Assembly (NCBI GenBank): GCA_022340265.1
Contig: JAJDOH010000082.1
Coordinates: 1 to 64,000 of the forward strand
Length of the DNA: 64,000 nt
Source of the DNA: Deltaproteobacteria bacterium
Lineage (GTDB): Bacteria; Desulfobacterota; DSM-4660; Desulfatiglandales; Desulfatiglandaceae
Direction of reading: 5' to 3'
Under the pieces are notes generated by a model. That model was given only the letters and a program-made list of their open reading frames with translations, made no database searches and was not told where the DNA came from. Positions 1-64,000 of the stretch are shown here, in pieces; the stretch's first letter is position 1, and every line of letters begins with the position of its first letter. The position numbers and the translations under genes are program-made.

Positions 1-1143
1 ATTCGGTCTCTGGAGGACCTTCAAAAGCTTCCCTTTACCACTGCTAATGATCTGAAAGAAGATTATCCCTTCCCATTGCTTTCGGTCCCTTTTGAAAAGG
101 TCGTTCGCATGCACGCATCGTCCGGGACTACCGGCAAAAGATAGGTGCTCTGCTACACACGGAAAGATATTGCCGACTGGACCCATTTTTTTGCCCGGTG
201 CTATGAAATGGCGGGGCTTGATACGACGGACCGTGTTCAGATCGCCGTGGGATACGGGGTGTGGACAGCCGGTATCAGCTTTCAGATGGGGTGTGAGGCC
301 TATGGCGCCATGGCCGTTCCCGTGGGGCCGGGAAACCTGGACATGCAGTGCCAGTTCCTGGTTGATTTCGGGAGCACCGTTATGTGCTGCACGGCTTCCA
401 TGGGATTGCTGATGGCTGAGGAGATTCACCGGCGCGGTCTCAGTGATCAGATAAAACTCAAGAAAATGATTTTTGGTTCCGAGCGGGCCAGCGATGCCAT
501 GCGGGACCGGATCCAGACCCTGCTGGGGGTCGAACATATGTTTGATATACCAGGCATGACGGAGCTTTATGGACCGGGGACCGGACTGGATTGTTCCCAC
601 CACACCGGAATTCATTACTGGGCGGACTATTACATTCTGGAAATTCTGGACCCCGAAACCCTTGATCCGGCAAAAGAAGGGGAAATCGGCGAAATGGTGG
701 TTACCACGCTCAAAAAAGAGGCTGTTCCCCTCATTCGCTACCGCACCCGGGATCTGACCCGTTTCATTCCGGGAACCTGCCCCTGCGGTTCAGTTCTGCC
801 CAGGCATGACCGGCTGCTCGGACGTTCAGATGACATGATTATTTTCAGGGCCGTCAATATCTATCCGAGCCAGGTGGATCACGTTTTATCCGGCATGGAG
901 GGTATCGGCAGTGAGTACCAGATTATCGTGGATCGACGGGAAGACGGCCGGGATTACATGCTGATCAAAGTTGAAGCGGCGCAGAGTGTCGGTGCAGATC
1001 AATTTGAGACCCTGTCAAAGGAGATTTCCGGGCAGGTTAAAAAGCAGATCATGGTAAGCGCCGGAGTGGAAATGGTTGAATATGGCATTCTTCCCAGGTC
1101 CGAAAGGAAAAGCAAACGGGTGTTTGACAACCGGGAAGAATAA
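1..1143 (+). pseudogene. Phenylacetate-CoA ligase (PaaK)-like gene interrupted by an in-frame TAG; 5' end outside window
   Basis: This is an adenylate-forming enzyme of the PaaK family, which would activate an aryl or arylacetic acid to its CoA thioester using ATP. The frame entering at base 1 gives the ATP-binding signature HASSGTTGK (112-138), then AGA, then TAG at 142-144. The same frame continues with an ordinary PaaK body: TELYGPG, IRYRTRDLTRF, GRSDDM, and a C-terminal PRSERKSKRV. Family members usually read GTTGKP followed by Thr/Ile and Val here, so the stop replaces a residue in the nucleotide-binding loop. One missing base before the stop plus one extra G after it would also explain the sequence. 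A restart at GTG 145 would give 332 residues without the ATP loop, so it is probably inactive. A sequencing error is possible. It precedes the Mo-hydroxylase and HyuAB genes and probably belonged to that cluster. Confidence 0.75.
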
Positions 1144-1152
1144 TAGAGCACC

Positions 1153-1244
1153 GGGGACGTTCTTTATATCTTTATATTTCGTGGGCAGCATGTTCAGATT
1201 GCGGGCTTCTGGATTTTAAATATAAAGATATAAAGAACGTCCCC
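1153..1244. repeat. Perfect 27-bp inverted repeat (REP-like palindrome)
   Basis: The left arm is 1153-1179 and the right arm 1218-1244. They are exact reverse complements over 27 bases, begin GGGGACGTTCTTTATATC at the outer end, and enclose a 38-base loop. The pair fills most of the gap between the ligase remnant and the next gene and ends 16 bases before its ATG. The arms are AT-rich inside with a GC-rich tip. No T-run follows, so it is not a standard terminator. GGGGACGTTCTT-type ends resemble dispersed palindromes mobilised by IS200/Y1 (REP-associated) transposases; that link is inference, and no transposase gene is in the window. Confidence 0.8.
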
Positions 1245-1260
1245 TGCATGGAGAAATGTG

Positions 1261-2697
1261 ATGAAGCGTTTTGTGTATTACCAGCCTCAAAGCCTCAAGG
1301 AGGCGTTTGAGCTTATGGAGAAACATAAAGGCGGGGCGCGATATGTGGCAGGCGGCACCGATGTAATGACCCGGGTAAAACAGAAAGTCTGGCAACCTGA
1401 GGCTCTGATTTCACTTCGATGGATAAAAGAGCTTTCCGGGATCAGCCAAGAGGGGCAGTTCCTGCGGATCGGCGGCATGACCCTCTGGCGGGAGATTGAG
1501 ATGGATCCACTCGTTTTAAAACACGCCCCCGCGCTTGCCGATGCGGCATCCATGGTGGCCAATCCACAGATACGGAATGTGGCGACCGTCGGTGGGAATC
1601 TGTGCAATGCCGCCCCATCGGCTGACGGCGCGCCCCCGTTAATGGTATTGGAAGCGACGCTGGTGATCGCGGGTCCCGAGGGTGAAAGGGAAGTCGCCAT
1701 CTCGGACTTTTTTGAGGGACCGGGACGTCACTGTATGGCATCGGACGAGATCCTGACGGCCATCTTGATTCCTGAGATGCCCGTAAACACCGGCATGGCT
1801 TTTTTGAAATCCGGTCGGGTTACCCAGGATATTGCCGTCAGCAGTGCGGCCGTATGCATTCAAATGGCGGACGGTGTCTGTAAGAAATGCCATGTTTCCG
1901 CCGGCGCGGTCGGACCTGTCCCCCTGAGGCTTAAAAGGGTTGAAACAATGGCGGAAGGCCGGAAACTGACGCCGGAATTACTACAGCAAATTCAGGACGA
2001 GGCTGCCGCTGAAGTGACGCCCATTACCGATGTACGTTCCACCGAAAGCTATCGCAGAACCGTTACCGGTGTCATGGTGAAAAGGGCTCTTGAGCAGGCC
2101 ATGCGCCAGGCAGAAGAGCCATCCGCAAGTCGGGATTCCGTTGTTTCCGGGGATGAATCCGGAAAATCGGCTCCGGCGGAACCCTCAACGGGTCCCTACG
2201 ACACGGCCTTTCGAAAATTGATTCGCTTTAATTTGAACGGAGAATCCGTGGAGGCCGAAGTGATGAGCCATAAAATGCTCTCCCATGTGCTCCGGAAGAC
2301 CTTTGAGTTCAGCGGTACCAAGGAAGGGTGCGGTCAGGGGGAATGCGGCGCCTGTACGGTTCTGGTGGACGGGGAAAGTGTGAATTCATGTCTCTATCCC
2401 GCCTTTGAAACGGATGGGAAGACGGTGACAACCATTGAAGGCCTGGTGAAAGAGGGAAACCAACTGGATCCCTTACAGGAGTCCTTTATTGAAAACGGCG
2501 GTGTTCAATGCGGATTCTGCACCCCCGGCATGATCATGAGTGCCAAAGCGTTGCTCAAGCGAAACGCGCATCCCACGGAAGAAGAGATTCGAAAAGGGAT
2601 TTCCGGAAATCTTTGCCGCTGCACCGGATATGTGCAGATTGTGGAGTCCATCAAAAAGGCTTCGGAAGTCCTTGCAGCCAATGAGGTAAAATCATGA
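1261..2697 (+). CDS. Molybdenum hydroxylase, fused FAD-binding and [2Fe-2S] subunits
   Basis: Electron-transfer half of a xanthine dehydrogenase/CO dehydrogenase-family molybdenum hydroxylase. Residues 1 to about 285 form the FAD domain (CoxM type), with AGGTDV near 31 and NVATVGGNLCNAAPSAD near 107. A linker rich in Ser, Glu and Pro (about 285-320) leads to a CoxS-type [2Fe-2S] module with CGQGECGAC near 356, QCGFCTPG near 418 and LCRCTGY near 452, so both cluster sites are complete. The two subunits are usually separate genes, and the FAD-first order differs from eukaryotic xanthine dehydrogenase. ATG 1261 is preferred because GGAG lies 7 bases upstream; GTG 1258 is an alternative. Its TGA overlaps the ATG of the molybdopterin subunit as ATGA, which suggests translational coupling. 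The substrate cannot be read from sequence; an N-heterocycle or aromatic acyl-CoA is plausible. Confidence 0.9.
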   Translation: MKRFVYYQPQSLKEAFELMEKHKGGARYVAGGTDVMTRVKQKVWQPEALISLRWIKELSGISQEGQFLRIGGMTLWREIEMDPLVLKHAPALADAASMVANPQIRNVATVGGNLCNAAPSADGAPPLMVLEATLVIAGPEGEREVAISDFFEGPGRHCMASDEILTAILIPEMPVNTGMAFLKSGRVTQDIAVSSAAVCIQMADGVCKKCHVSAGAVGPVPLRLKRVETMAEGRKLTPELLQQIQDEAAAEVTPITDVRSTESYRRTVTGVMVKRALEQAMRQAEEPSASRDSVVSGDESGKSAPAEPSTGPYDTAFRKLIRFNLNGESVEAEVMSHKMLSHVLRKTFEFSGTKEGCGQGECGACTVLVDGESVNSCLYPAFETDGKTVTTIEGLVKEGNQLDPLQESFIENGGVQCGFCTPGMIMSAKALLKRNAHPTEEEIRKGISGNLCRCTGYVQIVESIKKASEVLAANEVKS

Positions 2698-5144
2698 CCC
2701 AGTTCAAGTTTATCGGTTCCGAAGTCCCAAGACCCGATGCACCCAACAAAGCGGCCGGAAAAGCCATGTATATCCACGACATGACGCGTCCCGGCATGCT
2801 GTATGGCAAGATTAAATTCAGTGACTTTGCCCATGCCAGAATTAAACATATCGATACAAGCAGGGCCGAGAAATTGCCTGGGGTGCGTGCGGTTATCACC
2901 GCGTATAATACGCCGGAGATTCGAATCGGATTTATTAAAGACAATTTTGCCTTGAAACGGGACAAGGTCAGGCAGTTCAGGGACGAGGTGGCGGCCGTAG
3001 CGGCAACGGATCCGGATATTGCCGAGGAAGCCATTGATCTGATTCGTGTGGAATACGAGGAGCTTCCCGGCGTTTTTTCTCCCACGGAAGCCCTTCGCGA
3101 AGGCGCCCCCATTGTCCACGAAACGGATCTCAAAGGCCGTCCGAAAACGGATAACATTGTTCCGGTTCCCTGGAAATTTGTAACCGGTGATGTGGAAAAG
3201 GCAAAAGAAGCGGCCGCTTATGTGGTGGAAGAGCATTATCAAACCCCATTGATTCAGCAGTCCTGCATGGGGACCGCCGGCTGTATCGCCGAGTTTGATC
3301 TGGAAAGCAACCTGATCATCCGCACCAAAACACAGATCCCCTTTCTGGCCCAGAACGATTTCAACCAAGCCCTTCGGGATATGGGGCTTAAAGGGAAGAA
3401 AACCCGCGTCATCGTTCCCACTCTGGGAGGATCTTTCGGTACGGGTCTCGACACCCACGGCTATGAATTTATCTCCATTCTGCTGGCCTACAAAACCGGC
3501 AGGCCCGTCAAAATCGTTTTTAACCGCGAAGAGGAGTTCACGGCCTTATCCCCTCGTCAGCCCACGGAAACCCACATTATTCAGGGGTGCGACGAGAATG
3601 GCAAAATGGTGTTACGGGATATTCGAATGGTTCTGGATAACGGTGCGTACACATCCTGGGGCGCCACCACCCCCAGTGTCATGATGATTCCGGCATCTTC
3701 CATTTACCGTGTTCCCAATGTATCGTTCAAGACAACCATTGTTTACACCAACAACACCTACTGCCAGGCCATGCGGGGATACGGCAATCCGCAGGTGGCC
3801 TGGGCCATGGAATGTAATATGGATCAGCTGGCGGAAAAGGCCGGCATCGATCCCTTTGAATTTCGAAGAATCAACAGCAACATTCCCGATGAGACCACGC
3901 CCATGGGTCTCAAAATTTCCACCTGCGGCATGACGGAATGCCTGGAATCGGTAGCGGAGAATCTGAACTGGAAGTCCATTTGCGGAAAGAGCGATCTGAA
4001 ACGCGGTTCCGCAGATACATGCACCACCCTGGTGGGCAGTACGCCGGCAAAGGCGAAGGGCGTCGGTATGGCAGCCCTGTTCCACGTGGGCGGCTCCGGC
4101 CGTGTTTATCGGTCGGATGGTACCGGTATCATTTTAAAGATCGATGACTTCGGCGATGTTTCCGTGGTGTCAGGCGGCGTGGAAATGGGACAGGGATTTG
4201 ATTCGGCGCTGGCCCTGGCAACCGCGGAGGCGCTGGGTGTTACAGCGGATCGTGTCAAGATTGTAACCGGTGATACGGATACCTGTCCCTGGGATGTGGG
4301 GACCCATGCCAGCCGCGGCGCCTTTACATCGTGTAATGCCGCGATCATGGCCGCGGAAAAAGCCCGTAAGAAAATTTTTGAATTGGCCAGCGAACATTTC
4401 ATGCTCCGTGTGAAAAGCCGCATGAAAAAGATGAAGCGGAAGAACCCGGATTTCGAGATTCCCGATCTCGATTACGAAGCCATCTTCGATCCTTCCGATT
4501 TTGATATGAAGGAAAATCATATTTTTCTGAAAGCCGAGCCCGATGATCCCGACCTTCATGTGACCTTGGAGGAAATTCTGCGTGCCGCCCACTACAAGGA
4601 GCAGGGGACCATGGTCATCGAAGAAGCCTTTTACGATCCTCCGAACCAGATGCTGGACCCCCGAACGGGTCGCGGAAACATGAGTTCCACTTACATTGTA
4701 GGCGCCCAGGGGGCGGTGGTGGAAGTGGATCTTGAAACGGGAAAAGTTGAAATCCTCAAGGTGGCGGCGGCTCATGACGTGGGGCAGGCGTTAAACCGGC
4801 AGACCCTCAAGGGACAGATTTACGGGGCGTTGGCTCAGGGGATCGGATTCGCTTTATCCGAGGAATACAAAACGTTCGAAGGCCGTAATCTGAACCCCAA
4901 TTTCCTGGATTACAAGATCCTTTCGGCACCGGACCTCAATTTCCCCATTGAGGTTGATTTCATTGAAACCCACGATAAAACGGGCCCTTTCGGCGCCAAA
5001 GGAGTGGGGGAACCCGGTTTGGTTCCGACGGCTCCCGCCATCGGCAATGCGGTTTACGATGCCGTCGGCGTTCGCATTCGGGACCTTCCCATCACCCCCG
5101 AAAAGATATTGGCCGCACTGGAGAAGAAGCGCAGGGGCGAATAA
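2694..5144 (+). CDS. Molybdenum hydroxylase, molybdopterin-binding large subunit
   Basis: Catalytic subunit of the xanthine dehydrogenase/4-hydroxybenzoyl-CoA reductase/CoxL family, 816 residues, near the usual 750-800. It binds molybdopterin cytosine dinucleotide and hydroxylates (or, in 4-HBCR, reductively dehydroxylates) its substrate. Visible motifs are GGSFGTG near 246, AMRGYGNPQ near 359, GGVEMGQG near 498, and the C-terminal KGVGEPG near 772 carrying the conserved catalytic glutamate. A charged insertion near 565-610 (KSRMKKMKRKN onward) is longer than in CoxL. The CO dehydrogenase active-site loop AYRCSFR is absent, so this is not a CO dehydrogenase. It is coupled by a 4-base overlap to the FAD/2Fe-2S gene and followed after 69 bases by hyuA. 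No signal peptide is visible, so it is probably cytoplasmic. Confidence 0.92.
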   Translation: MTQFKFIGSEVPRPDAPNKAAGKAMYIHDMTRPGMLYGKIKFSDFAHARIKHIDTSRAEKLPGVRAVITAYNTPEIRIGFIKDNFALKRDKVRQFRDEVAAVAATDPDIAEEAIDLIRVEYEELPGVFSPTEALREGAPIVHETDLKGRPKTDNIVPVPWKFVTGDVEKAKEAAAYVVEEHYQTPLIQQSCMGTAGCIAEFDLESNLIIRTKTQIPFLAQNDFNQALRDMGLKGKKTRVIVPTLGGSFGTGLDTHGYEFISILLAYKTGRPVKIVFNREEEFTALSPRQPTETHIIQGCDENGKMVLRDIRMVLDNGAYTSWGATTPSVMMIPASSIYRVPNVSFKTTIVYTNNTYCQAMRGYGNPQVAWAMECNMDQLAEKAGIDPFEFRRINSNIPDETTPMGLKISTCGMTECLESVAENLNWKSICGKSDLKRGSADTCTTLVGSTPAKAKGVGMAALFHVGGSGRVYRSDGTGIILKIDDFGDVSVVSGGVEMGQGFDSALALATAEALGVTADRVKIVTGDTDTCPWDVGTHASRGAFTSCNAAIMAAEKARKKIFELASEHFMLRVKSRMKKMKRKNPDFEIPDLDYEAIFDPSDFDMKENHIFLKAEPDDPDLHVTLEEILRAAHYKEQGTMVIEEAFYDPPNQMLDPRTGRGNMSSTYIVGAQGAVVEVDLETGKVEILKVAAAHDVGQALNRQTLKGQIYGALAQGIGFALSEEYKTFEGRNLNPNFLDYKILSAPDLNFPIEVDFIETHDKTGPFGAKGVGEPGLVPTAPAIGNAVYDAVGVRIRDLPITPEKILAALEKKRRGE

Positions 5145-5161
5145 CGATTCGTCCGTACAGG

Positions 5162-5189
5162 GCAGGGGTGAACACGTATCCGCCCCTGC
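5162..5189. repeat. Small imperfect hairpin between the Mo-hydroxylase and hyuA genes
   Basis: GCAGGGG at 5162-5168 pairs with CCCCTGC at 5183-5189, and several inner bases also pair across the AACACGTATC centre. It sits in the 69-base gap inside the presumed operon, ahead of the GGAGAGG ribosome site of hyuA. It could be a small dispersed palindrome or an mRNA-processing or attenuation hairpin. No U-run follows, so termination is unlikely. Confidence 0.5.
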
Positions 5190-5213
5190 AATGCGTATGG
5201 AGAGGAGACATCC

Positions 5214-7310
5214 ATGTCAGATAAAATATACCGGCTGGGCTGTGATATCGGCGGCACCTTTACCGATTTTGTCCTGCTCAATGACCGGACAGGGGAACTC
5301 ACCATCAACAAGTGTCTGACCACGCCCAGTGATCCGTCCGATGCGGTGGAATACGGTATCCGGCAGTTGGATAAGATGGTTCCCGGTTTCGTGAAAAGCC
5401 TGGATGAGGTGATTCACGGCACCACCCTGGTGATCAATTCCATCATCGAACGAAAGGGCGCCAGAACCGGTTTGATAACCACCTTAGGGTTCAAAGACGT
5501 GCTGGAACTGGGCCGTGAGATCCGCTACGCGCCCTACGATGTATTCGCCGAGTTTCCGGAGCCCCTGGTCCCCCGCAGCTTTCGTTTTGAAGTGGACGAA
5601 CGGGTGCGAAGCGACGGTACGGTGTTAAAAGCCCTGGACAAAAATGAAGCGCGGCAGGTGGTGCGCCGGATGTTGGATATGGGTGTTGAATCCATCGCCG
5701 TCTGTCTATTGAATTCCTTTGAAAATCCTTCCCACGAAGAGCAGATCAAGGAGATTATTCTGGCGGAAGCACCGGATATTTCGGTCTGTATCTCCTACGA
5801 GGTGCTGCCCCAGATCCGGGAGTATGAGCGGAGCAGTACCACGGTGACCAATGCCTATGTAAAGCCGCTGACCGGAAAATATCTGTACAAACTGGCCCGT
5901 CGCCTGGAATACCTGGGATCCGCGGGCAAGCTCTTCATCATGCTCTCCAGCGGCGGCATTACCTCCATCAAGACGGCGGCGGAGTTTCCGGTGCGCATCA
6001 TTGAATCGGGTCCCACCGCCGCAGTCATATCCGGTCAATATTACGGAAAGCTGTTTGATATCCCTGAGATTTTCTGCTTTGACATGGGGGGGACCACTGC
6101 CAAATCGTGCCTCATTCAGGGAGGGGTGGCCAGCGTGGTGCCCACCTTTGAGGTGGGCCGGGTGCAGCGGTTCATGAAGGGGAGCGGTTTGACCATTCAG
6201 GTGCCGGTGGTGGATCTCATGGAAATCGGCGCCGGCGGCGGCAGCATCGCCCACGTGAGCAAGCTGGGAACCCTCCAGGTGGGGCCTGAGAGTTCCAGCG
6301 CGGAACCGGGTCCCATCTGCTACAGCAGGGGCGGGAAATTACCCTGCGTCACCGATGCGGACCTTGCCCTGGGATACCTGGATGCGGACTATTTCCTGGG
6401 CGGCGAGATGAAGCTGGACAAGGATGCCGCCATGGAAGGGATTGAGAAGTCCATCGCCGAACCGTTGGATGTTTCCAGCGTGCAGGCGGTCTGGGGCATC
6501 CATGACCTCATCAACGAAACCATGGCAGGCGCCGCCAAGACCCATATCGCCGAAAAAGGGGGGAATCCCAAACTGGTGACGGTCATCGCTTTCGGCGGGG
6601 CCGGGCCGGTACATGCCTATGGTCTCACCAAGAAGCTGGGGGCCAGGCGGTTGATCGTGCCCCCCAATGCGGGGGTGGGGTCGGCCCTGGGGTTTTTTAC
6701 GGCCCCAAGAGCCTTTGACCTGGTCAGAAGCCACAAAAGCCCGCTTCTTGATGCGGATTTTGCGGAAATTGAAAAGATCTTCTCCAGAATGGAAGCGGAA
6801 GGGAGCAGGACTTTGGACAGCGGTGCGGAAAGTGGGGAGATCCGTTTTGACCGGTCCGTGGATGTGCGGTTTGTGGGTCAGGGATCGGAAACCAACATTT
6901 CCGTTCCGGAGGGGGATTTTTCCAGCATTGATCCCCAGGAGATTCGCAGGCGCTTTGACATTGTTTATGAAAAACTCTACGGCCGGACCTATCCGGATTC
7001 CGCTGTTGAATTCATCAACTTCAAGGTTCGGGCCAGCCTGCCGGAACGCCTTTTGAAACTGCCCGAGCTCAGAGAGACCGGCTACACCCTCAAAGATGCC
7101 GTCAAAGGAAAGCGACAGGCCTATTCGGGCATTGCCGGCGCGTTTGTTCCCCATACGGTCTATGACCGGTACAAGCTGAACAGCGGTGCCCGATTTCAAG
7201 GACCCGCCATCATTGAAGAACGTGAATCCACGGTGATTGTGGGTGAAGACGCCTCGGTTTCCGTGGACAAATACGGTTTTCTGTGGATTGAATTGGATGG
7301 TCGGAATTAA
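5214..7310 (+). CDS. Hydantoinase/oxoprolinase family subunit A (HyuA-like ATPase)
   Basis: ATP-binding subunit of the hydantoinase/5-oxoprolinase/acetone-acetophenone carboxylase superfamily, 698 residues, which matches HyuA proteins. These enzymes use ATP to phosphorylate an amide or enol oxygen and so open lactam or imide rings or carboxylate ketones. Visible: N-terminal CDIGGTFTDF (residues 9-18, ASKHA-type phosphate loop), HGTTLVINSIIERKG near 65, the second nucleotide motif FDMGGTTAK near 289, TDADLALGYL near 382, and the C-terminal GPAIIEERESTVIVG. GGAGAGGAG precedes ATG 5214. It forms a pair with hyuB, 10 bases downstream. The neighbouring Mo-hydroxylase suggests it acts on a hydroxylated N-heterocycle (lactam). 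That is inference; carboxylase subfamilies cannot be excluded without phylogeny. Confidence 0.9.
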   Translation: MSDKIYRLGCDIGGTFTDFVLLNDRTGELTINKCLTTPSDPSDAVEYGIRQLDKMVPGFVKSLDEVIHGTTLVINSIIERKGARTGLITTLGFKDVLELGREIRYAPYDVFAEFPEPLVPRSFRFEVDERVRSDGTVLKALDKNEARQVVRRMLDMGVESIAVCLLNSFENPSHEEQIKEIILAEAPDISVCISYEVLPQIREYERSSTTVTNAYVKPLTGKYLYKLARRLEYLGSAGKLFIMLSSGGITSIKTAAEFPVRIIESGPTAAVISGQYYGKLFDIPEIFCFDMGGTTAKSCLIQGGVASVVPTFEVGRVQRFMKGSGLTIQVPVVDLMEIGAGGGSIAHVSKLGTLQVGPESSSAEPGPICYSRGGKLPCVTDADLALGYLDADYFLGGEMKLDKDAAMEGIEKSIAEPLDVSSVQAVWGIHDLINETMAGAAKTHIAEKGGNPKLVTVIAFGGAGPVHAYGLTKKLGARRLIVPPNAGVGSALGFFTAPRAFDLVRSHKSPLLDADFAEIEKIFSRMEAEGSRTLDSGAESGEIRFDRSVDVRFVGQGSETNISVPEGDFSSIDPQEIRRRFDIVYEKLYGRTYPDSAVEFINFKVRASLPERLLKLPELRETGYTLKDAVKGKRQAYSGIAGAFVPHTVYDRYKLNSGARFQGPAIIEERESTVIVGEDASVSVDKYGFLWIELDGRN

Positions 7311-7320
7311 GGAGGAAACC

Positions 7321-9042
7321 ATGGGGCAACACTTTGATCCCATCACAATCGAAATACTCTGGCGGCGGCTTATTTCCATCGTGGATGAAGCGGATAGCGC
7401 TGTTTCGCGCACGGCATTCTCCAGTCTTTTGAGGGATGCGCACGACTACACCTGCATGTTTACGGACCGGAAAGGGCGTGAGCTGGCCCAGGGGTCTTTC
7501 GCCACCCCCGGACAGTCGGGCGCCATGGCCCTGGGGATCAAAAAACTGGTGACCCAGATTCCGGAAAACAGCTATCATCCGGGCGATGTCTACATCACCA
7601 ATGACCCCTGGGCCCTGGCGGGGCATTTGAACGATGTGTGCGTGTTCAGTCCCATCTTTCATCAAGAAAAACTGACCGCTTTCACCGCCTGCGTGTTTCA
7701 CCATTCGGACATCGGCGGCAGAGTTTCCTCTGACAATCATGACGTTTACGAGGACGGTCTGTTCATCCCCCTGGTGAAACTCTATGACGGGGACCGGATC
7801 AACCAATCGGTGGTGGAAATGATCAAGTGGAATGTGCGGACCCCCGACGAGGTGATCGGAGATATTCGCAGCCAGATCGCCGCCAACCACGTGTGTGCCG
7901 AGAAGATTTCCCAGATGCTGGATGAGTACCGGTTGGAAGGGTTGGACGATCTGGCAGATGAAATCATCAGCCGTACGGAAAAAAGCATGCGGGAAGCTAT
8001 TTTGAAAGTCCCGGACGGCGTATATCGTGCCGAAGGGATCGTGGAACAGGGCAAGGGCAAAGGCGATATCGTCATCAAGGCCGCCGTGCATGTCAAAAAA
8101 AGTGACATTATGGTGGATCTTGAAGGGTCTTCCCCCCAGGTGGACTGGGGCGGCAATGTGGTCTTCAATTTTACCTACGCCTATGTGTTCATGGCCATGA
8201 AAAGCATGTTCGACCCGGACATTCCCAACAATGACGGCTGCACGGCACCCATTTCCATGAGGGCGCCCCTGGGGAGTGTTGTGAACTGCAAGTTCCCGGC
8301 GGCGGTGGCGGCCCGCATGCAGATCGGGCATTTTATAACGGAGATCATCTATCGGGCCATGGCGGATGTGCTGCCGGACCGGGTGATCGCGGGGAGCGGC
8401 GGAACGCCCGCCAATATGAATGTGCTCTACGGTCGGCACGGAGACGGACGGCCCTGGCATTCGGTGCGGATCCGTGGCGGCGGCATGGGTGCCAGCGCCC
8501 GGGCCGACGGCAATTACGTCTACATTTTTCCCGCCAATGGGGCCAACACCCCGGTGGAGATTCTTGAGAGCGATACCCCGCTTATTGTTGAAAAACGGGA
8601 GCTGCTCATCGACTCCGGCGGCATCGGTCGCATGAAGGGGGGTTTGGGAAGACGCATGGTTCTGAGGATTCCCGATGATTCATATGCGCCGCTGCCGCCT
8701 GTGAACCTGGGCATCCAGTCCGGCCGGCACCAATATGCCCCGGAAGGTCTCTTTGGCGGCGGCCAGGGTGCCAAGGCCGCTTTTCTCGTCAACGGCGAAC
8801 CCGGCAACCCCTACGGTCTCAGTCAGCTCAAGCCCGGTGATCTGGTCACCATCGATGCGGCCGGCGGCGGGGGATACGGCGACCCCCTGGAACGGGATGT
8901 GGAGCGTGTGGAAGGGGATGTGCGGGAAGGGTATGTGAGCCTTGAGGCCGCTGAAAAAGACTACGGTGTAATTATCGATTCCGCCACGGGCCTTGCCGAT
9001 CAGGAAGCCACCCTAAAGATGCGGGAGACCCTGAGAGGGTGA
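7321..9042 (+). CDS. Hydantoinase/oxoprolinase family subunit B (HyuB-like)
   Basis: Partner subunit of the HyuAB-type ATP-dependent amidohydrolase or carboxylase, 573 residues. ATG 7321 is chosen because GGAGG lies 6 bases upstream, directly after the hyuA stop; the frame is open further upstream, but only inside hyuA. Family signatures are DPITIEILWRRL at residues 6-17, RDAHDYTCMF, NDPWALAGHLNDV, HHSDIGG, the Gly-rich GAGG-type region GGTPANMN, and the C-terminal AGGGGYGDPLERD that ends most HyuB proteins. The last 343 bases are repeated in part at 9885-10125, beyond a toxin-antitoxin module. This copy looks intact and is the functional one. Confidence 0.9.
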   Translation: MGQHFDPITIEILWRRLISIVDEADSAVSRTAFSSLLRDAHDYTCMFTDRKGRELAQGSFATPGQSGAMALGIKKLVTQIPENSYHPGDVYITNDPWALAGHLNDVCVFSPIFHQEKLTAFTACVFHHSDIGGRVSSDNHDVYEDGLFIPLVKLYDGDRINQSVVEMIKWNVRTPDEVIGDIRSQIAANHVCAEKISQMLDEYRLEGLDDLADEIISRTEKSMREAILKVPDGVYRAEGIVEQGKGKGDIVIKAAVHVKKSDIMVDLEGSSPQVDWGGNVVFNFTYAYVFMAMKSMFDPDIPNNDGCTAPISMRAPLGSVVNCKFPAAVAARMQIGHFITEIIYRAMADVLPDRVIAGSGGTPANMNVLYGRHGDGRPWHSVRIRGGGMGASARADGNYVYIFPANGANTPVEILESDTPLIVEKRELLIDSGGIGRMKGGLGRRMVLRIPDDSYAPLPPVNLGIQSGRHQYAPEGLFGGGQGAKAAFLVNGEPGNPYGLSQLKPGDLVTIDAAGGGGYGDPLERDVERVEGDVREGYVSLEAAEKDYGVIIDSATGLADQEATLKMRETLRG

Positions 9043-9063
9043 TGGGAAGATGTCCGTTTAGGC

Positions 9064-9426
9064 TCACGCTCCCAGGCTTTCATCAATCAAACTTTCATAA
9101 GGAATACCCATACCGTAATGCAATTTCACGATCTGGTTCATTGAAAGACGCCGCTTCCGATTTAATACGTCGCTTACCCGGCTCTTGGGGCCCATAAACG
9201 CTTCAAGATCTTTTCGCCGCAAATCCATCTGTTCCATCCTGAAGAGGATGGCTTCGACCGGATCGGAAGGGGGCATCGGGTAATGATTGTCTTCGTAGGC
9301 CTCAACAAGAATCATCAACACATCTAATTCGTCGCCTTCCGGTGTGCCGATTTCAGATCCCCAAAGTGATTCAATCCGTTTGAGGGCTTGGTTATAGGAT
9401 TTTTTATCCCGGATCGGTTTTATCAT
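9064..9426 (-). CDS. higA: HigA-type antitoxin, HTH domain
   Basis: Antitoxin of a HigBA type II module, 120 residues. The N-terminal half (SYNQALKRIESLWG, GDELDVLMILVEAYED) and the C-terminal helix-turn-helix (MDLRRKDLEAFMG followed by SRVSDVLNRKRRLS, about 73-102) match the COG5499/HigA class, in which the N-terminus contacts the toxin and the HTH represses the shared promoter. It lies 2 bases downstream of the toxin gene, giving the toxin-first order typical of higBA. It is inserted in antisense orientation between hyuB and a second hyuB tail. The antitoxin is expected to bind near the promoter at 9738-9766, but I see no clear operator palindrome. Confidence 0.85.
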   Translation of the reverse strand: MIKPIRDKKSYNQALKRIESLWGSEIGTPEGDELDVLMILVEAYEDNHYPMPPSDPVEAILFRMEQMDLRRKDLEAFMGPKSRVSDVLNRKRRLSMNQIVKLHYGMGIPYESLIDESLGA

Positions 9427-9428
9427 AA

Positions 9429-9731
9429 CTATTTTATCTCCTTGGCATTTATGGCATTATATTCATTATGAGTGCCGACGAACTTGATGTACATGGCCTG
9501 CCTGGGGTAATCCATTGCGCACACGATACGGTAGTCATTCCCTTTAACATTAAACACAACCCGGTTGTTGCCCAAAAACGAAGCATGGCGGAAAGTATTT
9601 TTGACATCCTGCGGCGTGGCCCATTTCATCTTTGCACAAAAGTGATACCATTCATTTAAAAAGGGTTGCGACTTTTCGTTCCCTGATTTTTCCCAATATT
9701 GTCGAAGTCGGCTTTTGGCAATGATTCTCAT
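9429..9731 (-). CDS. higB: HigB-type toxin (ribosome-dependent mRNA interferase)
   Basis: RelE-superfamily toxin of the HigB class, 100 residues, expected to cleave mRNA on translating ribosomes. Typical features are the N-terminal MRIIAKSRLRQYWEK, WYHFCAKMKWATPQDVKNTF in the middle, NRVVFNVKGNDYRIV, and the C-terminal YIKFVGTHNEYNAI, with the conserved Lys/Arg/His residues of the family. A promoter-like pair ends only 6 bases before this ATG, so the mRNA may be nearly leaderless. Together with higA it is the only accessory module inside an otherwise metabolic region. Confidence 0.87.
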   Translation of the reverse strand: MRIIAKSRLRQYWEKSGNEKSQPFLNEWYHFCAKMKWATPQDVKNTFRHASFLGNNRVVFNVKGNDYRIVCAMDYPRQAMYIKFVGTHNEYNAINAKEIK

Positions 9732-9737
9732 CAGCTC

Positions 9738-9766
9738 ATCATAGTGTTCCCAATATGGTAATGCAA
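9738..9766 (-). promoter_or_regulatory. Candidate sigma-70 promoter of higBA
   Basis: On the minus strand TTGCAT (9766-9761) and TATGAT (9743-9738) are 17 bases apart. The -10 box ends 6 bases before the higB ATG at 9731, so transcription should begin at or just beside the start codon. There is no good Shine-Dalgarno sequence in the remaining space. Confidence 0.5.
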
Positions 9767-9869
9767 GTTATTTTCCGCAAGTTTATCAGTTTCCGGCCCT
9801 ACATAAAGTAGTTTATCCATCGTCATCTGGACTGCGGTATCCTGCACAACGGTTTTGCAAAGGTGAAAT

Positions 9870-10124
9870 GTGGAGAGCGCGCCCCTTCCACCGGTGAACC
9901 TGGGAATCCAGTCCGGCCGGCACCAATATGCCCCGGAAGGCCTTTTCGGCAGCGGGTACGACGATCCCCTGGAACGGGATGTGGAGCGGGTGGAAGAGGA
10001 TGTTCGGGAAGGGTATGTAAGCCTTGAGGCCGCTGAAAAAGACTACGGTGTAATTATCGATTCCGCCACGGGCCTTGCCGATCAGGAAGCCACCCTAAAG
10101 ATGCGGGAGACCCTGAGAGGGTGA
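9870..10124 (+). pseudogene. Decayed second copy of the hyuB 3' end
   Basis: This 84-codon stretch repeats the C-terminus of hyuB. Similarity starts near 9885 (matching 8695), breaks where about 115 bases (in frame, roughly 39 codons) are missing between the FGGG and GYGDP motifs, and resumes to the stop. The first segment differs at roughly one base in eight and the next 60 bases at about one in twelve, while 10023-10125 is identical to 8941-9043 over 103 bases. The missing piece is bounded in hyuB by two GGCGGCGG tracts, which fits a microhomology deletion. There is no upstream hyuB body, only the higBA module, so it cannot make a working protein. It is probably the remnant of a paralogous hyuB, part of it homogenised by gene conversion. 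Confidence 0.85.
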
Positions 10125-10279
10125 TCGGAAGAGGTCCCCCATATAGCTTTTCCAATCTTGATTTGGTCCGTAACTTCACTCCTTCGTCTCCAGGCTGCCC
10201 CAGGCAACGTGTTCCTGACGAAGCGAGCCACCGGACTTGTCAAGGATTCGGTGGTCAACGTCTCCCAGCCTGCATGCCC

Positions 10280-10804
10280 TCAGCCAAAAGAGAGTCTCCA
10301 GCATTCTTCAGTGAGGGTCTTTCCCCATACCTGGCTGGTCTTGGTTTCAACGAGACGGAATCCGGCAGCTGTATACAGGTTGCGGGCCGAAAGGAGAAAA
10401 TCAATAGTCCATAGCATGACGCACTTGAATCCCCTCTCCTTTGAAAACCGGACAGCCTCATGGACCAGCTGCGTTCCGATGCCTTTCCTGCGCTCTTTGG
10501 GCTCTACAATGAGCCATCGAAGCTGGGCCGTGGTGTCATCGCGCCTGACAACAGCCACGGATCCGGAAAACTTCCCCCGGGTTTCGGCAATCCAGAGGTG
10601 GTCATCGGCGGAAAAGGTTTCAATGAAATTTGCCATGCCTTTTGCCACATAGGCGTCAAACTCATGGTTGAACCCGTATTCCCTGGCATAGAGTACCCCG
10701 TGGCGGTGGATCACGTATCCGATATCTCCCGGTCTGTGGGAACGGAGGGTGACAAGAGCCGGTCTTTTCTGGTCAGGATCCAGGATCTGTTCTATGGTAT
10801 CCAT
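10280..10804 (-). CDS. GNAT-family N-acetyltransferase (back half of a MarR-GNAT fusion)
   Basis: Acetyl-CoA-dependent N-acetyltransferase, 174 residues. Motif A is RWLIVEPKERRKGIGTQLV near 94-112, with RRKGIG as the pyrophosphate loop; SARNLYTAAGFRLVETK follows. The start RPGDIGYVIHRHGVLYAREYG is typical of the second half of MarR-GNAT fusion regulators. Codons before ATG 10804 still read in frame as LSLAQA, resembling the end of a MarR domain, but a TAA stops that frame 9 codons upstream and no MarR-like sequence is seen beyond. The gene therefore looks like a decapitated fusion. No clear ribosome site precedes the ATG. Substrate unknown. Confidence 0.75.
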   Translation of the reverse strand: MDTIEQILDPDQKRPALVTLRSHRPGDIGYVIHRHGVLYAREYGFNHEFDAYVAKGMANFIETFSADDHLWIAETRGKFSGSVAVVRRDDTTAQLRWLIVEPKERRKGIGTQLVHEAVRFSKERGFKCVMLWTIDFLLSARNLYTAAGFRLVETKTSQVWGKTLTEECWRLSFG

Positions 10805-11095
10805 GGCCTGAGCCAGGGATAGTCGGTTTTAAGGAACCTGTTTGTGATCATCCCCAATTTCCAGGTATAAAATCTGTTAAATGACCGGATACGGTTAATG
10901 ACCATATAAGACTTCCCTTTACCCTTGGCGTAATGGCAATATCATAAACCGAATAGCTTGAAATTTTCAAATAAATACTTGAAAATGGAAACTAAAAAAT
11001 GAATGGTGTGCATCACATAACGAGAAAGGCCATTTGGCAACACTTCGGAGGAGCGGTAATGGGCATTAAAAGAACAACGTCTTATCATCTCACCG
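10805..11095. other. Gene-free AT-rich gap
   Basis: This 291-base gap lies between the start of the GNAT gene and the end of the sigma-54 regulator gene, both on the minus strand. It holds an AT-rich patch with a TTGAAATTTTCAA near-palindrome around 10960-10972 and a repeated TTGAAA. I see no coding sequence, tRNA or clear terminator. Any GNAT promoter should lie here. Confidence 0.5.
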
Positions 11096-12448
11096 TCACC
11101 TTCTGAAATCCGCCGGGTCCAGATTGTATTTCTTTAATAGATCGTATAGATCCGCCCGGTATTTTCCGGAGAGTTCGGAAGCCTTGCTGATGTTGCCCAG
11201 GGTAAGCTCCATCAATTGGACCAGATAGAGTTTCTCAAAATCGCTCTTTGCGCTCTTAAAGGATTTCAAGCCTTCATCTTCAAAAGGCCGCCCTTTTAAA
11301 ATCAAGTCTTCCGTGATGATATCCTGGGTCGTCATGGCAACCGCGCCTTCGACCGCATTTTCAAGTTCTCTGACATTACCCGGCCACGCGTACAGCATCA
11401 TTTTTTGCAGGGCCGCCGGGGTAAATCCTTTGATCTTTTTTTCGGATTTTTTCATGTTTTTATTGAAGAAAAACTTGGCCAACAAAGGAATATCTTCCTT
11501 TCTTTCCCTAAGCGGCGGTATTTTAAGAACAATAACGTGAATACGGTAGAACAGATCCTCCCGGAATTCCCCTTTTTCGACGGATTCTTTCAATATACGA
11601 TTGCTTGTGGCGATAAAGCGGGCATCCACCTTCCGGATAGCCCCCCCACCCAATGGATAAAATTCCTTTTCCTGCAAGACCCGCAGGAGTTTTGCCTGCA
11701 TGGACAAGGGCATTTCCGATATTTCATCCAGGAAAAAAGTGCCGCCGTCCGCTTGAGCAAGGAGACCCTCCTTGTTCTGACTGGCGCCGGTGAAAGCTCC
11801 TTTTTTGTGGCCGAACAGTTCGCTCTCAAACAGATTTTCCGGAATGGCCGCACAGTTAATCGCCACCAAAGGCCCGTCTTTTCTCGCGCTGGCCACATGC
11901 AAGGTCCTGGCAATCAGTTCTTTTCCCGTTCCGCTTTCACCTTCGATATAGACGTTCGAATCGGTTCTGGCGGCCTGTGCGACTTGGGCCAGAAGATCCT
12001 GCATGGTCTCACTTTTTCCGATGATGTTTTCAAACCCCAAATGGCTTTCAACCAGGTTTTTAAGTCGTTTCACCTCATTGGACAGCCGCCGCTTTTCAAG
12101 ACAATTGTTGATTTGCAGCAAAAGCTCCCGGTAATCGAATGGCTTGGTGATATAGCTGTGAGCCCCCTTGCTCATGGCTTCCACCGCGCTCTGAATGGTG
12201 CCATAGGCCGTCAGAATGATAATGGGCAATTCGGCATTGATTTGGTGAAGCGCTTCCATCAATTGAATGCCGTCTTCTTCAGAGAGCTTCAAATCCACCA
12301 GGGCCAGGTCAAAGGGCTCCGCCGCCGCTTCGGCCACTGCCTTTTCCGCATTGGGAGCAGTGACGATTTGAAAGCCTTCGGCTTCCAGCCGCATTCTAAT
12401 GACTTTCAGAACATTCCGATCATCGTCTACCACCAGAATCCTGCTCAT
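11096..12448 (-). CDS. glrR: Sigma-54-dependent response regulator, GlrR (QseF)-like
   Basis: NtrC-class activator of 450 residues. The receiver domain (1-120) has the acidic pocket VVDDD, phosphoacceptor Asp52 (ALVDLKL), Thr80 and Lys102. The AAA+ domain has Walker A GESGTGKE (170-177), GAFTGA (217-222) that contacts sigma-54, and Walker B FLDEIS. A Fis-type helix-turn-helix lies at about 415-445. The tail GNISKASELSGKYRADLYDLLKKYNLDPADF closely resembles the end of enterobacterial GlrR (YfhA); only short pieces are quoted here: SELSGKYRADLY and KYNLDPADF. The kinase-lipoprotein-regulator order is also that of glrK-qseG-glrR. It should open -24/-12 promoters; one such site lies ahead of the glycosyltransferase at 16470-16455. 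Confidence 0.85.
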   Translation of the reverse strand: MSRILVVDDDRNVLKVIRMRLEAEGFQIVTAPNAEKAVAEAAAEPFDLALVDLKLSEEDGIQLMEALHQINAELPIIILTAYGTIQSAVEAMSKGAHSYITKPFDYRELLLQINNCLEKRRLSNEVKRLKNLVESHLGFENIIGKSETMQDLLAQVAQAARTDSNVYIEGESGTGKELIARTLHVASARKDGPLVAINCAAIPENLFESELFGHKKGAFTGASQNKEGLLAQADGGTFFLDEISEMPLSMQAKLLRVLQEKEFYPLGGGAIRKVDARFIATSNRILKESVEKGEFREDLFYRIHVIVLKIPPLRERKEDIPLLAKFFFNKNMKKSEKKIKGFTPAALQKMMLYAWPGNVRELENAVEGAVAMTTQDIITEDLILKGRPFEDEGLKSFKSAKSDFEKLYLVQLMELTLGNISKASELSGKYRADLYDLLKKYNLDPADFRR

Positions 12449-12470
12449 TTTTCATTCTTTCCCTTAACCT

Positions 12471-13076
12471 TTAGGGCGTTGTCTTTCGCTTCTTCTTCTC
12501 AATTCTCAAATCGATCATCTTCAGGGTCTCAATTTGCTTCTTGAGTTCCTCGATCTGATGCTGTGATGTCTTTATTTCCGACTTCAGGCTCTTTACCTGG
12601 CTTTGCAAACGACTGTTCATTTTCCGGCTTTTGAGGATATTCTCCTCTTGCAATGTCAATTTCCGGGTCAGCGCCTCAATTCGACGATCCTTTTCAATCA
12701 ATGTTTCAAGGGTTAAAATCCAGGTTTCCGATTCCTGTCTCAGAGAGGTTTCGGGGAAATCTCTGATAACCGACTGAAAATACGTCTTTGACTTCTCATA
12801 ATCCAAATCCGGATTCCGGGGATGGGCCAGAATCAGTCCCCGCCGGTAGAGGTCTGCCTCCCCCATCCCACCGGGAGATTTCCCCGACATATTCCCGCCA
12901 TTGGACGGTGCCTTCCACGAATCCCCCAGACTGGGATTTTGCCCTCCGGCGGAACGCCCTGCTTTCTGCGATGTTGTTCCACCTGTCCCACACCCTGCGA
13001 CCGTTCCAACAACGACTATGAAACAGGCAAGGTAAAAAAGAAGGTACTTCCTTTTCCCGGCGCGCTCTCCGCCCAT
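12471..13076 (-). CDS. QseG-like outer-membrane lipoprotein with coiled coil
   Basis: Lipoprotein of 201 residues with a basic N-terminus, a hydrophobic stretch (11-27) and lipobox VAGC, lipid cysteine at 29. Gly/Ser-rich residues 30-65 are followed by a YRRGLILAHPRNPDLDYEKS segment and a long coiled coil (about 110-195, LTRKLTLQEENILKS and QSQVKSLKSEIKTS). It lies between the kinase and the sigma-54 regulator, exactly where enterobacteria carry qseG (yfhG), whose product helps control the kinase. The start overlaps the kinase 3' end by 61 bases in another frame; there is no later ATG before the signal peptide. Sequence similarity to QseG is weak, so the assignment rests on position, lipobox and coiled coil. 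Confidence 0.7.
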   Translation of the reverse strand: MGGERAGKRKYLLFYLACFIVVVGTVAGCGTGGTTSQKAGRSAGGQNPSLGDSWKAPSNGGNMSGKSPGGMGEADLYRRGLILAHPRNPDLDYEKSKTYFQSVIRDFPETSLRQESETWILTLETLIEKDRRIEALTRKLTLQEENILKSRKMNSRLQSQVKSLKSEIKTSQHQIEELKKQIETLKMIDLRIEKKKRKTTP

Positions 13077-14473
13077 ATAATTCCTCCATGTTCCGTCACG
13101 ATATGTTTAGCGATGGAAAGGCCTAAACCGGTGCCTCGAGCGGTTTCTTTCCCGTGTTCGATTCGTTTGAAACGATCAAAAATCCTTTCCAGGTTTTCCT
13201 TCTGAATCCCCGTGCCGGTATCGGAAACTGAAATCTGAATACAATCCTGGCCGTTACGCTTAACCTCTGTATTCACCGAAACCGTATCCCCCTTTGAAGA
13301 AAACTTCAGCGCATTGCTGATCAGATTTTCCAATACCTGTTTAATGCGGGCCTCATCCATTTTCACCTGAGGCAAATCATCGGAGAGTTTCAATTGTAAA
13401 CGAATTTCTTCTCTGATTGCAATGGGCGCCAGTTTCAAAACGGTTTCTTGAATCAGGGGGGGCAACGGACAGGGTTCAAACACATATTCCATCATTTTAG
13501 CTTCCATTCTGGAAAGATCCAGAATCCGATTGACCGAGCCGATGAGCCGGTCACACTCCTGCTGTGTAATGGTCAGCAGTTCCTGCTGGCTCTCGCGGGA
13601 ATCGGCGTATGTGCCGTCCAGCAGCATGCCCGTGGCCTCTTTTATAACCGTTAGAGGAGTGCGCAGTTCGTGGGACACATGGCTGATGAAATCGATCTTC
13701 ATTTCATCAAGCTCCTGTAACCTTTTGCTCATGACGTTAAAGTGATCGGCCAATTCCTTTATTTCCGGTGGTGCGGAAATAGGTTGGATTGCTGTAAATT
13801 TTCCTTTGGCGATTTCTTTTGTTTGCTCTTGCAGAAGCATTATGGAACGGTTGATGCTTTTCGTGTTAAAAAAAGAAATCATGATTCCCAAAAAGATCAC
13901 CAGTCCGGCCGAGGCTGAATACACCTTCAATACCTGCGAACTGATGGCCTGTGAGGTTTGAATTTTTTCATCCCGATCCGAACGTGCCACTTTCACCATT
14001 TCTTTCAGTTTTCCATTAATTTCATCGATGGTTTGCTCTTTCTCCGCTTGATATACCTGCTCTGGAGGCGCTTGGGCTATTTTTGGGAACCCCGTTTCCT
14101 TGAGGAAAAATGAGACGTAACGCTTATACAATTTATTCACTTCCCTAAACAGTTCTTTTTCCCTGGAGGAATCCATCAGAAGGCCCAGCTGGTTCATTTC
14201 CTTGGTGCAATATTCGCTGATCTCAAAGAACTGTTTTAAGAAGTCGCGATCGTGGGATATGAAAAATTTCTTTTCAAACCCTACCTGAGAAAATATTGTA
14301 TCGGAGAGGCTTTCGATGAGATGGATGGTCGCGCCGTCAATTAAAGCGATATTCCGGGTGAGGCCGTTTAATTGGTTGAGTTTCAAAGTGACGTAAGCGC
14401 CCAGAAAAACAACCAACAGCATCATGGCAACATATCCGAAGGTCAGCCGTTTGAAAATCGTAAATTTCGTCAT
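13016..14473 (-). CDS. glrK: Sensor histidine kinase, GlrK (QseE)-like
   Basis: Inner-membrane kinase of 485 residues. TM1 is about 10-31 and TM2 about 184-204, with a periplasmic helical sensor of about 150 residues between them. HAMP spans 204-257. The H-box FISHVSHELRTPLTV has His268; NLISNALKF is the N-box, and DTGTGI and GTGLGLSI are the G-boxes. The partner is the sigma-54 regulator at 11096-12448. In enterobacteria GlrKR senses envelope stress and activates glmY and rpoE; the signal here is unknown. The ribosome site before ATG 14473 is weak (GGACATGAATC). The coding end runs 61 bases into the lipoprotein gene. Confidence 0.83.
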   Translation of the reverse strand: MTKFTIFKRLTFGYVAMMLLVVFLGAYVTLKLNQLNGLTRNIALIDGATIHLIESLSDTIFSQVGFEKKFFISHDRDFLKQFFEISEYCTKEMNQLGLLMDSSREKELFREVNKLYKRYVSFFLKETGFPKIAQAPPEQVYQAEKEQTIDEINGKLKEMVKVARSDRDEKIQTSQAISSQVLKVYSASAGLVIFLGIMISFFNTKSINRSIMLLQEQTKEIAKGKFTAIQPISAPPEIKELADHFNVMSKRLQELDEMKIDFISHVSHELRTPLTVIKEATGMLLDGTYADSRESQQELLTITQQECDRLIGSVNRILDLSRMEAKMMEYVFEPCPLPPLIQETVLKLAPIAIREEIRLQLKLSDDLPQVKMDEARIKQVLENLISNALKFSSKGDTVSVNTEVKRNGQDCIQISVSDTGTGIQKENLERIFDRFKRIEHGKETARGTGLGLSIAKHIVTEHGGIIWAESAPGKGSTFFFTLPVS

Positions 14474-14687
14474 GATTCATGTCCAAAACAAAAAAGGATA
14501 GATGCTCCGGGACGTAACCCGAAATTTCCGGAAAGAAGAAATCTTGTCACCATTCTCGATTATCAGAAGCGACGGGAAAGGTCAAAAACATAAATTCTGG
14601 ACGGTATCCATTGAATTTTCAAAGGAGAAGAATTTGAGGGGGGGCCATTACTGCAAACAGGGGTTTTTGCGGCAAAAAACACATGAG
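14474..14687. other. Gap between glrK start and a strong hairpin; possible small-RNA region
   Basis: No convincing protein gene is present. It contains the upstream region of glrK and a short AT hairpin at 14663-14680 (GTTTTTGC pairing with GCAAAAAAC). A weak -24/-12-like plus-strand sequence occurs near 14636-14651 (GGGGGCCATTACTGCA). In Escherichia coli the GlrR-controlled small RNA gene glmY lies just upstream of glrK, so a small RNA ending at the 14688-14727 terminator is conceivable. I recognise no GlmY sequence. Confidence 0.3.
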
Positions 14688-14727
14688 AACGGGGGAAACG
14701 GGATCAGTCCCTTTTCCCCCGTTTTTT
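14688..14727 (+). terminator. Strong hairpin with T-run (intrinsic terminator, plus-strand polarity)
   Basis: AACGGGGGAAA (14688-14698) pairs with TTTCCCCCGTT (14713-14723), and an inner GGGA/TCCC stem closes a TCAG loop, giving about 15 pairs with one mismatch. Six T follow on the plus strand (14722-14727). No plus-strand gene is upstream of it. On the minus strand it would follow the glycosyltransferase, but the nearest T-run in that direction is about nine bases past the stem. Confidence 0.65.
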
Positions 14728-14750
14728 GGGGAACATCCTTATTCAGGGGT

Positions 14751-16301
14751 TCACAGGATTCCGATGATCCCCGGATCCATATCTTTTAAGGGAATGGCCA
14801 CCCGCAAAGAATCAGCCACTGGCAATAAGCGTTGTGCATGTCTCTTTTTGGCAGGATAAACTTTCATCTTTTTCTCACTCTGACGGGTGAGCCATCCGGT
14901 CCGATGGGGTGTTATCAGGGCGTAGACGGGAATCCAGAAAAGCCCCATCGTCCAGAAAAGCCCATAGGCGTAGGCCCACAGCCCTTCCGAACTCCGGCAA
15001 CGCCACCAATAGAATACTGCGGAAAGCGTCGAATAGACCAATACTCCCACAAGCGCACTCAGACCGAATTCAAAGGGTTTGAAAAACAGACATCCCAGCG
15101 TTCCAACCATTAGAAACGGCGACTTGACCATGGTTAAGAACTGAAGCGCAAAATTGATTCGGGCGCCTGTTGCTGATTTTTTGCGGAAACGCGTGAAGAT
15201 GAAAGTGCTCATCACCAGGGTTTCCCGTATGTTGCTGCGGGCCCAGCGAATAAACATTTTGCAGAGGTTTTTGTACCTGACCGGAACATTGGTATAGACC
15301 GTTGCGTTTTTCTGATAGTGGACGGAATATCCCTGCCGCAAAATCAAATTCGTCATGGCCCTATCCTCGCCGATGTTGGCGGGTTTTCCAAAAAACTTCT
15401 GGCCCAGCCACGTGGGCAGGACTTTCAAAACAACGTCCCTGCGGTAGGCAGAAAGCGCCCCGGGCGTGCATATGACGGTATCCACCATGCTTTGACTGGC
15501 ACGAAGAAAGTCAAAGCTGAATAGAAACGAGACGTCCAGCATTCTGGGAATCACGCCTTCCCGCGTGTTGAGAACGCGGACATTACCCGCCACGGCGCCG
15601 ACCATGGGGTTCTCAACGAAGGGGCTGACCATGCACCGCAGCGTTTGGGGATCGACGATGGAATCACTGTCCACGGTGATCAGCACTTCGCCCCGGCTCT
15701 GCTTAAACCCCTCGTGAAGGGCGTGCCTTTTGCCCGCGTTTTTAGGGAGGCGTATGGTTTTGAGTCTGGAACCCAGCTCCTTTTTGGCTTTTTTGATCCA
15801 GAACCAGGTATCATCAATGCTGCCGTCATCAATGACGATGATATGTATCTTATCTTCAGGATAATCACCGTCGGCGATGCTCCTTAACGTCTTTAGAACC
15901 TGCTTTCCTTCGTTGTAGGCGGGTACCACAACGGTGCAGGTCGGCAGCCGGTCGCCGGAAACAGCCGGTGTTGCGCGGTACATTATGACCAGCGCCACTC
16001 GCCAGACAAAGGCCAGGAGATTGATTATCAGAAACGTCATAATCAGAATTGCAAAACTTTCGCCCAAAGGGCCTTCTCGCAGCAAATCCCTGCCGAGTTG
16101 CAGTTCTTCCCAATTCAGGCAAGCCGCTGTAACAACGGCGATCATGCTCAAAAAGATGAGAATTTTTAAAAGGAAGGTCATTTTCAAACGGGAAGCCTTT
16201 GCATCCGTATCGTGAATATCATCCTCCATATTCTTCCGGTTGCCGGTTCGTCCAGCCGATGGTGAATTTGGAAACTGCGTGGTATTAGCTGTCAACAACA
16301 T
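14751..16301 (-). CDS. Membrane glycosyltransferase family 2, PgaC/NodC/HasA-like
   Basis: Processive-type GT2 polysaccharide synthase of 516 residues. The hydrophilic N-terminus (1-40) is followed by two TM segments (about 41-61 and 82-107), a cytoplasmic catalytic domain and at least three C-terminal TMs (from about 372 on). Catalytic signatures are VVVPAYNEG (124-132), DDGSIDDT (158-165), DSDS (212-215), GEDR (312-315) and RW in MFIRWARS (353-354). The usual QxxRW motif has Met in place of Gln. It should polymerise or transfer an N-acetylhexosamine-type sugar across the inner membrane. ATG 16301 has AGGAGG 7 bases upstream. A good sigma-54 promoter lies about 155 bases ahead, next to a sigma-54 activator operon. 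The product could be an exopolysaccharide; no polysaccharide export genes are alongside. Confidence 0.82.
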   Translation of the reverse strand: MLLTANTTQFPNSPSAGRTGNRKNMEDDIHDTDAKASRLKMTFLLKILIFLSMIAVVTAACLNWEELQLGRDLLREGPLGESFAILIMTFLIINLLAFVWRVALVIMYRATPAVSGDRLPTCTVVVPAYNEGKQVLKTLRSIADGDYPEDKIHIIVIDDGSIDDTWFWIKKAKKELGSRLKTIRLPKNAGKRHALHEGFKQSRGEVLITVDSDSIVDPQTLRCMVSPFVENPMVGAVAGNVRVLNTREGVIPRMLDVSFLFSFDFLRASQSMVDTVICTPGALSAYRRDVVLKVLPTWLGQKFFGKPANIGEDRAMTNLILRQGYSVHYQKNATVYTNVPVRYKNLCKMFIRWARSNIRETLVMSTFIFTRFRKKSATGARINFALQFLTMVKSPFLMVGTLGCLFFKPFEFGLSALVGVLVYSTLSAVFYWWRCRSSEGLWAYAYGLFWTMGLFWIPVYALITPHRTGWLTRQSEKKMKVYPAKKRHAQRLLPVADSLRVAIPLKDMDPGIIGIL

Positions 16302-16454
16302 GAAATCCTCCTCAAAATAGGCAAAAGAGCAGCCACAATTTTCTTTAACGAAACTCAGATAGGGACCGATGTCCCAACAGTTCCAAGAAGACCCTTGAAC
16401 GGCCCAATTCCTTCATTAATTTAACGGAAACCTTTCCCATCCACTCCAATACGT

Positions 16455-16470
16455 AGCAATAACCGCGCCA
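16455..16470 (-). promoter_or_regulatory. Sigma-54 (-24/-12) promoter for the glycosyltransferase
   Basis: The minus strand reads TGGCGCGGTTATTGCT. It matches consensus TGGCACG-N4-TTGCT at every fixed position except one (G for A), and the GG and GC pairs have the required 10-base spacing. Transcription would start near 16443 and give a leader of about 140 bases before ATG 16301. Confidence 0.65.
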
Positions 16471-16527
16471 ATGGATGCCAGGCAGGCTATGTCACTGATT
16501 CCACGTACTATATGGAAAAGCATGTTT

Positions 16528-16543
16528 TGGGAAGACATGTGCT
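16528..16543 (+). promoter_or_regulatory. Weaker sigma-54-like promoter facing the secreted-protein gene
   Basis: TGGGAAGACATGTGCT keeps the invariant GG and GC at 10-base spacing and the TGCT end, but lacks the CAC of the -24 box and one T of the -12 box. It would start about 235 bases before GTG 16790. It is plausible only because a divergent, better site lies 58 bases away. Confidence 0.3.
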
Positions 16544-16789
16544 TGTGAAGGTTTTTTCATACAGCAGAAGCCGGACGTCCACGCCATCAATATCCTAACT
16601 GACTTAATATGCTGCATTCTTGGGTGAAGGATTTTCCTTCACTGATTTCCAGGAAATAACGCCGTTTGTCCTTGATGAACGGGGGGAATTCCTCTATGAT
16701 TTCTGTTGGAAGAGCCTGAGATCTTTTGCCGCGTCATGGAAAACCTGGCAACAAATTCTATTGAGAAGCATTTTAGAGGGGTAAACATT

Positions 16790-17179
16790 GTGGTTGGCGT
16801 TTTGAGGAAAACCCGTTTCCTGGGTATTATGTTGCTACTTTGGGCGTCGTTGCTGGTCGGACCGGCCTACGGATCTGATCCGGTTTCCATTTCAAAACAG
16901 ACCGTAGCGCTCATGCAGACCGATGTTTCCAAAAGTAACCCGTCATATGCCCTGGGGTGTGAATATTGTAAAAATCTGGGCTATGGGCACAATGGCGCCA
17001 GGCTGGGAAACCTTTCCTTTATGGCGTACAATCCGGATACGGAAGTTTCGGTGGTGGTCTATCTGCCCCTATGGGATCTGACCGACGGCATGGAATCTTT
17101 CAAATTCTGCTTCCAAGCCATGTATGACGCCGCATATGCCGCTCTGGAAACGCTGGGCCATCCCGGAAAGCCGAAATAA
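16790..17179 (+). CDS. Small secreted protein, unknown function
   Basis: I do not recognise a family. From GTG 16790 the product has 129 residues: a basic start (VGVLRKTR), a hydrophobic signal core (FLGIMLLLWASLLVG) and a likely cleavage after AYG. The mature part has one CEYC pair near residue 49 and a later Cys (FKFCFQ), a Gly-rich GYGHNGARLGNLSF stretch and a C-terminal helix. GTG 16790 is preferred over an ATG at 16706 because GAGGGG lies about 8 bases upstream and the signal peptide then begins at once. The stop is 8 bases before the Memo-like gene, so the two are probably co-transcribed. Confidence 0.6.
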   Translation: MVGVLRKTRFLGIMLLLWASLLVGPAYGSDPVSISKQTVALMQTDVSKSNPSYALGCEYCKNLGYGHNGARLGNLSFMAYNPDTEVSVVVYLPLWDLTDGMESFKFCFQAMYDAAYAALETLGHPGKPK

Positions 17180-17186
17180 GCAAATA

Positions 17187-18428
17187 ATGGAAACATACCC
17201 CAGAGCGAGAAATGATCTGGAATTCTTTCCGGTACGCCAGGACGGTCAGCAATTTGTTATGGTGAGGGATCATCTGGGACTTTCGCCGGAAGGTACGGCG
17301 CTGGGAATTCCCCTGTACCAGTTCATGACCCTTCTGGACGGGAGCCGCTCCATAAGGGATTTACAGACAATCTTCATGCGGCAGCAGGGCGGCGTGTTTG
17401 TGGGTTCCGAAGAGATCCTGGGGTTGTTGCAAAAACTGGACGTCGCGTACCTTCTCGATTCGGAAGCGTTTCAGACGGTCAAACGTCAAATTATTGACGC
17501 ATTCAAAAGTAAGCGCATCAGGCCGCCTTCCCACTGTGGAAAGAGTTACCCGGACAGCCCGGCGGCGTTAGAGTTCCGGTTGAATGACATTATGGCCGAA
17601 CCGTCGACGCCATTGTCTGATGTTTCAATCCCTTCCGGAAAAGTCCAGGCCGTTGTAGCGCCCCACATCGACATTAATGTGGGGTATAAATGCTACGCCC
17701 AGGCCTATGGGATGTTGGAGAATTCAAAATCCAACCGGGTGGTGGTTCTGGGGACCGGGCACCAGCTTCAGGATGGTCTTTTTTCCCTGACGGACAAGGA
17801 TTTCGAAATGCCGTTGGGAATCATCAAAAGCGATGGCAAGGCCGTTGAACGTCTGAAGAAGGCCGGGCAGGGGGTGGTGGTCCCGGATGATTTTGTCCAC
17901 CGATCGGAACACTCCATCGAGTTTCAACTCATTTTTCTGCAACATGTCATGAAGCGGAATTTTACCATTGTTCCCTTGCTCTGCGGTTCGCTGCATCTTC
18001 TCCCCGCCTATACCCGGCAGGCCCTTCTGGATCGGACGGGGCCTTTTCTGGAAACCCTGAGGCAGATTCTCACTGACCCGGACCATAACACTCTCCTGGT
18101 GGCAGGGGTCGATTTTTCCCATACCGGTCCAAAATTCGGGCATGAACAGACGGCCGGGGCCATGGAAATGCAGTCCCGGGAACACGATCAAAACCTGTTG
18201 AAGCATTTATCCAATATGGACGCGGCGCAATTCTGGAAGGAATCTGCAAAGGTCAAAGACCGATACAATGTCTGCGGATTTTCCGCGCTGGCCTGTCTGC
18301 TGGAAGTACTTCCGAAATGCCGAGGCACGGTGCTGCGTTACGAGGTATGGCATGAGGCCCCCACCCAATCCGCTGTCAGTTTTGCTTCCGTGGTTTTTGC
18401 GGATGCATCCTCTGCAAGGGTTTCGTGA
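17187..18428 (+). CDS. Memo-family protein (AmmeMemoRadiSam system B-like) with N-terminal extension
   Basis: 413 residues. The C-terminal part (about 135-405) is a Memo/MEMO1 domain, related in fold to metal-dependent dioxygenases, with APHIDINVG, VVLGTGHQ, HRSEHSIEFQLIFLQH and GVDFSHTGPKFG holding the conserved His and Asp residues. The first 130 residues (GLSPEGTALGIPLYQF, LLDGSRSIRDLQTIF) resemble a small PqqD-like or winged-helix domain, which is only an impression. ATG 17187 is chosen because the upstream open frame lies inside the preceding gene. Its usual partners, AMMECR1 and a radical SAM protein, are not adjacent. Biochemical function is unknown; no proven substrate exists for bacterial members. 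Confidence 0.8.
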   Translation: METYPRARNDLEFFPVRQDGQQFVMVRDHLGLSPEGTALGIPLYQFMTLLDGSRSIRDLQTIFMRQQGGVFVGSEEILGLLQKLDVAYLLDSEAFQTVKRQIIDAFKSKRIRPPSHCGKSYPDSPAALEFRLNDIMAEPSTPLSDVSIPSGKVQAVVAPHIDINVGYKCYAQAYGMLENSKSNRVVVLGTGHQLQDGLFSLTDKDFEMPLGIIKSDGKAVERLKKAGQGVVVPDDFVHRSEHSIEFQLIFLQHVMKRNFTIVPLLCGSLHLLPAYTRQALLDRTGPFLETLRQILTDPDHNTLLVAGVDFSHTGPKFGHEQTAGAMEMQSREHDQNLLKHLSNMDAAQFWKESAKVKDRYNVCGFSALACLLEVLPKCRGTVLRYEVWHEAPTQSAVSFASVVFADASSARVS

Positions 18429-18452
18429 GATCCATCCAAAGGAGAACTTTAT

Positions 18453-19574
18453 ATGCTGACAAAGGAAGCCATCGTGGAAAAGGCGGTGTCCCTCGGGTTT
18501 GAGGATGTGGGATTTACAACCGCTCACCCTTTCGATGAGCACAGGGAGTTTCTGGAACAGCGCCAGGCGGAATACGGCTGGGCCGAAAGGGCGGGATTGA
18601 AGCTTCTTGAGGGGGCCGATCCCAAAAGCGTTCTGCCCGACGCGCAGACCATTATCGTGCTTTTGGAAGTCTATTTTAAAAAGGCGTTTCCCAGATCCAT
18701 GGAGGCGCATTTCGGCAGGTGCTATCTGGATGACGACCGCGTGACAAAGGACGGGCTTTCCAGGCGGATCAAGGCTTTCCGCGGATTTCTAAGGGACCAC
18801 GGCATCAACTCAAAGGTTCCCTACAACCTTCCCCACCGGATGTCAGCAGCCCGGGCGGGCATGGGCACGTTCGGCAAAAACTGCCTTTTTTATTCAAACA
18901 GGGCGGCCCGTAAGAGTTCTTGGAATCTGCCCATTGCCGTGGTCGTCGACCGGGAATTTTCCCCGGGACATCCGACCCTAAAAACCGACTGTCCCGAGTG
19001 GTGTCGGAACGCCTGCATTTCAGCCTGCCCCACACGGGCACTCAAGGGAAACGCCCGGATCGACCCCGGAAAATGCATCTCCTACCTTTCCTATTTCGGG
19101 GAGGGCATTACCCCCCTTGAGCTTCGCGAACCCATGGGGATGTATGTGTACGGCTGTGACCGGTGCCAAAATGTCTGTCCCCGGAACCAGGCATGGCTTG
19201 CCAGGGAACTTCCCGTACACGAAAAGGTTGAAAAAAAAGCGGGAGACTTCAATCTTTCTGCCCTGCTTCACATGGACAAGGCCTACTTTGAAACCAAAAT
19301 ATGGCCCCATATGTTCTATATGTCCTACCGGGATATCTGGCGGTGGAAAATGAATGTGGCAAGGGTCATGGGCAACACGGGGGATGAAATGTATATCCCC
19401 GACCTTGTGCGGGCGTTCAATGAAAACACGGATGACAGGATCAGGGGAATGGTCCTGTGGGCCCTTGGCCGTATGGGCGGCAAAAAAGTCCTGACAGACA
19501 TCATGAATGAAAACAAAACCCTTTCAGAAGAGGTCGCCAGGGAACTGAACCTGGCCCTTGAAATCAAGATTTGA
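18453..19574 (+). CDS. QueG-like Fe-S protein with C-terminal HEAT-like tail
   Basis: 373 residues related to epoxyqueuosine reductase (QueG) and other reductases with two [4Fe-4S] clusters. The N-terminal part has AARAGMGTFGKNCL, equivalent to the GLGWIGKN loop. The cluster region has CPEWCRNACISACPTRAL, CISYLSYFGEGITP and GCDRCQNVCPRN, and ends near residue 245. The tail has HEAT-like helices (MYIPDLVRAF, IRGMVLWALGRMGG). QueG makes queuosine in tRNA using cobalamin. The gene is more divergent than a typical queG (FGEGITP instead of IEYRGPIP), so it may be a paralogue with another substrate. AAAGGAG precedes ATG 18453; it follows the Memo gene by 24 bases. Confidence 0.75.
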   Translation: MLTKEAIVEKAVSLGFEDVGFTTAHPFDEHREFLEQRQAEYGWAERAGLKLLEGADPKSVLPDAQTIIVLLEVYFKKAFPRSMEAHFGRCYLDDDRVTKDGLSRRIKAFRGFLRDHGINSKVPYNLPHRMSAARAGMGTFGKNCLFYSNRAARKSSWNLPIAVVVDREFSPGHPTLKTDCPEWCRNACISACPTRALKGNARIDPGKCISYLSYFGEGITPLELREPMGMYVYGCDRCQNVCPRNQAWLARELPVHEKVEKKAGDFNLSALLHMDKAYFETKIWPHMFYMSYRDIWRWKMNVARVMGNTGDEMYIPDLVRAFNENTDDRIRGMVLWALGRMGGKKVLTDIMNENKTLSEEVARELNLALEIKI

Positions 19575-19972
19575 CCGACAGCATTTGCAGGGTCAGGGAT
19601 CCTTGGGGCACCAAATGGGCCTTTTTCGATATCTTTTACACCAAGACCCGCAATGAACATCGAATTCCGGCTCACCTCAACTGCAGCGCTTAATTATTTT
19701 CTAATAGATTCTTCTTGACATTCTTCCAGTTTCCAATACCATTTCAAAAACACTGTCGTTTTATCCATGTTTTCAAGCAAGTGCGCTGAAAAGAGCGACT
19801 GAGCCGCTATACCCCCCCGTCCCAGATTGCACCGCAAAAGCGGGGCGGGTTTGGGGCAAACTGAAACAGTGGGTTCGCCTTTGGGGAAATCAGACTTTCC
19901 GTGTATCACTCAAGAAGAGGTGATACGCAGATCTGCCGCTTTACTTGTTCGGCATCATAAGACAGTGATCCA
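19575..19972. other. Gene-poor gap (398 bases)
   Basis: No convincing gene. A minus-strand open stretch at 19694-19909 has no recognisable product. A 7-base inverted repeat GTATCAC (19903-19909)/GTGATAC (19920-19926) lies 47 bases before the next start and could be an operator or a leader hairpin. Confidence 0.5.
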
Positions 19973-20629
19973 ATGAGTAATGTTATGAAGGCTACTATTA
20001 TTTATGATAATACTACTTTCAGAAACGACCTTCAGGCTGACTGGGGCTTTTCTGCCCTTATTGAGGCAAAAAGGAAAAGGATTCTTTTTGATACCGGCGG
20101 AAGTGGTTCCATTCTGCTTTCGAACATGCGTAAATTAGAAATTGTCCCCAAAGAGATTGATGGAGTCTTTATTTCACATGCTCACTTTGATCACACCGGT
20201 GGGTTATCCGCTGTCCTCGATCAGAACAATGACGTTAAGGTATGGGTCCCGCGCTCTTTCCGGGGCGTCAAAAACGCAAGAGAAGTTATTGCAATAGAAA
20301 ATTCCCTGAGGCTGTACGAAGGAATTTATTCCACGGGAGAGTTGGAAGAAATAGAGCAGTCACTTTGCATTGAAACAGAAAAAGGTATTGTCATTATAGC
20401 AGGATGTTCACATCCAAGAATGGAGCATATTGTAGGTGCTGCTTCTGAATTTGGCAAAGTCTACGGGATTATAGGTGGTTTACACGGGAACAGGCCTGAA
20501 TCCTTGAAGAATCTTGATTTGATTTGTTCGACCCATTGCACTCGATATAAACAAGAAATAATGTTTATCTATCCGGAGCGTTATATTGAAGGCGGTGTGG
20601 GGAAGGTAATCGAGATGATTGGTGGCTGA
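19973..20629 (+). CDS. Metallo-beta-lactamase-fold hydrolase
   Basis: 218 residues with the zinc motif HAHFDHTGG (about 64-72), LFDTGGSG near 40, GCSHPRMEHI near 144 and GGLHGNR near 165. This pattern fits the MBL subgroup annotated as dihydropterin/RFAP-synthase-like in methanogen-related families, which runs somewhat longer. Substrate unknown. ATG 19973 and ATG 19985 are both possible. Codon use is visibly more AT-rich than in adjacent genes, and the gene stands alone between gaps, which suggests transfer. The stop lies 55 bases before the end of the convergent YhhN gene. Confidence 0.75.
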   Translation: MSNVMKATIIYDNTTFRNDLQADWGFSALIEAKRKRILFDTGGSGSILLSNMRKLEIVPKEIDGVFISHAHFDHTGGLSAVLDQNNDVKVWVPRSFRGVKNAREVIAIENSLRLYEGIYSTGELEEIEQSLCIETEKGIVIIAGCSHPRMEHIVGAASEFGKVYGIIGGLHGNRPESLKNLDLICSTHCTRYKQEIMFIYPERYIEGGVGKVIEMIGG

Positions 20630-20684
20630 CTGAGAATCCACCTGTCCCGGTTCATGCCCCTCGAAAATCCTGCCACAGGTTTGT

Positions 20685-21332
20685 TTAGAGATAACCGATT
20701 GAAAAAGCCAGCAGAAACTGGCCGCCAAAGTACAGGGGAAGACCCAGGATGCGATTGATGGGGCTTCTTTTGACGAAGTGATCTCTGGCCACAAAGAGGT
20801 CGGATACGTAAAAAGATAGAGCCCCGAACAGCGCCAGCAACCGACCGGGCAAAGCCAGCTCAGGCTTTAAAAGAATAGAAAAAGCGCCGCATACCATGAT
20901 GGTAATAACGATGATATAGACGAAGACTGGAATTATCATATCCCCCAGATAGGGCTTTAATCGCAAAAATATCCAGGACCCGGCAACGGCCACCGGCAAG
21001 GCCCCCAAAAGGACCAAGCCGGACGGCGGCGATGTGTAAAAAAAGCAAATGATATAAAACAGATGGCCTGCCAGAAAGGAGACCAGTCCAAAGAAAAACA
21101 TTCTTTTCTGTGGCAGCGCCAGGAAGACATCACCGCCCAGGCAGCATATCAACCCGGGGAGAAGCCATAAGAAGTAAGCGGGAAGCGGCCGGGGCTGTAT
21201 CAGGGCTGTCACGACGAACAGCAGGGAGATGACGGTTTTTACAGGCAGGATTCCTTTGGGGATTTCCTTGCTCTCAAGGTAGAGCAGAACCGACATCAGA
21301 ATGCAGGCCAGTACGACGGTAGTCGTTGTCAT
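20685..21332 (-). CDS. YhhN/TMEM86-family membrane protein (lysoplasmalogenase-like)
   Basis: Polytopic inner-membrane protein of 215 residues with seven or eight hydrophobic helices. Family-type motifs include LLPGLICCLGGDVFLALP, FLAGHLFYIICF and FGALSFYVSDLFVARDHF, with conserved Gly-Asp and Ser-Asp residues. Characterised relatives hydrolyse the vinyl-ether bond of lysoplasmalogens; plasmalogens do occur in anaerobes. ATG 21332 is chosen because GAGGG lies about 10 bases upstream and the first TM starts directly; an upstream ATG at 21437 would add 35 hydrophilic, Cys-containing residues unlike the family. Confidence 0.8.
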   Translation of the reverse strand: MTTTTVVLACILMSVLLYLESKEIPKGILPVKTVISLLFVVTALIQPRPLPAYFLWLLPGLICCLGGDVFLALPQKRMFFFGLVSFLAGHLFYIICFFYTSPPSGLVLLGALPVAVAGSWIFLRLKPYLGDMIIPVFVYIIVITIMVCGAFSILLKPELALPGRLLALFGALSFYVSDLFVARDHFVKRSPINRILGLPLYFGGQFLLAFSIGYL

Positions 21333-21670
21333 TTTAAAGGTGCCCTCCCGAAAGATTGTCACAAGCTTGATGCCAATACAGTATAATGCGGACTGATTCG
21401 GATGACAAGCGCTGGTTAATAATGCATGAGCAGGCAAAAATCGGCCCGCATTGTTTATCCATTTCTGACAGCTTATGAGCCATATATAATTACTGGATGC
21501 CGGATTGCGTCCAGCAGACCCGTGAACTCTGGTATTTCACTCTAATCAGAATGGTTGCGGATGATTGGAAGTTTTTGACATGACCTCCTCATGAAGGTAC
21601 AGCTCTATTCGTCGCTATTTGAATGATTCCGTGTTCCTCAACCAATCAAATTCTTAAGGAAGTAAATGAA
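21333..21670. other. Gene-free gap upstream of the thiC remnant
   Basis: 338 bases without a gene. A hairpin CTGGATGC (21493-21500)/GCGTCCAG (21507-21514) is present, and TTGACA at 21576 is followed after 17 bases by a poor TACAGC. I looked for the conserved CTGAGA and ACCTGA boxes of a TPP riboswitch, which often precedes thiC, and did not find them. Confidence 0.45.
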
Positions 21671-22306
21671 ATGACACAGTTAAAAGATGCACGATCCGGT
21701 ATTGTCACACCGGAAATGCAAAAAGTGGCGGAATATTAACAGGTGAATGTGGATTGCCTCAGGGAGCAGATGGCTTCCGGAAGGGTGGTCATACCCGCCA
21801 ACAGTCGGCATGCGCGGTTGGTTCCCTGCGGTATCGGCGAGGGATTGCAGGCGAAAGTTAATTCAAACGTCGGCACTTCATCGGACAGGGCCATTCCGGA
21901 AGAGGAGCTGGAAAAACTTCGTGTGTCCATTGAAGCCGGCGCAGACACGGTGATGGATCTTTCAACGGGAGAGGACATTGATGGGTCCAGGAAAAGCATT
22001 CTGGCTGAATCCACCGTGGCTATCCGTACGGTTCCCATCTAACAGGCCGTTGTTGAGACGGTCGAGGAAAAAGGTGCGCTCATTCACCTGGACAGTGACA
22101 AAATTTTTGAGGTGGTTGAAAAACAGGCCCGGGACGGTGTGGATTTCATCACCGTTCACTGCGGATTGACCCTGGCGGCCTTTGAGTTACTCAAAAACCA
22201 GGGGCGAATCACCAATATTGTCAGCCGCGGAGGATCTTTTCTCGCCACATGGATGTTGCACCATGGAGGTGAAAGAATATTTTCAGAATTGATCATCATG
22301 TGCTGA
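21671..22306 (+). pseudogene. thiC: Phosphomethylpyrimidine synthase gene, two nonsense codons and 3' truncation
   Basis: ThiC is the radical SAM enzyme that makes the thiamine pyrimidine (HMP-P) from AIR. The frame from ATG 21671 reads TQLKDARSGIVTPEMQKVAEY, then TAA at 21737-21739, then ASGRVVIPANSRH, GIGEGLQAKVNSNVGTSSD, GADTVMDLSTG and AVAIRTVPI-type sequence, then TAA at 22040-22042 where the family has Tyr (VPIYQ). It continues QAVVETVEEKGALIH, DGVDFITVHCG and IVSRGGSFLATWMLHH and ends at TGA 22304, about half way through the normal length of about 430 residues. The SAM-cluster C-terminal domain (CxxC-x4-C) is absent. All three pieces are in one frame, so the lesions are point mutations plus truncation. 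It converges on mnmE with a 37-base gap. Confidence 0.9.
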
Positions 22307-22343
22307 TATGAAGGGTTTTGGATGAAAGCCCCCCTGTGCCCGT

Positions 22344-23747
22344 TCATTTGCCCATACAGAACTGGCTGAAGATGCTGTCCAGTATTTCATCATCGATGGT
22401 CTGTCCGGTGATTTCTCCCAGGTGATCGAGGCCGTTTCTGAGTTCAAATGCGACGATTTCCATGGGCCTGTTTTTTCGAGCGCTTTTACTTGCACAGAGG
22501 AATTGGTCCCGGGCCTTTAAAAGGGCTTGCCGATGCCTCAGATTCGGGACGGCCCGGGAAGTTGAGATGGTCAGGGTGTCGCCACTAAGAATGGTATCTT
22601 TGATGGCTTCTTTCAAATGGTCAATCCCCTCACCCGTCAGTGCGGAAATTTCGACCACTGAAAAGCGATTCAGATAATCGGCTTTTTCGGCGAAATCAGG
22701 TGCCGGCGGAAGATCAATTTTGTTCATGACCAACAGGGCTTTTCTGTTTTTCGCATGTCCTAAAAGATCCATGTCATCCTGGTTGATCGGGCGGCTCCTG
22801 TCAATGACAATCAAGAGAAGGTCCGCTTCCGCGGTTTTTTGCAAGGCAAGATCAATCCCCATCTTTTCCACTTCATCATTGACCTTCCGAATGCCTGCCG
22901 TATCCATGATGCGGATCGGGATGCCCCATAAGTTGAACGTCGCCTCAATGACATCACGGGTGGTGCCGGGAATGTCCGTTACGATCGCTTTCGTTTCATT
23001 CAAAAGGCGGTTTAACAGGCTTGATTTGCCAGAATTCACACGACCCGCAATGACCGTATTGATGCCGTCAATCCACACACGTTCGGTGTGGGCTTTAATG
23101 AGGATGTCGATGGGATGAATCAGTTTTTTCCGTATGGTTTCAGCGCCTTCATCTCTGAAGAGGTGTTCGATGTCTTCTTCCGGGAAATCGATGGTGGCTT
23201 CTGCGTTTGCAAGAATGTGAATGGCTTCTTTCCTCAGGGCCAGAACGTCCCTTTTGACAGATCCCTGGATCTGTTGTGCCGCCAGAAACAGTCCCCGTTC
23301 GGATCTCGCATTCATGAGATCAACGACCGCTTCCGCCTGTGACAAATCAATACGGCCGTTTAAGAACGCACGTTGCGTGAATTCTCCCGGCCGGGCCAAT
23401 CGTGCACCGAGCCCCGTGAGGACTGTCAGTATTTTGGATAACAGGGTGTACCCACTGTGGGAATTGATTTCGATGATGTCTTCGCGGGTATAACTGTTGG
23501 GTGCCGCCATATAGGACAAAAGGACTTCATCAATGACGTTTCCGGAGCCGGGATCATGAACGTATCCCATGCAGAGGCGATGGCTTATAAAAGCGGTGTG
23601 GGGCGTTTTGGGTTTGAAAATTTTTTCGGCGATTTCAAGGGATTCAGGGCCGCTGATCCTGATAATCCCGATTCCTGCCTGACCCACAGGCGTGGCGATG
23701 GCGGCAATGGTATCTTCTGTATCTGTAGGTGGCACACACTTAACCAA
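22344..23747 (-). CDS. mnmE: tRNA uridine-5-carboxymethylaminomethyl modification GTPase MnmE
   Basis: 467 residues. The N-terminal tetrahydrofolate-binding domain (1-120; TIAAIATPVGQAGIGIIRISG) is followed by a helical domain, an inserted G domain with GRVNSGKS (235-242), TDIPGTTRD (257-265), DTAG and NKID, and the C-terminal CMGK, where CIGK is usual; the cysteine is conserved. With MnmG it modifies wobble U34 of certain tRNAs. It is the last gene of the rpmH-rnpA-yidD-yidC-jag-mnmE block and begins 3 bases after the jag stop. Confidence 0.95.
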   Translation of the reverse strand: MVKCVPPTDTEDTIAAIATPVGQAGIGIIRISGPESLEIAEKIFKPKTPHTAFISHRLCMGYVHDPGSGNVIDEVLLSYMAAPNSYTREDIIEINSHSGYTLLSKILTVLTGLGARLARPGEFTQRAFLNGRIDLSQAEAVVDLMNARSERGLFLAAQQIQGSVKRDVLALRKEAIHILANAEATIDFPEEDIEHLFRDEGAETIRKKLIHPIDILIKAHTERVWIDGINTVIAGRVNSGKSSLLNRLLNETKAIVTDIPGTTRDVIEATFNLWGIPIRIMDTAGIRKVNDEVEKMGIDLALQKTAEADLLLIVIDRSRPINQDDMDLLGHAKNRKALLVMNKIDLPPAPDFAEKADYLNRFSVVEISALTGEGIDHLKEAIKDTILSGDTLTISTSRAVPNLRHRQALLKARDQFLCASKSARKNRPMEIVAFELRNGLDHLGEITGQTIDDEILDSIFSQFCMGK

Positions 23748-23750
23748 AGA

Positions 23751-24533
23751 CTATTGGGCGCGGGAAGCCCTTGACCCACTCTGTTTTCTGGGGATAATGA
23801 CCACTTTCTTCAGGATCCCGTCTCCCTTTCCCTTGGTTCCCAGTTCATCATCGTCCCTCAGAGCCAGGTGAACGATTCTTCTGTCGTGTGGGTTGAGGAG
23901 ATTGGTGGCCACCGGCCGTTTAATTTTCTTGGCTTTGTCCCCCATTTTCAGCGCCATCTGAACGAGAAATTCCTGTCGTCTCAACCGGTAGTTTTCAGAG
24001 TCTATGATCACACGTGACCGTTTTTCCAGTGTCTTGTTGACGATCTTATTAACGATAAACTGAAGTGCATCAAGTGTTTTGCCTTTCCGCCCGATCAAGA
24101 GGCCTGTTTTGTCCCCTTCAATATTCAGGTTTATGGATCCGTCCGCTATTTTACCGGTAACGGTGATGCCTTCCATGGGAATGAGGGCCAGAATATTTTC
24201 AAGCGCTTCTTTTGCGATGGCGATTTCATTTTCCCGATCATCCGGGACAGCGTCCGGAGCACCATCTGCCGGTTCAGGGGCGGAAGCCGTCGCCTTGGAA
24301 GCGGCCTTCGGCTCCGGCGTCTTTTCTTTTGAAATTTCCTCGACCGGTTCCGGTTGTTTCGGTTTTATGGTAACTTTTATTTTTGCCTTTCTGCCCCCAA
24401 CGAGACCGAAGATGCCGGCCGATCCCGGTTCAAGGATGACAATATCCATCTGGTCTTTTTTGAGGTTCAGTTGGCGGCATGCATTCTCAATGGCGTCTTG
24501 ATCTGTTTTTCCTTCAAATTCGTAGGTTTCCAT
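23751..24533 (-). CDS. jag: Jag/KhpB-type RNA-binding protein (Jag_N, KH, R3H)
   Basis: 260 residues. Jag_N domain is 1-50 (EFEGKTDQDAIENACRQL, GIFGLVGGRKAKIKV). An acidic Ala/Pro-rich linker (about 58-100) leads to a KH domain with GLLIGRKGKTLDALQFIV and an R3H domain with RRQEFLVQMALKMGDKAK and NPHDRRIVHLAL. It binds RNA and is linked to cell-envelope growth and YidC-dependent insertion in other bacteria. It sits 16 bases after yidC and 3 bases before mnmE, the standard order. Confidence 0.92.
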   Translation of the reverse strand: METYEFEGKTDQDAIENACRQLNLKKDQMDIVILEPGSAGIFGLVGGRKAKIKVTIKPKQPEPVEEISKEKTPEPKAASKATASAPEPADGAPDAVPDDRENEIAIAKEALENILALIPMEGITVTGKIADGSINLNIEGDKTGLLIGRKGKTLDALQFIVNKIVNKTLEKRSRVIIDSENYRLRRQEFLVQMALKMGDKAKKIKRPVATNLLNPHDRRIVHLALRDDDELGTKGKGDGILKKVVIIPRKQSGSRASRAQ

Positions 24534-24549
24534 GAGTGTCCTCCAGTTA

Positions 24550-26211
24550 TTACGCCTTCTTTTTGTAAATTCGGTATTGCTGTCCTATGGAAAGGAGGTT
24601 GTTGACCAACCAGTAAAGAACAAGGCCGGAAGGGAAATTAATAAACATAAAAGTGAAAATCACGGGAAGGAACATCATAATTTTCGCTTGAGCAGGATCA
24701 CCCGGTGACGGGGTCATTTTCTGCTGGATAAACATTGAAGCACCCATTAAGAGGGTTAATACCGGTATGCCATAAGGCGCCGACATGAAAGGGATTTGAA
24801 ATGAGAAATGAAATAATCGGTCGGGTGCCGACAGGTCATTAATCCAGAAGATAAAGGGGGCATGCCTCAGTTCGATACAGTTGCCTAACGTCCTGTACAG
24901 CGCAAAGAATACCGGGATTTGAATGACCATGGGGAGACATCCTCCCATGGGATTCACCTTGTAGGTCTTGTACAGCGCCATCATCTCCTGGTTCAGTTTT
25001 TGTTTGTCACCCTTATGTTTTTCTCTGAGCTTGGCCATGCGGGGTTGAAGTTTCTGCATTTCCTTCATGGACTTATAGCTCTTGTGGGTGAGCGGCCAGA
25101 ACAGAATTTTGACGAGAATGGTCAAAAGGATGATGGATACCCCGTAATTATGGAGGTACTTGTCAAAAAACTTCAGCACATACAGCAAGGGTTTGGCGAT
25201 GATATCGGTCCATCCGAAATTGATGGCTTTATCCAGGTTTTTGCCGAATTTTTTCAGGATGCTCAGGTCACGGGGGCCCAGATAAAGCTGATATTCGCTG
25301 GTGGCCTGGGCCGATGGCGGCAGGGAAACCTCAGCAGGCAGGTAGACCCCTTCAAACATCCCGGAAGAAAGATGTTTTCCAGTAAACGAACCCTTGGCGG
25401 GGACCTCCGGTACAACGGCTGAAATAAAATAGTTGTCTTCATAACAGATCCAGCCGATGGTTCCTGTGGCTGATTTTGTTTCACCCGGATCTTTTACTTT
25501 CACTTCGTCAAGTTTGTCATCCAGAAACAGCGCAAATCCCACATAGGCGTAGTAGCCGCCCTTGGTCGCAGGCGGCAATGTCCGCAATGTCGTTCTGAAA
25601 ACACCATTGACAGGCACCGTATTGGGGTTGGCGGCCGTCACGGCCAAATCGATACCATATCGATCGGGATAGAAACGGTATGTTTGGGTGACGGCAATGC
25701 CGTTCCGGTTGGTTCCGCGGAAGACAATCGTTGCGGGTTCAGAGCCCTGCTGGAGTGTCAAGGAATCTTTGTCTGCTGAAAAGGCGATCTCTTGCGTACC
25801 TGCAGCGGTACTGTCATCGAATTGAATGGTCAGGTAATTCCCCATTCCCTGTTCCAGCGTGACCATTTCAACAAAAGGAGAATCGGGATTGACCGTCTGA
25901 CGATATTTTTTCAGTTTGAAGCTTTTAATGGTAGGGCCTACATTGCTGAAAACCGCTCTGTAAAGCGGGGTATCGATTTCGATTTTTCTTTCTTCCTGCT
26001 GGGCAACAGGCTGTCCAACTGTTTCGACTGTTTTGGAAGGTGCTGCGGGGGAGATGGTGACGGGGCTTTTTTCACCTTCCGGTGCCGGCTGGACATTTTC
26101 AGTGGATGACTGTTTTGGCGGCTCCTTTTTTGGTTTTGGTGCGAAAAAAAGAGACCATCCAACAAGTATGAGAAAGGACAGGGCAAAGGCCAATATTGTT
26201 TTTTTATCCAT
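24550..26211 (-). CDS. yidC: Membrane protein insertase YidC
   Basis: 553 residues, normal for Gram-negative YidC. An N-terminal TM (4-22), a long periplasmic domain (about 60-330) and the conserved insertase core follow: NYGVSIILLTILVKILFWPL, QPRMAKLREKHKGDKQKLN, NPMGGCLPMVIQIPVFFALY, and FPSGLVLYWLVNNLLSIGQQ near the end. The positive residue of the hydrophilic groove should be the Lys of ILVKILFWPL. It inserts inner-membrane proteins with or without SecYEG. Confidence 0.96.
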   Translation of the reverse strand: MDKKTILAFALSFLILVGWSLFFAPKPKKEPPKQSSTENVQPAPEGEKSPVTISPAAPSKTVETVGQPVAQQEERKIEIDTPLYRAVFSNVGPTIKSFKLKKYRQTVNPDSPFVEMVTLEQGMGNYLTIQFDDSTAAGTQEIAFSADKDSLTLQQGSEPATIVFRGTNRNGIAVTQTYRFYPDRYGIDLAVTAANPNTVPVNGVFRTTLRTLPPATKGGYYAYVGFALFLDDKLDEVKVKDPGETKSATGTIGWICYEDNYFISAVVPEVPAKGSFTGKHLSSGMFEGVYLPAEVSLPPSAQATSEYQLYLGPRDLSILKKFGKNLDKAINFGWTDIIAKPLLYVLKFFDKYLHNYGVSIILLTILVKILFWPLTHKSYKSMKEMQKLQPRMAKLREKHKGDKQKLNQEMMALYKTYKVNPMGGCLPMVIQIPVFFALYRTLGNCIELRHAPFIFWINDLSAPDRLFHFSFQIPFMSAPYGIPVLTLLMGASMFIQQKMTPSPGDPAQAKIMMFLPVIFTFMFINFPSGLVLYWLVNNLLSIGQQYRIYKKKA

Positions 26212-26325
26212 AAGTTGGGCTACTCAGTTCTAAAAAGCTTATGATTGAAAAACCCGCAGTCAGCTATTTTGTAGCGGGTTTAAATGCCACGGCAACGGTG
26301 CGTCATTCAAAGGAGGTCAATGACG

Positions 26326-26574
26326 TTATACCAGAGGGTCATATCCGCCCGGGTGGAACGGGTGACACTTGAAAATCCTGATAAGCGCCAGTAAGGTCCC
26401 TTTCAGGATCCCATACTTCTGGTAGGCATGGCGAGCATAGGTGGAGCATGTCGGGTAGAAACGGCAGGAAGGCGACCAAAAAGGCGAAATACACCGCTGA
26501 TACAGGGCTATCAGCAAGATAGGGATATACCTGCAATTATATGTGAAACCCTTTTTAGGCGACGATCTTTTCAA
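26326..26574 (-). CDS. yidD: YidD, membrane protein insertion efficiency factor
   Basis: Small protein with the family core [33 protein letters not shown] and C-terminal [11 protein letters not shown]; quoted in parts, [12 protein letters not shown] and [11 protein letters not shown] are diagnostic. An N-terminal amphipathic helix precedes it. The frame is open back to ATG 26640, but that start would overlap rnpA by 86 bases. TTG 26574 gives 82 residues and a 20-base overlap, so it is used here; the true start is uncertain. It lies between rnpA and yidC as usual. Confidence 0.85.
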
Positions 26575-26923
26575 GTTCTTTTTCGGCTTCGTGAAAATTG
26601 AGATAGCCAGCACCCTTTTTTGCAATGACGACGATGTCAAATCCCTTGGGAAAACGTGCTTTATGGAGCCTGTAAAATTCTCTGATCAGTCGTTTGGCTC
26701 TGTTCCTTTTGACGGCATTCCCCACTTTTCTGCTGGCCGTTACCCCAAGTCTCGTTGTTCCTAGCTCGTTCTTTCCGGAAATGGCGATGAAATGCCTCAT
26801 GTGTCGATGTTTTCCGGAACGATTTACATTGACAAACTCCGTGCGACGCAATAGCCTCTCTTCTCTTGGAAAGGAAAAGGCTCCCCGCAAGCTCGGGGGA
26901 AATCGTTTCGATTCAAAGGACAT
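26555..26923 (-). CDS. rnpA: Ribonuclease P protein component
   Basis: 122 residues; with the RnpB RNA (not in the window) it matures tRNA 5' ends. It has [16 protein letters not shown] at the start, the central RNR signature [21 protein letters not shown], and [12 protein letters not shown] near the end. The start codon follows the rpmH stop with no gap (TAAATG). Confidence 0.95.
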
Positions 26924-27058
26924 TTATACTGTCAATCGTTTCCGTCCTTTGGCCCTTCTTCTTTTCAGAACATTGATTCCGGCCCGTGTTTGCATTCTTG
27001 CCCTGAAACCGTGGGTTCGTGCTCTCTTTATTCTACTGGGTTGATAGGTCATCTTCAT
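26924..27058 (-). CDS. rpmH: 50S ribosomal protein L34
   Basis: 44 residues, almost wholly basic. It reads [18 protein letters not shown] and then [20 protein letters not shown], the normal L34 pattern with Met for Arg at position 3. It is the first gene of the block and has a strong promoter 41-70 bases upstream of its start. Confidence 0.96.
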
Positions 27059-28490
<1,432 letters not shown>

Positions 28491-28626
28491 AATCTCTTTT
28501 TCTCCTTTGGCCTTTCATTGCCGTGCCCTTGATTTGGGCTTTGGCTTCCGTAATTGTTAACAAACGCACCAAATTTGTATCAAACCGTCCTTTGGCGGTC
28601 GCGATTTATGGGGGCGGGATTAGCCA

Positions 28627-29481
28627 TTGAAGCGTGAAAAACGTTTTCCGAAAATCTGGATCTGGCTGGCCTTTATCTGTTTTGCACTGTTTTTGCTTTC
28701 CTCGAATGCCAGTCAGCGCGGTGGTTGGAATCAGGCGGAGCAACTGGTCGTTGAGGGTGCAACACCGGTTCAGAGCTTTTTCAAGCAGACCGTGAACATG
28801 CTGCTGGGCCTGTGGGAGGACTATTTCTATCTGGTTGATGTTCGCCAGGAAAACCGGCGTTTGAAACTGGAATTGGATTCTCTTAAACGGGAAAATGGGC
28901 TTTACAGGGAAATGGTGACCACTCAGAAACGCCTGACCGATCTCCTGAAATTCAAAAACGCGGTTGGTCAGCCGGTCGTTGCTGCTCAGGTGGTAGGCCT
29001 GGATCCAACAGGGTGGTTCCAGTCTGTTGTCATCGACAAAGGGGCGACATCAGGCATTAGGCGGAACATGCCCGTGGTGAATTCTTCAGGTGTCGTGGGC
29101 CGAATCGTCTCGGTCTCTCCAAATTATGCCAAGGTTCTGTTGATTGTCGATCAGAACAGCGCAGTTGACTGCCTTGTGCAGCGCTCACGCGATCGGGGAA
29201 TGGTCAGGGGGCTGTCAGCCCAGATTTGTCGATTGGACTACATGGTTAAATCCGGCGACGCGAAAGAAGGGGATGTGGTTATCACATCGGGTCTGGGACA
29301 GGTATTCCCAAAAGGTCTTCCCATCGGAACCATCTCGAACGTAAAAGAGGGGGAAGGGACCCTTTTCAAGGACATTGAAGTGACACCTGCGGTGGATTTT
29401 TCCAAACTGGAAGAAGTTCTGGTTATGTTGCGGGCATCCAGCGAAGAACAAGAAAACCTGTCAGCGCATTCAATAAATTGA
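28627..29481 (+). CDS. mreC: Rod shape-determining protein MreC
   Basis: 284 residues. A TM helix (about 9-27, IWIWLAFICFALFLLSS) is followed by a periplasmic coiled coil (VRQENRRLKLELDSLKREN, about 75-100) and two beta-barrel domains with VVAAQVVGLDPTGW, GVVGRIVSVSPNYAKV and VITSGLGQVFPKGLPIG. The start is TTG 28627, with GGGGGCGGG upstream. It lies 136 bases after mreB, and that gap shows no gene. Confidence 0.92.
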   Translation: MKREKRFPKIWIWLAFICFALFLLSSNASQRGGWNQAEQLVVEGATPVQSFFKQTVNMLLGLWEDYFYLVDVRQENRRLKLELDSLKRENGLYREMVTTQKRLTDLLKFKNAVGQPVVAAQVVGLDPTGWFQSVVIDKGATSGIRRNMPVVNSSGVVGRIVSVSPNYAKVLLIVDQNSAVDCLVQRSRDRGMVRGLSAQICRLDYMVKSGDAKEGDVVITSGLGQVFPKGLPIGTISNVKEGEGTLFKDIEVTPAVDFSKLEEVLVMLRASSEEQENLSAHSIN

Positions 29482-29557
29482 GCAGGTTCGGTAACATTAC
29501 GGAAATAGCGAGGACAGCGCCGTTAAAGCTTCAGGAAACAGGCCGATAGGCTTTTAC

Positions 29558-30064
29558 GTGTGGGCATGGGTGGGCGGAGGCATTGCAACCCTCCTGACCG
29601 GTATCTGGAGTGATCCGTGGGGTCTGGACTTTTTTGACCTGGATTTTCTGACGATTCTGACGGCATATCTGTTTATGGCGTTCGGCCAGATGGGGGCGGG
29701 CGTTTTCGCTCTGGGGCAGGGTTTTTTGATTGACGTGTTTTCAGGTGGGTTGCATGGTCTGTTTTCCGCCGCCTGCATCAGCGTTTTTTTCGTGATCCTT
29801 GTGGGATCCCGGTTCTTTAATCTTCTGAACCCAAAAGGGCAAATTATTATTGTCTCTGTTTCGGTTTTGCTGAAAAACGCCATGTTGTTGGTTCTTCTTC
29901 GTATTTTTTCACAGGATGTCCTTTACTCAAAAACATTTCTGCTGGAATCCCTTTTCTCCATAGGTATTACCGGGTTGTCCGCACCGCTTTTTTTTCAATT
30001 GTTCAACCACCTGCGCGGTGTTTCAGACAGGATGAGCAAAGGGGCTTCGCCGGATGAGAGTTGA
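29558..30064 (+). CDS. mreD: Rod shape-determining protein MreD
   Basis: Hydrophobic protein of 168 residues with five or six TM helices; MFGQMGAG-type GQGFLIDVFSGGLHGLFSA and the position after mreC identify it. The start is uncertain: GTG 29558 is used, but the frame is open back to 29495 and has no better ATG, so a few residues (RPIGFY) may precede it. Confidence 0.82.
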   Translation: MWAWVGGGIATLLTGIWSDPWGLDFFDLDFLTILTAYLFMAFGQMGAGVFALGQGFLIDVFSGGLHGLFSAACISVFFVILVGSRFFNLLNPKGQIIIVSVSVLLKNAMLLVLLRIFSQDVLYSKTFLLESLFSIGITGLSAPLFFQLFNHLRGVSDRMSKGASPDES

Positions 30065-30162
30065 GTGTTTGTGAGATTTTCTTTAACAGGTAATGCTTCA
30101 ATTCCCCCATGACATTTAGGTTTGAAGCTTTTAAAAGCATGAAAGCACAAGGGTAAAACACC

Positions 30163-31998
30163 TTGAAGTCATCAACTTTCGATCCTGTTACGCAGGATCT
30201 TTTTGAAAAACAGCTGAAAATTGCCATGGTGTTTGTTCTGGTGATTTTTGGCGTCATTTTCCTCAGACTGTGGTTTCTGCAGATCGTAAACGGATCCTTC
30301 TACCGGGACAAGAGTGAAAACAACCGAATACGGCTTGAAAGCATGCCGTCTTTCAGGGGGGTTATTCGGGACCGCAGCGGAAAAATCCTGGTGGATAATC
30401 GACCCTCTTATGATCTTTGTGTTATTCCGGAGGAAATTCACGATACCGAAACGCTGCTGACTGGGCTGGCTGCTCTGGGCGATTTTGATATGACGTCCAT
30501 GAAAGCAAAAATCAGGCAAGCGGCCAGTGGATACCCTTTCAAACCTGTCTGCCTGAAAAAGGATATTTCCCGTGATGAGCTGGCCATGCTTGAAACGCGT
30601 CGATTCGATCTGCCGGGTGTCATGATTACAGTGAGGCCGCAACGAACCTATTTTTACGGCGATCTGGCGGCGCATGTGCTGGGATATCTGGGTGAGATCA
30701 GTGAGAAGCAACTAAAAAGCGGCGCATTTTCCGATACGAGGTCCGGCGACCTGATTGGTAAGACGGGAATGGAGAGAAAATGGCAGAAGTCGCTTAAAGG
30801 CGGGCGCGGCGGGGAGCAGGTAGAGGTTGATGCGGCAGGTCGAAGGATTAAAGTGATATCTCGAAGCTCGCCCATTTCAGGGGCGGATGTCTGTCTGACC
30901 ATCGATCGGGAGTTGCAGATGCTGGCCGAAAGAGCCTTGGATGGAAAGCATGGGGCTGTGGTGGCCATGGACCCGCGTAACGGGCAGATTCTGGCCCTGG
31001 CAAGCAGCCCTTCTTTTGATCCCAACCTGTTCATTACGGGCTTCGATGAGGAAACCTGGAAGAACATGGTGTCATCCGGTGATCATCCGCTGAATAACCG
31101 GGCCCTTACCGGGCAATACCCTCCCGGAAGTATTTTTAAGATCGTTGTAGCACTGGCCGGTCTTCAGGAAGGGGTGATCACGCCTGATGAAACGGTGTTC
31201 TGCAATGGTGAATATTCACTTGGCAGAGGGAAATACCGCTGCTGGAAACGGTGGGGGCACGGAAAGGTAGATTTGAATCGAGCACTGGTGGAATCGTGTG
31301 ATATCTACTTTTATCATCTGGGCATGCGACTTGGTGTCGATAGGATTGCCCGCTACGCACACCAACTGGGGCTGGGGCAAAAAACCGGCCTGGATCTGGG
31401 AAATGAAAAAGCGGGTCTCATACCCTCAACCCAATGGAAGAAGAAACGGTGGGGCGTCCCCTGGCAGGGGGGAGAAACCGTTTCCACCGCTATCGGTCAG
31501 AGTTTTGTGCTGGTGACCCCACTGCAGATCGCCACTTTTGCATCGGCGGTTTTTAACGGGGGGCACGTTTACAGACCCCAGTTGACCCAATGGGTTCGAA
31601 AACCGGGCGGTGAGAACATTTTTGAATTTAAGCCCCAACTGGTCAGGGATGTGGGGATCAAGCCGAAATATCTGGAACTGGTAAGGAAAGCCCTTTCGGG
31701 TGCCGTTAACAATCCACGGGGCACCGGGACCAAAGCAAAACTGCCTGATATTACGGTGGCCGGGAAAACCGGTACCGCGCAGGTGGTGAATCTCAAAAAG
31801 GAAAAAAATGCGAAAGCAAAAGGTGAAATTCCCTGGAAGTACCGGGATCATGCCTGGTTTGTTGCGGTGGCCCCGGCCGATGCCCCCAGGATCACGGTGT
31901 CCGTTCTCATTGAGCACGGCGGGCACGGTGGAAGCGCCGCCGCCCCCATTGCCAAAAAGCTCATTGAGGCCTACCTTCGCGTACCCGTTGATTCATAA
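30163..31998 (+). CDS. mrdA: Peptidoglycan transpeptidase PBP2 (MrdA)
   Basis: Class B penicillin-binding protein of 611 residues. It has one TM (about 20-40), the PBP dimerisation domain with FRGVIRDRSGKILVDNRPSYDL (quoted in parts: GVIRDRSGKILVDN) and the transpeptidase domain with PGSIFK (active Ser323), SCD near 378 in place of the third-position Asn of SxN, as is usual in PBP2, and AGKTGTAQ near 535. It cross-links wall peptides for elongation with RodA. The start is TTG 30163; the 98-base gap before it contains a GCTTTTAAAAGC palindrome (30127-30138). Confidence 0.95.
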   Translation: MKSSTFDPVTQDLFEKQLKIAMVFVLVIFGVIFLRLWFLQIVNGSFYRDKSENNRIRLESMPSFRGVIRDRSGKILVDNRPSYDLCVIPEEIHDTETLLTGLAALGDFDMTSMKAKIRQAASGYPFKPVCLKKDISRDELAMLETRRFDLPGVMITVRPQRTYFYGDLAAHVLGYLGEISEKQLKSGAFSDTRSGDLIGKTGMERKWQKSLKGGRGGEQVEVDAAGRRIKVISRSSPISGADVCLTIDRELQMLAERALDGKHGAVVAMDPRNGQILALASSPSFDPNLFITGFDEETWKNMVSSGDHPLNNRALTGQYPPGSIFKIVVALAGLQEGVITPDETVFCNGEYSLGRGKYRCWKRWGHGKVDLNRALVESCDIYFYHLGMRLGVDRIARYAHQLGLGQKTGLDLGNEKAGLIPSTQWKKKRWGVPWQGGETVSTAIGQSFVLVTPLQIATFASAVFNGGHVYRPQLTQWVRKPGGENIFEFKPQLVRDVGIKPKYLELVRKALSGAVNNPRGTGTKAKLPDITVAGKTGTAQVVNLKKEKNAKAKGEIPWKYRDHAWFVAVAPADAPRITVSVLIEHGGHGGSAAAPIAKKLIEAYLRVPVDS

Positions 31999-32067
31999 CG
32001 TTTTGATGTTGAAAGCGGAATCCGGTGTTATCAAATCCAAAGTTTTTAGCCCGATGCGTTCGTTGAT

Positions 32068-33171
32068 ATGCTTGATCGAAGATTGATTCAAAATTTTGAC
32101 TGGGTTTTGCTGTTGCTTCTGTTGCTGCTGGCCGGAATCAGCATTCTCAACCTCTACAGCGCTACTTACGCCATTCGGGACGTGGGTGGTTCGCGAATCT
32201 TTATGAAACAGTTTTACTGGTTCCTGATCGGTTTCAGTGTGTGTCTGGTGATGATCACCTTCAATTATTATTATCTTGAGCGGCTGGCGTATCCAGCATA
32301 CTTTTTTACGGTGGCGCTCTTGATTATTGTTTTGCTGGTGGGAAAAGCCATGTCGGGATCACAGCGCTGGTTGACTCTGGGTCCGCTTGTTTTTCAGCCA
32401 TCGGAGCTTGCAAAAATTTCAATGGTGCTGGTACTGGCCAAATTTTTCAGTGACAGGGGCGACGTTGTAGAATACCGTTTGAGGGATCTCTGGCAGCCGT
32501 TTATCCTGATTCTGATACCCTGTGGCCTTATTCTGAAAGAACCGGATCTGGGGACGGCCCTGTTTGTGGGGATGGTCTCTTTTTCAATGATTCTGCTGGT
32601 AAAGGTTAATCGGAAATCCATATTGATCTTTGTTGGCGTCTGTGTTATGGCCGCTCCGGTGATCTGGTTTGGGATGAAAGATTACCAGCAACGTCGCATT
32701 CTGACATTTTTACAGCCCGACACGGAACCCCTGGGCGCCGGTTATCACATCAACCAGTCCAAAATCGCCATAGGATCCGGTCAATTCTGGGGCAAAGGAT
32801 ATCTAAAAGGGACCCAGACCCGACTTCATTTTCTTCCGGAACAGCATACCGATTTCGCTTTTTCAGTGTTCGCTGAAGAATGGGGCTTAGCCGGTGTTAC
32901 GGTCCTGCTGCTGTTGTACCTTTTTCTGGTCCTTTGGGGCTTATATATCGCAAAAGGATCCAAAGACAGGTTCGGCGCCATTCTTGCCGCGGGCATTGTT
33001 GCCATTGTATTCTGGCAGGTGGTTATCAATGTGGGGATGGTGACGGGTCTTCTGCCGGTTGTGGGGATTCCGCTTCTGCTTTTCAGCTATGGCGGCTCAT
33101 CTCTGATTTCAACCATGGCCGCCATGGGTCTCTTGATGAATATCAGTATGAGACGCTTTATGTTTCAATGA
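32068..33171 (+). CDS. rodA: Peptidoglycan glycosyltransferase RodA (SEDS)
   Basis: 367 residues and about ten TM helices. Conserved SEDS motifs include ITFNYYYLERLAYP, GSQRWLTLGPLVFQPSE, KEPDLGTALFVG, GAGYHINQSKIAIGSG, LPEQHTDFAFSVFAEEWG and a C-terminal GIPLLLFSYGGSSLIS. The catalytic Asp is expected in EQHTDF. It polymerises glycan strands in complex with PBP2, whose gene is 69 bases upstream. Confidence 0.95.
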   Translation: MLDRRLIQNFDWVLLLLLLLLAGISILNLYSATYAIRDVGGSRIFMKQFYWFLIGFSVCLVMITFNYYYLERLAYPAYFFTVALLIIVLLVGKAMSGSQRWLTLGPLVFQPSELAKISMVLVLAKFFSDRGDVVEYRLRDLWQPFILILIPCGLILKEPDLGTALFVGMVSFSMILLVKVNRKSILIFVGVCVMAAPVIWFGMKDYQQRRILTFLQPDTEPLGAGYHINQSKIAIGSGQFWGKGYLKGTQTRLHFLPEQHTDFAFSVFAEEWGLAGVTVLLLLYLFLVLWGLYIAKGSKDRFGAILAAGIVAIVFWQVVINVGMVTGLLPVVGIPLLLFSYGGSSLISTMAAMGLLMNISMRRFMFQ

Positions 33172-33215
33172 AAATCTGTTGCTTTCACGGCAAAAAAGCT
33201 TACTGTTTGTTTTTG

Positions 33216-33245
33216 TTGCATGAAAACGAAAGCCTGTGTTATAGA
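33216..33245 (+). promoter_or_regulatory. Candidate promoter of the yjbQ-phoH-pgpH run
   Basis: TTGCAT (33216-33221), an 18-base spacer and TATAGA (33240-33245) lie in the 158-base gap after rodA. Transcription would start near 33252, about 78 bases before ATG 33330. Confidence 0.45.
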
Positions 33246-33329
33246 CCCTTGCATTTTTGGGCCTGCGTGATAAATCTGTTTCAGACACTTTCATCGGATC
33301 CTTACCCTTCAAGGAAGAGTTCATAACAT

Positions 33330-33746
33330 ATGGCCGCAAAACATCGACAAATTTTCATCAACACCACCAGTGGAACGGATATCCTTGATATTACCAGGGA
33401 AGTTGCGCGCGAAGTTGAAGAATCGCGGGTGGTGAACGGTGGGGTGACCCTTTTTGTTCCGGGATCCACCGGTGCGTTGACCACCATTGAATTTGAAAGC
33501 GGCGTCATCAACGATCTCAAGAAGGCCATTGATAGGATGGCGCCTGTGGATATCTACTACGAGCACAATGAACGGTGGGGAGATGGAAATGGTTATTCCC
33601 ACGTTCGTGCGGCGATTTTCGGTGCTTCGTTGCACATTCCCGTTATTGACGGAAGGCTGACACTCGGGACCTGGCAACAGATTGTCCTCCTGGATTTCGA
33701 TAACAGACCTCGCAAAAGACGGATTGAGGTTCAAATAATTGACTAA
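33330..33746 (+). CDS. YjbQ/UPF0047 family protein (secondary thiamine-phosphate synthase type)
   Basis: 138 residues with the family signatures VTLFVPGSTGALTTIEFE, YYEHNERWGDGNGYSHVRAA and GTWQQIVLLDFDNRPRKR. The conserved His/Glu/Asp set probably binds metal. Some family members show weak thiamine-phosphate synthase activity, but the true role is not settled. This is of interest because the window also carries a dead thiC. It overlaps the next gene by 8 bases. Confidence 0.9.
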   Translation: MAAKHRQIFINTTSGTDILDITREVAREVEESRVVNGGVTLFVPGSTGALTTIEFESGVINDLKKAIDRMAPVDIYYEHNERWGDGNGYSHVRAAIFGASLHIPVIDGRLTLGTWQQIVLLDFDNRPRKRRIEVQIID

Positions 33747-34734
33747 ATCATCTTTCAAAAAGGGACTGCCGTCCATCAGCAAAAAGATCCGTTTCACGGA
33801 CAATGAACTGTTGCGATCCTTATGCGGAGAACAAAACGCCCATCTGAATCTCATTGAAAAGAAGATCGGGGTTTCCATAAATCTCAGAGGGAATGTGCTC
33901 ACGCTTCAAGGTGGTGACTGGGAAGTGGAGTTGGCCGAAAAGGTACTTTCTCAGCTCTATAAATTATTGGAATCTCAATATCCGCTCTATATTAATGATG
34001 TCTCACATGCCATTGGGATATTAAGTGGAGATCGCTCGGTGGATTTGAAGAAGATTTTCAAGGATGAGGTCTATATCACTTCCCAAAAAAAAATTATTAC
34101 TCCCAAAACCATTAACCAGAAGAAATACATCGACAGCATCAAGAATTATGATATTGTTTTTGGGATCGGGCCGGCAGGGACGGGAAAAACCTATCTTGCC
34201 ATGGCCATGGCCGTGGCGTCTTTGATCAGAAAAGACTGTAATCGCATTATTCTGGCGCGTCCCGCTGTGGAGGCAGGGGAGCGGTTGGGATTCTTGCCCG
34301 GCGATCTGTATGAGAAAGTAAACCCCTACCTGCGGCCGCTTTATGACGCGCTTCACGACATGATGCCTTTTGAGAACGCATCCGAACTGTTGGAGAAGGG
34401 GGTCATCGAGGTGGCGCCTCTGGCCTTTATGAGAGGTCGTACACTGAACGACTCCTTTGTCATCCTGGACGAGGCCCAGAATGCGACACCGGAACAGATG
34501 AAGATGTTTCTGACCCGTTTGGGTTTCAGCTCCAAGGCGGTTATCACCGGAGACATTACTCAGACGGATCTGCCCAGAGGGCAGATATCGGGCCTGATTG
34601 AGGCCTCTCATACGCTATCTGGCATTGAAGGCATTCAGTTTGTGAGTTTTTCCAGGGAAGACGTGATCAGGCATCCGCTGGTTCAAAAAATCATCGATGC
34701 CTACGAGAAACTGGACTCAGAAAGGAAGGCATGA
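33739..34734 (+). CDS. PhoH family ATPase
   Basis: 331 residues. An N-terminal KH-like part (LIEKKIGVSINLRGNVLTLQG) is followed by the PhoH nucleotide-binding domain with Walker A GPAGTGKT (about 144-151), ARPAVEAGERLGFLPGD and Walker B SFVILDEAQNATPEQMKMFL, then TGDITQTDLP. PhoH proteins are putative RNA helicase/ATPases and usually precede ybeY, as here. The start TTG 33739 lies inside the yjbQ end, implying coupling; there is no nearby ATG. Confidence 0.9.
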   Translation: MTKSSFKKGLPSISKKIRFTDNELLRSLCGEQNAHLNLIEKKIGVSINLRGNVLTLQGGDWEVELAEKVLSQLYKLLESQYPLYINDVSHAIGILSGDRSVDLKKIFKDEVYITSQKKIITPKTINQKKYIDSIKNYDIVFGIGPAGTGKTYLAMAMAVASLIRKDCNRIILARPAVEAGERLGFLPGDLYEKVNPYLRPLYDALHDMMPFENASELLEKGVIEVAPLAFMRGRTLNDSFVILDEAQNATPEQMKMFLTRLGFSSKAVITGDITQTDLPRGQISGLIEASHTLSGIEGIQFVSFSREDVIRHPLVQKIIDAYEKLDSERKA

Positions 34735-34747
34735 GGCTCAGGTATTT

Positions 34748-37270
34748 ATGACCAAGCAGACTGCAAACGAACGGAAACTGAAGCCCCTTCATCAAATGAA
34801 GAACGCTGGACGGCGGGAAAAGGAATCGTCCACCAGACCGAAACCCGGCCTCTCGGACCGAAAACCCCGTTTTAGCGCCGATGCCAAGAAATGGTCTATT
34901 TTTATCGGTCTCAGCCTGATTTTTTCCGTGCTCTTGTTTCCCAGCATTTTAACCCCAACCAAAACATACAATCTTGGGGATGTGGCCGATCGCGATATGA
35001 AGGCTTCCAGGGAATTTTTGGTGGAAAACAGTGAGTTGACACAAAAGAACAGAGAGGAAGCCGTTCGCGCCGTCTTGCCCGTCTATGATTTCGACCCCAT
35101 GGCCACCGATGTGATTCCCAGGGTTCGAGAAGCTTTTGCAGCCGGTCGCACGTATCTGGCTGATTCCTTAAAAACGGCGTGGACATCCACATCTCCTGAG
35201 GAAGCGCAAAAGAATTATCTTGAGATGAAGAACGCCTTTCGCGAGCGATTTTTTGAAATCCTTGATATCCCTGATAACGAGACTCTTTTTCAAACACTGG
35301 TGATGAGCGATTTCTCGTTCAGGGCAGAGTCCGTAATCATCAGGCTCTTAAGGGATGTGTTCAAGCGGGGCGTGGTGGGTAATCAGGCGATGCTCATGAG
35401 CCATCGTGGCAGAGGCATTGCCCTTCAAAACATCCAGGATGGCAAAGAGGAGACGGTTTCCGACCTTGATCGTTTTTATGACCTTAACACGGCCGTTTCT
35501 TTTGTTCAGGACGAGGGTCGGACGCTCACCCAAAACCTATGGCCGGAAAAGCTGGTGCAAGCCACGCTGGCGCTTTGCGAAACCCTCATCAAACCCAATC
35601 TTACTTTCAACAAGCGCGAGACGGCGTTAAGGAAGGAAGCGGCCGGGAAATCGGTCAAGCCCTTCTTTTTCAAAGTAAAAAAAGGCGAGATTTTTGTCAG
35701 GGAAGGTGAGCGGATTACCCCCGAGCAACTTGTCAAACTAAATGCTCAGTACAAATACCTGAAACAGAAAAAGATGCTTGGAAGAGTCCCGGCAATGGCA
35801 GTTCTCATGGCGTTCTTGCTGGTTTCCATGTATCAATTGGGCCTCAGAAAAAGCAGGTCATATGATTCCGAAATCAGAGACCTGCTTTTAAACGCAGTGA
35901 TGCTGCTGGTTATCTTTTTTGTGGTGATTGCGTTTAATTTTGTGGCAATTGAAACAGCACGGGGCTTTCATTTTTTCTCGTCGAGAGCCCTGTTGTATGC
36001 CATTCCGGTTGCCGGTGGCGCTATGCTGATCTGTATTTTTCACGGTATCGTCACTGCTGCCAGTTTTTCCCTCGTCGCTTCTGTCTTGGCCTGTGCGGTC
36101 GTGGACGGTCGCGTGGAATTTTTCACCTATTTTTTCGTCAGTTCCCTTTTGGCGGCCACCTGGGTTCGCCGTTACAGCGACCGAGGCGTCTTCGTTGAGG
36201 CGGGCCTTAAAGTGGGGCTTTGCAACATGATTCTGGCCTTTGCCATTGAGGGATTGTATGGCGCCTTTTTCAATGTTGAAAGTGTTATCGCCTGTTGCTC
36301 AGCATTCATCGGGGGCGTACTGGTCGGCGTGATTGCCACAGGGTTGATGCCGTTGATCGAAATGTCCTTCGGATACACCACCGATATCAAGCTGATGGAA
36401 TTGGCCAATCTCGATCAACCTCTTTTGCGGGAGTTAATGGTTCAGGCCCCCGGAACCTATCACCACTGCGTTATCGTCAGCAGCATGGTGGAGGCTTCGG
36501 CAAGGGCCATCGGCGCCAACCCCCTGCTGGCCAAGGTGGCTGCCTACTATCATGATATCGGCAAAATCAAGAAACCCCTTTACTTCATTGAAAACCAGGC
36601 GGGTAAAGCCAATCGTCATGAGAAACTGGCGCCATCCATGAGCGCCCTGATTCTTATCGCCCATGTGAAAGACGGCGTGGAACTGGCTCGTCAGGCCAAA
36701 CTGGGTCGGGAGATCAGGGCCATCATTGAGCAGCATCACGGGACTTCCCTGATCTCATTTTTTTACGAAAAGGCTAAAGAGAGGAGCGAGAAAAAAGGAG
36801 ACAAATCGTTGCAGGTAAAAGAGGAGGATTTTCGTTATCGAGGACCCAGGCCTCAGACCCGGGAAGCGGGTCTTGTCATGCTGGCGGATGTCATCGAAGC
36901 GGCTTCGAAAACCCTCGTGGACCCCACATCGGCGCGAATACAGGGGATGGTGCAGAAGATCATGAACAAAGTGTTTTCCGACGGGCAGCTGGATGAGTGT
37001 GAATTAACCCTGAAGGATCTTCATGCAATCGCCAAAAGCTTTAATCAGACCTTGAGCGGTATTTTCCACCATCGGGTTGAATATCCCGAGCCTGTGGCGA
37101 AAGTTGCTTCCGCGCGTCCTCAAGAGGGAGCGGGAAACGGCAAAAACGGCCAGAAAAGAAAGATCGAAAATGGAAATTCAGATCAAAATGGACTGTCCGG
37201 TGCCAAGTCTGGACGAACAGAAAATAAAGCTGAAAGCGAAGAGAGTCTTAGAAGACTTGGACTGTCGTGA
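34748..37270 (+). CDS. pgpH: 7TM-HD cyclic-di-AMP phosphodiesterase, PgpH-like
   Basis: 840 residues. The basic, disordered N-terminus (1-50) is followed by TM1 (about 56-76), a large extracytoplasmic 7TMR-HDED domain (to about 345), seven TM helices (about 350-555) and a cytosolic HD domain with PGTYHHCVIVSSMVEA and AYYHDIGK (HD near 600), then KAFNQTLSG-type end sequence. In Firmicutes PgpH hydrolyses c-di-AMP; the same architecture is found in deltaproteobacteria. The C-terminal 45 residues are charged and Asn/Lys-rich. ATG 34748 is preferred because the open frame further upstream overlaps phoH. The 3' end overlaps ybeY by 101 bases. Confidence 0.9.
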   Translation: MTKQTANERKLKPLHQMKNAGRREKESSTRPKPGLSDRKPRFSADAKKWSIFIGLSLIFSVLLFPSILTPTKTYNLGDVADRDMKASREFLVENSELTQKNREEAVRAVLPVYDFDPMATDVIPRVREAFAAGRTYLADSLKTAWTSTSPEEAQKNYLEMKNAFRERFFEILDIPDNETLFQTLVMSDFSFRAESVIIRLLRDVFKRGVVGNQAMLMSHRGRGIALQNIQDGKEETVSDLDRFYDLNTAVSFVQDEGRTLTQNLWPEKLVQATLALCETLIKPNLTFNKRETALRKEAAGKSVKPFFFKVKKGEIFVREGERITPEQLVKLNAQYKYLKQKKMLGRVPAMAVLMAFLLVSMYQLGLRKSRSYDSEIRDLLLNAVMLLVIFFVVIAFNFVAIETARGFHFFSSRALLYAIPVAGGAMLICIFHGIVTAASFSLVASVLACAVVDGRVEFFTYFFVSSLLAATWVRRYSDRGVFVEAGLKVGLCNMILAFAIEGLYGAFFNVESVIACCSAFIGGVLVGVIATGLMPLIEMSFGYTTDIKLMELANLDQPLLRELMVQAPGTYHHCVIVSSMVEASARAIGANPLLAKVAAYYHDIGKIKKPLYFIENQAGKANRHEKLAPSMSALILIAHVKDGVELARQAKLGREIRAIIEQHHGTSLISFFYEKAKERSEKKGDKSLQVKEEDFRYRGPRPQTREAGLVMLADVIEAASKTLVDPTSARIQGMVQKIMNKVFSDGQLDECELTLKDLHAIAKSFNQTLSGIFHHRVEYPEPVAKVASARPQEGAGNGKNGQKRKIENGNSDQNGLSGAKSGRTENKAESEESLRRLGLS

Positions 37271-37616
37271 TAAGGAATTGAGCATTCTTTTTACGGATGA
37301 CGAACATATGGCGCTGCTGAATCGGCAATACCGAAAAAGGGAAGGCGCCACCGATGTGCTGTCGTTTTCCATGCAGGAGTCCTTGGACGGGGACGATGAC
37401 ACCCCCCTTTTTGAAACGGTTATGCTGGGAGATGTGGTGATATCCGTGGACACGGCGTCTAGGGATGCGAAAGAACTGGGGCAGTCCTTTGAGAAGACCG
37501 TTGACCGATTGTTGGTTCACGGTATTTTACACCTCGTGGGATATGATCATGAAACATCTCAAAAGGATTCCGAACGCATGATGGATGAAGAAGAACGCTT
37601 ATTGGCACAGATCTGA
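37170..37616 (+). CDS. ybeY: Endoribonuclease YbeY (16S rRNA maturation)
   Basis: 148 residues, normal for the family. The zinc site is HGILHLVGYDH (about 117-127), and GATDVLSFSM and LGDVVISVDTA are conserved upstream. It acts in 16S rRNA 3'-end processing and ribosome quality control. ATG 37170 (MEIQIKM) lies inside the pgpH 3' end; an earlier in-frame ATG at 37077 would add a basic tail with no family match. Confidence 0.93.
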   Translation: MEIQIKMDCPVPSLDEQKIKLKAKRVLEDLDCRDKELSILFTDDEHMALLNRQYRKREGATDVLSFSMQESLDGDDDTPLFETVMLGDVVISVDTASRDAKELGQSFEKTVDRLLVHGILHLVGYDHETSQKDSERMMDEEERLLAQI

Positions 37617-37666
37617 ATCCGATACCTGGCAAGGGTACTTTAGATGGATATGGTTAGGGAGGTTGG

Positions 37667-38389
37667 ATGATGGCGAAATTGGCTGTAAATGTAGATCATG
37701 TGGCAACGATCCGTGAGGCCAGGGGCATTGATGCCCCCGATCCGGTTCTGGCGGCGGGCATCGCTGAGCTTGCGGGCGCGGATGGCATTATCTGCCATCT
37801 CAGGGAGGACCGGCGTCATATCAATGACAGGGACCTCAAATTGTTGCGTGAGACTGTAAAGACCAAGCTCAATATGGAAATGGCTGCGGTTGATGAAATG
37901 GTTGAGATCGCCATTTCCGTCAAACCGGACATGGTAACCCTGGTCCCCGAGAAGCGGGAAGAACTCACAACGGAAGGGGGACTGGATGTTATGGCCCGAT
38001 CCGCTCATTACAGCGAGGTTGTGGGTCGGTTGCACGAGGCTGGGATCAAGGTCAGTTTTTTCATAGACCCGGATCCGGAACAGGTGGGGGCCGCCCGCGA
38101 CTGTCAGGGTGACATTATTGAGATCCACACCGGTCATTATGCTGAGGCGGAAAGCGAAGACGAGGCGGAAAAGCGCTTTGAGAGAGTCATTCGCGCAGCA
38201 CAGACCGCATCATCAGTGGATTTGGGCATCAGCGCCGGCCATGGCCTCAACTATCAGAATATCAAGAGATTCAAAAAGCTGCCCTTGGTTCAGGAATACA
38301 GCATCGGTCACAGCATCGTTGCCATGGCGGTTCTGGTGGGATTTGAGAAAGCTGTTCGGGAAATGATGGATCTGGTAAAGGCGTTTTGA
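37667..38389 (+). CDS. pdxJ: Pyridoxine 5'-phosphate synthase PdxJ
   Basis: 240 residues. It has LAVNVDHVATIREARG at the start, DGIICHLREDRRHINDRDL, NMEMAA, EKREELTTEGGLDV and the phosphate-binding SAGHGLNYQN. It condenses deoxyxylulose 5-phosphate with 3-amino-2-oxopropyl phosphate to give PNP for vitamin B6. GGGAGG lies just before two adjacent ATGs (37667 and 37670); either may be used. It is followed by the CBS gene after 61 bases. Confidence 0.96.
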   Translation: MMAKLAVNVDHVATIREARGIDAPDPVLAAGIAELAGADGIICHLREDRRHINDRDLKLLRETVKTKLNMEMAAVDEMVEIAISVKPDMVTLVPEKREELTTEGGLDVMARSAHYSEVVGRLHEAGIKVSFFIDPDPEQVGAARDCQGDIIEIHTGHYAEAESEDEAEKRFERVIRAAQTASSVDLGISAGHGLNYQNIKRFKKLPLVQEYSIGHSIVAMAVLVGFEKAVREMMDLVKAF

Positions 38390-38450
38390 AGTACGATTCG
38401 AAATCGGGATATTTTTCGATTCCAAGAAATAGTTATGGAGGTCAGCCGTC

Positions 38451-38900
38451 ATGCTGAACGCCAGCGACATAATGACGACGGAAGTCATCACGGTCAAAAA
38501 AGAAACCCCTCTGAAGGAACTTGCTGAGATTCTCTACAAGAATCGTATTAACGGTGTTCCCGTGGTGGATGATGAAGGCTTGCTTATCGGCATTATCTGC
38601 GAGAGCGATCTGGTTCGAAAGGACAAAAAACTCCACATTCCCACAGTGGTGGCGCTTTTTGATGCGGTGTTTTATCTTGAAAGCTCAAAAAACATGGAAA
38701 AAGAAATCAAACAGATCAATGCCACAACCGTGGAAGAACTGTTTTCCCGGAAGGTTGTTACCGTTGATGAAAAAACGCCCATTGACGAGATTGCCACCAT
38801 CATGACCCAAAAAAAGATTTATACGATTCCCGTCATGGACGGAAATCGCATGGTGGGTGTCATCGGAAAGGGCGACGTCATAAGGACTTTTCTTACTTGA
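38451..38900 (+). CDS. CBS-domain pair protein
   Basis: 149 residues made of two CBS domains: MTTEVITVKKETPLKELAEIL at 7-27 and RKVVTVDEKTPIDEIATIM at about 98-116, with VPVVDDEGLLIGIICESDL and IPVMDGNRMVGVIGKGDVI ending each (pieces quoted). Such proteins bind adenine nucleotides (AMP, ATP or SAM) and act as energy sensors. There is no fused catalytic domain. The partner is unknown; it overlaps tsaE by 4 bases. Confidence 0.88.
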   Translation: MLNASDIMTTEVITVKKETPLKELAEILYKNRINGVPVVDDEGLLIGIICESDLVRKDKKLHIPTVVALFDAVFYLESSKNMEKEIKQINATTVEELFSRKVVTVDEKTPIDEIATIMTQKKIYTIPVMDGNRMVGVIGKGDVIRTFLT

Positions 38901-39370
38901 AAGAAATAGGCGTGCGTTACCGAACCGAGTCTTCCCGAAAGACCGTTGGGCTGGGGCGAAAGCTGGGACAACTCCTGCATGGAGGCGATCTGATTGTTCT
39001 GACGGGAGAACTGGGCTGCGGAAAAACATGGTTCACCAAAGGAATTGCGCTGGGCTTGGGTATTACTGAAGTGGTGACCAGTCCTTCATTTGCGTTAATG
39101 AACGCCTATGAGGGTGTGAAAACGCTTTTTCATATGGACGTTTACCGTCTGGAAGCCGCGGAGGATTTTCTGGATACGGGATTGGATGAGTGTTTTGACG
39201 GCGAGGGGGTGGTGGTGATGGAATGGGGTGACAAGTGGCCCGAGATTCTGCCCGCCCGTCGTTTGAATGTGGCTTTTAAAATTGTGGGCGAGCAGTCACG
39301 GGAGTTGGTGATGACCGGGGAGCATCCCCGGATGGTCGAAGTCCTGGCAGCCCTCGATCAAGATGTATGA
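38897..39370 (+). CDS. tsaE: tRNA threonylcarbamoyladenosine biosynthesis ATPase TsaE
   Basis: 157 residues with Walker A GELGCGKT (37-44), [13 protein letters not shown] and the conserved HMDVYRLE and [15 protein letters not shown]. It drives turnover of the TsaBDE complex that makes t6A37 in tRNA; tsaD is four genes down. The start is TTG 38897 in a TTGA overlap with the CBS gene. Confidence 0.92.
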
Positions 39371-39380
39371 AGGAAGGAAA

Positions 39381-40619
39381 ATGGCACTTATTGTACAAAA
39401 ATATGGTGGCACTTCGGTGGGCAGCATAGAGAAGATCAAGGCGGTGGCTGAACGTGTTATCGAAACCCACAATGAGGGAAACCAGATGGTGGTGGTGCTC
39501 TCCGCCATGGCCGGTCAAACCGATGGATTGATCAATATGGCGAAAGAGATCGATCCTAATCCGGATTCGCGGGAACTGGATGTGCTGATGTCCACGGGGG
39601 AGCAGGTCAGTGTGGCGTTGTTTGCCATCACATTGAAATCCATGGGCCATGATGCCTGTTCCCTGCTGGGGTTTCAGGCGGCGATTCACACGGATGAGTT
39701 GTATGGAAAAGCCAGAATACATGATATTGCCGTTGATCGGATTACCGAGAACCTGGATGCCGGCCGGATCGTGATTGTGGCCGGGTTTCAAGGACTGAAC
39801 GCGCGAGGTGACATTACGACTTTGGGACGCGGGGGTTCGGATACAACCGCGGTGGCCCTCGCGGCGGTGTTGAATGCAGACGTGTGTGAAATTTTAACCG
39901 ATGTGGACGGGGTTTATACCACGGATCCCAACATCTGTCGAAAAGCCAAAAAGATGGATTTTATTTCATACGACGAAATGCTGGAGATGGCCAGCATGGG
40001 GGCAAAGGTCCTTGAAATCCGATCGGTGGAGTTTGCCAAGAAATTTAATGTGCCGATTCACGTAAGATCCACTTTTACAAAAGAAAGGGGGACCATGGTG
40101 GTTGCTGAAACAAAAGACATGGAAAAAGTTGCGGTATCGGGCGTTGCTTATAACAAAAACGAGGCCAGGATTACCATACGACAGGTTCCGGATCAGCCGG
40201 GAGTGGCATCCAGAATTTTTGACCCGGTTTTCAAAGCAGGTATTCTGGTGGACATGATCGTTCAAAACACCAGTCAGGACGGATTTACGGATCTCACCTT
40301 TACGGTGCCCAAAGGGGACTTTTACCAAGCCATGAAGCTTGTGAGTGACGTGGGAAAAGATGTGGGCGCGGAAACGGTTCTGGGGGATGAAAACATCGCC
40401 AAAGTTTCCATCATCGGTGTCGGCATGCGGGTCCATGCGGGCATTGCCAAAAAGATGTTCGCGGCCCTGGCCGAGAAAAGCATCAATATCCTGATGATCA
40501 GCACTTCTGAAATCAAGATTTCCTGCATCATCGAAGACAAATATACTGAATTGGCGGTACGCGTTCTTCACGATACCTTTGGCCTGGACCAAGAGCATGC
40601 GAAAGAGGAAAATTTTTAA
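39381..40619 (+). CDS. lysC: Aspartate kinase
   Basis: 412 residues. It has an N-terminal [39 protein letters not shown] and [11 protein letters not shown], followed by two ACT domains with [17 protein letters not shown] and [19 protein letters not shown], which normally give Lys/Thr feedback. It catalyses the first step of the Lys, Thr and Met pathway. ATG 39381 with AAGGAAGG upstream is preferred over an in-frame ATG at 39363. The 3' end overlaps the next gene by 23 bases. Confidence 0.95.
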
Positions 40620-41154
40620 CGGTACCGGGGGGCTTCTTCTGCTTTTTCTGCTCCTGTTCGTAAACTTTCTGGGCAATGCTTTGAATCTGCAGTTTTCAGG
40701 TGAACCACAACCCGCAAAAGAAGTGTTTGTTGAGGCTGCCGGTGATGTTAACAACCCTGCTGTTTATGGGTTTATTAACGTGCCTCATCTGGCGGGATTA
40801 ATTGATCGGGCGGGCGGTTTGACGGGCTCAGGCTCAGCGGATATTCCTCTGGAACGTGTGTCGCTTACCTCGGGCAGTAAGATGGTCATAACCCGTGCCT
40901 TGAAAGAAGAAGTGGTCATTGCTCAGATTAAAATGTCACCTTTTTACCGTTTGACATTGGGAATTCCCATTTCCATCAACACGGATACACTCCTGGGACT
41001 CACGGCCGTGCCCGGAATCGGCCCTAAAACGGCTGCGGCCATCATTTCGGCCCGTGAGCGAAAAGGCGGATTCAAGCAGTTGAAGGATCTCATGACCGTT
41101 CGTGGCATCAGCAATGCCGTTTACGCCAAAATCAGCCCATATCTGACATTATGA
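40597..41154 (+). CDS. Membrane-anchored SLBB-helix-hairpin-helix protein (ComEA-like)
   Basis: 185 residues. An N-terminal TM or signal anchor (about 12-28, [18 protein letters not shown]) precedes an SLBB-like region ([32 protein letters not shown]) and a C-terminal double HhH with [21 protein letters not shown] and [14 protein letters not shown] (pieces). ComEA proteins bind incoming DNA during natural transformation; no other com genes are nearby. ATG 40597 lies inside the lysC end. An earlier ATG at 40579 would add six residues. Confidence 0.78.
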
Positions 41155-41171
41155 AAGAATTGAAGGCGTAA

Positions 41172-42203
41172 ATGATTTTTTTAGGCATCGATACATCCTG
41201 TGATGATACGTCCGCCGGCATTGTGGCCGATGGCAAACAGACCCTGGCCAACGTCATTCACTCACAGGTGAAGCTTCACCATCCTCACGGCGGAGTGGTT
41301 CCTGAACTGGCTTCCAGGGAACATGTGAGGAACATCGTTCCCGTAGTGGATGAGGCGTTGAGACATGCAGATCTCCATATGGCCGATCTCGATGGCATTG
41401 CCGTTACCGTGGGTCCGGGTCTGGTGGGGGCACTTCTGGTAGGGCTTTATTATGCCAAAGGACTGACCTATGTGCTGAAAAAGCCATTGGTTGCCGTAAA
41501 CCATCTGGAAGCCCACATCCTTTCCGTTTTTCTGGAAACGGAATATCCGTCCTTTCCCTTTGTGGCCCTGACGGTTTCCGGGGGACACACAAGCCTTTAT
41601 CACGTTGAAGATTTCGGTCGCTATACCCTTTTGGGGCAAACCCTTGATGATGCCGCCGGCGAGGCATTTGACAAAGTGGCCAAGATTTGCGGCATGGGAT
41701 ATCCGGGCGGCGCAATTATCGAAAAAGCATCCGAAGAAGGTCGCCGGGACGCTGTGGCGTTTCCACGGGCCTATCTGTCCAAGACTTCTCTGGATTTCAG
41801 TTTCAGCGGCTTGAAAACAGCTGTTTCACTGTTTCTGAAAAAATGGCGTGAGGACGCTTTGTTGAGGGATGAGATCGGTCTAAACGATATCATCGCCTCT
41901 TTTCAGGAATCCGTTGTGGACGTGCTTGTGGACAAGGCCGTAATCGCCGCAAAACGCATGGGAGTGGCATCACTGGTCCTTGCCGGCGGCGTGGCATGCA
42001 ACAACCATTTAAAAAACCGCCTGGTGGCCACCGCCCGTTCCGAGGATATTTCGGTATATTATCCCCGTCCTGTGTACTGTACGGACAACGGCGCCATGAT
42101 TGCGCTGACCGGTTACCACCGGTTTATGCGAAATGACACCGCCCCCATGTCCGTGGACGTCAGGGCAAAATATCCGATTCAGGATCTCATGGCGAACCAC
42201 TGA
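41172..42203 (+). CDS. tsaD: tRNA N6-threonylcarbamoyltransferase TsaD
   Basis: 343 residues, the usual length. FLGIDTSCDDTSAGIV opens the ASKHA fold. ELASREHVRNIVPVVDEAL carries one metal His, and NHLEAHILS the others. ALTVSGGHTSLYHV, DDAAGEAFDKVAK and GGVACNNHLKNRL follow. It transfers the threonylcarbamoyl group to A37 of ANN-decoding tRNAs. Confidence 0.96.
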   Translation: MIFLGIDTSCDDTSAGIVADGKQTLANVIHSQVKLHHPHGGVVPELASREHVRNIVPVVDEALRHADLHMADLDGIAVTVGPGLVGALLVGLYYAKGLTYVLKKPLVAVNHLEAHILSVFLETEYPSFPFVALTVSGGHTSLYHVEDFGRYTLLGQTLDDAAGEAFDKVAKICGMGYPGGAIIEKASEEGRRDAVAFPRAYLSKTSLDFSFSGLKTAVSLFLKKWREDALLRDEIGLNDIIASFQESVVDVLVDKAVIAAKRMGVASLVLAGGVACNNHLKNRLVATARSEDISVYYPRPVYCTDNGAMIALTGYHRFMRNDTAPMSVDVRAKYPIQDLMANH

Positions 42204-42296
42204 AAGCAGCCCCGGTGTCATATTTTTTCTAAACTTTATTTTTCAAGGAATATGGAGAAGGCAAATTTTTCGACACTTTTCCATGGTTGTTGACTT

Positions 42297-42788
42297 TTGA
42301 AAGCAAGCAGGCTGATCCGATACTACTACCTTCGATTCATTCGGCTGCGCGGCGATCCCCATGAGTTGGCGCTCGGTATGACCTTCGGCGTTTTTACGGG
42401 TATGATGCCCATCATGCCCTTTCAAATGGCTCTTTCCGTGGCGCTGGCGCTCATCTTCAAGGGAAGCAAGATTACGGCAGCCGTGGGGACCTGGATCAGC
42501 AACCCATTGAACTGGTATTTCCTCTACTACTTCAGCTACAAACTGGGGGCCTGGGTCCTGGGAATGGAAGGATACGGCGCCATGTTTAGAACCATTATGG
42601 ATATGGTGCGATCCGGTGCGGAATCCATGGCCATTGTGCAGAAGATCATGGAATCCGGCGGGCTCATGGTGGCGGCGTTTCTTGTGGGGGGGGTCATTAT
42701 GGGCACGGTCGTGGCGTTGCCTTCATATTTTATTTTCCTTTACATCTTCAAACGCATAAAGCAGTGGCGGAAGTCCGGAAAGAGCTGA
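42297..42788 (+). CDS. DUF2062 membrane protein
   Basis: 163 residues with three hydrophobic helices and the DUF2062 pattern GDPHELALGMTFGVFTGMMP near 20-39 and GTWISNPLNWYFLYYFSYKLG near 68-88 (pieces quoted: ALGMTFGVFTG, WISNPLNWYFLYY). Function unknown. The start is TTG 42297; there is no in-frame ATG nearby. It ends 3 bases before rsmA. Confidence 0.82.
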   Translation: MKASRLIRYYYLRFIRLRGDPHELALGMTFGVFTGMMPIMPFQMALSVALALIFKGSKITAAVGTWISNPLNWYFLYYFSYKLGAWVLGMEGYGAMFRTIMDMVRSGAESMAIVQKIMESGGLMVAAFLVGGVIMGTVVALPSYFIFLYIFKRIKQWRKSGKS

Positions 42789-42791
42789 ATT

Positions 42792-43640
42792 TTGGTAACC
42801 GTCCAAACATCGAGAACAGGTCCGTCATTTCGGCCCAGCAAGAGACTGGGACAGAATTTTCTGGTGGACCCCGGTATCAGTGCGAGGATCGTATCCCTTT
42901 CGAGGTTTACGCATGAAGACACGGTTTTGGAAATCGGACCGGGAAAGGGTGCTCTGACAATCCCTTTGGCCGCCAAGGTAAAACATGTTCTGGCAGTGGA
43001 GAAAGATGGTCGACTGGCGGACTGGCTGGGCGGCAGGCTCAAAAGGGCCGGGATCAACAACGTGACGCTGCTGCATGGAGATATCCTGAAACTGGACTGG
43101 CTCGTCCTGAAATCCCATTTTCGAGGCAGGATGCCCGTCATGGGGAATCTGCCCTATAACATTTCATCCCCCGTTCTTGAAAAAATGTGCCAAAAACCTC
43201 AATGGATGGGGCAGGCCGTTCTTATGTTCCAGAAGGAAGTCGCCCAACGATTGACAGCGGTACCGGGGAGCAAGGCCTACGGGGCGCTGAGCCTTCTGGT
43301 GCAGTACCATGCTGAGGTCCTTTCGAGGCTCACCGTAGTCAAGGGATCTTTTTTCCCCGTCCCAAAAGTGGATTCCATGGTGGTTTCTGTCGATTTTGAA
43401 AAGCCTTATCCCCGGAGAGCCATTAATGAGGCGGTTTTTATAAAAGTGGTGAAAGGCGCCTTTATGCATCGAAGAAAAACAATCATCAATTCCTTGAACG
43501 GTGCTCTGCCGGATCAAACCCGGGAATCCCTTTTAACCGCTTTGGCGGCCTGTGGCATCGATCCCGGGAAAAGGGGCGAAACCCTCGAAATGGGGGATTT
43601 TCTGAGACTGTCATCCGCGCTGCAATTGACAACCGAATAA
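42792..43640 (+). CDS. rsmA: 16S rRNA (adenine1518/1519-N6) dimethyltransferase
   Basis: 282 residues. It has SKRLGQNFLVDPGI near 17-30, SAM motif I VLEIGPGKGALTIPLA, and motif IV GNLPYNISSPVLEKM (NLPY catalytic). It dimethylates two adenines in helix 45 of 16S rRNA; loss gives kasugamycin resistance. The start is TTG 42792. Confidence 0.95.
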   Translation: MVTVQTSRTGPSFRPSKRLGQNFLVDPGISARIVSLSRFTHEDTVLEIGPGKGALTIPLAAKVKHVLAVEKDGRLADWLGGRLKRAGINNVTLLHGDILKLDWLVLKSHFRGRMPVMGNLPYNISSPVLEKMCQKPQWMGQAVLMFQKEVAQRLTAVPGSKAYGALSLLVQYHAEVLSRLTVVKGSFFPVPKVDSMVVSVDFEKPYPRRAINEAVFIKVVKGAFMHRRKTIINSLNGALPDQTRESLLTALAACGIDPGKRGETLEMGDFLRLSSALQLTTE

Positions 43641-43655
43641 CAATGGTGATACAAA
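43626..43655 (+). promoter_or_regulatory. panC: Possible internal promoter for panC
   Basis: TTGACA (43626-43631), an 18-base spacer and TACAAA (43650-43655) overlap the end of rsmA and the 68-base gap before panC. The -35 box is perfect and the -10 box fair. Confidence 0.35.
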
Positions 43656-43708
43656 ATAAAATTTCCCTTTGAAACCATTAGAAAATACCGCTCAGGAAAA
43701 GTACTTTC

Positions 43709-44575
43709 ATGGAGATTATAAAGACCGTTAAGCAGATGCAACAGGCTGCCCATGCCATTCGCACGGGGGGAGAATCCATTGCCCTGGTCCCCACCATGGG
43801 ATTCCTTCACGAGGGTCACCTTACGTTGATGCGGGTGGGGAAAGAGCATTGTGATCGGCTGATTGTGAGCATTTTTGTCAATCCGACCCAGTTCGGCCCC
43901 AACGAGGATTTAGAGGCTTACCCCAGAGATACCGAGGGGGACCTTCGAAAAGCCGAAAATGTGGGAGTCGATCTGGTGTTCATGCCTTCTGCAAGGGAAA
44001 TGTACCCTCAAGGTGCTCAAACCAGTGTGGTGGTAAAGGATCTCCCCCGCCATTTGTGCGGTCTGTCGCGCCCCGGGCATTTTGACGGCGTCACTACCGT
44101 TGTGGCCAAATTGTTTCATATGGTCAATCCCCATGTGGCTGTTTTCGGACAGAAGGATTACCAGCAGTTGGCCGTGATCAGCCGAATGGTTATGGATCTT
44201 GATATGGACATTCAGATCATCGGTGTGCCAACGGTGAGAGAAAGAGACGGATTGGCCATGAGCTCCCGGAACAGTTACCTGTCGGCGGAAGAGCGGCAAT
44301 CGGCCTTGTCACTCAAGAAATCGTTGAATCTGGCTGAACGGCTCTTTAACGAAGGGGAAAGGCGTGCACAGGCAGTTAAGGATTTTGTACAGTCCTATAT
44401 TCTGGAACATCCTCACACGGAGATCGATTATATTGCGCTCTGCGACCCCGTTACACTGGAAGATGTCAATACCCTTACGGAAGGCACGTTGGTAGCCCTG
44501 GCAGTTCGGGTCGGAAAAACCCGCTTGATTGATAACGCCCGTTTAAGAAAACAAAAGAAGTCAAAAAAACAATAA
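43709..44575 (+). CDS. panC: Pantothenate synthetase
   Basis: 288 residues. [16 protein letters not shown] carries the ATP-binding HxGH motif (HEGH). [47 protein letters not shown] and MSSRNSYLS follow. It joins pantoate and beta-alanine using ATP. It is not accompanied by panB or panD. Confidence 0.96.
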
Positions 44576-44621
44576 AATAGCATCTATTACGACTAACCAA
44601 TTGAATAAGAGGAGCTTTTCC

Positions 44622-45785
44622 ATGAAAGGTACAAATTTTCTTTTTACTTCGGAGTCTGTTACCGAAGGCCATCCGGACAAAGTGGCGGATCAGATATCGG
44701 ATCATATTCTCGATGAAATTTTCAAACAGGACCCCAACTCCCGGGTGGCCTGCGAGACCCTTGTAACCACCGGCATGGCCATGATTTCAGGCGAGATTAC
44801 CACCACCGCCTATGTACACATGCCGGAGGTGGTCCGGCAGACCATCAAGGATATCGGTTACAAGAATTCCTCCATGGGATTTGACTGGGAAACCTGCGCC
44901 GTTCTTTCAACCATCGATAAGCAGTCGCCGGATATCGCCATGGGTGTTGACGGAACCGGACTTTTCAAGGAACAGGGTGCCGGCGACCAGGGACTCATGT
45001 TCGGATATGCTTGCCGGGATACGGAAGTCCTGATGCCCATGCCCATCTTTCTGGCCCATGCCCTCACGAGACGATTGGCCCATGTACGGAAATCAGGGCA
45101 GTTGCCGTGGCTCAGACCCGACGGCAAAAGCCAGGTAACCGTTGAATACGAGGAAGGAAAACCCAAGAGAATCCATACGGTGGTCATTGCGGCCCAGCAC
45201 AGTCCCGATGTGGATTATGACACAATCCGGGAATCGATTATCGAAAAAGTGATTCTGGAGGTGATTCCCGAGGGCTTGCTGGATGATGAAACCCAGTATT
45301 TTATCAATACCACCGGCCGTTTTGTGGTGGGGGGGCCTCAGGGAGACTGCGGGCTTACCGGCCGCAAAATTATTATGGATACCTATGGTGGATTCGGCTA
45401 CCACGGCGGAGGCGCTTTCTCCGGAAAAGACCCTTCCAAGGTGGACCGAAGCGCTTCTTACATGTGCCGCTATATCGCCAAAAATATTGTGGCGGCGGGA
45501 TTGGCGGAAAAATGCGAAATTCAGGTGGCTTATACCATCGGCCGTGCGGAACCGGTTTCCATTGCAGTGGGCGCCTACAGTACCGGTGTATTGCCGAGCC
45601 GTGAATTGACCGATATCGTCAAAAAGGAATTTGACCTGAGGCCGGCGGCCATTATTGAACGGTTGGACCTGTTGCGGCCCATCTATCGCAAAACATCCAA
45701 TTACGGTCATTTCGGGCGTGAACTGCCGGAGTTCACCTGGGAAAAGACGGATGTGATCAACACCCTTAAGCGCGCTGTCAAATAA
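44622..45785 (+). CDS. metK: S-adenosylmethionine synthetase
   Basis: 387 residues. [18 protein letters not shown] near 8-25, [12 protein letters not shown] near 117, [20 protein letters not shown] and [19 protein letters not shown] are the family signatures. It makes SAM from Met and ATP. ATG 44622 with AGAGGAG upstream is used; an in-frame ATG at 44601 has no ribosome site. ahcY follows after 36 bases, forming a SAM-cycle pair. The 46-base leader is too short for a SAM riboswitch. Confidence 0.97.
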
Positions 45786-47147
<1,362 letters not shown>

Positions 47148-47202
47148 TGCAATTGCGGATCTTGGATTGCGGAATTGAACGTAACCCCTAACGGAGTTTA
47201 AC

Positions 47203-48300
47203 ATGCCCGAAGATATTTTTCGCCAACTGCAGGAACAGTTGGATCAGTATTCCATTGGGTTTCCCGCTACCGAATCCGGGGTGGAAATCAAGATACTCAA
47301 AACGCTTTTTACGGAAGAAGAAGCCTGGATGTATCTGCACATGAGCCTTATGCTGGAAACGCCTGAAAGCGTGGGCAGTCGCCTGAAACTGGTTTCACAA
47401 CAGGTGGCGACCCGTCTCGACGAGATGGCCGAAAAAGGGCTTTTGTTCCGGGTGCGAAAAGGGGCGGAGGTCAAATACGGCGCAGCCCCTTTTGTGGTGG
47501 GCATATATGAGTTTCAATTGAAAACCATGGATGCCGGACTGGCCCGTCTCTTTGAGGATTATTTCGAGGAAGCCTTTACCGAGCAAGGGGCCCGGCAAGT
47601 GGTGCCCATGCGAACCATTCCCGTAAACAAGTCCATCGGTGTATCCTGGAAAGTGGCGCCTTATGAAGATGCCCGGGAAATCATAAAGTCAAAGAAGGAC
47701 CGCCTGGCCGTGGCAAACTGTATTTGCCGGGTGCAGCAGGGATTGCTGGAACAGTCCTGTGAAAAACCGCTGGAAGTCTGTTTTCTGGCAGGCTCCCATG
47801 GGGCCTATTATGTGGAGCGGGGCATGGGCCGCTGGGTCACGGAAGATGAGGCTTTGGCGATTCTGGAGAAGTGTCAAGAGGCGGGGCTTGTGCCTCAGCC
47901 CTTTAATGCGGTCAACCCGGGTGGCTTGTGCAATTGCTGCGGGGATTGTTGTGGGATGTTGCGGACGCTCAAAAAGCACCCGCGCCCCGTGGACATGGTG
48001 GTGACCAACCATTATGCGGTGGTGGACGACGATGCGTGTGTCGGGTGTGGCATCTGTTTGGATCGATGCCAGATGGATGCCATTATCATGGGAGACGAAG
48101 ATATTGCTCAGGTGGACCTGAATCGGTGCATCGGCTGCGGGTTGTGTGTGACCACCTGCGAGGCGGAAGCCATGACCCTTCAGCCCAAATCGTCTGAAGA
48201 GCGACGCGAACCGCCCGCCAAAGCACAGCTGACCCTCATGGAGCTGGCACGGAAACGAGGGAAATCACTGGTTCCCCTGGCGGTGATGAGAGGAGAATAG
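47203..48300 (+). CDS. Cysteine-rich Fe-S protein with two [4Fe-4S] ferredoxin motifs
   Basis: 365 residues. The N-terminal half (1-130) looks like a winged-helix-type region (LKTLFTEEEAWMYLHMSL, VATRLDEMAEKGLLFRVRKG). The middle has CICRVQQGLLEQSC and CNCCGDCCGML, and the end has CVGCGICLDRCQMDAI and CIGCGLCVTTCEAEAM, two classical [4Fe-4S] sites. Proteins of this build are common in sulfate reducers and related anaerobes; their role is thought to be electron transfer or redox sensing but is not established. It begins 55 bases after ahcY. Confidence 0.8.
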   Translation: MPEDIFRQLQEQLDQYSIGFPATESGVEIKILKTLFTEEEAWMYLHMSLMLETPESVGSRLKLVSQQVATRLDEMAEKGLLFRVRKGAEVKYGAAPFVVGIYEFQLKTMDAGLARLFEDYFEEAFTEQGARQVVPMRTIPVNKSIGVSWKVAPYEDAREIIKSKKDRLAVANCICRVQQGLLEQSCEKPLEVCFLAGSHGAYYVERGMGRWVTEDEALAILEKCQEAGLVPQPFNAVNPGGLCNCCGDCCGMLRTLKKHPRPVDMVVTNHYAVVDDDACVGCGICLDRCQMDAIIMGDEDIAQVDLNRCIGCGLCVTTCEAEAMTLQPKSSEERREPPAKAQLTLMELARKRGKSLVPLAVMRGE

Positions 48301-48439
48301 GAACATCGGAATCCGCCCGTCGGGTTTTACGAGGAATTGATAGAACAGCAAAAAGGCGAGCGTGGGGTACGTTGGTCAATGAGCAATGTTTTGAATCAGA
48401 AACCCGTTAAAACAAGCTGTTAAAAGAGGAAAAAATCAT

Positions 48440-48793
48440 ATGCCACCCCATACGACGCCGTCCGGCGCTGAGACCGTCATTGCATCCATCCAAAATCAGA
48501 CCGATCCTTCGCAGCGCATCGATATCAAATATCTACAAAAAGACCATATCTTTGTTACCCACGGGATCGAAGCCCAATTCGCCGAGAAAGAGATCTCGAT
48601 TCCAGGTCATCTGGTGGTTATGGATTTCCAACTCATGGGGGCCATCGTCAGTGAAATCCTTGAAAAGCTTTCCATGGCGCGAGAGGGGGATACCACCTTT
48701 GCCTATGCCTCCCGGCTTCAAGTCATGGAAAAAGTCTACACCCTGGAGGACGGAGGGGAATACATGCTGCTCAAAGAGTTAACGGCACCATGA
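48440..48793 (+). CDS. Hypothetical protein, 117 residues
   Basis: I do not recognise a family. The product is soluble-looking, with a Thr/Pro-rich start, KYLQKDHIFVTHGIEAQFAEK, IPGHLVVMDFQLMGAIVSEI, and a C-terminal VMEKVYTLEDGGEYMLLKEL. AGAGGAAAAAA precedes ATG 48440. It follows the Fe-S gene by 139 bases and precedes the hydrolase gene by 15, so it probably shares a transcript with the hydrolase. Confidence 0.65.
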   Translation: MPPHTTPSGAETVIASIQNQTDPSQRIDIKYLQKDHIFVTHGIEAQFAEKEISIPGHLVVMDFQLMGAIVSEILEKLSMAREGDTTFAYASRLQVMEKVYTLEDGGEYMLLKELTAP

Positions 48794-48808
48794 CGGGGGG
48801 AAGCGTTC

Positions 48809-49423
48809 GTGGCGGAAGAACGTGTTTTTTTTGAATCAGGGGATTTAAAGCTGGAAGGCCTTCTGAACCGGGGTCCGGGCGATGCGGGGGTGGTCATCAC
48901 CCACCCTCACCCACAGTATGGCGGGTCCATGCACAACAACGTGGTGGAATCCCTTGTTAAGGCGTATAAAAAGGCGGACTTTACCACCCTCCGATTTAAC
49001 TTCAGGGGCGTGGGAAGAAGCGTCGGCCATTATGGTGAAGGGGTTGGAGAACAGGTCGATGTTCAAGGTGCCGCGGCATATCTCGAAGGCTTGGGCCTGA
49101 CTGCCATTCACCTTGTGGGATACTCCTTTGGCGCCTGGGTGAATGCGCAGGCCATCGGTAAACTGGACACTGTGGAGCGAATGATCATGGTATCGCCGCC
49201 GGTGAATTTCATGGATTTCTCCTTTCTGGATGATACACCGCAGCTGCAACTCATCATTACCGGCGCTCAAGATGATATCGCCCCTCCGGACATGATTCAA
49301 AAGATGCTACCCGGATGGAATGAGAATGCGACGCTTCGCATCGTTCAAGGGGCCGACCATTTCTACGGGGGAAAGACCGGAGAAATCGAGTCCATCATCG
49401 AAGCGTTTTTAAAACAATCCTGA
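48809..49423 (+). CDS. Alpha/beta hydrolase
   Basis: 204 residues of the short dienelactone-hydrolase/COG2945 type. It has ITHPHPQYGGSMHNNVV near 30-46, LRFNFRGVGRSVG near 62, nucleophile elbow GYSFGAW (Ser near 108), VSPPVNF, an acid residue probably in GAQDDIAPP, and the catalytic His in GADHFYGG. Substrate unknown. The start GTG 48809 follows GGGGGAAG. It is 20 bases before the manA start. Confidence 0.82.
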   Translation: MAEERVFFESGDLKLEGLLNRGPGDAGVVITHPHPQYGGSMHNNVVESLVKAYKKADFTTLRFNFRGVGRSVGHYGEGVGEQVDVQGAAAYLEGLGLTAIHLVGYSFGAWVNAQAIGKLDTVERMIMVSPPVNFMDFSFLDDTPQLQLIITGAQDDIAPPDMIQKMLPGWNENATLRIVQGADHFYGGKTGEIESIIEAFLKQS

Positions 49424-49443
49424 CCAAGTCAGCGACTCATATT

Positions 49444-50667
49444 GTGGAACCCACCTTGCAACAGATCGGTATCCTGAGAAATCCGGTACAGAAATATGCC
49501 TGGGGCTCCAGAACCTTCCTCCAATCCTTTTTAGGCATGCCGGAGCCCTGGCGGGAACCCGCAGCCGAACTGTGGATGGGGGGCCACCCCAAGGCGCCGT
49601 CAAAGGTTCGGGTGAACGGGGAATGGCGATCCCTCATTGACGTGATCCATGCAGATCCCTCATCGGTCCTGGGAAAAGAGGCGGCTGGACGGTTTGCAAA
49701 TGAGCTGCCCTTTCTGTTGAAGGTGCTTGCGGTTGAGCGCCCCCTGTCCATTCAGGTTCATCCCCACCGGGAGCAGGCAAGCGCCGGGTACGATCGTGAA
49801 AACCGGCTCAATATTCCCCTGGATGCCCCCAACCGGAACTACAGGGATGCGAATTGCAAGCCCGAGTGCCTTTGTGCCGTGAGCCGGTTTGAGGCCATGA
49901 AAGGCTTCCGTGCGCCAAAAGATATTTTGAAATTGATGGATCGGGTCTTTGCCTCATATTCATTGCCGGAGTTGGATTTATTGCGGGGGGAGCCCAACGA
50001 CGAAGGGTTGAAGCGATTTTTTACGGGTCTTGTGACCATGGAATCTGATCGACGTATGCGGATGATCGGGGAAGCGGTAAAAGGTGGGGAGCGCGTTATT
50101 GATGATGATCGCGCCTATTACTGGGTCCGGGCGTTGAACCGCGAATATCCGGGGGATGTGGGCGTGTTATCGCCCCTTTTTCTGAACCTTCTGGATCTTT
50201 CTCCCGGCGAAGCCATCTATGTCCCGGCAGGTGAACTGCACGCCTATCTTTCAGGGGTGGCCATGGAAATCATGGCCAGTTCGGATAATGTGCTGAGAGG
50301 AGGACTGACCCATAAACATGTGGACATTTCCGAACTGTTAAAAAACGTCCATTTCACCGCCGCTGCCGCCGAAAAGCTGCGACCCTTTCCTGACGACAAT
50401 TTCGAACGGATCTATGAGACCCCTGCCCATGAGTTTCGCCTGTCAAGGATTGTCCTGAAAGATCAAGAGACTTTCAAAAGTGAAATGAAAAGAAGTGTTG
50501 AAATTTTGCTCTGCATGAAAGGAAAGGGTGTGATCAAGGAGTTAAAAAGCGGCCGAACCCTGCCTTTAGAAAAGGGTGTTTCGGTTATTGTTCCTTCGGC
50601 GGTTCCTCGGTATGCTGTTTCAGGCAGCGTCACCCTGTACAAAGGAACCGTGGGAACGATACCTTGA
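49444..50667 (+). CDS. manA: Mannose-6-phosphate isomerase, type I
   Basis: 407 residues of the cupin-fold type I phosphomannose isomerase. It has NPVQKYAWGS near 14-23, ELWMGGHPKAPS, LPFLLKVLAVERPLSIQVHP (zinc Gln and His), KPECLCAVSRFEAMKGFR, and the late YVPAGELHAYLSG and SSDNVLRGGLTHKHVD. It interconverts mannose 6-phosphate and fructose 6-phosphate for GDP-mannose and surface sugars. The start is GTG 49444. It converges on degP, with a terminator between. Confidence 0.94.
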   Translation: MEPTLQQIGILRNPVQKYAWGSRTFLQSFLGMPEPWREPAAELWMGGHPKAPSKVRVNGEWRSLIDVIHADPSSVLGKEAAGRFANELPFLLKVLAVERPLSIQVHPHREQASAGYDRENRLNIPLDAPNRNYRDANCKPECLCAVSRFEAMKGFRAPKDILKLMDRVFASYSLPELDLLRGEPNDEGLKRFFTGLVTMESDRRMRMIGEAVKGGERVIDDDRAYYWVRALNREYPGDVGVLSPLFLNLLDLSPGEAIYVPAGELHAYLSGVAMEIMASSDNVLRGGLTHKHVDISELLKNVHFTAAAAEKLRPFPDDNFERIYETPAHEFRLSRIVLKDQETFKSEMKRSVEILLCMKGKGVIKELKSGRTLPLEKGVSVIVPSAVPRYAVSGSVTLYKGTVGTIP

Positions 50668-50687
50668 GACCACGACGAAATTGACCC

Positions 50688-50722
50688 AAAAAAAGATTCA
50701 CCCTGAAAATCCAGGGTGAATC
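50688..50722 (-). terminator. Intrinsic terminator after degP
   Basis: An 11-base perfect stem, GATTCACCCTG (50695-50705) with CAGGGTGAATC (50712-50722), has a 6-base loop and is followed on the minus strand by seven T (50694-50688). On the plus strand the stem may also slow manA transcripts, but the next T-run is 14 bases away. Confidence 0.85.
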
Positions 50723-50747
50723 CGTGGTTATTGCTTTTTTGGTTCCA

Positions 50748-52223
50748 CTATTTGGTCAGCGTGATAGCCACATACCCTCTGTTGTTTCTCAAAATGTAGA
50801 GGGAGAGGGTCTCACCTTTTTTGTACTTACCAATTTCTTTCATATACTGATCCACATCCGTTACCTCATGATGGTTGATTTCCTTGATGAGGTCTCCCGG
50901 CAGTACCCCGGCTTCGTCTCCCTTGCTGTCCGGCTCCACACCGACCACCATGACGCCATTTTCAGCCTGAAGTTGGAACTGCTGAATGATTTCAGGGGTT
51001 AGATTGGATACGGCAATGCCAAAGGGGTTCTTTTGCAGCACTTCCGGACTCTGGGCGGCCATCATGGTTTCCGGCCGTTTGCCCAGTTCGATGGCGAATT
51101 CCATTTCGTCGCCATCTCGCAGTACCAGGAGCTTGGTTTTCTGGCCCACGGGGGATTCTGCGACGGTACGGCTTAATTCACGGCTGCTGTCAACTTCCTT
51201 GCCATTGACCGACAATATGATGTCCTTGTCCTTAATGCCTGCTTTCTCCGCCGGGTCACCGGGAAAGACTTTGGTAACCAGAACGCCTGCATTCCCTTTT
51301 ACGCCGTAATACGCTTTCAGTTCTTTAGTAAGGTCCTGAATGCCGACCCCCAGCCAGCCGCGGGTAACTTCTCCCTTGGCTCGCAACTGCTCGATAATCC
51401 CTTTGGCCATATTTACGGGAATGGCAAATCCGATCCCCTGGCCGCCTGCGATGATGGCGGTGTTGATGCCCACCACTTTGCCGCTCATGTCAATGAGGGG
51501 GCCGCCGCTGTTGCCCGGGTTGATGGAAGCGTCGGTTTGGATGAAGTCATCGTAGGGGCCCGAACCGATCACCCGTCCTTTGGCACTGATAATACCCACG
51601 GTGACCGTATGTTCGAGGCCAAAGGGGTTGCCGATGGCCATGACCCATTCCCCGATTTTGACATTGTCGGAGTTGCCGAATTCAATAACGGGCAAATTGC
51701 CGTCCGATTCAATTTTGATGAGGGCCAGATCCGTGTTGGGATCCCTTCCTTTCACTACCGCATCGAACTCCCTTTCGTCCTTGAGGATGACCTTGATCTT
51801 GTCGGCCCCTTCCACCACGTGGTTATTGGTGACAATGAATCCGTCATGGTCGATAATGAAACCGGAACCCAGGCTCCTCTGTTTGAATCCCTGGTTGGGC
51901 CGACCCCCGAAAAATTTTTCAAAGAAATCCCGGAAGGGGTCGTTGTTCTGAAACGGACCACCCTTGTAACGGGGGTCCATTTCAAGATGGCGTTTTCCGT
52001 TTTTTTCCGAACGGATGTTGACCACGGCCGGGCTGTATTTTTGGGCCAGTTCTGGAAAACTTTGAGGTACCCATTTAACATGGCTCTGATCAGCGTCCGT
52101 TGCGGCATGGGTAACCGGAAGAGAATAGACGGATGCTACCGCAAACAGTGTGGCCATCAAAAAAACCAGACGCAATGTCGCAGGTTTTGATCTAACTGTC
52201 ATCTTTCGTGTCGTAATTTTCAT
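50748..52223 (-). CDS. degP: Periplasmic serine protease DegP/HtrA
   Basis: 491 residues. The signal peptide is about 1-41 (LRLVFLMATLFAVASVYSL, cleaved near THAATD). The protease domain has the triad His in VTNNHVVEGA, Asp in NTDLALIKI and Ser in NPGNSGGPL. Two PDZ domains follow (about 285-375 and 395-490). It degrades and refolds damaged envelope proteins. It is 36 bases downstream of batE and ends at the terminator, so it is probably the last gene of the Bat operon. Confidence 0.94.
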   Translation of the reverse strand: MKITTRKMTVRSKPATLRLVFLMATLFAVASVYSLPVTHAATDADQSHVKWVPQSFPELAQKYSPAVVNIRSEKNGKRHLEMDPRYKGGPFQNNDPFRDFFEKFFGGRPNQGFKQRSLGSGFIIDHDGFIVTNNHVVEGADKIKVILKDEREFDAVVKGRDPNTDLALIKIESDGNLPVIEFGNSDNVKIGEWVMAIGNPFGLEHTVTVGIISAKGRVIGSGPYDDFIQTDASINPGNSGGPLIDMSGKVVGINTAIIAGGQGIGFAIPVNMAKGIIEQLRAKGEVTRGWLGVGIQDLTKELKAYYGVKGNAGVLVTKVFPGDPAEKAGIKDKDIILSVNGKEVDSSRELSRTVAESPVGQKTKLLVLRDGDEMEFAIELGKRPETMMAAQSPEVLQKNPFGIAVSNLTPEIIQQFQLQAENGVMVVGVEPDSKGDEAGVLPGDLIKEINHHEVTDVDQYMKEIGKYKKGETLSLYILRNNRGYVAITLTK

Positions 52224-52259
52224 GGTTTGCTCCTTTGCTCTTTAAATGTAGTTGATATT

Positions 52260-53108
52260 TTATGCCTCTTTGCTACCGGAAATTCCGGACAGCGAAAGAG
52301 ATTTTCGTGTCGTATGTTTACCATTTTTCGGCAGGACTGCCGTAACCGCATCTTTCCGTAGCCATCCGGACGTCCCGTTTGTCATTTTGACAAAAATATA
52401 CCCCTGGTAAGTATCGGCTAGATTAACCACTTTTCCATCTTTTACAACACCTGAGGGTTCGGCCGAATCAAACGGGGAGACTCGCAGTTGGGCATTTTTG
52501 GCCGTGACCACCCCCCGGTCCAGATTTCCGTACTGTACCGCCACGCCGGCACCGGCTCCCATAAAGACCAGAAAACAGATGTAAACCGCCATTTTAAGCA
52601 GCGGTCTTTTTAGAAGTCGCGGACGTATCCCGTTTAAAAGCATCATCAATGAAAGGGCGCAGAAAGCAATCACCGCCATCCATGTCCACCCGTTGATGCT
52701 CAGGCGGGTGAAAAGCGCTTTCCAGTAAGGTTGATCGGGGTTCGCCAACCCGAAATTTTTTCTGGCAAGTGCCAGGTTCGCCTTGATATCGGCATTTTCG
52801 GGATCCAGGTAAAGCGCCCGTTCGTAATTGAGAATGGATTTTCCGATCTCTTTCTTCATGTAATAGGCATTCCCCAGGTTATATAAAATGGAAGAGGTGT
52901 ATCCCTCCTGATCCAGGGCCGCATGGTAGTGCGAAATGGCCTGATCGTACGCACCTTTCACATAGGCCTCGTTGCCGAGGGCGAAGGAATTCCCCCCCAC
53001 GCTGTCACCGGCAGCGCAGTATTGTGTAGGACCAGACAAAACCATCATGCCCAGGGCCAGAGAAAAAATCAAGATGCGACCCATTGTATTTTTTTTGCAT
53101 ATTCGCAT
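52260..53108 (-). CDS. batE: BatE-like protein (TPR plus SH3-like domain)
   Basis: 282 residues. It has a signal peptide (about 8-32), TPR repeats (FALGNEAYVKGAYDQAISHY, SSILYNLGNAYYMKKEIG, ILNYERALYLDPENADIKAN; about 40-115), two TM helices (about 140-160 and 170-190) and a C-terminal SH3-like domain (QLRVSPFDSAEPSG, GWLRKDAVTAV). ATG 53108 is preferred because AAGGAG lies 9 bases upstream; an ATG at 53168 would overlap batD. It is part of the moxR-bat operon. Confidence 0.85.
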   Translation of the reverse strand: MRICKKNTMGRILIFSLALGMMVLSGPTQYCAAGDSVGGNSFALGNEAYVKGAYDQAISHYHAALDQEGYTSSILYNLGNAYYMKKEIGKSILNYERALYLDPENADIKANLALARKNFGLANPDQPYWKALFTRLSINGWTWMAVIAFCALSLMMLLNGIRPRLLKRPLLKMAVYICFLVFMGAGAGVAVQYGNLDRGVVTAKNAQLRVSPFDSAEPSGVVKDGKVVNLADTYQGYIFVKMTNGTSGWLRKDAVTAVLPKNGKHTTRKSLSLSGISGSKEA

Positions 53109-53148
53109 TTCATATCTCCTTGAAACTAGCGTCTCCTGCACAGCCGTG

Positions 53149-55140
53149 TTAAGATGCCGGCGGCACATGGCTCAAATCGTTTAGTTCAGAAACCACCAGA
53201 TCCCGCAATTTCCGAAGTTCCTCCGGTCCGAAAGACTGGCCCGAGTAGGCCGCGGCATCGGCTTTTTCAAATACCGTTGCCATGCCTCTGGCATTATCTC
53301 CCAGACGACTTTTAATTTCAGCCAGGGTAATACTCTGCGGGGTCTGTCCCCAGAGTTCACCCAGTCGCTCCTGTGAGGCGGTTCTGCAGGCATGGAAGAA
53401 TGCAGCGGTATCGTGGCCCGTTATGGCCCGGTCCATCCTTCTGATGGACTGGCTGACTTTTTGTTTGACCTGCTTTTTGCGAATGATTCCGGGGTCGTTT
53501 AATCGTTTTTTCTGTCTTCGGCCGAAAAAAAGACCTAAGAAAAGCGCCCCCACGGGAAAGCCCTGCGCGCCCATGAACCATGGGTTTTCCACCAGCGGTT
53601 GCAGGCTTTTGATGCTTGACCCCATGGCCACATGAATGGGCGCAAGACCCTTGTTGTCCTTTCTTCTATCCACATGATCCGGTTCCGATGCGTCCCTACT
53701 GGTTTCGGCAGCTTGCGTCCCCAGTGAAGGCTGGGCCGCTGCTGAAATCAATGTCAGGGGGATCGTTTTTGAATGGAGGGTGACATATTTTTCCTTATCC
53801 GTATCAAAATAGGAGAACGTAACCGGCGGAATGGCCTTGATGGACCGGTTCGTGGGGATGACCGCCTGCTCAAAAAACTTCTCTCCGGTGTAACCGGCGC
53901 TGTCCGAAGGTTTGAACGACGAAGACGATTTGTAGGTTTTCCAATCTTTGTCCACATCCAGCACCGGTGTGGAAACCCGGTCAAAATTGCCTGTTCCCGT
54001 GATGCGCATTTTAATACTGATGGGGTCCCCCACCATGGCTTTTTGAGGCGTTGCCGATGCGGATAATTCAAAAGTTCCCACAGCACCGCTAAAATCCCCG
54101 GGCCGGCCTAATTTGGGCAAGGGGAGCACGCGAATCTTAAGATGAGGGTTGCTCAGCTTGAATGGTTCCTCACGGATATTCTGGAAAAAGCCCTTGAAGA
54201 AATCGTCATCGAACAGGCTGTGGCCGAAAGGGCCGCGGCGGCGGGATTGCTCCGGAATACCCAATGTGACATCCAGTTCCGCTATCACCGGATGCTCTCC
54301 TTCCTTGACGGCGCTTATGGCCGTATACCAGGTGAGCACGTTATAGGGAGTCCCGTCCAGGATTTCCTGGGTCTGCGCCGGTTTGTCCCGCAATTCGCGG
54401 CAGGCAAAGGCACCGCCTTTTATGGTCGGCAATGTCCGCAACGTTGCCTGTACGCCCCGGTGGAAATAGGCCTTGATTTCCATGGGAAGGAGTTCCCCCA
54501 CATAGGCCTGTCCGGCCTTGGGAAGAACCCGCAGAAAGGCCGGTTTCCCTTCTTCCCAGCTCATCAACTGCCCCTTCGTTATGTTGGCGGCATGATAGTT
54601 CCCGGCGCTTTTTTGAGAGCCTTGGTTGTTGGAGGGAAAGGCTCCCTGTGCAGAAGGCCGGGACATGCCCTTGGCCACGCGAAGGGAGACCGGTTCAGAC
54701 TTGTGAATGTTGCCGGCGATGTTGGCTTCCACCGGTGGGATTACAAAATCCCCGGTGTGTTCCGCTTGAACCTGAAACAGATAACTGGTGGTGGCGGAAA
54801 CACGTCCGTTAATGGACTGATACTGGCTGCTTTGACCCATGGCATAAAATCGAAGTCCGTCCACAGGGGCCAGCGCCGGCGGAGCCGCATCTTCTCCCGA
54901 GACCTGAACCACCAGAATGGCTGCCTCACCCAGTGCGATATCTCCCGGTTCAATGGCGGCTGAAACGCCGCCATTTGAAGTTTTTGAGGCGTTGTTGACA
55001 CTTCCCGTGCCCCAACCCGCCTGACTGCCGCTGGAAAAGATCGCCACAGCCGCGGCAGCCAGGAAGAACAGGGTGCCGGCTATCAGGGCACGCCGCGGGG
55101 TGATGAGTTTTTCTCCCGCGTATTCCTTCAGGTTCGTCAT
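53149..55140 (-). CDS. batD: BatD oxygen-tolerance protein
   Basis: 663 residues with an N-terminal TM or signal (about 16-36), several Ig-like beta domains (IEPGDIALGEAAILVVQVSG, GTFELSASATPQKAMVGDPI), a TM near 545-562 and a cytosolic helical tail. This is the normal BatD layout. Bat proteins were named for aerotolerance in Bacteroides fragilis and are envelope-stress related. Its start overlaps the batBC stop (TAATG). Confidence 0.88.
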   Translation of the reverse strand: MTNLKEYAGEKLITPRRALIAGTLFFLAAAAVAIFSSGSQAGWGTGSVNNASKTSNGGVSAAIEPGDIALGEAAILVVQVSGEDAAPPALAPVDGLRFYAMGQSSQYQSINGRVSATTSYLFQVQAEHTGDFVIPPVEANIAGNIHKSEPVSLRVAKGMSRPSAQGAFPSNNQGSQKSAGNYHAANITKGQLMSWEEGKPAFLRVLPKAGQAYVGELLPMEIKAYFHRGVQATLRTLPTIKGGAFACRELRDKPAQTQEILDGTPYNVLTWYTAISAVKEGEHPVIAELDVTLGIPEQSRRRGPFGHSLFDDDFFKGFFQNIREEPFKLSNPHLKIRVLPLPKLGRPGDFSGAVGTFELSASATPQKAMVGDPISIKMRITGTGNFDRVSTPVLDVDKDWKTYKSSSSFKPSDSAGYTGEKFFEQAVIPTNRSIKAIPPVTFSYFDTDKEKYVTLHSKTIPLTLISAAAQPSLGTQAAETSRDASEPDHVDRRKDNKGLAPIHVAMGSSIKSLQPLVENPWFMGAQGFPVGALFLGLFFGRRQKKRLNDPGIIRKKQVKQKVSQSIRRMDRAITGHDTAAFFHACRTASQERLGELWGQTPQSITLAEIKSRLGDNARGMATVFEKADAAAYSGQSFGPEELRKLRDLVVSELNDLSHVPPAS

Positions 55141-57125
55141 TACCAGTCCCTCCTACTCTGATCCTCCGGCTTTCCGCCTGCGCCCATGTTCTGAGCGGTC
55201 ATGGGCATGGTATTCTCATCGCCTTTGAGAGAATCGAGGAGCCTCTTGGCCTGTTCTTCGGTCATCTGTCCCGGCCGCCGTTTTCGTGAGGCTTGTGCGG
55301 CATTCTTTTGATCTTGTTTTTCCGCATTTTTCATCTGTTCCTTTTTGGCTGAACCGTCACTTGCTTCTGGGCGTTTTGCTTGGGGTTTGTTGTTTTTATT
55401 TAGATCGGCTTTTGCCTGTTGCTGGTTCTTTTTGTTTTGCTGTTGACTGTTCTTTTCCGGTGAATCCTGTTTCTGGTTTTTTCCGGACTTTTTCTCCTGA
55501 TCGTTTTTTTTCGGGTCTTGCTTCGAGTTTTTGTTGTTTGCCTGTTGATTGTCTTTATCGTTCTTTTTGTCTTTATTTTGGTTTTGTTGTTGGTTTTTTT
55601 TGAGTTCCTCAAGTCGCTTTTTCACAAAATCACGGTTAAATTCAGCGTCTTTGTCGTCCGGTTTCAGTTTCAGGGCGTTTTCGTACGCTTTGATGGATGC
55701 TTCCCAATCCTTAATTGTCTGCTGAGGGTTTTGTTTTTCCGTTCCTTCTCCCTTCCGGTAAAGGGTATTGCCGATGTTGTAATAAGACTGGTTTTGCAGC
55801 CCGATATCCTGAACCTTCAGAGATTTATTAAATGAGGCCAAGGCTATGGGGTATTGCTTGCCCTTGTAGGCGGCGGCACCCAGATTGAATTGCAGTTGAG
55901 GATCTTCAGGCGCCTTTTCGGCCTCCGATCGATATTCCTGAACGGCCGCATCGTAATGCCCCGCCTTGTAGGCCGCCTCAGCATCCACCGGTGATGCATG
56001 AGCACTACGGTATCCCATCAGAACCATGGCCAGAAGCACCAGTAACAGAACGGACGCCGCTCCCGCGGCACGCCCGATTTTTGGAATACGCCTGTAAGCG
56101 GTGGTAACGACGGGAAAGGCTTTCCGTTTCCGCTTGCGGTCCGAAATGGCAAATTCCATGACCAGCAGGAGAAGGGCCAGCATCAGGGGCCACTGGAATC
56201 GTTCGATGGGTACCCGTTGCATTTTTTCTGCCAGTTCATGCTTCGGCACCAGACTGAGTTTCTCCCGGTAAATGGTTTCAAGCCCCTCCGCCTGTTGCCC
56301 CAGCGGCTCGTAACGGCCGCCGGTGGCTTCGGCGATTTTCTGAAGCATGGTTTCATCCAGACGGGATTTCACCGGTTGGCCCTTTTCGTCTTTGACAAAG
56401 GCCCCGTCCTTTCCACCATGCACCAGGGGAATCAGTTCCCCCGAAGGGGTTCCCACACCAACGGTATAAATGGTCAAGCCCCTTTGTTTTGCTGCCCGGG
56501 CAGCGGAAAGGGCTTCCCCTTCCAGGTCTTCTCCGTCGGTGACCAGCACCAGGATCTTATGGTTGGCATCATTGTTAAAGGCGGCTTCCGCTTCATATAT
56601 GGCACTGGCAATATCCGTACCCCCTTGCGGAATAATATTCGTATCCAGCGCTTCAAGGGAATTTCTGAAGGCATCATAGTCAAGGGTCAACGGGCACATG
56701 AGAAAGGCGGAGCCGGCAAAAGGGAGAAGTCCCACCCGGTCCCCTTCAAGTTTGGAAATAAAATCCATGATTCCGAATTTGCTGCGTTCCAGACGATTGG
56801 GTCTTACGTCTTCGGCCAGCATGCTCTTGGACGTATCCACCGCCATCAGGATGTCGATCCCCTTTCGCTTGACTTCTTTCCATTCATAGCCCACTTGTGG
56901 TCTGGCCAGCGCCACAAAAATCAACCCCACCGCCAGTATCAGGATCACCCGTTTGATCAGCCTTTTCTTTGGGGAGACCCCACGGGTGAGTTTTTCCAGG
57001 AGACGCTCGGAAGCGAATTCCTTTAAGGCTGCAGCGCTCTTTTTCTGGAAACGGTAGAAACTCAAAGCAAGGATTCCGCAGGCCGCCACCCCTGCCAACA
57101 ACCAGATGGAATGTGCGAATTGCAT
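55140..57125 (-). CDS. BatB-BatC fusion: VWA domain plus TPR and low-complexity tail
   Basis: 661 residues. TMs lie at about 7-23 and 58-76. A VWA domain holds MIDAS DTSKS (97-101) and LVTDGEDLEG, a TM near 310-325 and another near 355-372 follow, then TPRs (YKAGHYDAAVQEYRSEAEKA, LQFNLGAAAYKGKQYPIALA, ENALKLKPDDKDAEFNRDFV). The tail (about 515-640) is almost only Gln, Asn, Lys, Asp and Glu. BatB and BatC are separate genes in Bacteroides and fused in many proteobacteria. The chain should have the VWA and TPR parts on the periplasmic or cytosolic side around the TMs; topology is not settled. Confidence 0.88.
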   Translation of the reverse strand: MQFAHSIWLLAGVAACGILALSFYRFQKKSAAALKEFASERLLEKLTRGVSPKKRLIKRVILILAVGLIFVALARPQVGYEWKEVKRKGIDILMAVDTSKSMLAEDVRPNRLERSKFGIMDFISKLEGDRVGLLPFAGSAFLMCPLTLDYDAFRNSLEALDTNIIPQGGTDIASAIYEAEAAFNNDANHKILVLVTDGEDLEGEALSAARAAKQRGLTIYTVGVGTPSGELIPLVHGGKDGAFVKDEKGQPVKSRLDETMLQKIAEATGGRYEPLGQQAEGLETIYREKLSLVPKHELAEKMQRVPIERFQWPLMLALLLLVMEFAISDRKRKRKAFPVVTTAYRRIPKIGRAAGAASVLLLVLLAMVLMGYRSAHASPVDAEAAYKAGHYDAAVQEYRSEAEKAPEDPQLQFNLGAAAYKGKQYPIALASFNKSLKVQDIGLQNQSYYNIGNTLYRKGEGTEKQNPQQTIKDWEASIKAYENALKLKPDDKDAEFNRDFVKKRLEELKKNQQQNQNKDKKNDKDNQQANNKNSKQDPKKNDQEKKSGKNQKQDSPEKNSQQQNKKNQQQAKADLNKNNKPQAKRPEASDGSAKKEQMKNAEKQDQKNAAQASRKRRPGQMTEEQAKRLLDSLKGDENTMPMTAQNMGAGGKPEDQSRRDW

Positions 57126-57155
57126 GGTTTTATGTCCTTTCTCTTATGAATATGG

Positions 57156-58154
57156 TTAAGGTAACCGTCGAAAACGCGTGTGGCTCAACGTCAATTCAAT
57201 TCCCATGAGCATAAGCGCCCCCAGAGCCGCCCACAGGAACATCTCGTTTCGATTCTCAAATTTCCTTATTTTTCGTTTGGTGGTTTCAAGTTTGTTGATT
57301 TCGCTGTAAATCTTCTTGAGGGAGTCGGTATCGGTGGCCCGATAATACTTGGCGCCGGTCATTTGGGCGACCTTTTCCAGAGTTGCCTCATCAATATCCA
57401 CTTTTGCCCTTACAATCTTTCGATTCCCGAATCCGTCGGTAACGGGAACGGGCACTTCACCGCGTGAACCGGCACCGATGGTGTAGATCTTGATGCCAAG
57501 GGTTTCCGCGGCCTCGGCGGCGGTTACGGGCAGTATTTTTCCGGCATTGTTCATGCCGTCCGTAAGGAGAATGACAACTTTCGATTTGGCATTTTGATCG
57601 CGCAGACGGTTGATGCTGCTTCCGATGGCCGAACCGATGGCCGTACCGTCTTCCACCATGCCTGGGTGAATGGTTTTAAGACGCCGCTGAAGCCAGTCAT
57701 GGTCCAGGGTCAAAGGACTGATCATATAAGGACGTCCGGCAAAGGCCACCAGTCCGATGCGGTCATTTGGCCGTTCTTCGATGAACCGGGATACCACTTT
57801 CTTTACCACGTCCACCCTGTTGGCCGGCTCATTATTAATCGTAAAATCAAGCGCCTCCATGGATCCCGAAACGTCAACGGCCAGGATGATATCGATGCCG
57901 CTGCTATCCACTTCCGAGGTTCCATGAACGATTTGGGGTTGGGCCAGCGCCACCACCAAGGCCCCCAAGGCCAGTATCCGCAGGGTCCCCAGCCATCTGC
58001 CGGCGCGCGATTTTCGAGCGCCGGAAATGGCTTTGGCCGTTTGCGTCGATGAATACCGTATGGCTGCCGCTGCTCCCCTCCGACCCCGCAAAAGGGCAAG
58101 GAGCGGAAGCAGGATCAGCAACCACAAAACTTCAGGTTGGTCGAAATGAAACAT
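57156..58154 (-). CDS. batA: BatA, VWA-domain membrane protein
   Basis: 332 residues. Two N-terminal TMs (about 8-24 and 57-72) and one C-terminal TM (about 305-322) flank a VWA domain with a complete MIDAS (DVSGS, 94-98; later AFAGRPYMISPLTLD and ILLTDGMNNAG). It is typical of BatA in MoxR-linked operons. Its start is one base before the end of the DUF4381 gene, so the genes are coupled. Confidence 0.9.
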   Translation of the reverse strand: MFHFDQPEVLWLLILLPLLALLRGRRGAAAAIRYSSTQTAKAISGARKSRAGRWLGTLRILALGALVVALAQPQIVHGTSEVDSSGIDIILAVDVSGSMEALDFTINNEPANRVDVVKKVVSRFIEERPNDRIGLVAFAGRPYMISPLTLDHDWLQRRLKTIHPGMVEDGTAIGSAIGSSINRLRDQNAKSKVVILLTDGMNNAGKILPVTAAEAAETLGIKIYTIGAGSRGEVPVPVTDGFGNRKIVRAKVDIDEATLEKVAQMTGAKYYRATDTDSLKKIYSEINKLETTKRKIRKFENRNEMFLWAALGALMLMGIELTLSHTRFRRLP

Positions 58155-59111
58155 TTATCTACCTCCCACTGCAGCGGCTTGACGGGTGTTGCGAAAGCCC
58201 TGGTTTCCGGTGTCCTTTTTATGAAATTGAACGCCCTTAAGGCGGCCCTTGAAAAACCTTGATTTGCCTTTGATGCCGTTTTTTCCGTCTTCCGTGGCCA
58301 TGACTTTGTCCTTGACCGTTGACGCACTTTTTTCCGCTTTTTTTTCATGGGGTTGTGGCATGGTTTCCTCAACGAACCGCCAGGCACTCCGGTGCATCTT
58401 CTGCATCTGTTCCACATGGAAGGTTTGTCGGGCAAACTTTGCCAGATCGCAGTGGGCCAGAAATTCCTGAAGGGATTCTTCATGCTGTTTGAGTTCGCTG
58501 GACGGTTCGGCCGCCACCAGAATCATGAATTCGTGGGTGGTTTTTCGCGTTGCCCGCAAGCTGAAGCGCTTTTCAATGTAGGTACGAACGGTACTGGAGA
58601 CCATGACTGAAAATCTTTCCGCCTTTTCGGGGGTCATCAGGGCTTTGGCCCTTTCCAGTTCTTCAAAAGCGATTTCAAAAGCCGTTTTGGCGTGAAATGC
58701 CTTTCGTTTGCCGAACCATTTCCAGGCGGCCCAGGCCAAGAGCAGCATCAAAATTCCTCCCAACGCGTAAAAAAGCCAGAGAGTGGGATCCGGAATATGA
58801 ATGGGCCCGCGGATATCGCGAATATCGCCTTTGGGTCCCGTCGAAAGTGTCAGCGGATGCGCTGAAGGAGTTCCGTTGGGCGTTGCATTTGCCCTATTGT
58901 TTAAATTGATCTTTCCGGAGGCGTTTGTTGACGGTCCCGGTATGGGTTTCCCCGGTTTTGAGGGGCTCGGCGCTGTTACACTGTTATTCAGCGATTTCTG
59001 AGGATCCGAAGAGGTCGATGGCGCACTCCATGCCGATCCTTCGGCCAGGAACAGTGCCAGCAGGAGCAAGACGGCCCAACCGGCCGATTGTTTGAAAGGT
59101 TGCGGCATCAT
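58155..59111 (-). CDS. DUF4381-type protein of the Bat operon
   Basis: 318 residues. A signal peptide (about 10-30) is followed by a Pro/Ser/Asn-rich stretch (30-90), a TM (about 110-128, LWLFYALGGILMLLLAWAAW) and a cytosolic helical domain (AFEIAFEELERAKALMTPEK, YIEKRFSLRATRKTTHEFM). This matches DUF4381 proteins found between the DUF58 and batA genes; function unknown. The C-terminal 60 residues are highly charged. It overlaps the DUF58 gene by one base. Confidence 0.78.
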   Translation of the reverse strand: MMPQPFKQSAGWAVLLLLALFLAEGSAWSAPSTSSDPQKSLNNSVTAPSPSKPGKPIPGPSTNASGKINLNNRANATPNGTPSAHPLTLSTGPKGDIRDIRGPIHIPDPTLWLFYALGGILMLLLAWAAWKWFGKRKAFHAKTAFEIAFEELERAKALMTPEKAERFSVMVSSTVRTYIEKRFSLRATRKTTHEFMILVAAEPSSELKQHEESLQEFLAHCDLAKFARQTFHVEQMQKMHRSAWRFVEETMPQPHEKKAEKSASTVKDKVMATEDGKNGIKGKSRFFKGRLKGVQFHKKDTGNQGFRNTRQAAAVGGR

Positions 59112-60022
59112 CAGTGGCTTCTCCTTTCTCTGGAACTGAAAAATTGTCGTAAGTCCGCCAGGTAGGAACGTTCGGTGGAGAGCTCCAGCATATCCACTCC
59201 CACGGAACGGATAGCGCGTCTGAGGCTTTGCTGACGGGTTTCGGCAAGATCTCTGAAACTGGATCGGATTTGAGCGCTGGCGGTGTCCAGTTCCACCTGT
59301 TCACCGGTTTCAGCGTCTTCAATGGTGATCAGCCCGACATTGGGAAGTTCCCTTTCCCGCTGGTCATTGATCGATACGGCCACAAGATCATGACGTCGCC
59401 CCGTGATGCGAAGTTTGGGACGCAAATCGCTTAAGGAGGCGTCAAAGTCTCCCGGAAGACAGAAATCCGAGATCAGAAATGCCACGGCCCTTCGCTTGAT
59501 CACCTGGTTGGTGAAGTCCATGGCGGCAGCCAGATTGGTCCCGGTTCCCGAGGGCTGGAAGAAGAGGATTTCCCGGATGACCCGCAGAATGTGGGACCGG
59601 CCTTTGCCCGGTGGAATGTATAGTTCGGCATCGTCCGTAAAAAGCACCAATCCCACCTTGTCATTGTTGCGCATGGCGGAAAAGGCTAAAACGCTACCGA
59701 TTTCGGCCATCATTTCCCGTTTGCTCTGCGTGGCGGAACCGAATTCGCCGGATGCGCTCACATCAATGATGAGCATGATGGTCAATTCCCGCTCTTCCGT
59801 GAATTTCTTGACATAGGTCCGGCCGGTTCGCGCCGTCACGTTCCAGTCGATGGTCCTTATGTCGTCTCCCGGCACATACTCCCGAACCTCATCAAAGTCC
59901 ATGCCCCGGCCCTTGAAAACCGAGTGGTAGTGACCCGCCAGAGTGTCGTCCACCAGGCGGTTGGTCTTAATCTCCACCTGCCTGACCTTTTGAAGAATCT
60001 CCTTGCTGATGTGGGTATCCAT
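59111..60022 (-). CDS. DUF58 domain protein
   Basis: 303 residues with the DUF58 signature YVPGDDIRTIDWNVTARTGR near 49-68 and a VWA-like core (IIDVSASGEFG near 92, VGLVLFTDDAEL, FLISDFCLPGDFD). It is soluble, with no TM. DUF58 proteins are constant partners of MoxR ATPases and BatA/B. It begins 49 bases after moxR. Confidence 0.9.
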   Translation of the reverse strand: MDTHISKEILQKVRQVEIKTNRLVDDTLAGHYHSVFKGRGMDFDEVREYVPGDDIRTIDWNVTARTGRTYVKKFTEERELTIMLIIDVSASGEFGSATQSKREMMAEIGSVLAFSAMRNNDKVGLVLFTDDAELYIPPGKGRSHILRVIREILFFQPSGTGTNLAAAMDFTNQVIKRRAVAFLISDFCLPGDFDASLSDLRPKLRITGRRHDLVAVSINDQRERELPNVGLITIEDAETGEQVELDTASAQIRSSFRDLAETRQQSLRRAIRSVGVDMLELSTERSYLADLRQFFSSRERRSH

Positions 60023-60071
60023 GATGAATTCCTTTTTTCCGTTGGTGTGCTTTTACCCTTTTAAGCTTAGT

Positions 60072-61154
60072 CTAGGGGACCGGAATGGTTTCCAGGATTT
60101 TGTTGACCATGTCCTCGCTGGTAAGCGATTCAGCTTCCGCTTCGTAGGTGATACTTACCCGATGTCTCAACACATCCATGGCGATGCTTTTGACATCTTC
60201 AGGCGTCACGTATCCGCGTCCCTGCAGGAATGCCAGGGCCTTGCTGGCGGTCTTCAGATTGATGGTGGCACGGGGAGATGCACCGATCTCAATATAGGGC
60301 TTCAGGTCCAAGCCGTAACTTTCGGGGTCTCTTGTGGCGTAAACGAGACTGACAATATAGTCTTTGACCTTGTCATCCATATAGATGGTATTGACCACCT
60401 GCCTTGATCTGAAAATGTCTTCCACCTGGACCACGGGGTTGACTTTCGGCGCGAACACGGTGGTATCCACTGAATCCAGGATGATCCGCTCCTCGGAGAC
60501 GGATGGATAGCCGATGACCACCTTCAGCATGAACCGGTCCACCTGCGCTTCGGGCAGCGGATAGGTTCCTTCCTGCTCGATGGGATTCTGGGTGGCCAAG
60601 ACCAGGAAAGGGTCCGGCAGGTTGTAAGTTTTTTCACCGATGGTGACCTGGCGTTCCTGCATGGCCTGCAACAGTGCGCTCTGTACCTTGGCGGGCGCGC
60701 GGTTGATTTCATCGGCCAGAATCAGATTGGCAAAAACCGGACCGTGTTTCACCACAAAGGAGACGTCTTTCGGGTTGAAAATCTCCGTACCGACGATATC
60801 CGCGGGGAGCATGTCCGGTGTAAACTGGATTCTCCGAAATCCCGTCTGAATGGCCGAAGCCAGGGTGTTTAAGGTCAGGGTTTTGGCCAGACCCGGGACC
60901 CCCTCCAGAAGGATGTGGCCGTTTGACAAAATGCCCACCAGCAGTCGCTCAATGAGCATTTTCTGACCGACGATGACGCGACTGATTTCCTGTTCCAAAG
61001 GCCGGACCCATGCGGATGCCCGCTGTACCGATTCGTTGATGGTCTGAATGCTGGTAAACTGAGGACCTGCGGTTTGGGCGTTCGGATCGTTTGCGGGGGC
61101 TTGAAAATTCTCCCCTCTAAATTGTCGGGTCTCTTCTCCTGTTTGAATGTGCAT
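60072..61154 (-). CDS. moxR: MoxR-type AAA+ ATPase
   Basis: 360 residues. Walker A is GVPGLAKT (85-92) and Walker B is LILADEINRAPAKVQ (Asp-Glu near 150), with ATQNPIEQEGTYPLPEAQVD near 195 and the lid domain ESYGLDLKPYIEIGASPRA. It is thought to be a chaperone that remodels VWA-protein complexes. It is the first gene of the operon. The N-terminal 40 residues are poorly conserved. Confidence 0.94.
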   Translation of the reverse strand: MHIQTGEETRQFRGENFQAPANDPNAQTAGPQFTSIQTINESVQRASAWVRPLEQEISRVIVGQKMLIERLLVGILSNGHILLEGVPGLAKTLTLNTLASAIQTGFRRIQFTPDMLPADIVGTEIFNPKDVSFVVKHGPVFANLILADEINRAPAKVQSALLQAMQERQVTIGEKTYNLPDPFLVLATQNPIEQEGTYPLPEAQVDRFMLKVVIGYPSVSEERIILDSVDTTVFAPKVNPVVQVEDIFRSRQVVNTIYMDDKVKDYIVSLVYATRDPESYGLDLKPYIEIGASPRATINLKTASKALAFLQGRGYVTPEDVKSIAMDVLRHRVSITYEAEAESLTSEDMVNKILETIPVP

Positions 61155-61452
61155 GATTCACTCCTTTTTGTTTTTGAAAAAGTGATGAACCCTTTTGGTT
61201 CTCTTTGGGTTGAAGTTGCAGACACTTTAAAGATGCAATCTTACATCATCCTTTCTTGAACATTACGCCTTCGTAATGATCCGCTTTTTTTATGGATGGA
61301 GAAGGGGATCACACGGTTCGTCAAATCCGCTTGACACTTTTTGATGAATGAGAGAAGAAAATAGAAGTCGTTAGAGCTTCGCGGGGGGGCGTAGGGTATC
61401 TGGTGAAGTCTGAAAAAGCTTTAGCGACAACGCCCTTGATAAAGGAGCTGTT
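61155..61452. other. Divergent gap between moxR and the small Cys-rich gene (298 bases)
   Basis: A hairpin CATTACG (61261-61267)/CGTAATG (61272-61278) with a 4-base loop is followed 5 bases later by seven T on the plus strand. No plus-strand gene ends nearby, so it could be an operator or a leader hairpin. TTGACA occurs at 61331 without a good -10 box. No gene seen. Confidence 0.4.
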
Positions 61453-61641
61453 TTGCAGACAATCATTGTGGTTTTTCTCGTTTGTGTGGCGGCGGGCTAT
61501 CTGGTGTGGCGGTATGTGAATCGCGCCGGGAATGAAGGTTCGTGCGAATGTGAAAATTTCGAATGTCCCATGAATCAAAGTGGCCGCTTGCCGGCGGATG
61601 ACGGTAGTTGTGAGGCAGTAAACTGCGAGCACAGGAAATAA
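61453..61641 (+). CDS. Small Cys-rich membrane protein, FeoB-associated type
   Basis: 62 residues: one N-terminal TM (2-20, QTIIVVFLVCVAAGYLVWRY) and a short tail with five Cys (CECENFEC, DGSCEAVNC). It resembles the FeoB-associated cysteine-rich membrane proteins (Pfam FeoB_associated). No feoA or feoB is in the window. The start is TTG 61453, with AAGGAGC upstream. Confidence 0.65.
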   Translation: MQTIIVVFLVCVAAGYLVWRYVNRAGNEGSCECENFECPMNQSGRLPADDGSCEAVNCEHRK

Positions 61642-61787
61642 CGGCCTTGGGGTTAAAACAGGTTCGGGCCCTGAAGCACTAAACGCGATCCTCGGAGAAT
61701 TCACATGAGCTGTCGGATTTCTCTTGCCTTTGAAGCCTCCATGGCTTTTTGTTTTCAGTTTCAGGTATTTCCTGATCGTGTGTGGCT

Positions 61788-62270
61788 CTAGGAGGCTAAA
61801 AGCACCAAATCCAACTCACTTTCCTTTTTCCTGAGTCGTTTGATCAGAACGTGAAGAATGTTTTGATAAATGATTTTGGCCATTCTATCATCGGCCATGA
61901 TCTGGTCGAATTCTATTCTCGGGATTTTGAGGGCTTCTCCGCTTTCTTCCGCAACGACCGAGGCGGTGGTGCGGGTTTTTTCAATAAGGGAATACTCGCC
62001 GAAACAATCCCCTTCGTGGAGTATGTTCAAATTGATGGCGCTGACTCTCTGTTCCTTCCTGCCCGCAACGAGGCGAGGTAGCATGACTTTTAACTGCCCA
62101 TGGATCACAATAAAAAAGCCGGGTGGTTCCTGGTCTGTGCCGATAAGAACATCTCCTTTTTCAAACCCCATTTTTTTACAGTGTTTCGAAATTGTTTTGA
62201 GCTCCTCTTTTGTCATTCCTTGAAACACTTTTGTTTTTGACAAAATCTCAACAAATTTGCTTTTGAACAT
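61788..62270 (-). CDS. Stand-alone cyclic nucleotide-binding domain protein
   Basis: 160 residues, cNMP-binding fold only: MFKSKFVEILSKTKVFQGMT at the start, FEKGDVLIGTDQEPPGFFIV, and the phosphate-cassette region GDCFGEYSLIEKTRTTASVVA. The usual Arg of the cassette is present. There is no helix-turn-helix or kinase part. It is a CAP-family regulator domain of unknown partner. ATG 62270 with TGGAGC upstream is preferred; an ATG at 62315 adds 15 charged residues. Confidence 0.78.
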   Translation of the reverse strand: MFKSKFVEILSKTKVFQGMTKEELKTISKHCKKMGFEKGDVLIGTDQEPPGFFIVIHGQLKVMLPRLVAGRKEQRVSAINLNILHEGDCFGEYSLIEKTRTTASVVAEESGEALKIPRIEFDQIMADDRMAKIIYQNILHVLIKRLRKKESELDLVLLAS

Positions 62271-62416
62271 TGTTTTGCTCCATTGATCATTTTCCCTTTT
62301 CTTGAAATTGAACACTATCCGGTGTGACGGAGCCGGGTCAATTTATTTTTGACCGATGGTTGTTTTTTGGCGGTTGAAGGCTATTAAAAAACCGCAGGGA
62401 ACGACGGTAAATGGAC

Positions 62417-62446
62417 TTGACAATTTTTACACAATAAAATCATAAT
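62417..62446 (+). promoter_or_regulatory. Sigma-70 promoter for the TauE-type exporter gene
   Basis: A perfect TTGACA (62417-62422), an 18-base spacer and CATAAT (62441-62446) lie in the divergent gap. The start would be near 62453, giving a leader of about 53 bases. Confidence 0.6.
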
Positions 62447-62505
62447 AAACCTTCAAAAAGCATTTCTTCCGTTACGTCCGCCAAGACTTTTCCGGGGGCT
62501 CTCAA

Positions 62506-63462
62506 TTGTATTTTCCAACAGCCGGCATTGAGGTTTCCTTCTGGGTTCCCCCGCTGGTGGCATTTGCCATATCTTTCTTCACGTCCATGGGCGGCGTATC
62601 CGGCGCCTTTTTGCTGCTTCCTTTTCAGATGTCTTTTCTGGGGTACACGGACCCTTCCGTCAGTGCCACCAACCAGTTGTACAATATTGTGGCCATCCCC
62701 AGCGGTGTTTACCGCTACTGCAGGGAAGGGCGGATGGTGTGGCCGCTCACCTGGGTGGTTGTGGCGGGGACCCTGCCGGGGGTCTTTATCGGAGCTTTTG
62801 TGCGGATTGCCTATCTGCCGGACCCGAAGGCGTTTAAACTTTTCGCAGGCGGGGTGCTGCTCTGGATCGGTGGAAAGATGGTTTTGGAATTGCTCAAAAA
62901 AAAAGGGAAAAATGAAAAAGTGGTTTCTGAAAAGCGATTTCAGGAACTGGTGCGTTCTCACAAAAAAGTTGAACATCAAGAAAATAGAGCGGCCCAGGCA
63001 CCCATCCCTTCGGTAAAGGTCATTCAGTTCAACCTTCAACGGCTGAAGTACACTTTTTATGGAGAAGAGTTCAACGTGTCGTTCTGGGGTATATTTGCAT
63101 TAAGCCTCGTTGTGGGCGTTGTGGGAGGGATATACGGCATCGGGGGCGGTGCCATCATTGCCCCTTTTTTTGTGGCGTTTTTCAAACTGCCGGTTTACAC
63201 GGTGGCGGGTGCGGCACTCATGGGAACCTTTGTCACTTCGGTGGCGGGCGTCGCTTTTTATCAGTTGATGGCGCCGTTCTATCCAAACATGTCGGTGGCG
63301 CCGGACTGGCTGCTGGGCATCATGTTCGGCCTGGGAGGCATGGTGGGGATGTATCTGGGAGCCAGATGCCAGAAATTCGTTCCGGCAGGAGCCATCAAGT
63401 GGATGCTGGCGGGAATCATCATGCTTACGGCCGGTAAGTATGTTCTGGGATTTTTCCTTTGA
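62506..63462 (+). CDS. TauE/SafE-family sulfite/organosulfur exporter
   Basis: 318 residues with eight or so TM helices in two halves split by a charged cytosolic loop (about 128-185). Family motifs FTSMGGVSGAFLLLPF near 25-40 and VGGIYGIGGGAIIAPFFVAF near 208-227 occupy equivalent places in each half. Members export sulfite, taurine-derived sulfonates or related anions; specificity cannot be told from sequence. The start is TTG 62506. Confidence 0.88.
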   Translation: MYFPTAGIEVSFWVPPLVAFAISFFTSMGGVSGAFLLLPFQMSFLGYTDPSVSATNQLYNIVAIPSGVYRYCREGRMVWPLTWVVVAGTLPGVFIGAFVRIAYLPDPKAFKLFAGGVLLWIGGKMVLELLKKKGKNEKVVSEKRFQELVRSHKKVEHQENRAAQAPIPSVKVIQFNLQRLKYTFYGEEFNVSFWGIFALSLVVGVVGGIYGIGGGAIIAPFFVAFFKLPVYTVAGAALMGTFVTSVAGVAFYQLMAPFYPNMSVAPDWLLGIMFGLGGMVGMYLGARCQKFVPAGAIKWMLAGIIMLTAGKYVLGFFL

Positions 63463-63493
63463 TTTGAGATTGAGAGAGATTAAAAAACTCCGT

Positions 63494-64000
63494 TTACCAA
63501 TCGTAGAGGATCTCCCAATAACGATCAAAGTAAGGATCAGTCTGGCTGTAGCGAAAGGATATGGTCTTGCCGGTTCCGAGCCCATTGCTCGTGTCTTCCT
63601 TCCAGTACCTCAGCAATATGGCGGGAATGAGTTGCGCGGTTTCCTTTCCCTTCTCTTTAATACGCTTTTCCGGAACTTGGATCCAGGTTTCCTGCTCCTC
63701 GATCACTTTCCATATGGTATCGAACTGCTTGCTCCTGACCCGCTCTCCCACCCGCGGGAGGGCAAGGCTCTCCCTGAGTTCTTTGAACCTGTAAGAAGAC
63801 TGTTCCCCCCGGTCCAGTATTCTGTTGCCGAGGATCATGATGCCGATTGCGCCGATAGGGGCGGTGATCAGTATGGAAAGTACGGCCAAGGCCAGAATGA
63901 CTTCCCCCGAGGCCACCCCCGCGGCCAGAGGCACTGCTCCGATGGCGGCCTGGACGGTCGCTTTGGGGATATAGGCCACCACACAAAAAAGCTTCTCTTT
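63494..64000 (-). CDS. Cation/proton antiporter, C-terminal part (cut by window end)
   Basis: The frame is open to base 64000 on the minus strand, so the N-terminal bulk is outside. The visible 168 residues begin KEKLFCVVAYIPKATVQAAIG, a hallmark (PKATVQAAIG) of CPA1/CPA2 Na+(K+)/H+ antiporters, continue with two TMs (VILALAVLSILITAPIGAIG) and end in a cytosolic tail (about 110 residues) with KQFDTIWKVIEEQE. The tail is longer than in the smallest NhaP proteins and may be regulatory. Confidence 0.8.
   Translation of the reverse strand, partial: KEKLFCVVAYIPKATVQAAIGAVPLAAGVASGEVILALAVLSILITAPIGAIGIMILGNRILDRGEQSSYRFKELRESLALPRVGERVRSKQFDTIWKVIEEQETWIQVPEKRIKEKGKETAQLIPAILLRYWKEDTSNGLGTGKTISFRYSQTDPYFDRYWEILYDW

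Follow-up and report, generated by a model that had tools for sequence, protein, structure and literature searches.

The window analyzed here is a 64-kb stretch (64,000 nucleotides) of one contig. It comes from a draft assembly of 330 contigs that is 97.08% complete with 5.84% estimated contamination. The window contains an intact pair of genes, hyuA (5214-7310) and hyuB (7321-9042). The 3' end of hyuB is repeated downstream, and a higBA toxin-antitoxin pair lies between the two copies. The features discussed below are as follows.

7321-9042, plus strand: hyuB, encoding a hydantoinase/oxoprolinase B subunit of 573 aa, intact (Pfam Hydantoinase_B, E 2e-148)
8686-9055, plus strand: repeat copy 1, the 3' end of the intact hyuB and the next 13 bp
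8938-9043, plus strand: 106-bp tract identical to 10020-10125
9064-9426, minus strand: higA-like antitoxin gene, Xre/HigA type, 120 aa (weak matches to HigA chains; PADLOC PD-Lambda-2_B)
9073-9777: higBA segment common to G005, with 85% DNA identity, very probably a horizontally moving unit
9429-9731, minus strand: higB toxin gene, RelE-like mRNA interferase, 100 aa (Pfam HigB_toxin; PADLOC PD-Lambda-2_A, E 5e-33)
9773-9880, plus strand: scrap of an IS91-family (Y2/HUH) transposase gene, residues 38 to 73, with one internal stop codon (67% identity to the G002 transposase)
9879-10137, plus strand: repeat copy 2, a fragment of a second hyuB that lacks 111 nt in frame
10020-10125, plus strand: the identical tract within copy 2, a probable gene-conversion tract
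10164-10268, plus strand: scrap of a mazF/pemK toxin gene downstream of copy 2 (79% DNA identity to G014 mazF over 10182-10268)
10280-10804, minus strand: GNAT acetyltransferase gene, absent from this place in G003
11096-12448, minus strand: NtrC-type response regulator gene, the first downstream gene in the order shared with G003 (91% DNA identity)

The IS91-family scrap sits between higB and copy 2 and abuts the start of the hyuB fragment. The intact transposase of the congener G002 matches Pfam Y2_Tnp and Zn_Tnp_IS91. Other partial matches to this transposase in the window's own genome lie at G000:C17:102-323, G000:C319:20865-20951, and G000:C48:8704-9135. Two of these three contain stop codons, and the transposase seems to persist in this genome mostly as scraps. 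The intact G014 mazF product matches PemK_toxin (E 2e-28), and the corresponding peptide can be read in the window frame. The GNAT gene has a 70% similar stretch on a different G003 contig. Neither a recombinase gene nor an intact transposase gene was recognized between 9043 and 11096; the only transposase sequence is the inactive scrap.

The higBA pair

The higB and higA genes are intact, adjacent ORFs with the toxin first. They are convergent with hyuB, and the stop codons of higA and hyuB are separated by 21 bp. HigB matches Pfam HigB_toxin (E 1.1e-28, 99.8 bits against a cut-off of 27), and solved HigB chains match it weakly. HigA is too diverged for Pfam, with only a sub-threshold HTH_3 match. 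It matches the solved HigA antitoxin chains 5ycl and 5ifg weakly (E about 0.001) and the N-terminal part of PADLOC PD-Lambda-2_B with an E value of 4e-39.

Two features place the locus among HigBA modules: the gene for a RelE-fold HigB and the adjacent, toxin-first arrangement with an Xre/HTH HigA. It resembles the HigBA family (Pfam HigB_toxin; PDB 5ifg, 5ycl, and 6kml) in having the toxin first, a RelE-like HigB, and a HigA-like antitoxin. It differs in that the window HigA is beyond the Pfam thresholds. The PD-Lambda-2 anti-phage system consists of a HigB-like protein, an HTH-peptidase fusion, and a third component (PMC9519451). The window HigB resembles PD-Lambda-2_A, and HigA resembles the N-terminal part of PD-Lambda-2_B. 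However, HigA is only 120 aa long and has no peptidase domain, and there is no adjacent third gene. The window higBA is a two-gene relative of PD-Lambda-2, not the system itself.

A segment common to the window is found in G005, a member of another genus. It contains higBA and about 46 bp upstream and lies beside other toxin-antitoxin-like genes. No hyuB was found on that contig. The HigB proteins of the window and G005 are 90% identical (dN 0.049, dS 0.87), and the HigA orthologues have a dN of 0.075 and a dS of 0.78. With a dN/dS of about 0.06 to 0.10, the differences in both genes are mainly synonymous, so higB and higA are probably functional. The best hyuB match between the window's genome and G005 reaches only 70%. 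Since higBA is 85% identical between these genomes and lies in an unrelated context, it was very probably transferred horizontally. A recent transfer by a plasmid or virus was also considered, and no recent vector was identified. Related HigB proteins on plasmids were all below 60% identity, and those on viral contigs were at or below 51%.

Insertion sites of toxin-antitoxin loci are plastic, and the mechanism of chromosomal integration was unresolved according to a 2020 review (PMC7167474). Type II examples in plastic intergenic sites are ccd in folA-apaH and parDE in relA-mazG (PMC7167474). The window locus is like these in having a horizontal toxin-antitoxin pair in a variable intergenic site beside an unrelated metabolic gene. 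It differs in having a partial copy of the neighbor gene on the far side. The locus adds one worked example of how a chromosomal toxin-antitoxin pair comes into a variable intergenic site and stays there.

The site in related genomes

The only outgroup with the operon available within the genus is the congener G003, and polarization of the site is limited to this genome. G003 shares 9 kb of the operon region (~85% identity) until 24 bp past hyuB. Its hyuB is syntenic with the window hyuB at ~85 to 87% DNA identity. The alignment with G003 continues through the 3' flank of copy 1 to ~9063, so copy 1 is in its native place. Beyond this point, G003 contains 9.1 kb of different genes before the shared response regulator. 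This block includes biotin-carrier-like and carboxylase-like ORFs (by eye from translations) and is essentially missing from the window's genome. Synteny returns at window position 11101 (91% identity), with contig and orientation unchanged.

Neither higBA nor a second hyuB tail was found in G003. A sequence-only reading of the window had proposed looking in relatives for the locus in its empty state. In G003 we have a relative with hyuB and without both additions. Its single hyuB tail, however, leads into DNA different from that of the window. The exact empty site, with the hyuB tail joined to position 10126, was not found in any of the 61 genomes of the order or in focused searches.

Three relatives at a greater distance have, next after hyuB, the MEMO1/AmmeMemoRadiSam B gene found at position 17124 in the window. 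The differing downstream neighbors among relatives indicate that the boundary after hyuB was rebuilt several times. Relative to G013, L045, and L046, which have the order hyuB-MEMO1, the window holds about 8 kb between these genes (9043-17124). The 9043-17124 stretch includes the block of response regulator, histidine kinase, and family-2 glycosyltransferase genes common to G003. At window position 16893-16896, G003 carries about 858 bp that the window lacks.

Divergence of the two hyuB tails

The 3' end of hyuB is repeated in the same orientation as two blocks. The longer block contains 191 bp at 94% identity (8865-9055 versus 9947-10137, E about 1e-80). The shorter block contains 77 bp at 88% identity (8686-8762 versus 9879-9955). 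This direct repeat is far above chance, and no further repeat pairs were found at E<=1e-6 across the 64-kb window. The earlier reading had recognized the repeated tail and placed higBA between the copies on the opposite strand. Both observations hold, with the extent of the repeat corrected to 8686-9055 versus 9879-10137. It had given the identical end as 103 bases; the identity is real, but the longest run without a difference spans 106 bp (8938-9043 and 10020-10125) and reaches one base beyond the stop codon. Past the stop codon, the copies stay similar for ~12 bp more.

Copy 2 is a repeat of the tail, but it is neither complete nor uniform. Its gap of 111 nt removes 37 codons in frame and is flanked by GGCGGCGG-type micro-repeats. 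Outside the identical run, 17 of 144 aligned positions differ (11.8%). The body contains 15 codon differences, 13 synonymous and 2 nonsynonymous (dN 0.02, dS 0.51). Using G003 as the outgroup assigns about 5 changes to copy 1 and 9 to copy 2. Either copy resembles the other more than it resembles G003. Because the body differences are mostly synonymous, copy 2 appears to come from a hyuB that stayed functional during most of the period after its split from the resident gene. From these differences, we infer that its ancestor was a functional hyuB ~89% identical to the resident gene. In situ duplication followed by neutral decay was rejected on the same grounds, as nearly all body differences are synonymous.

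The 106-bp tail has a different pattern. It has no differences between the copies (0/106), whereas copy 1 and G003 differ at 24 of 105 sites in the same tail, above the difference in the body. The chance of such an identical run, given 11.8% divergence elsewhere, is about 2e-6. Later homogenization of the tail by homologous recombination would be the simplest explanation of the identical tract. Two mismatches within the ~12 bp beyond the stop codon, few bases in all, hint at a 3' limit to the tract; with limits at either end it would resemble a gene conversion tract.

A donor for copy 2 was also sought. No donor hyuB was found in 46 genomes of the family or in the window's own genome. The own genome contains only two other Hydantoinase_B genes, neither of which is the source, and beyond the window's own locus it showed no DNA resembling copy 2. 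A translocated piece of another hyuB from this genome was rejected. The full paralogue elsewhere that would have accounted for the second tail by simple translocation was not seen in this assembly.

The locus was compared with selfish genes that duplicate their targets. Nobusato et al. reportedly described insertion with long target duplication of restriction-modification genes in 2000. In such cases, restriction-modification genes sit between long direct target repeats (PMC3031569, PMC1643837, PMC4978471). Applied to the window, higBA, perhaps with the IS91 scrap, would have inserted at the end of hyuB and duplicated its target, and the right copy would have decayed. The likeness is that selfish, addiction-type genes lie between long direct host repeats, where recombination could delete or amplify them. 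One target copy flanks the insert on each side, G003 has a single target, and the restriction-modification genes are a precedent (PMC3031569, PMC1643837). However, fresh copies should be alike throughout, and the window repeat is truncated, with a body that has diverged mostly synonymously and a tail that alone is identical. The native flank is also on the wrong copy. The flank resembling that of G003 continues from the left copy to ~9063, and the right copy ends at ~10137. In addition, the interval contains other mobile scraps, and the pair is HigBA rather than a restriction-modification system. We consider a target duplication quite unlikely here.

An assembly chimera was also weighed. Two strain variants could have been joined through the identical 106-bp tract, which is about as long as a common assembly k-mer. 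The number of contigs and the estimated contamination of the draft are in keeping with this, and two alleles of one gene are what a strain mixture would produce. The junctions around the body of copy 2, between the IS91 scrap and the hyuB fragment and at the in-frame 111-nt deletion, do not coincide with long stretches of shared sequence and require real joins. On either side of the interval, the order along the contig also matches that of G003. A chimera is quite unlikely on this evidence.

Proposed history and possible loss of higBA

With moderate confidence, we read the interval after hyuB as a variable site rich in debris, holding a higBA that came in by horizontal transfer and a hyuB scrap that recombines. 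The parts, their divergence, and the outgroup states were observed directly, and from them we infer an order of events. The site downstream of hyuB would have gathered mobile and decaying DNA in several steps. The pieces collected would be higBA, the IS91-transposase scrap, the fragment of a second hyuB, the mazF scrap, and the GNAT gene. The fragment may have come by transfer from the hyuB of a related strain or species, or it may be a former paralogue. It would have lost its 37 codons through the micro-repeats. Its last 106 bp would later have been homogenized to the resident hyuB by homologous recombination. The history would thus have an order, in which the fragment diverged as a working gene and its tail was homogenized recently.

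A narrower version of this account names the source of copy 2. In it, a complete second hyuB, or hyuAB, was once present here and was mostly deleted when the IS91 and higBA DNA arrived, and the tails were kept alike by conversion. The body of copy 2 evolved under purifying selection, and the copies are closer to each other than to G003, both in keeping with a paralogue. A resident paralogue would also give repeated chances for conversion. However, no second close copy of hyuB was found in G003 or the other relatives searched, and no other part of a second hyuB was found in the window. A resident paralogue as the source is fairly unlikely.

In the broader account of a debris-rich variable site, the two tails may recombine with each other. 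We simulated crossovers in both repeat blocks. A crossover in the 106-bp block removed 1082 bp including higBA and left the HyuB sequence unchanged. A crossover in the 5' block gave a HyuB without 37 residues that are kept in all aligned relatives. The sequence-only reading had expected recombination to drop higBA and keep hyuB, which is correct for the 106-bp block and incorrect for the 5' block. Because no recombinase or intact transposase gene was recognized in the interval, the deletion looks one-way. As far as can be seen, a lost higBA could come back only by a new transfer.

The same reading had described a neat, potentially reversible cassette in which matching tails enclose a toxin-antitoxin module that possibly guards the metabolic locus. 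For HyuB, recombination within the identical block would indeed be a clean excision of higBA. The interval is not neat, as it also contains the IS91-transposase and mazF scraps and a second tail that is truncated and diverged. Nor does it appear reversible; no integrase, att site, or intact transposase gene was noted in it, one of the repeats is a broken fragment, and HyuB would be impaired by recombination in the 5' block. A guarding role is weakly contradicted by the relatives, as G003 keeps the operon without higBA and G005 has the same higBA without the repeat or a hyuB on its contig. A reversible guarding cassette is barely credible. Removal of higBA by recombination looks like a possible occasional loss, not a purpose-built reversible switch.

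In the variable-site account, higBA may resist deletion through an ordinary addiction effect, and addiction by HigBA could select against deletion. In Pseudomonas putida, deleting 13 chromosomal toxin-antitoxin loci did not lower fitness (PMC7280312). A stronger form would have the tails recombine often, with crossovers deleting the addictive higBA, so that only gene conversion outcomes survive. We regard this as highly improbable. If true, higBA would make a deletion-prone repeat conversion-only and keep the hyuB tail homogenized. The identical 106-bp tract with higBA in place would then be the expected trace. If the repeats do recombine, the locus may offer a natural test of HigBA self-protection from deletion, as a single case in draft data.

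HigB loci elsewhere were examined for a similar arrangement. The idea that genes of this HigB family generally sit between copies of a neighbor's tail was rejected. Only 2 of 22 HigB loci, the window and L168 of G019, are closely enclosed by a direct repeat of more than 100 bp. A third locus, L163, has repeats of 112 bp separated by about 2.9 kb, and the other repeats are short.

L168 is on contig C457 of G019. It contains a HigB-like gene and a short partner between 128-bp direct repeats (99% identity; 1253-1462 and 2620-2747). The repeats start inside the 3' end of a small neighbor gene, and the left one is accompanied by another tandem copy of 85 bp. On either side there are small gene pairs that resemble BrnT/BrnA by eye. 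Elsewhere in G019, the repeat occurs only as fragments.

L163 (G007:C1:290197-290493) contains a PD-Lambda-2-like pair. It encodes HigB and a 427-aa antitoxin with HTH and Peptidase_M78 (ImmA/IrrE) domains. The locus is surrounded by several degenerate direct repeats.
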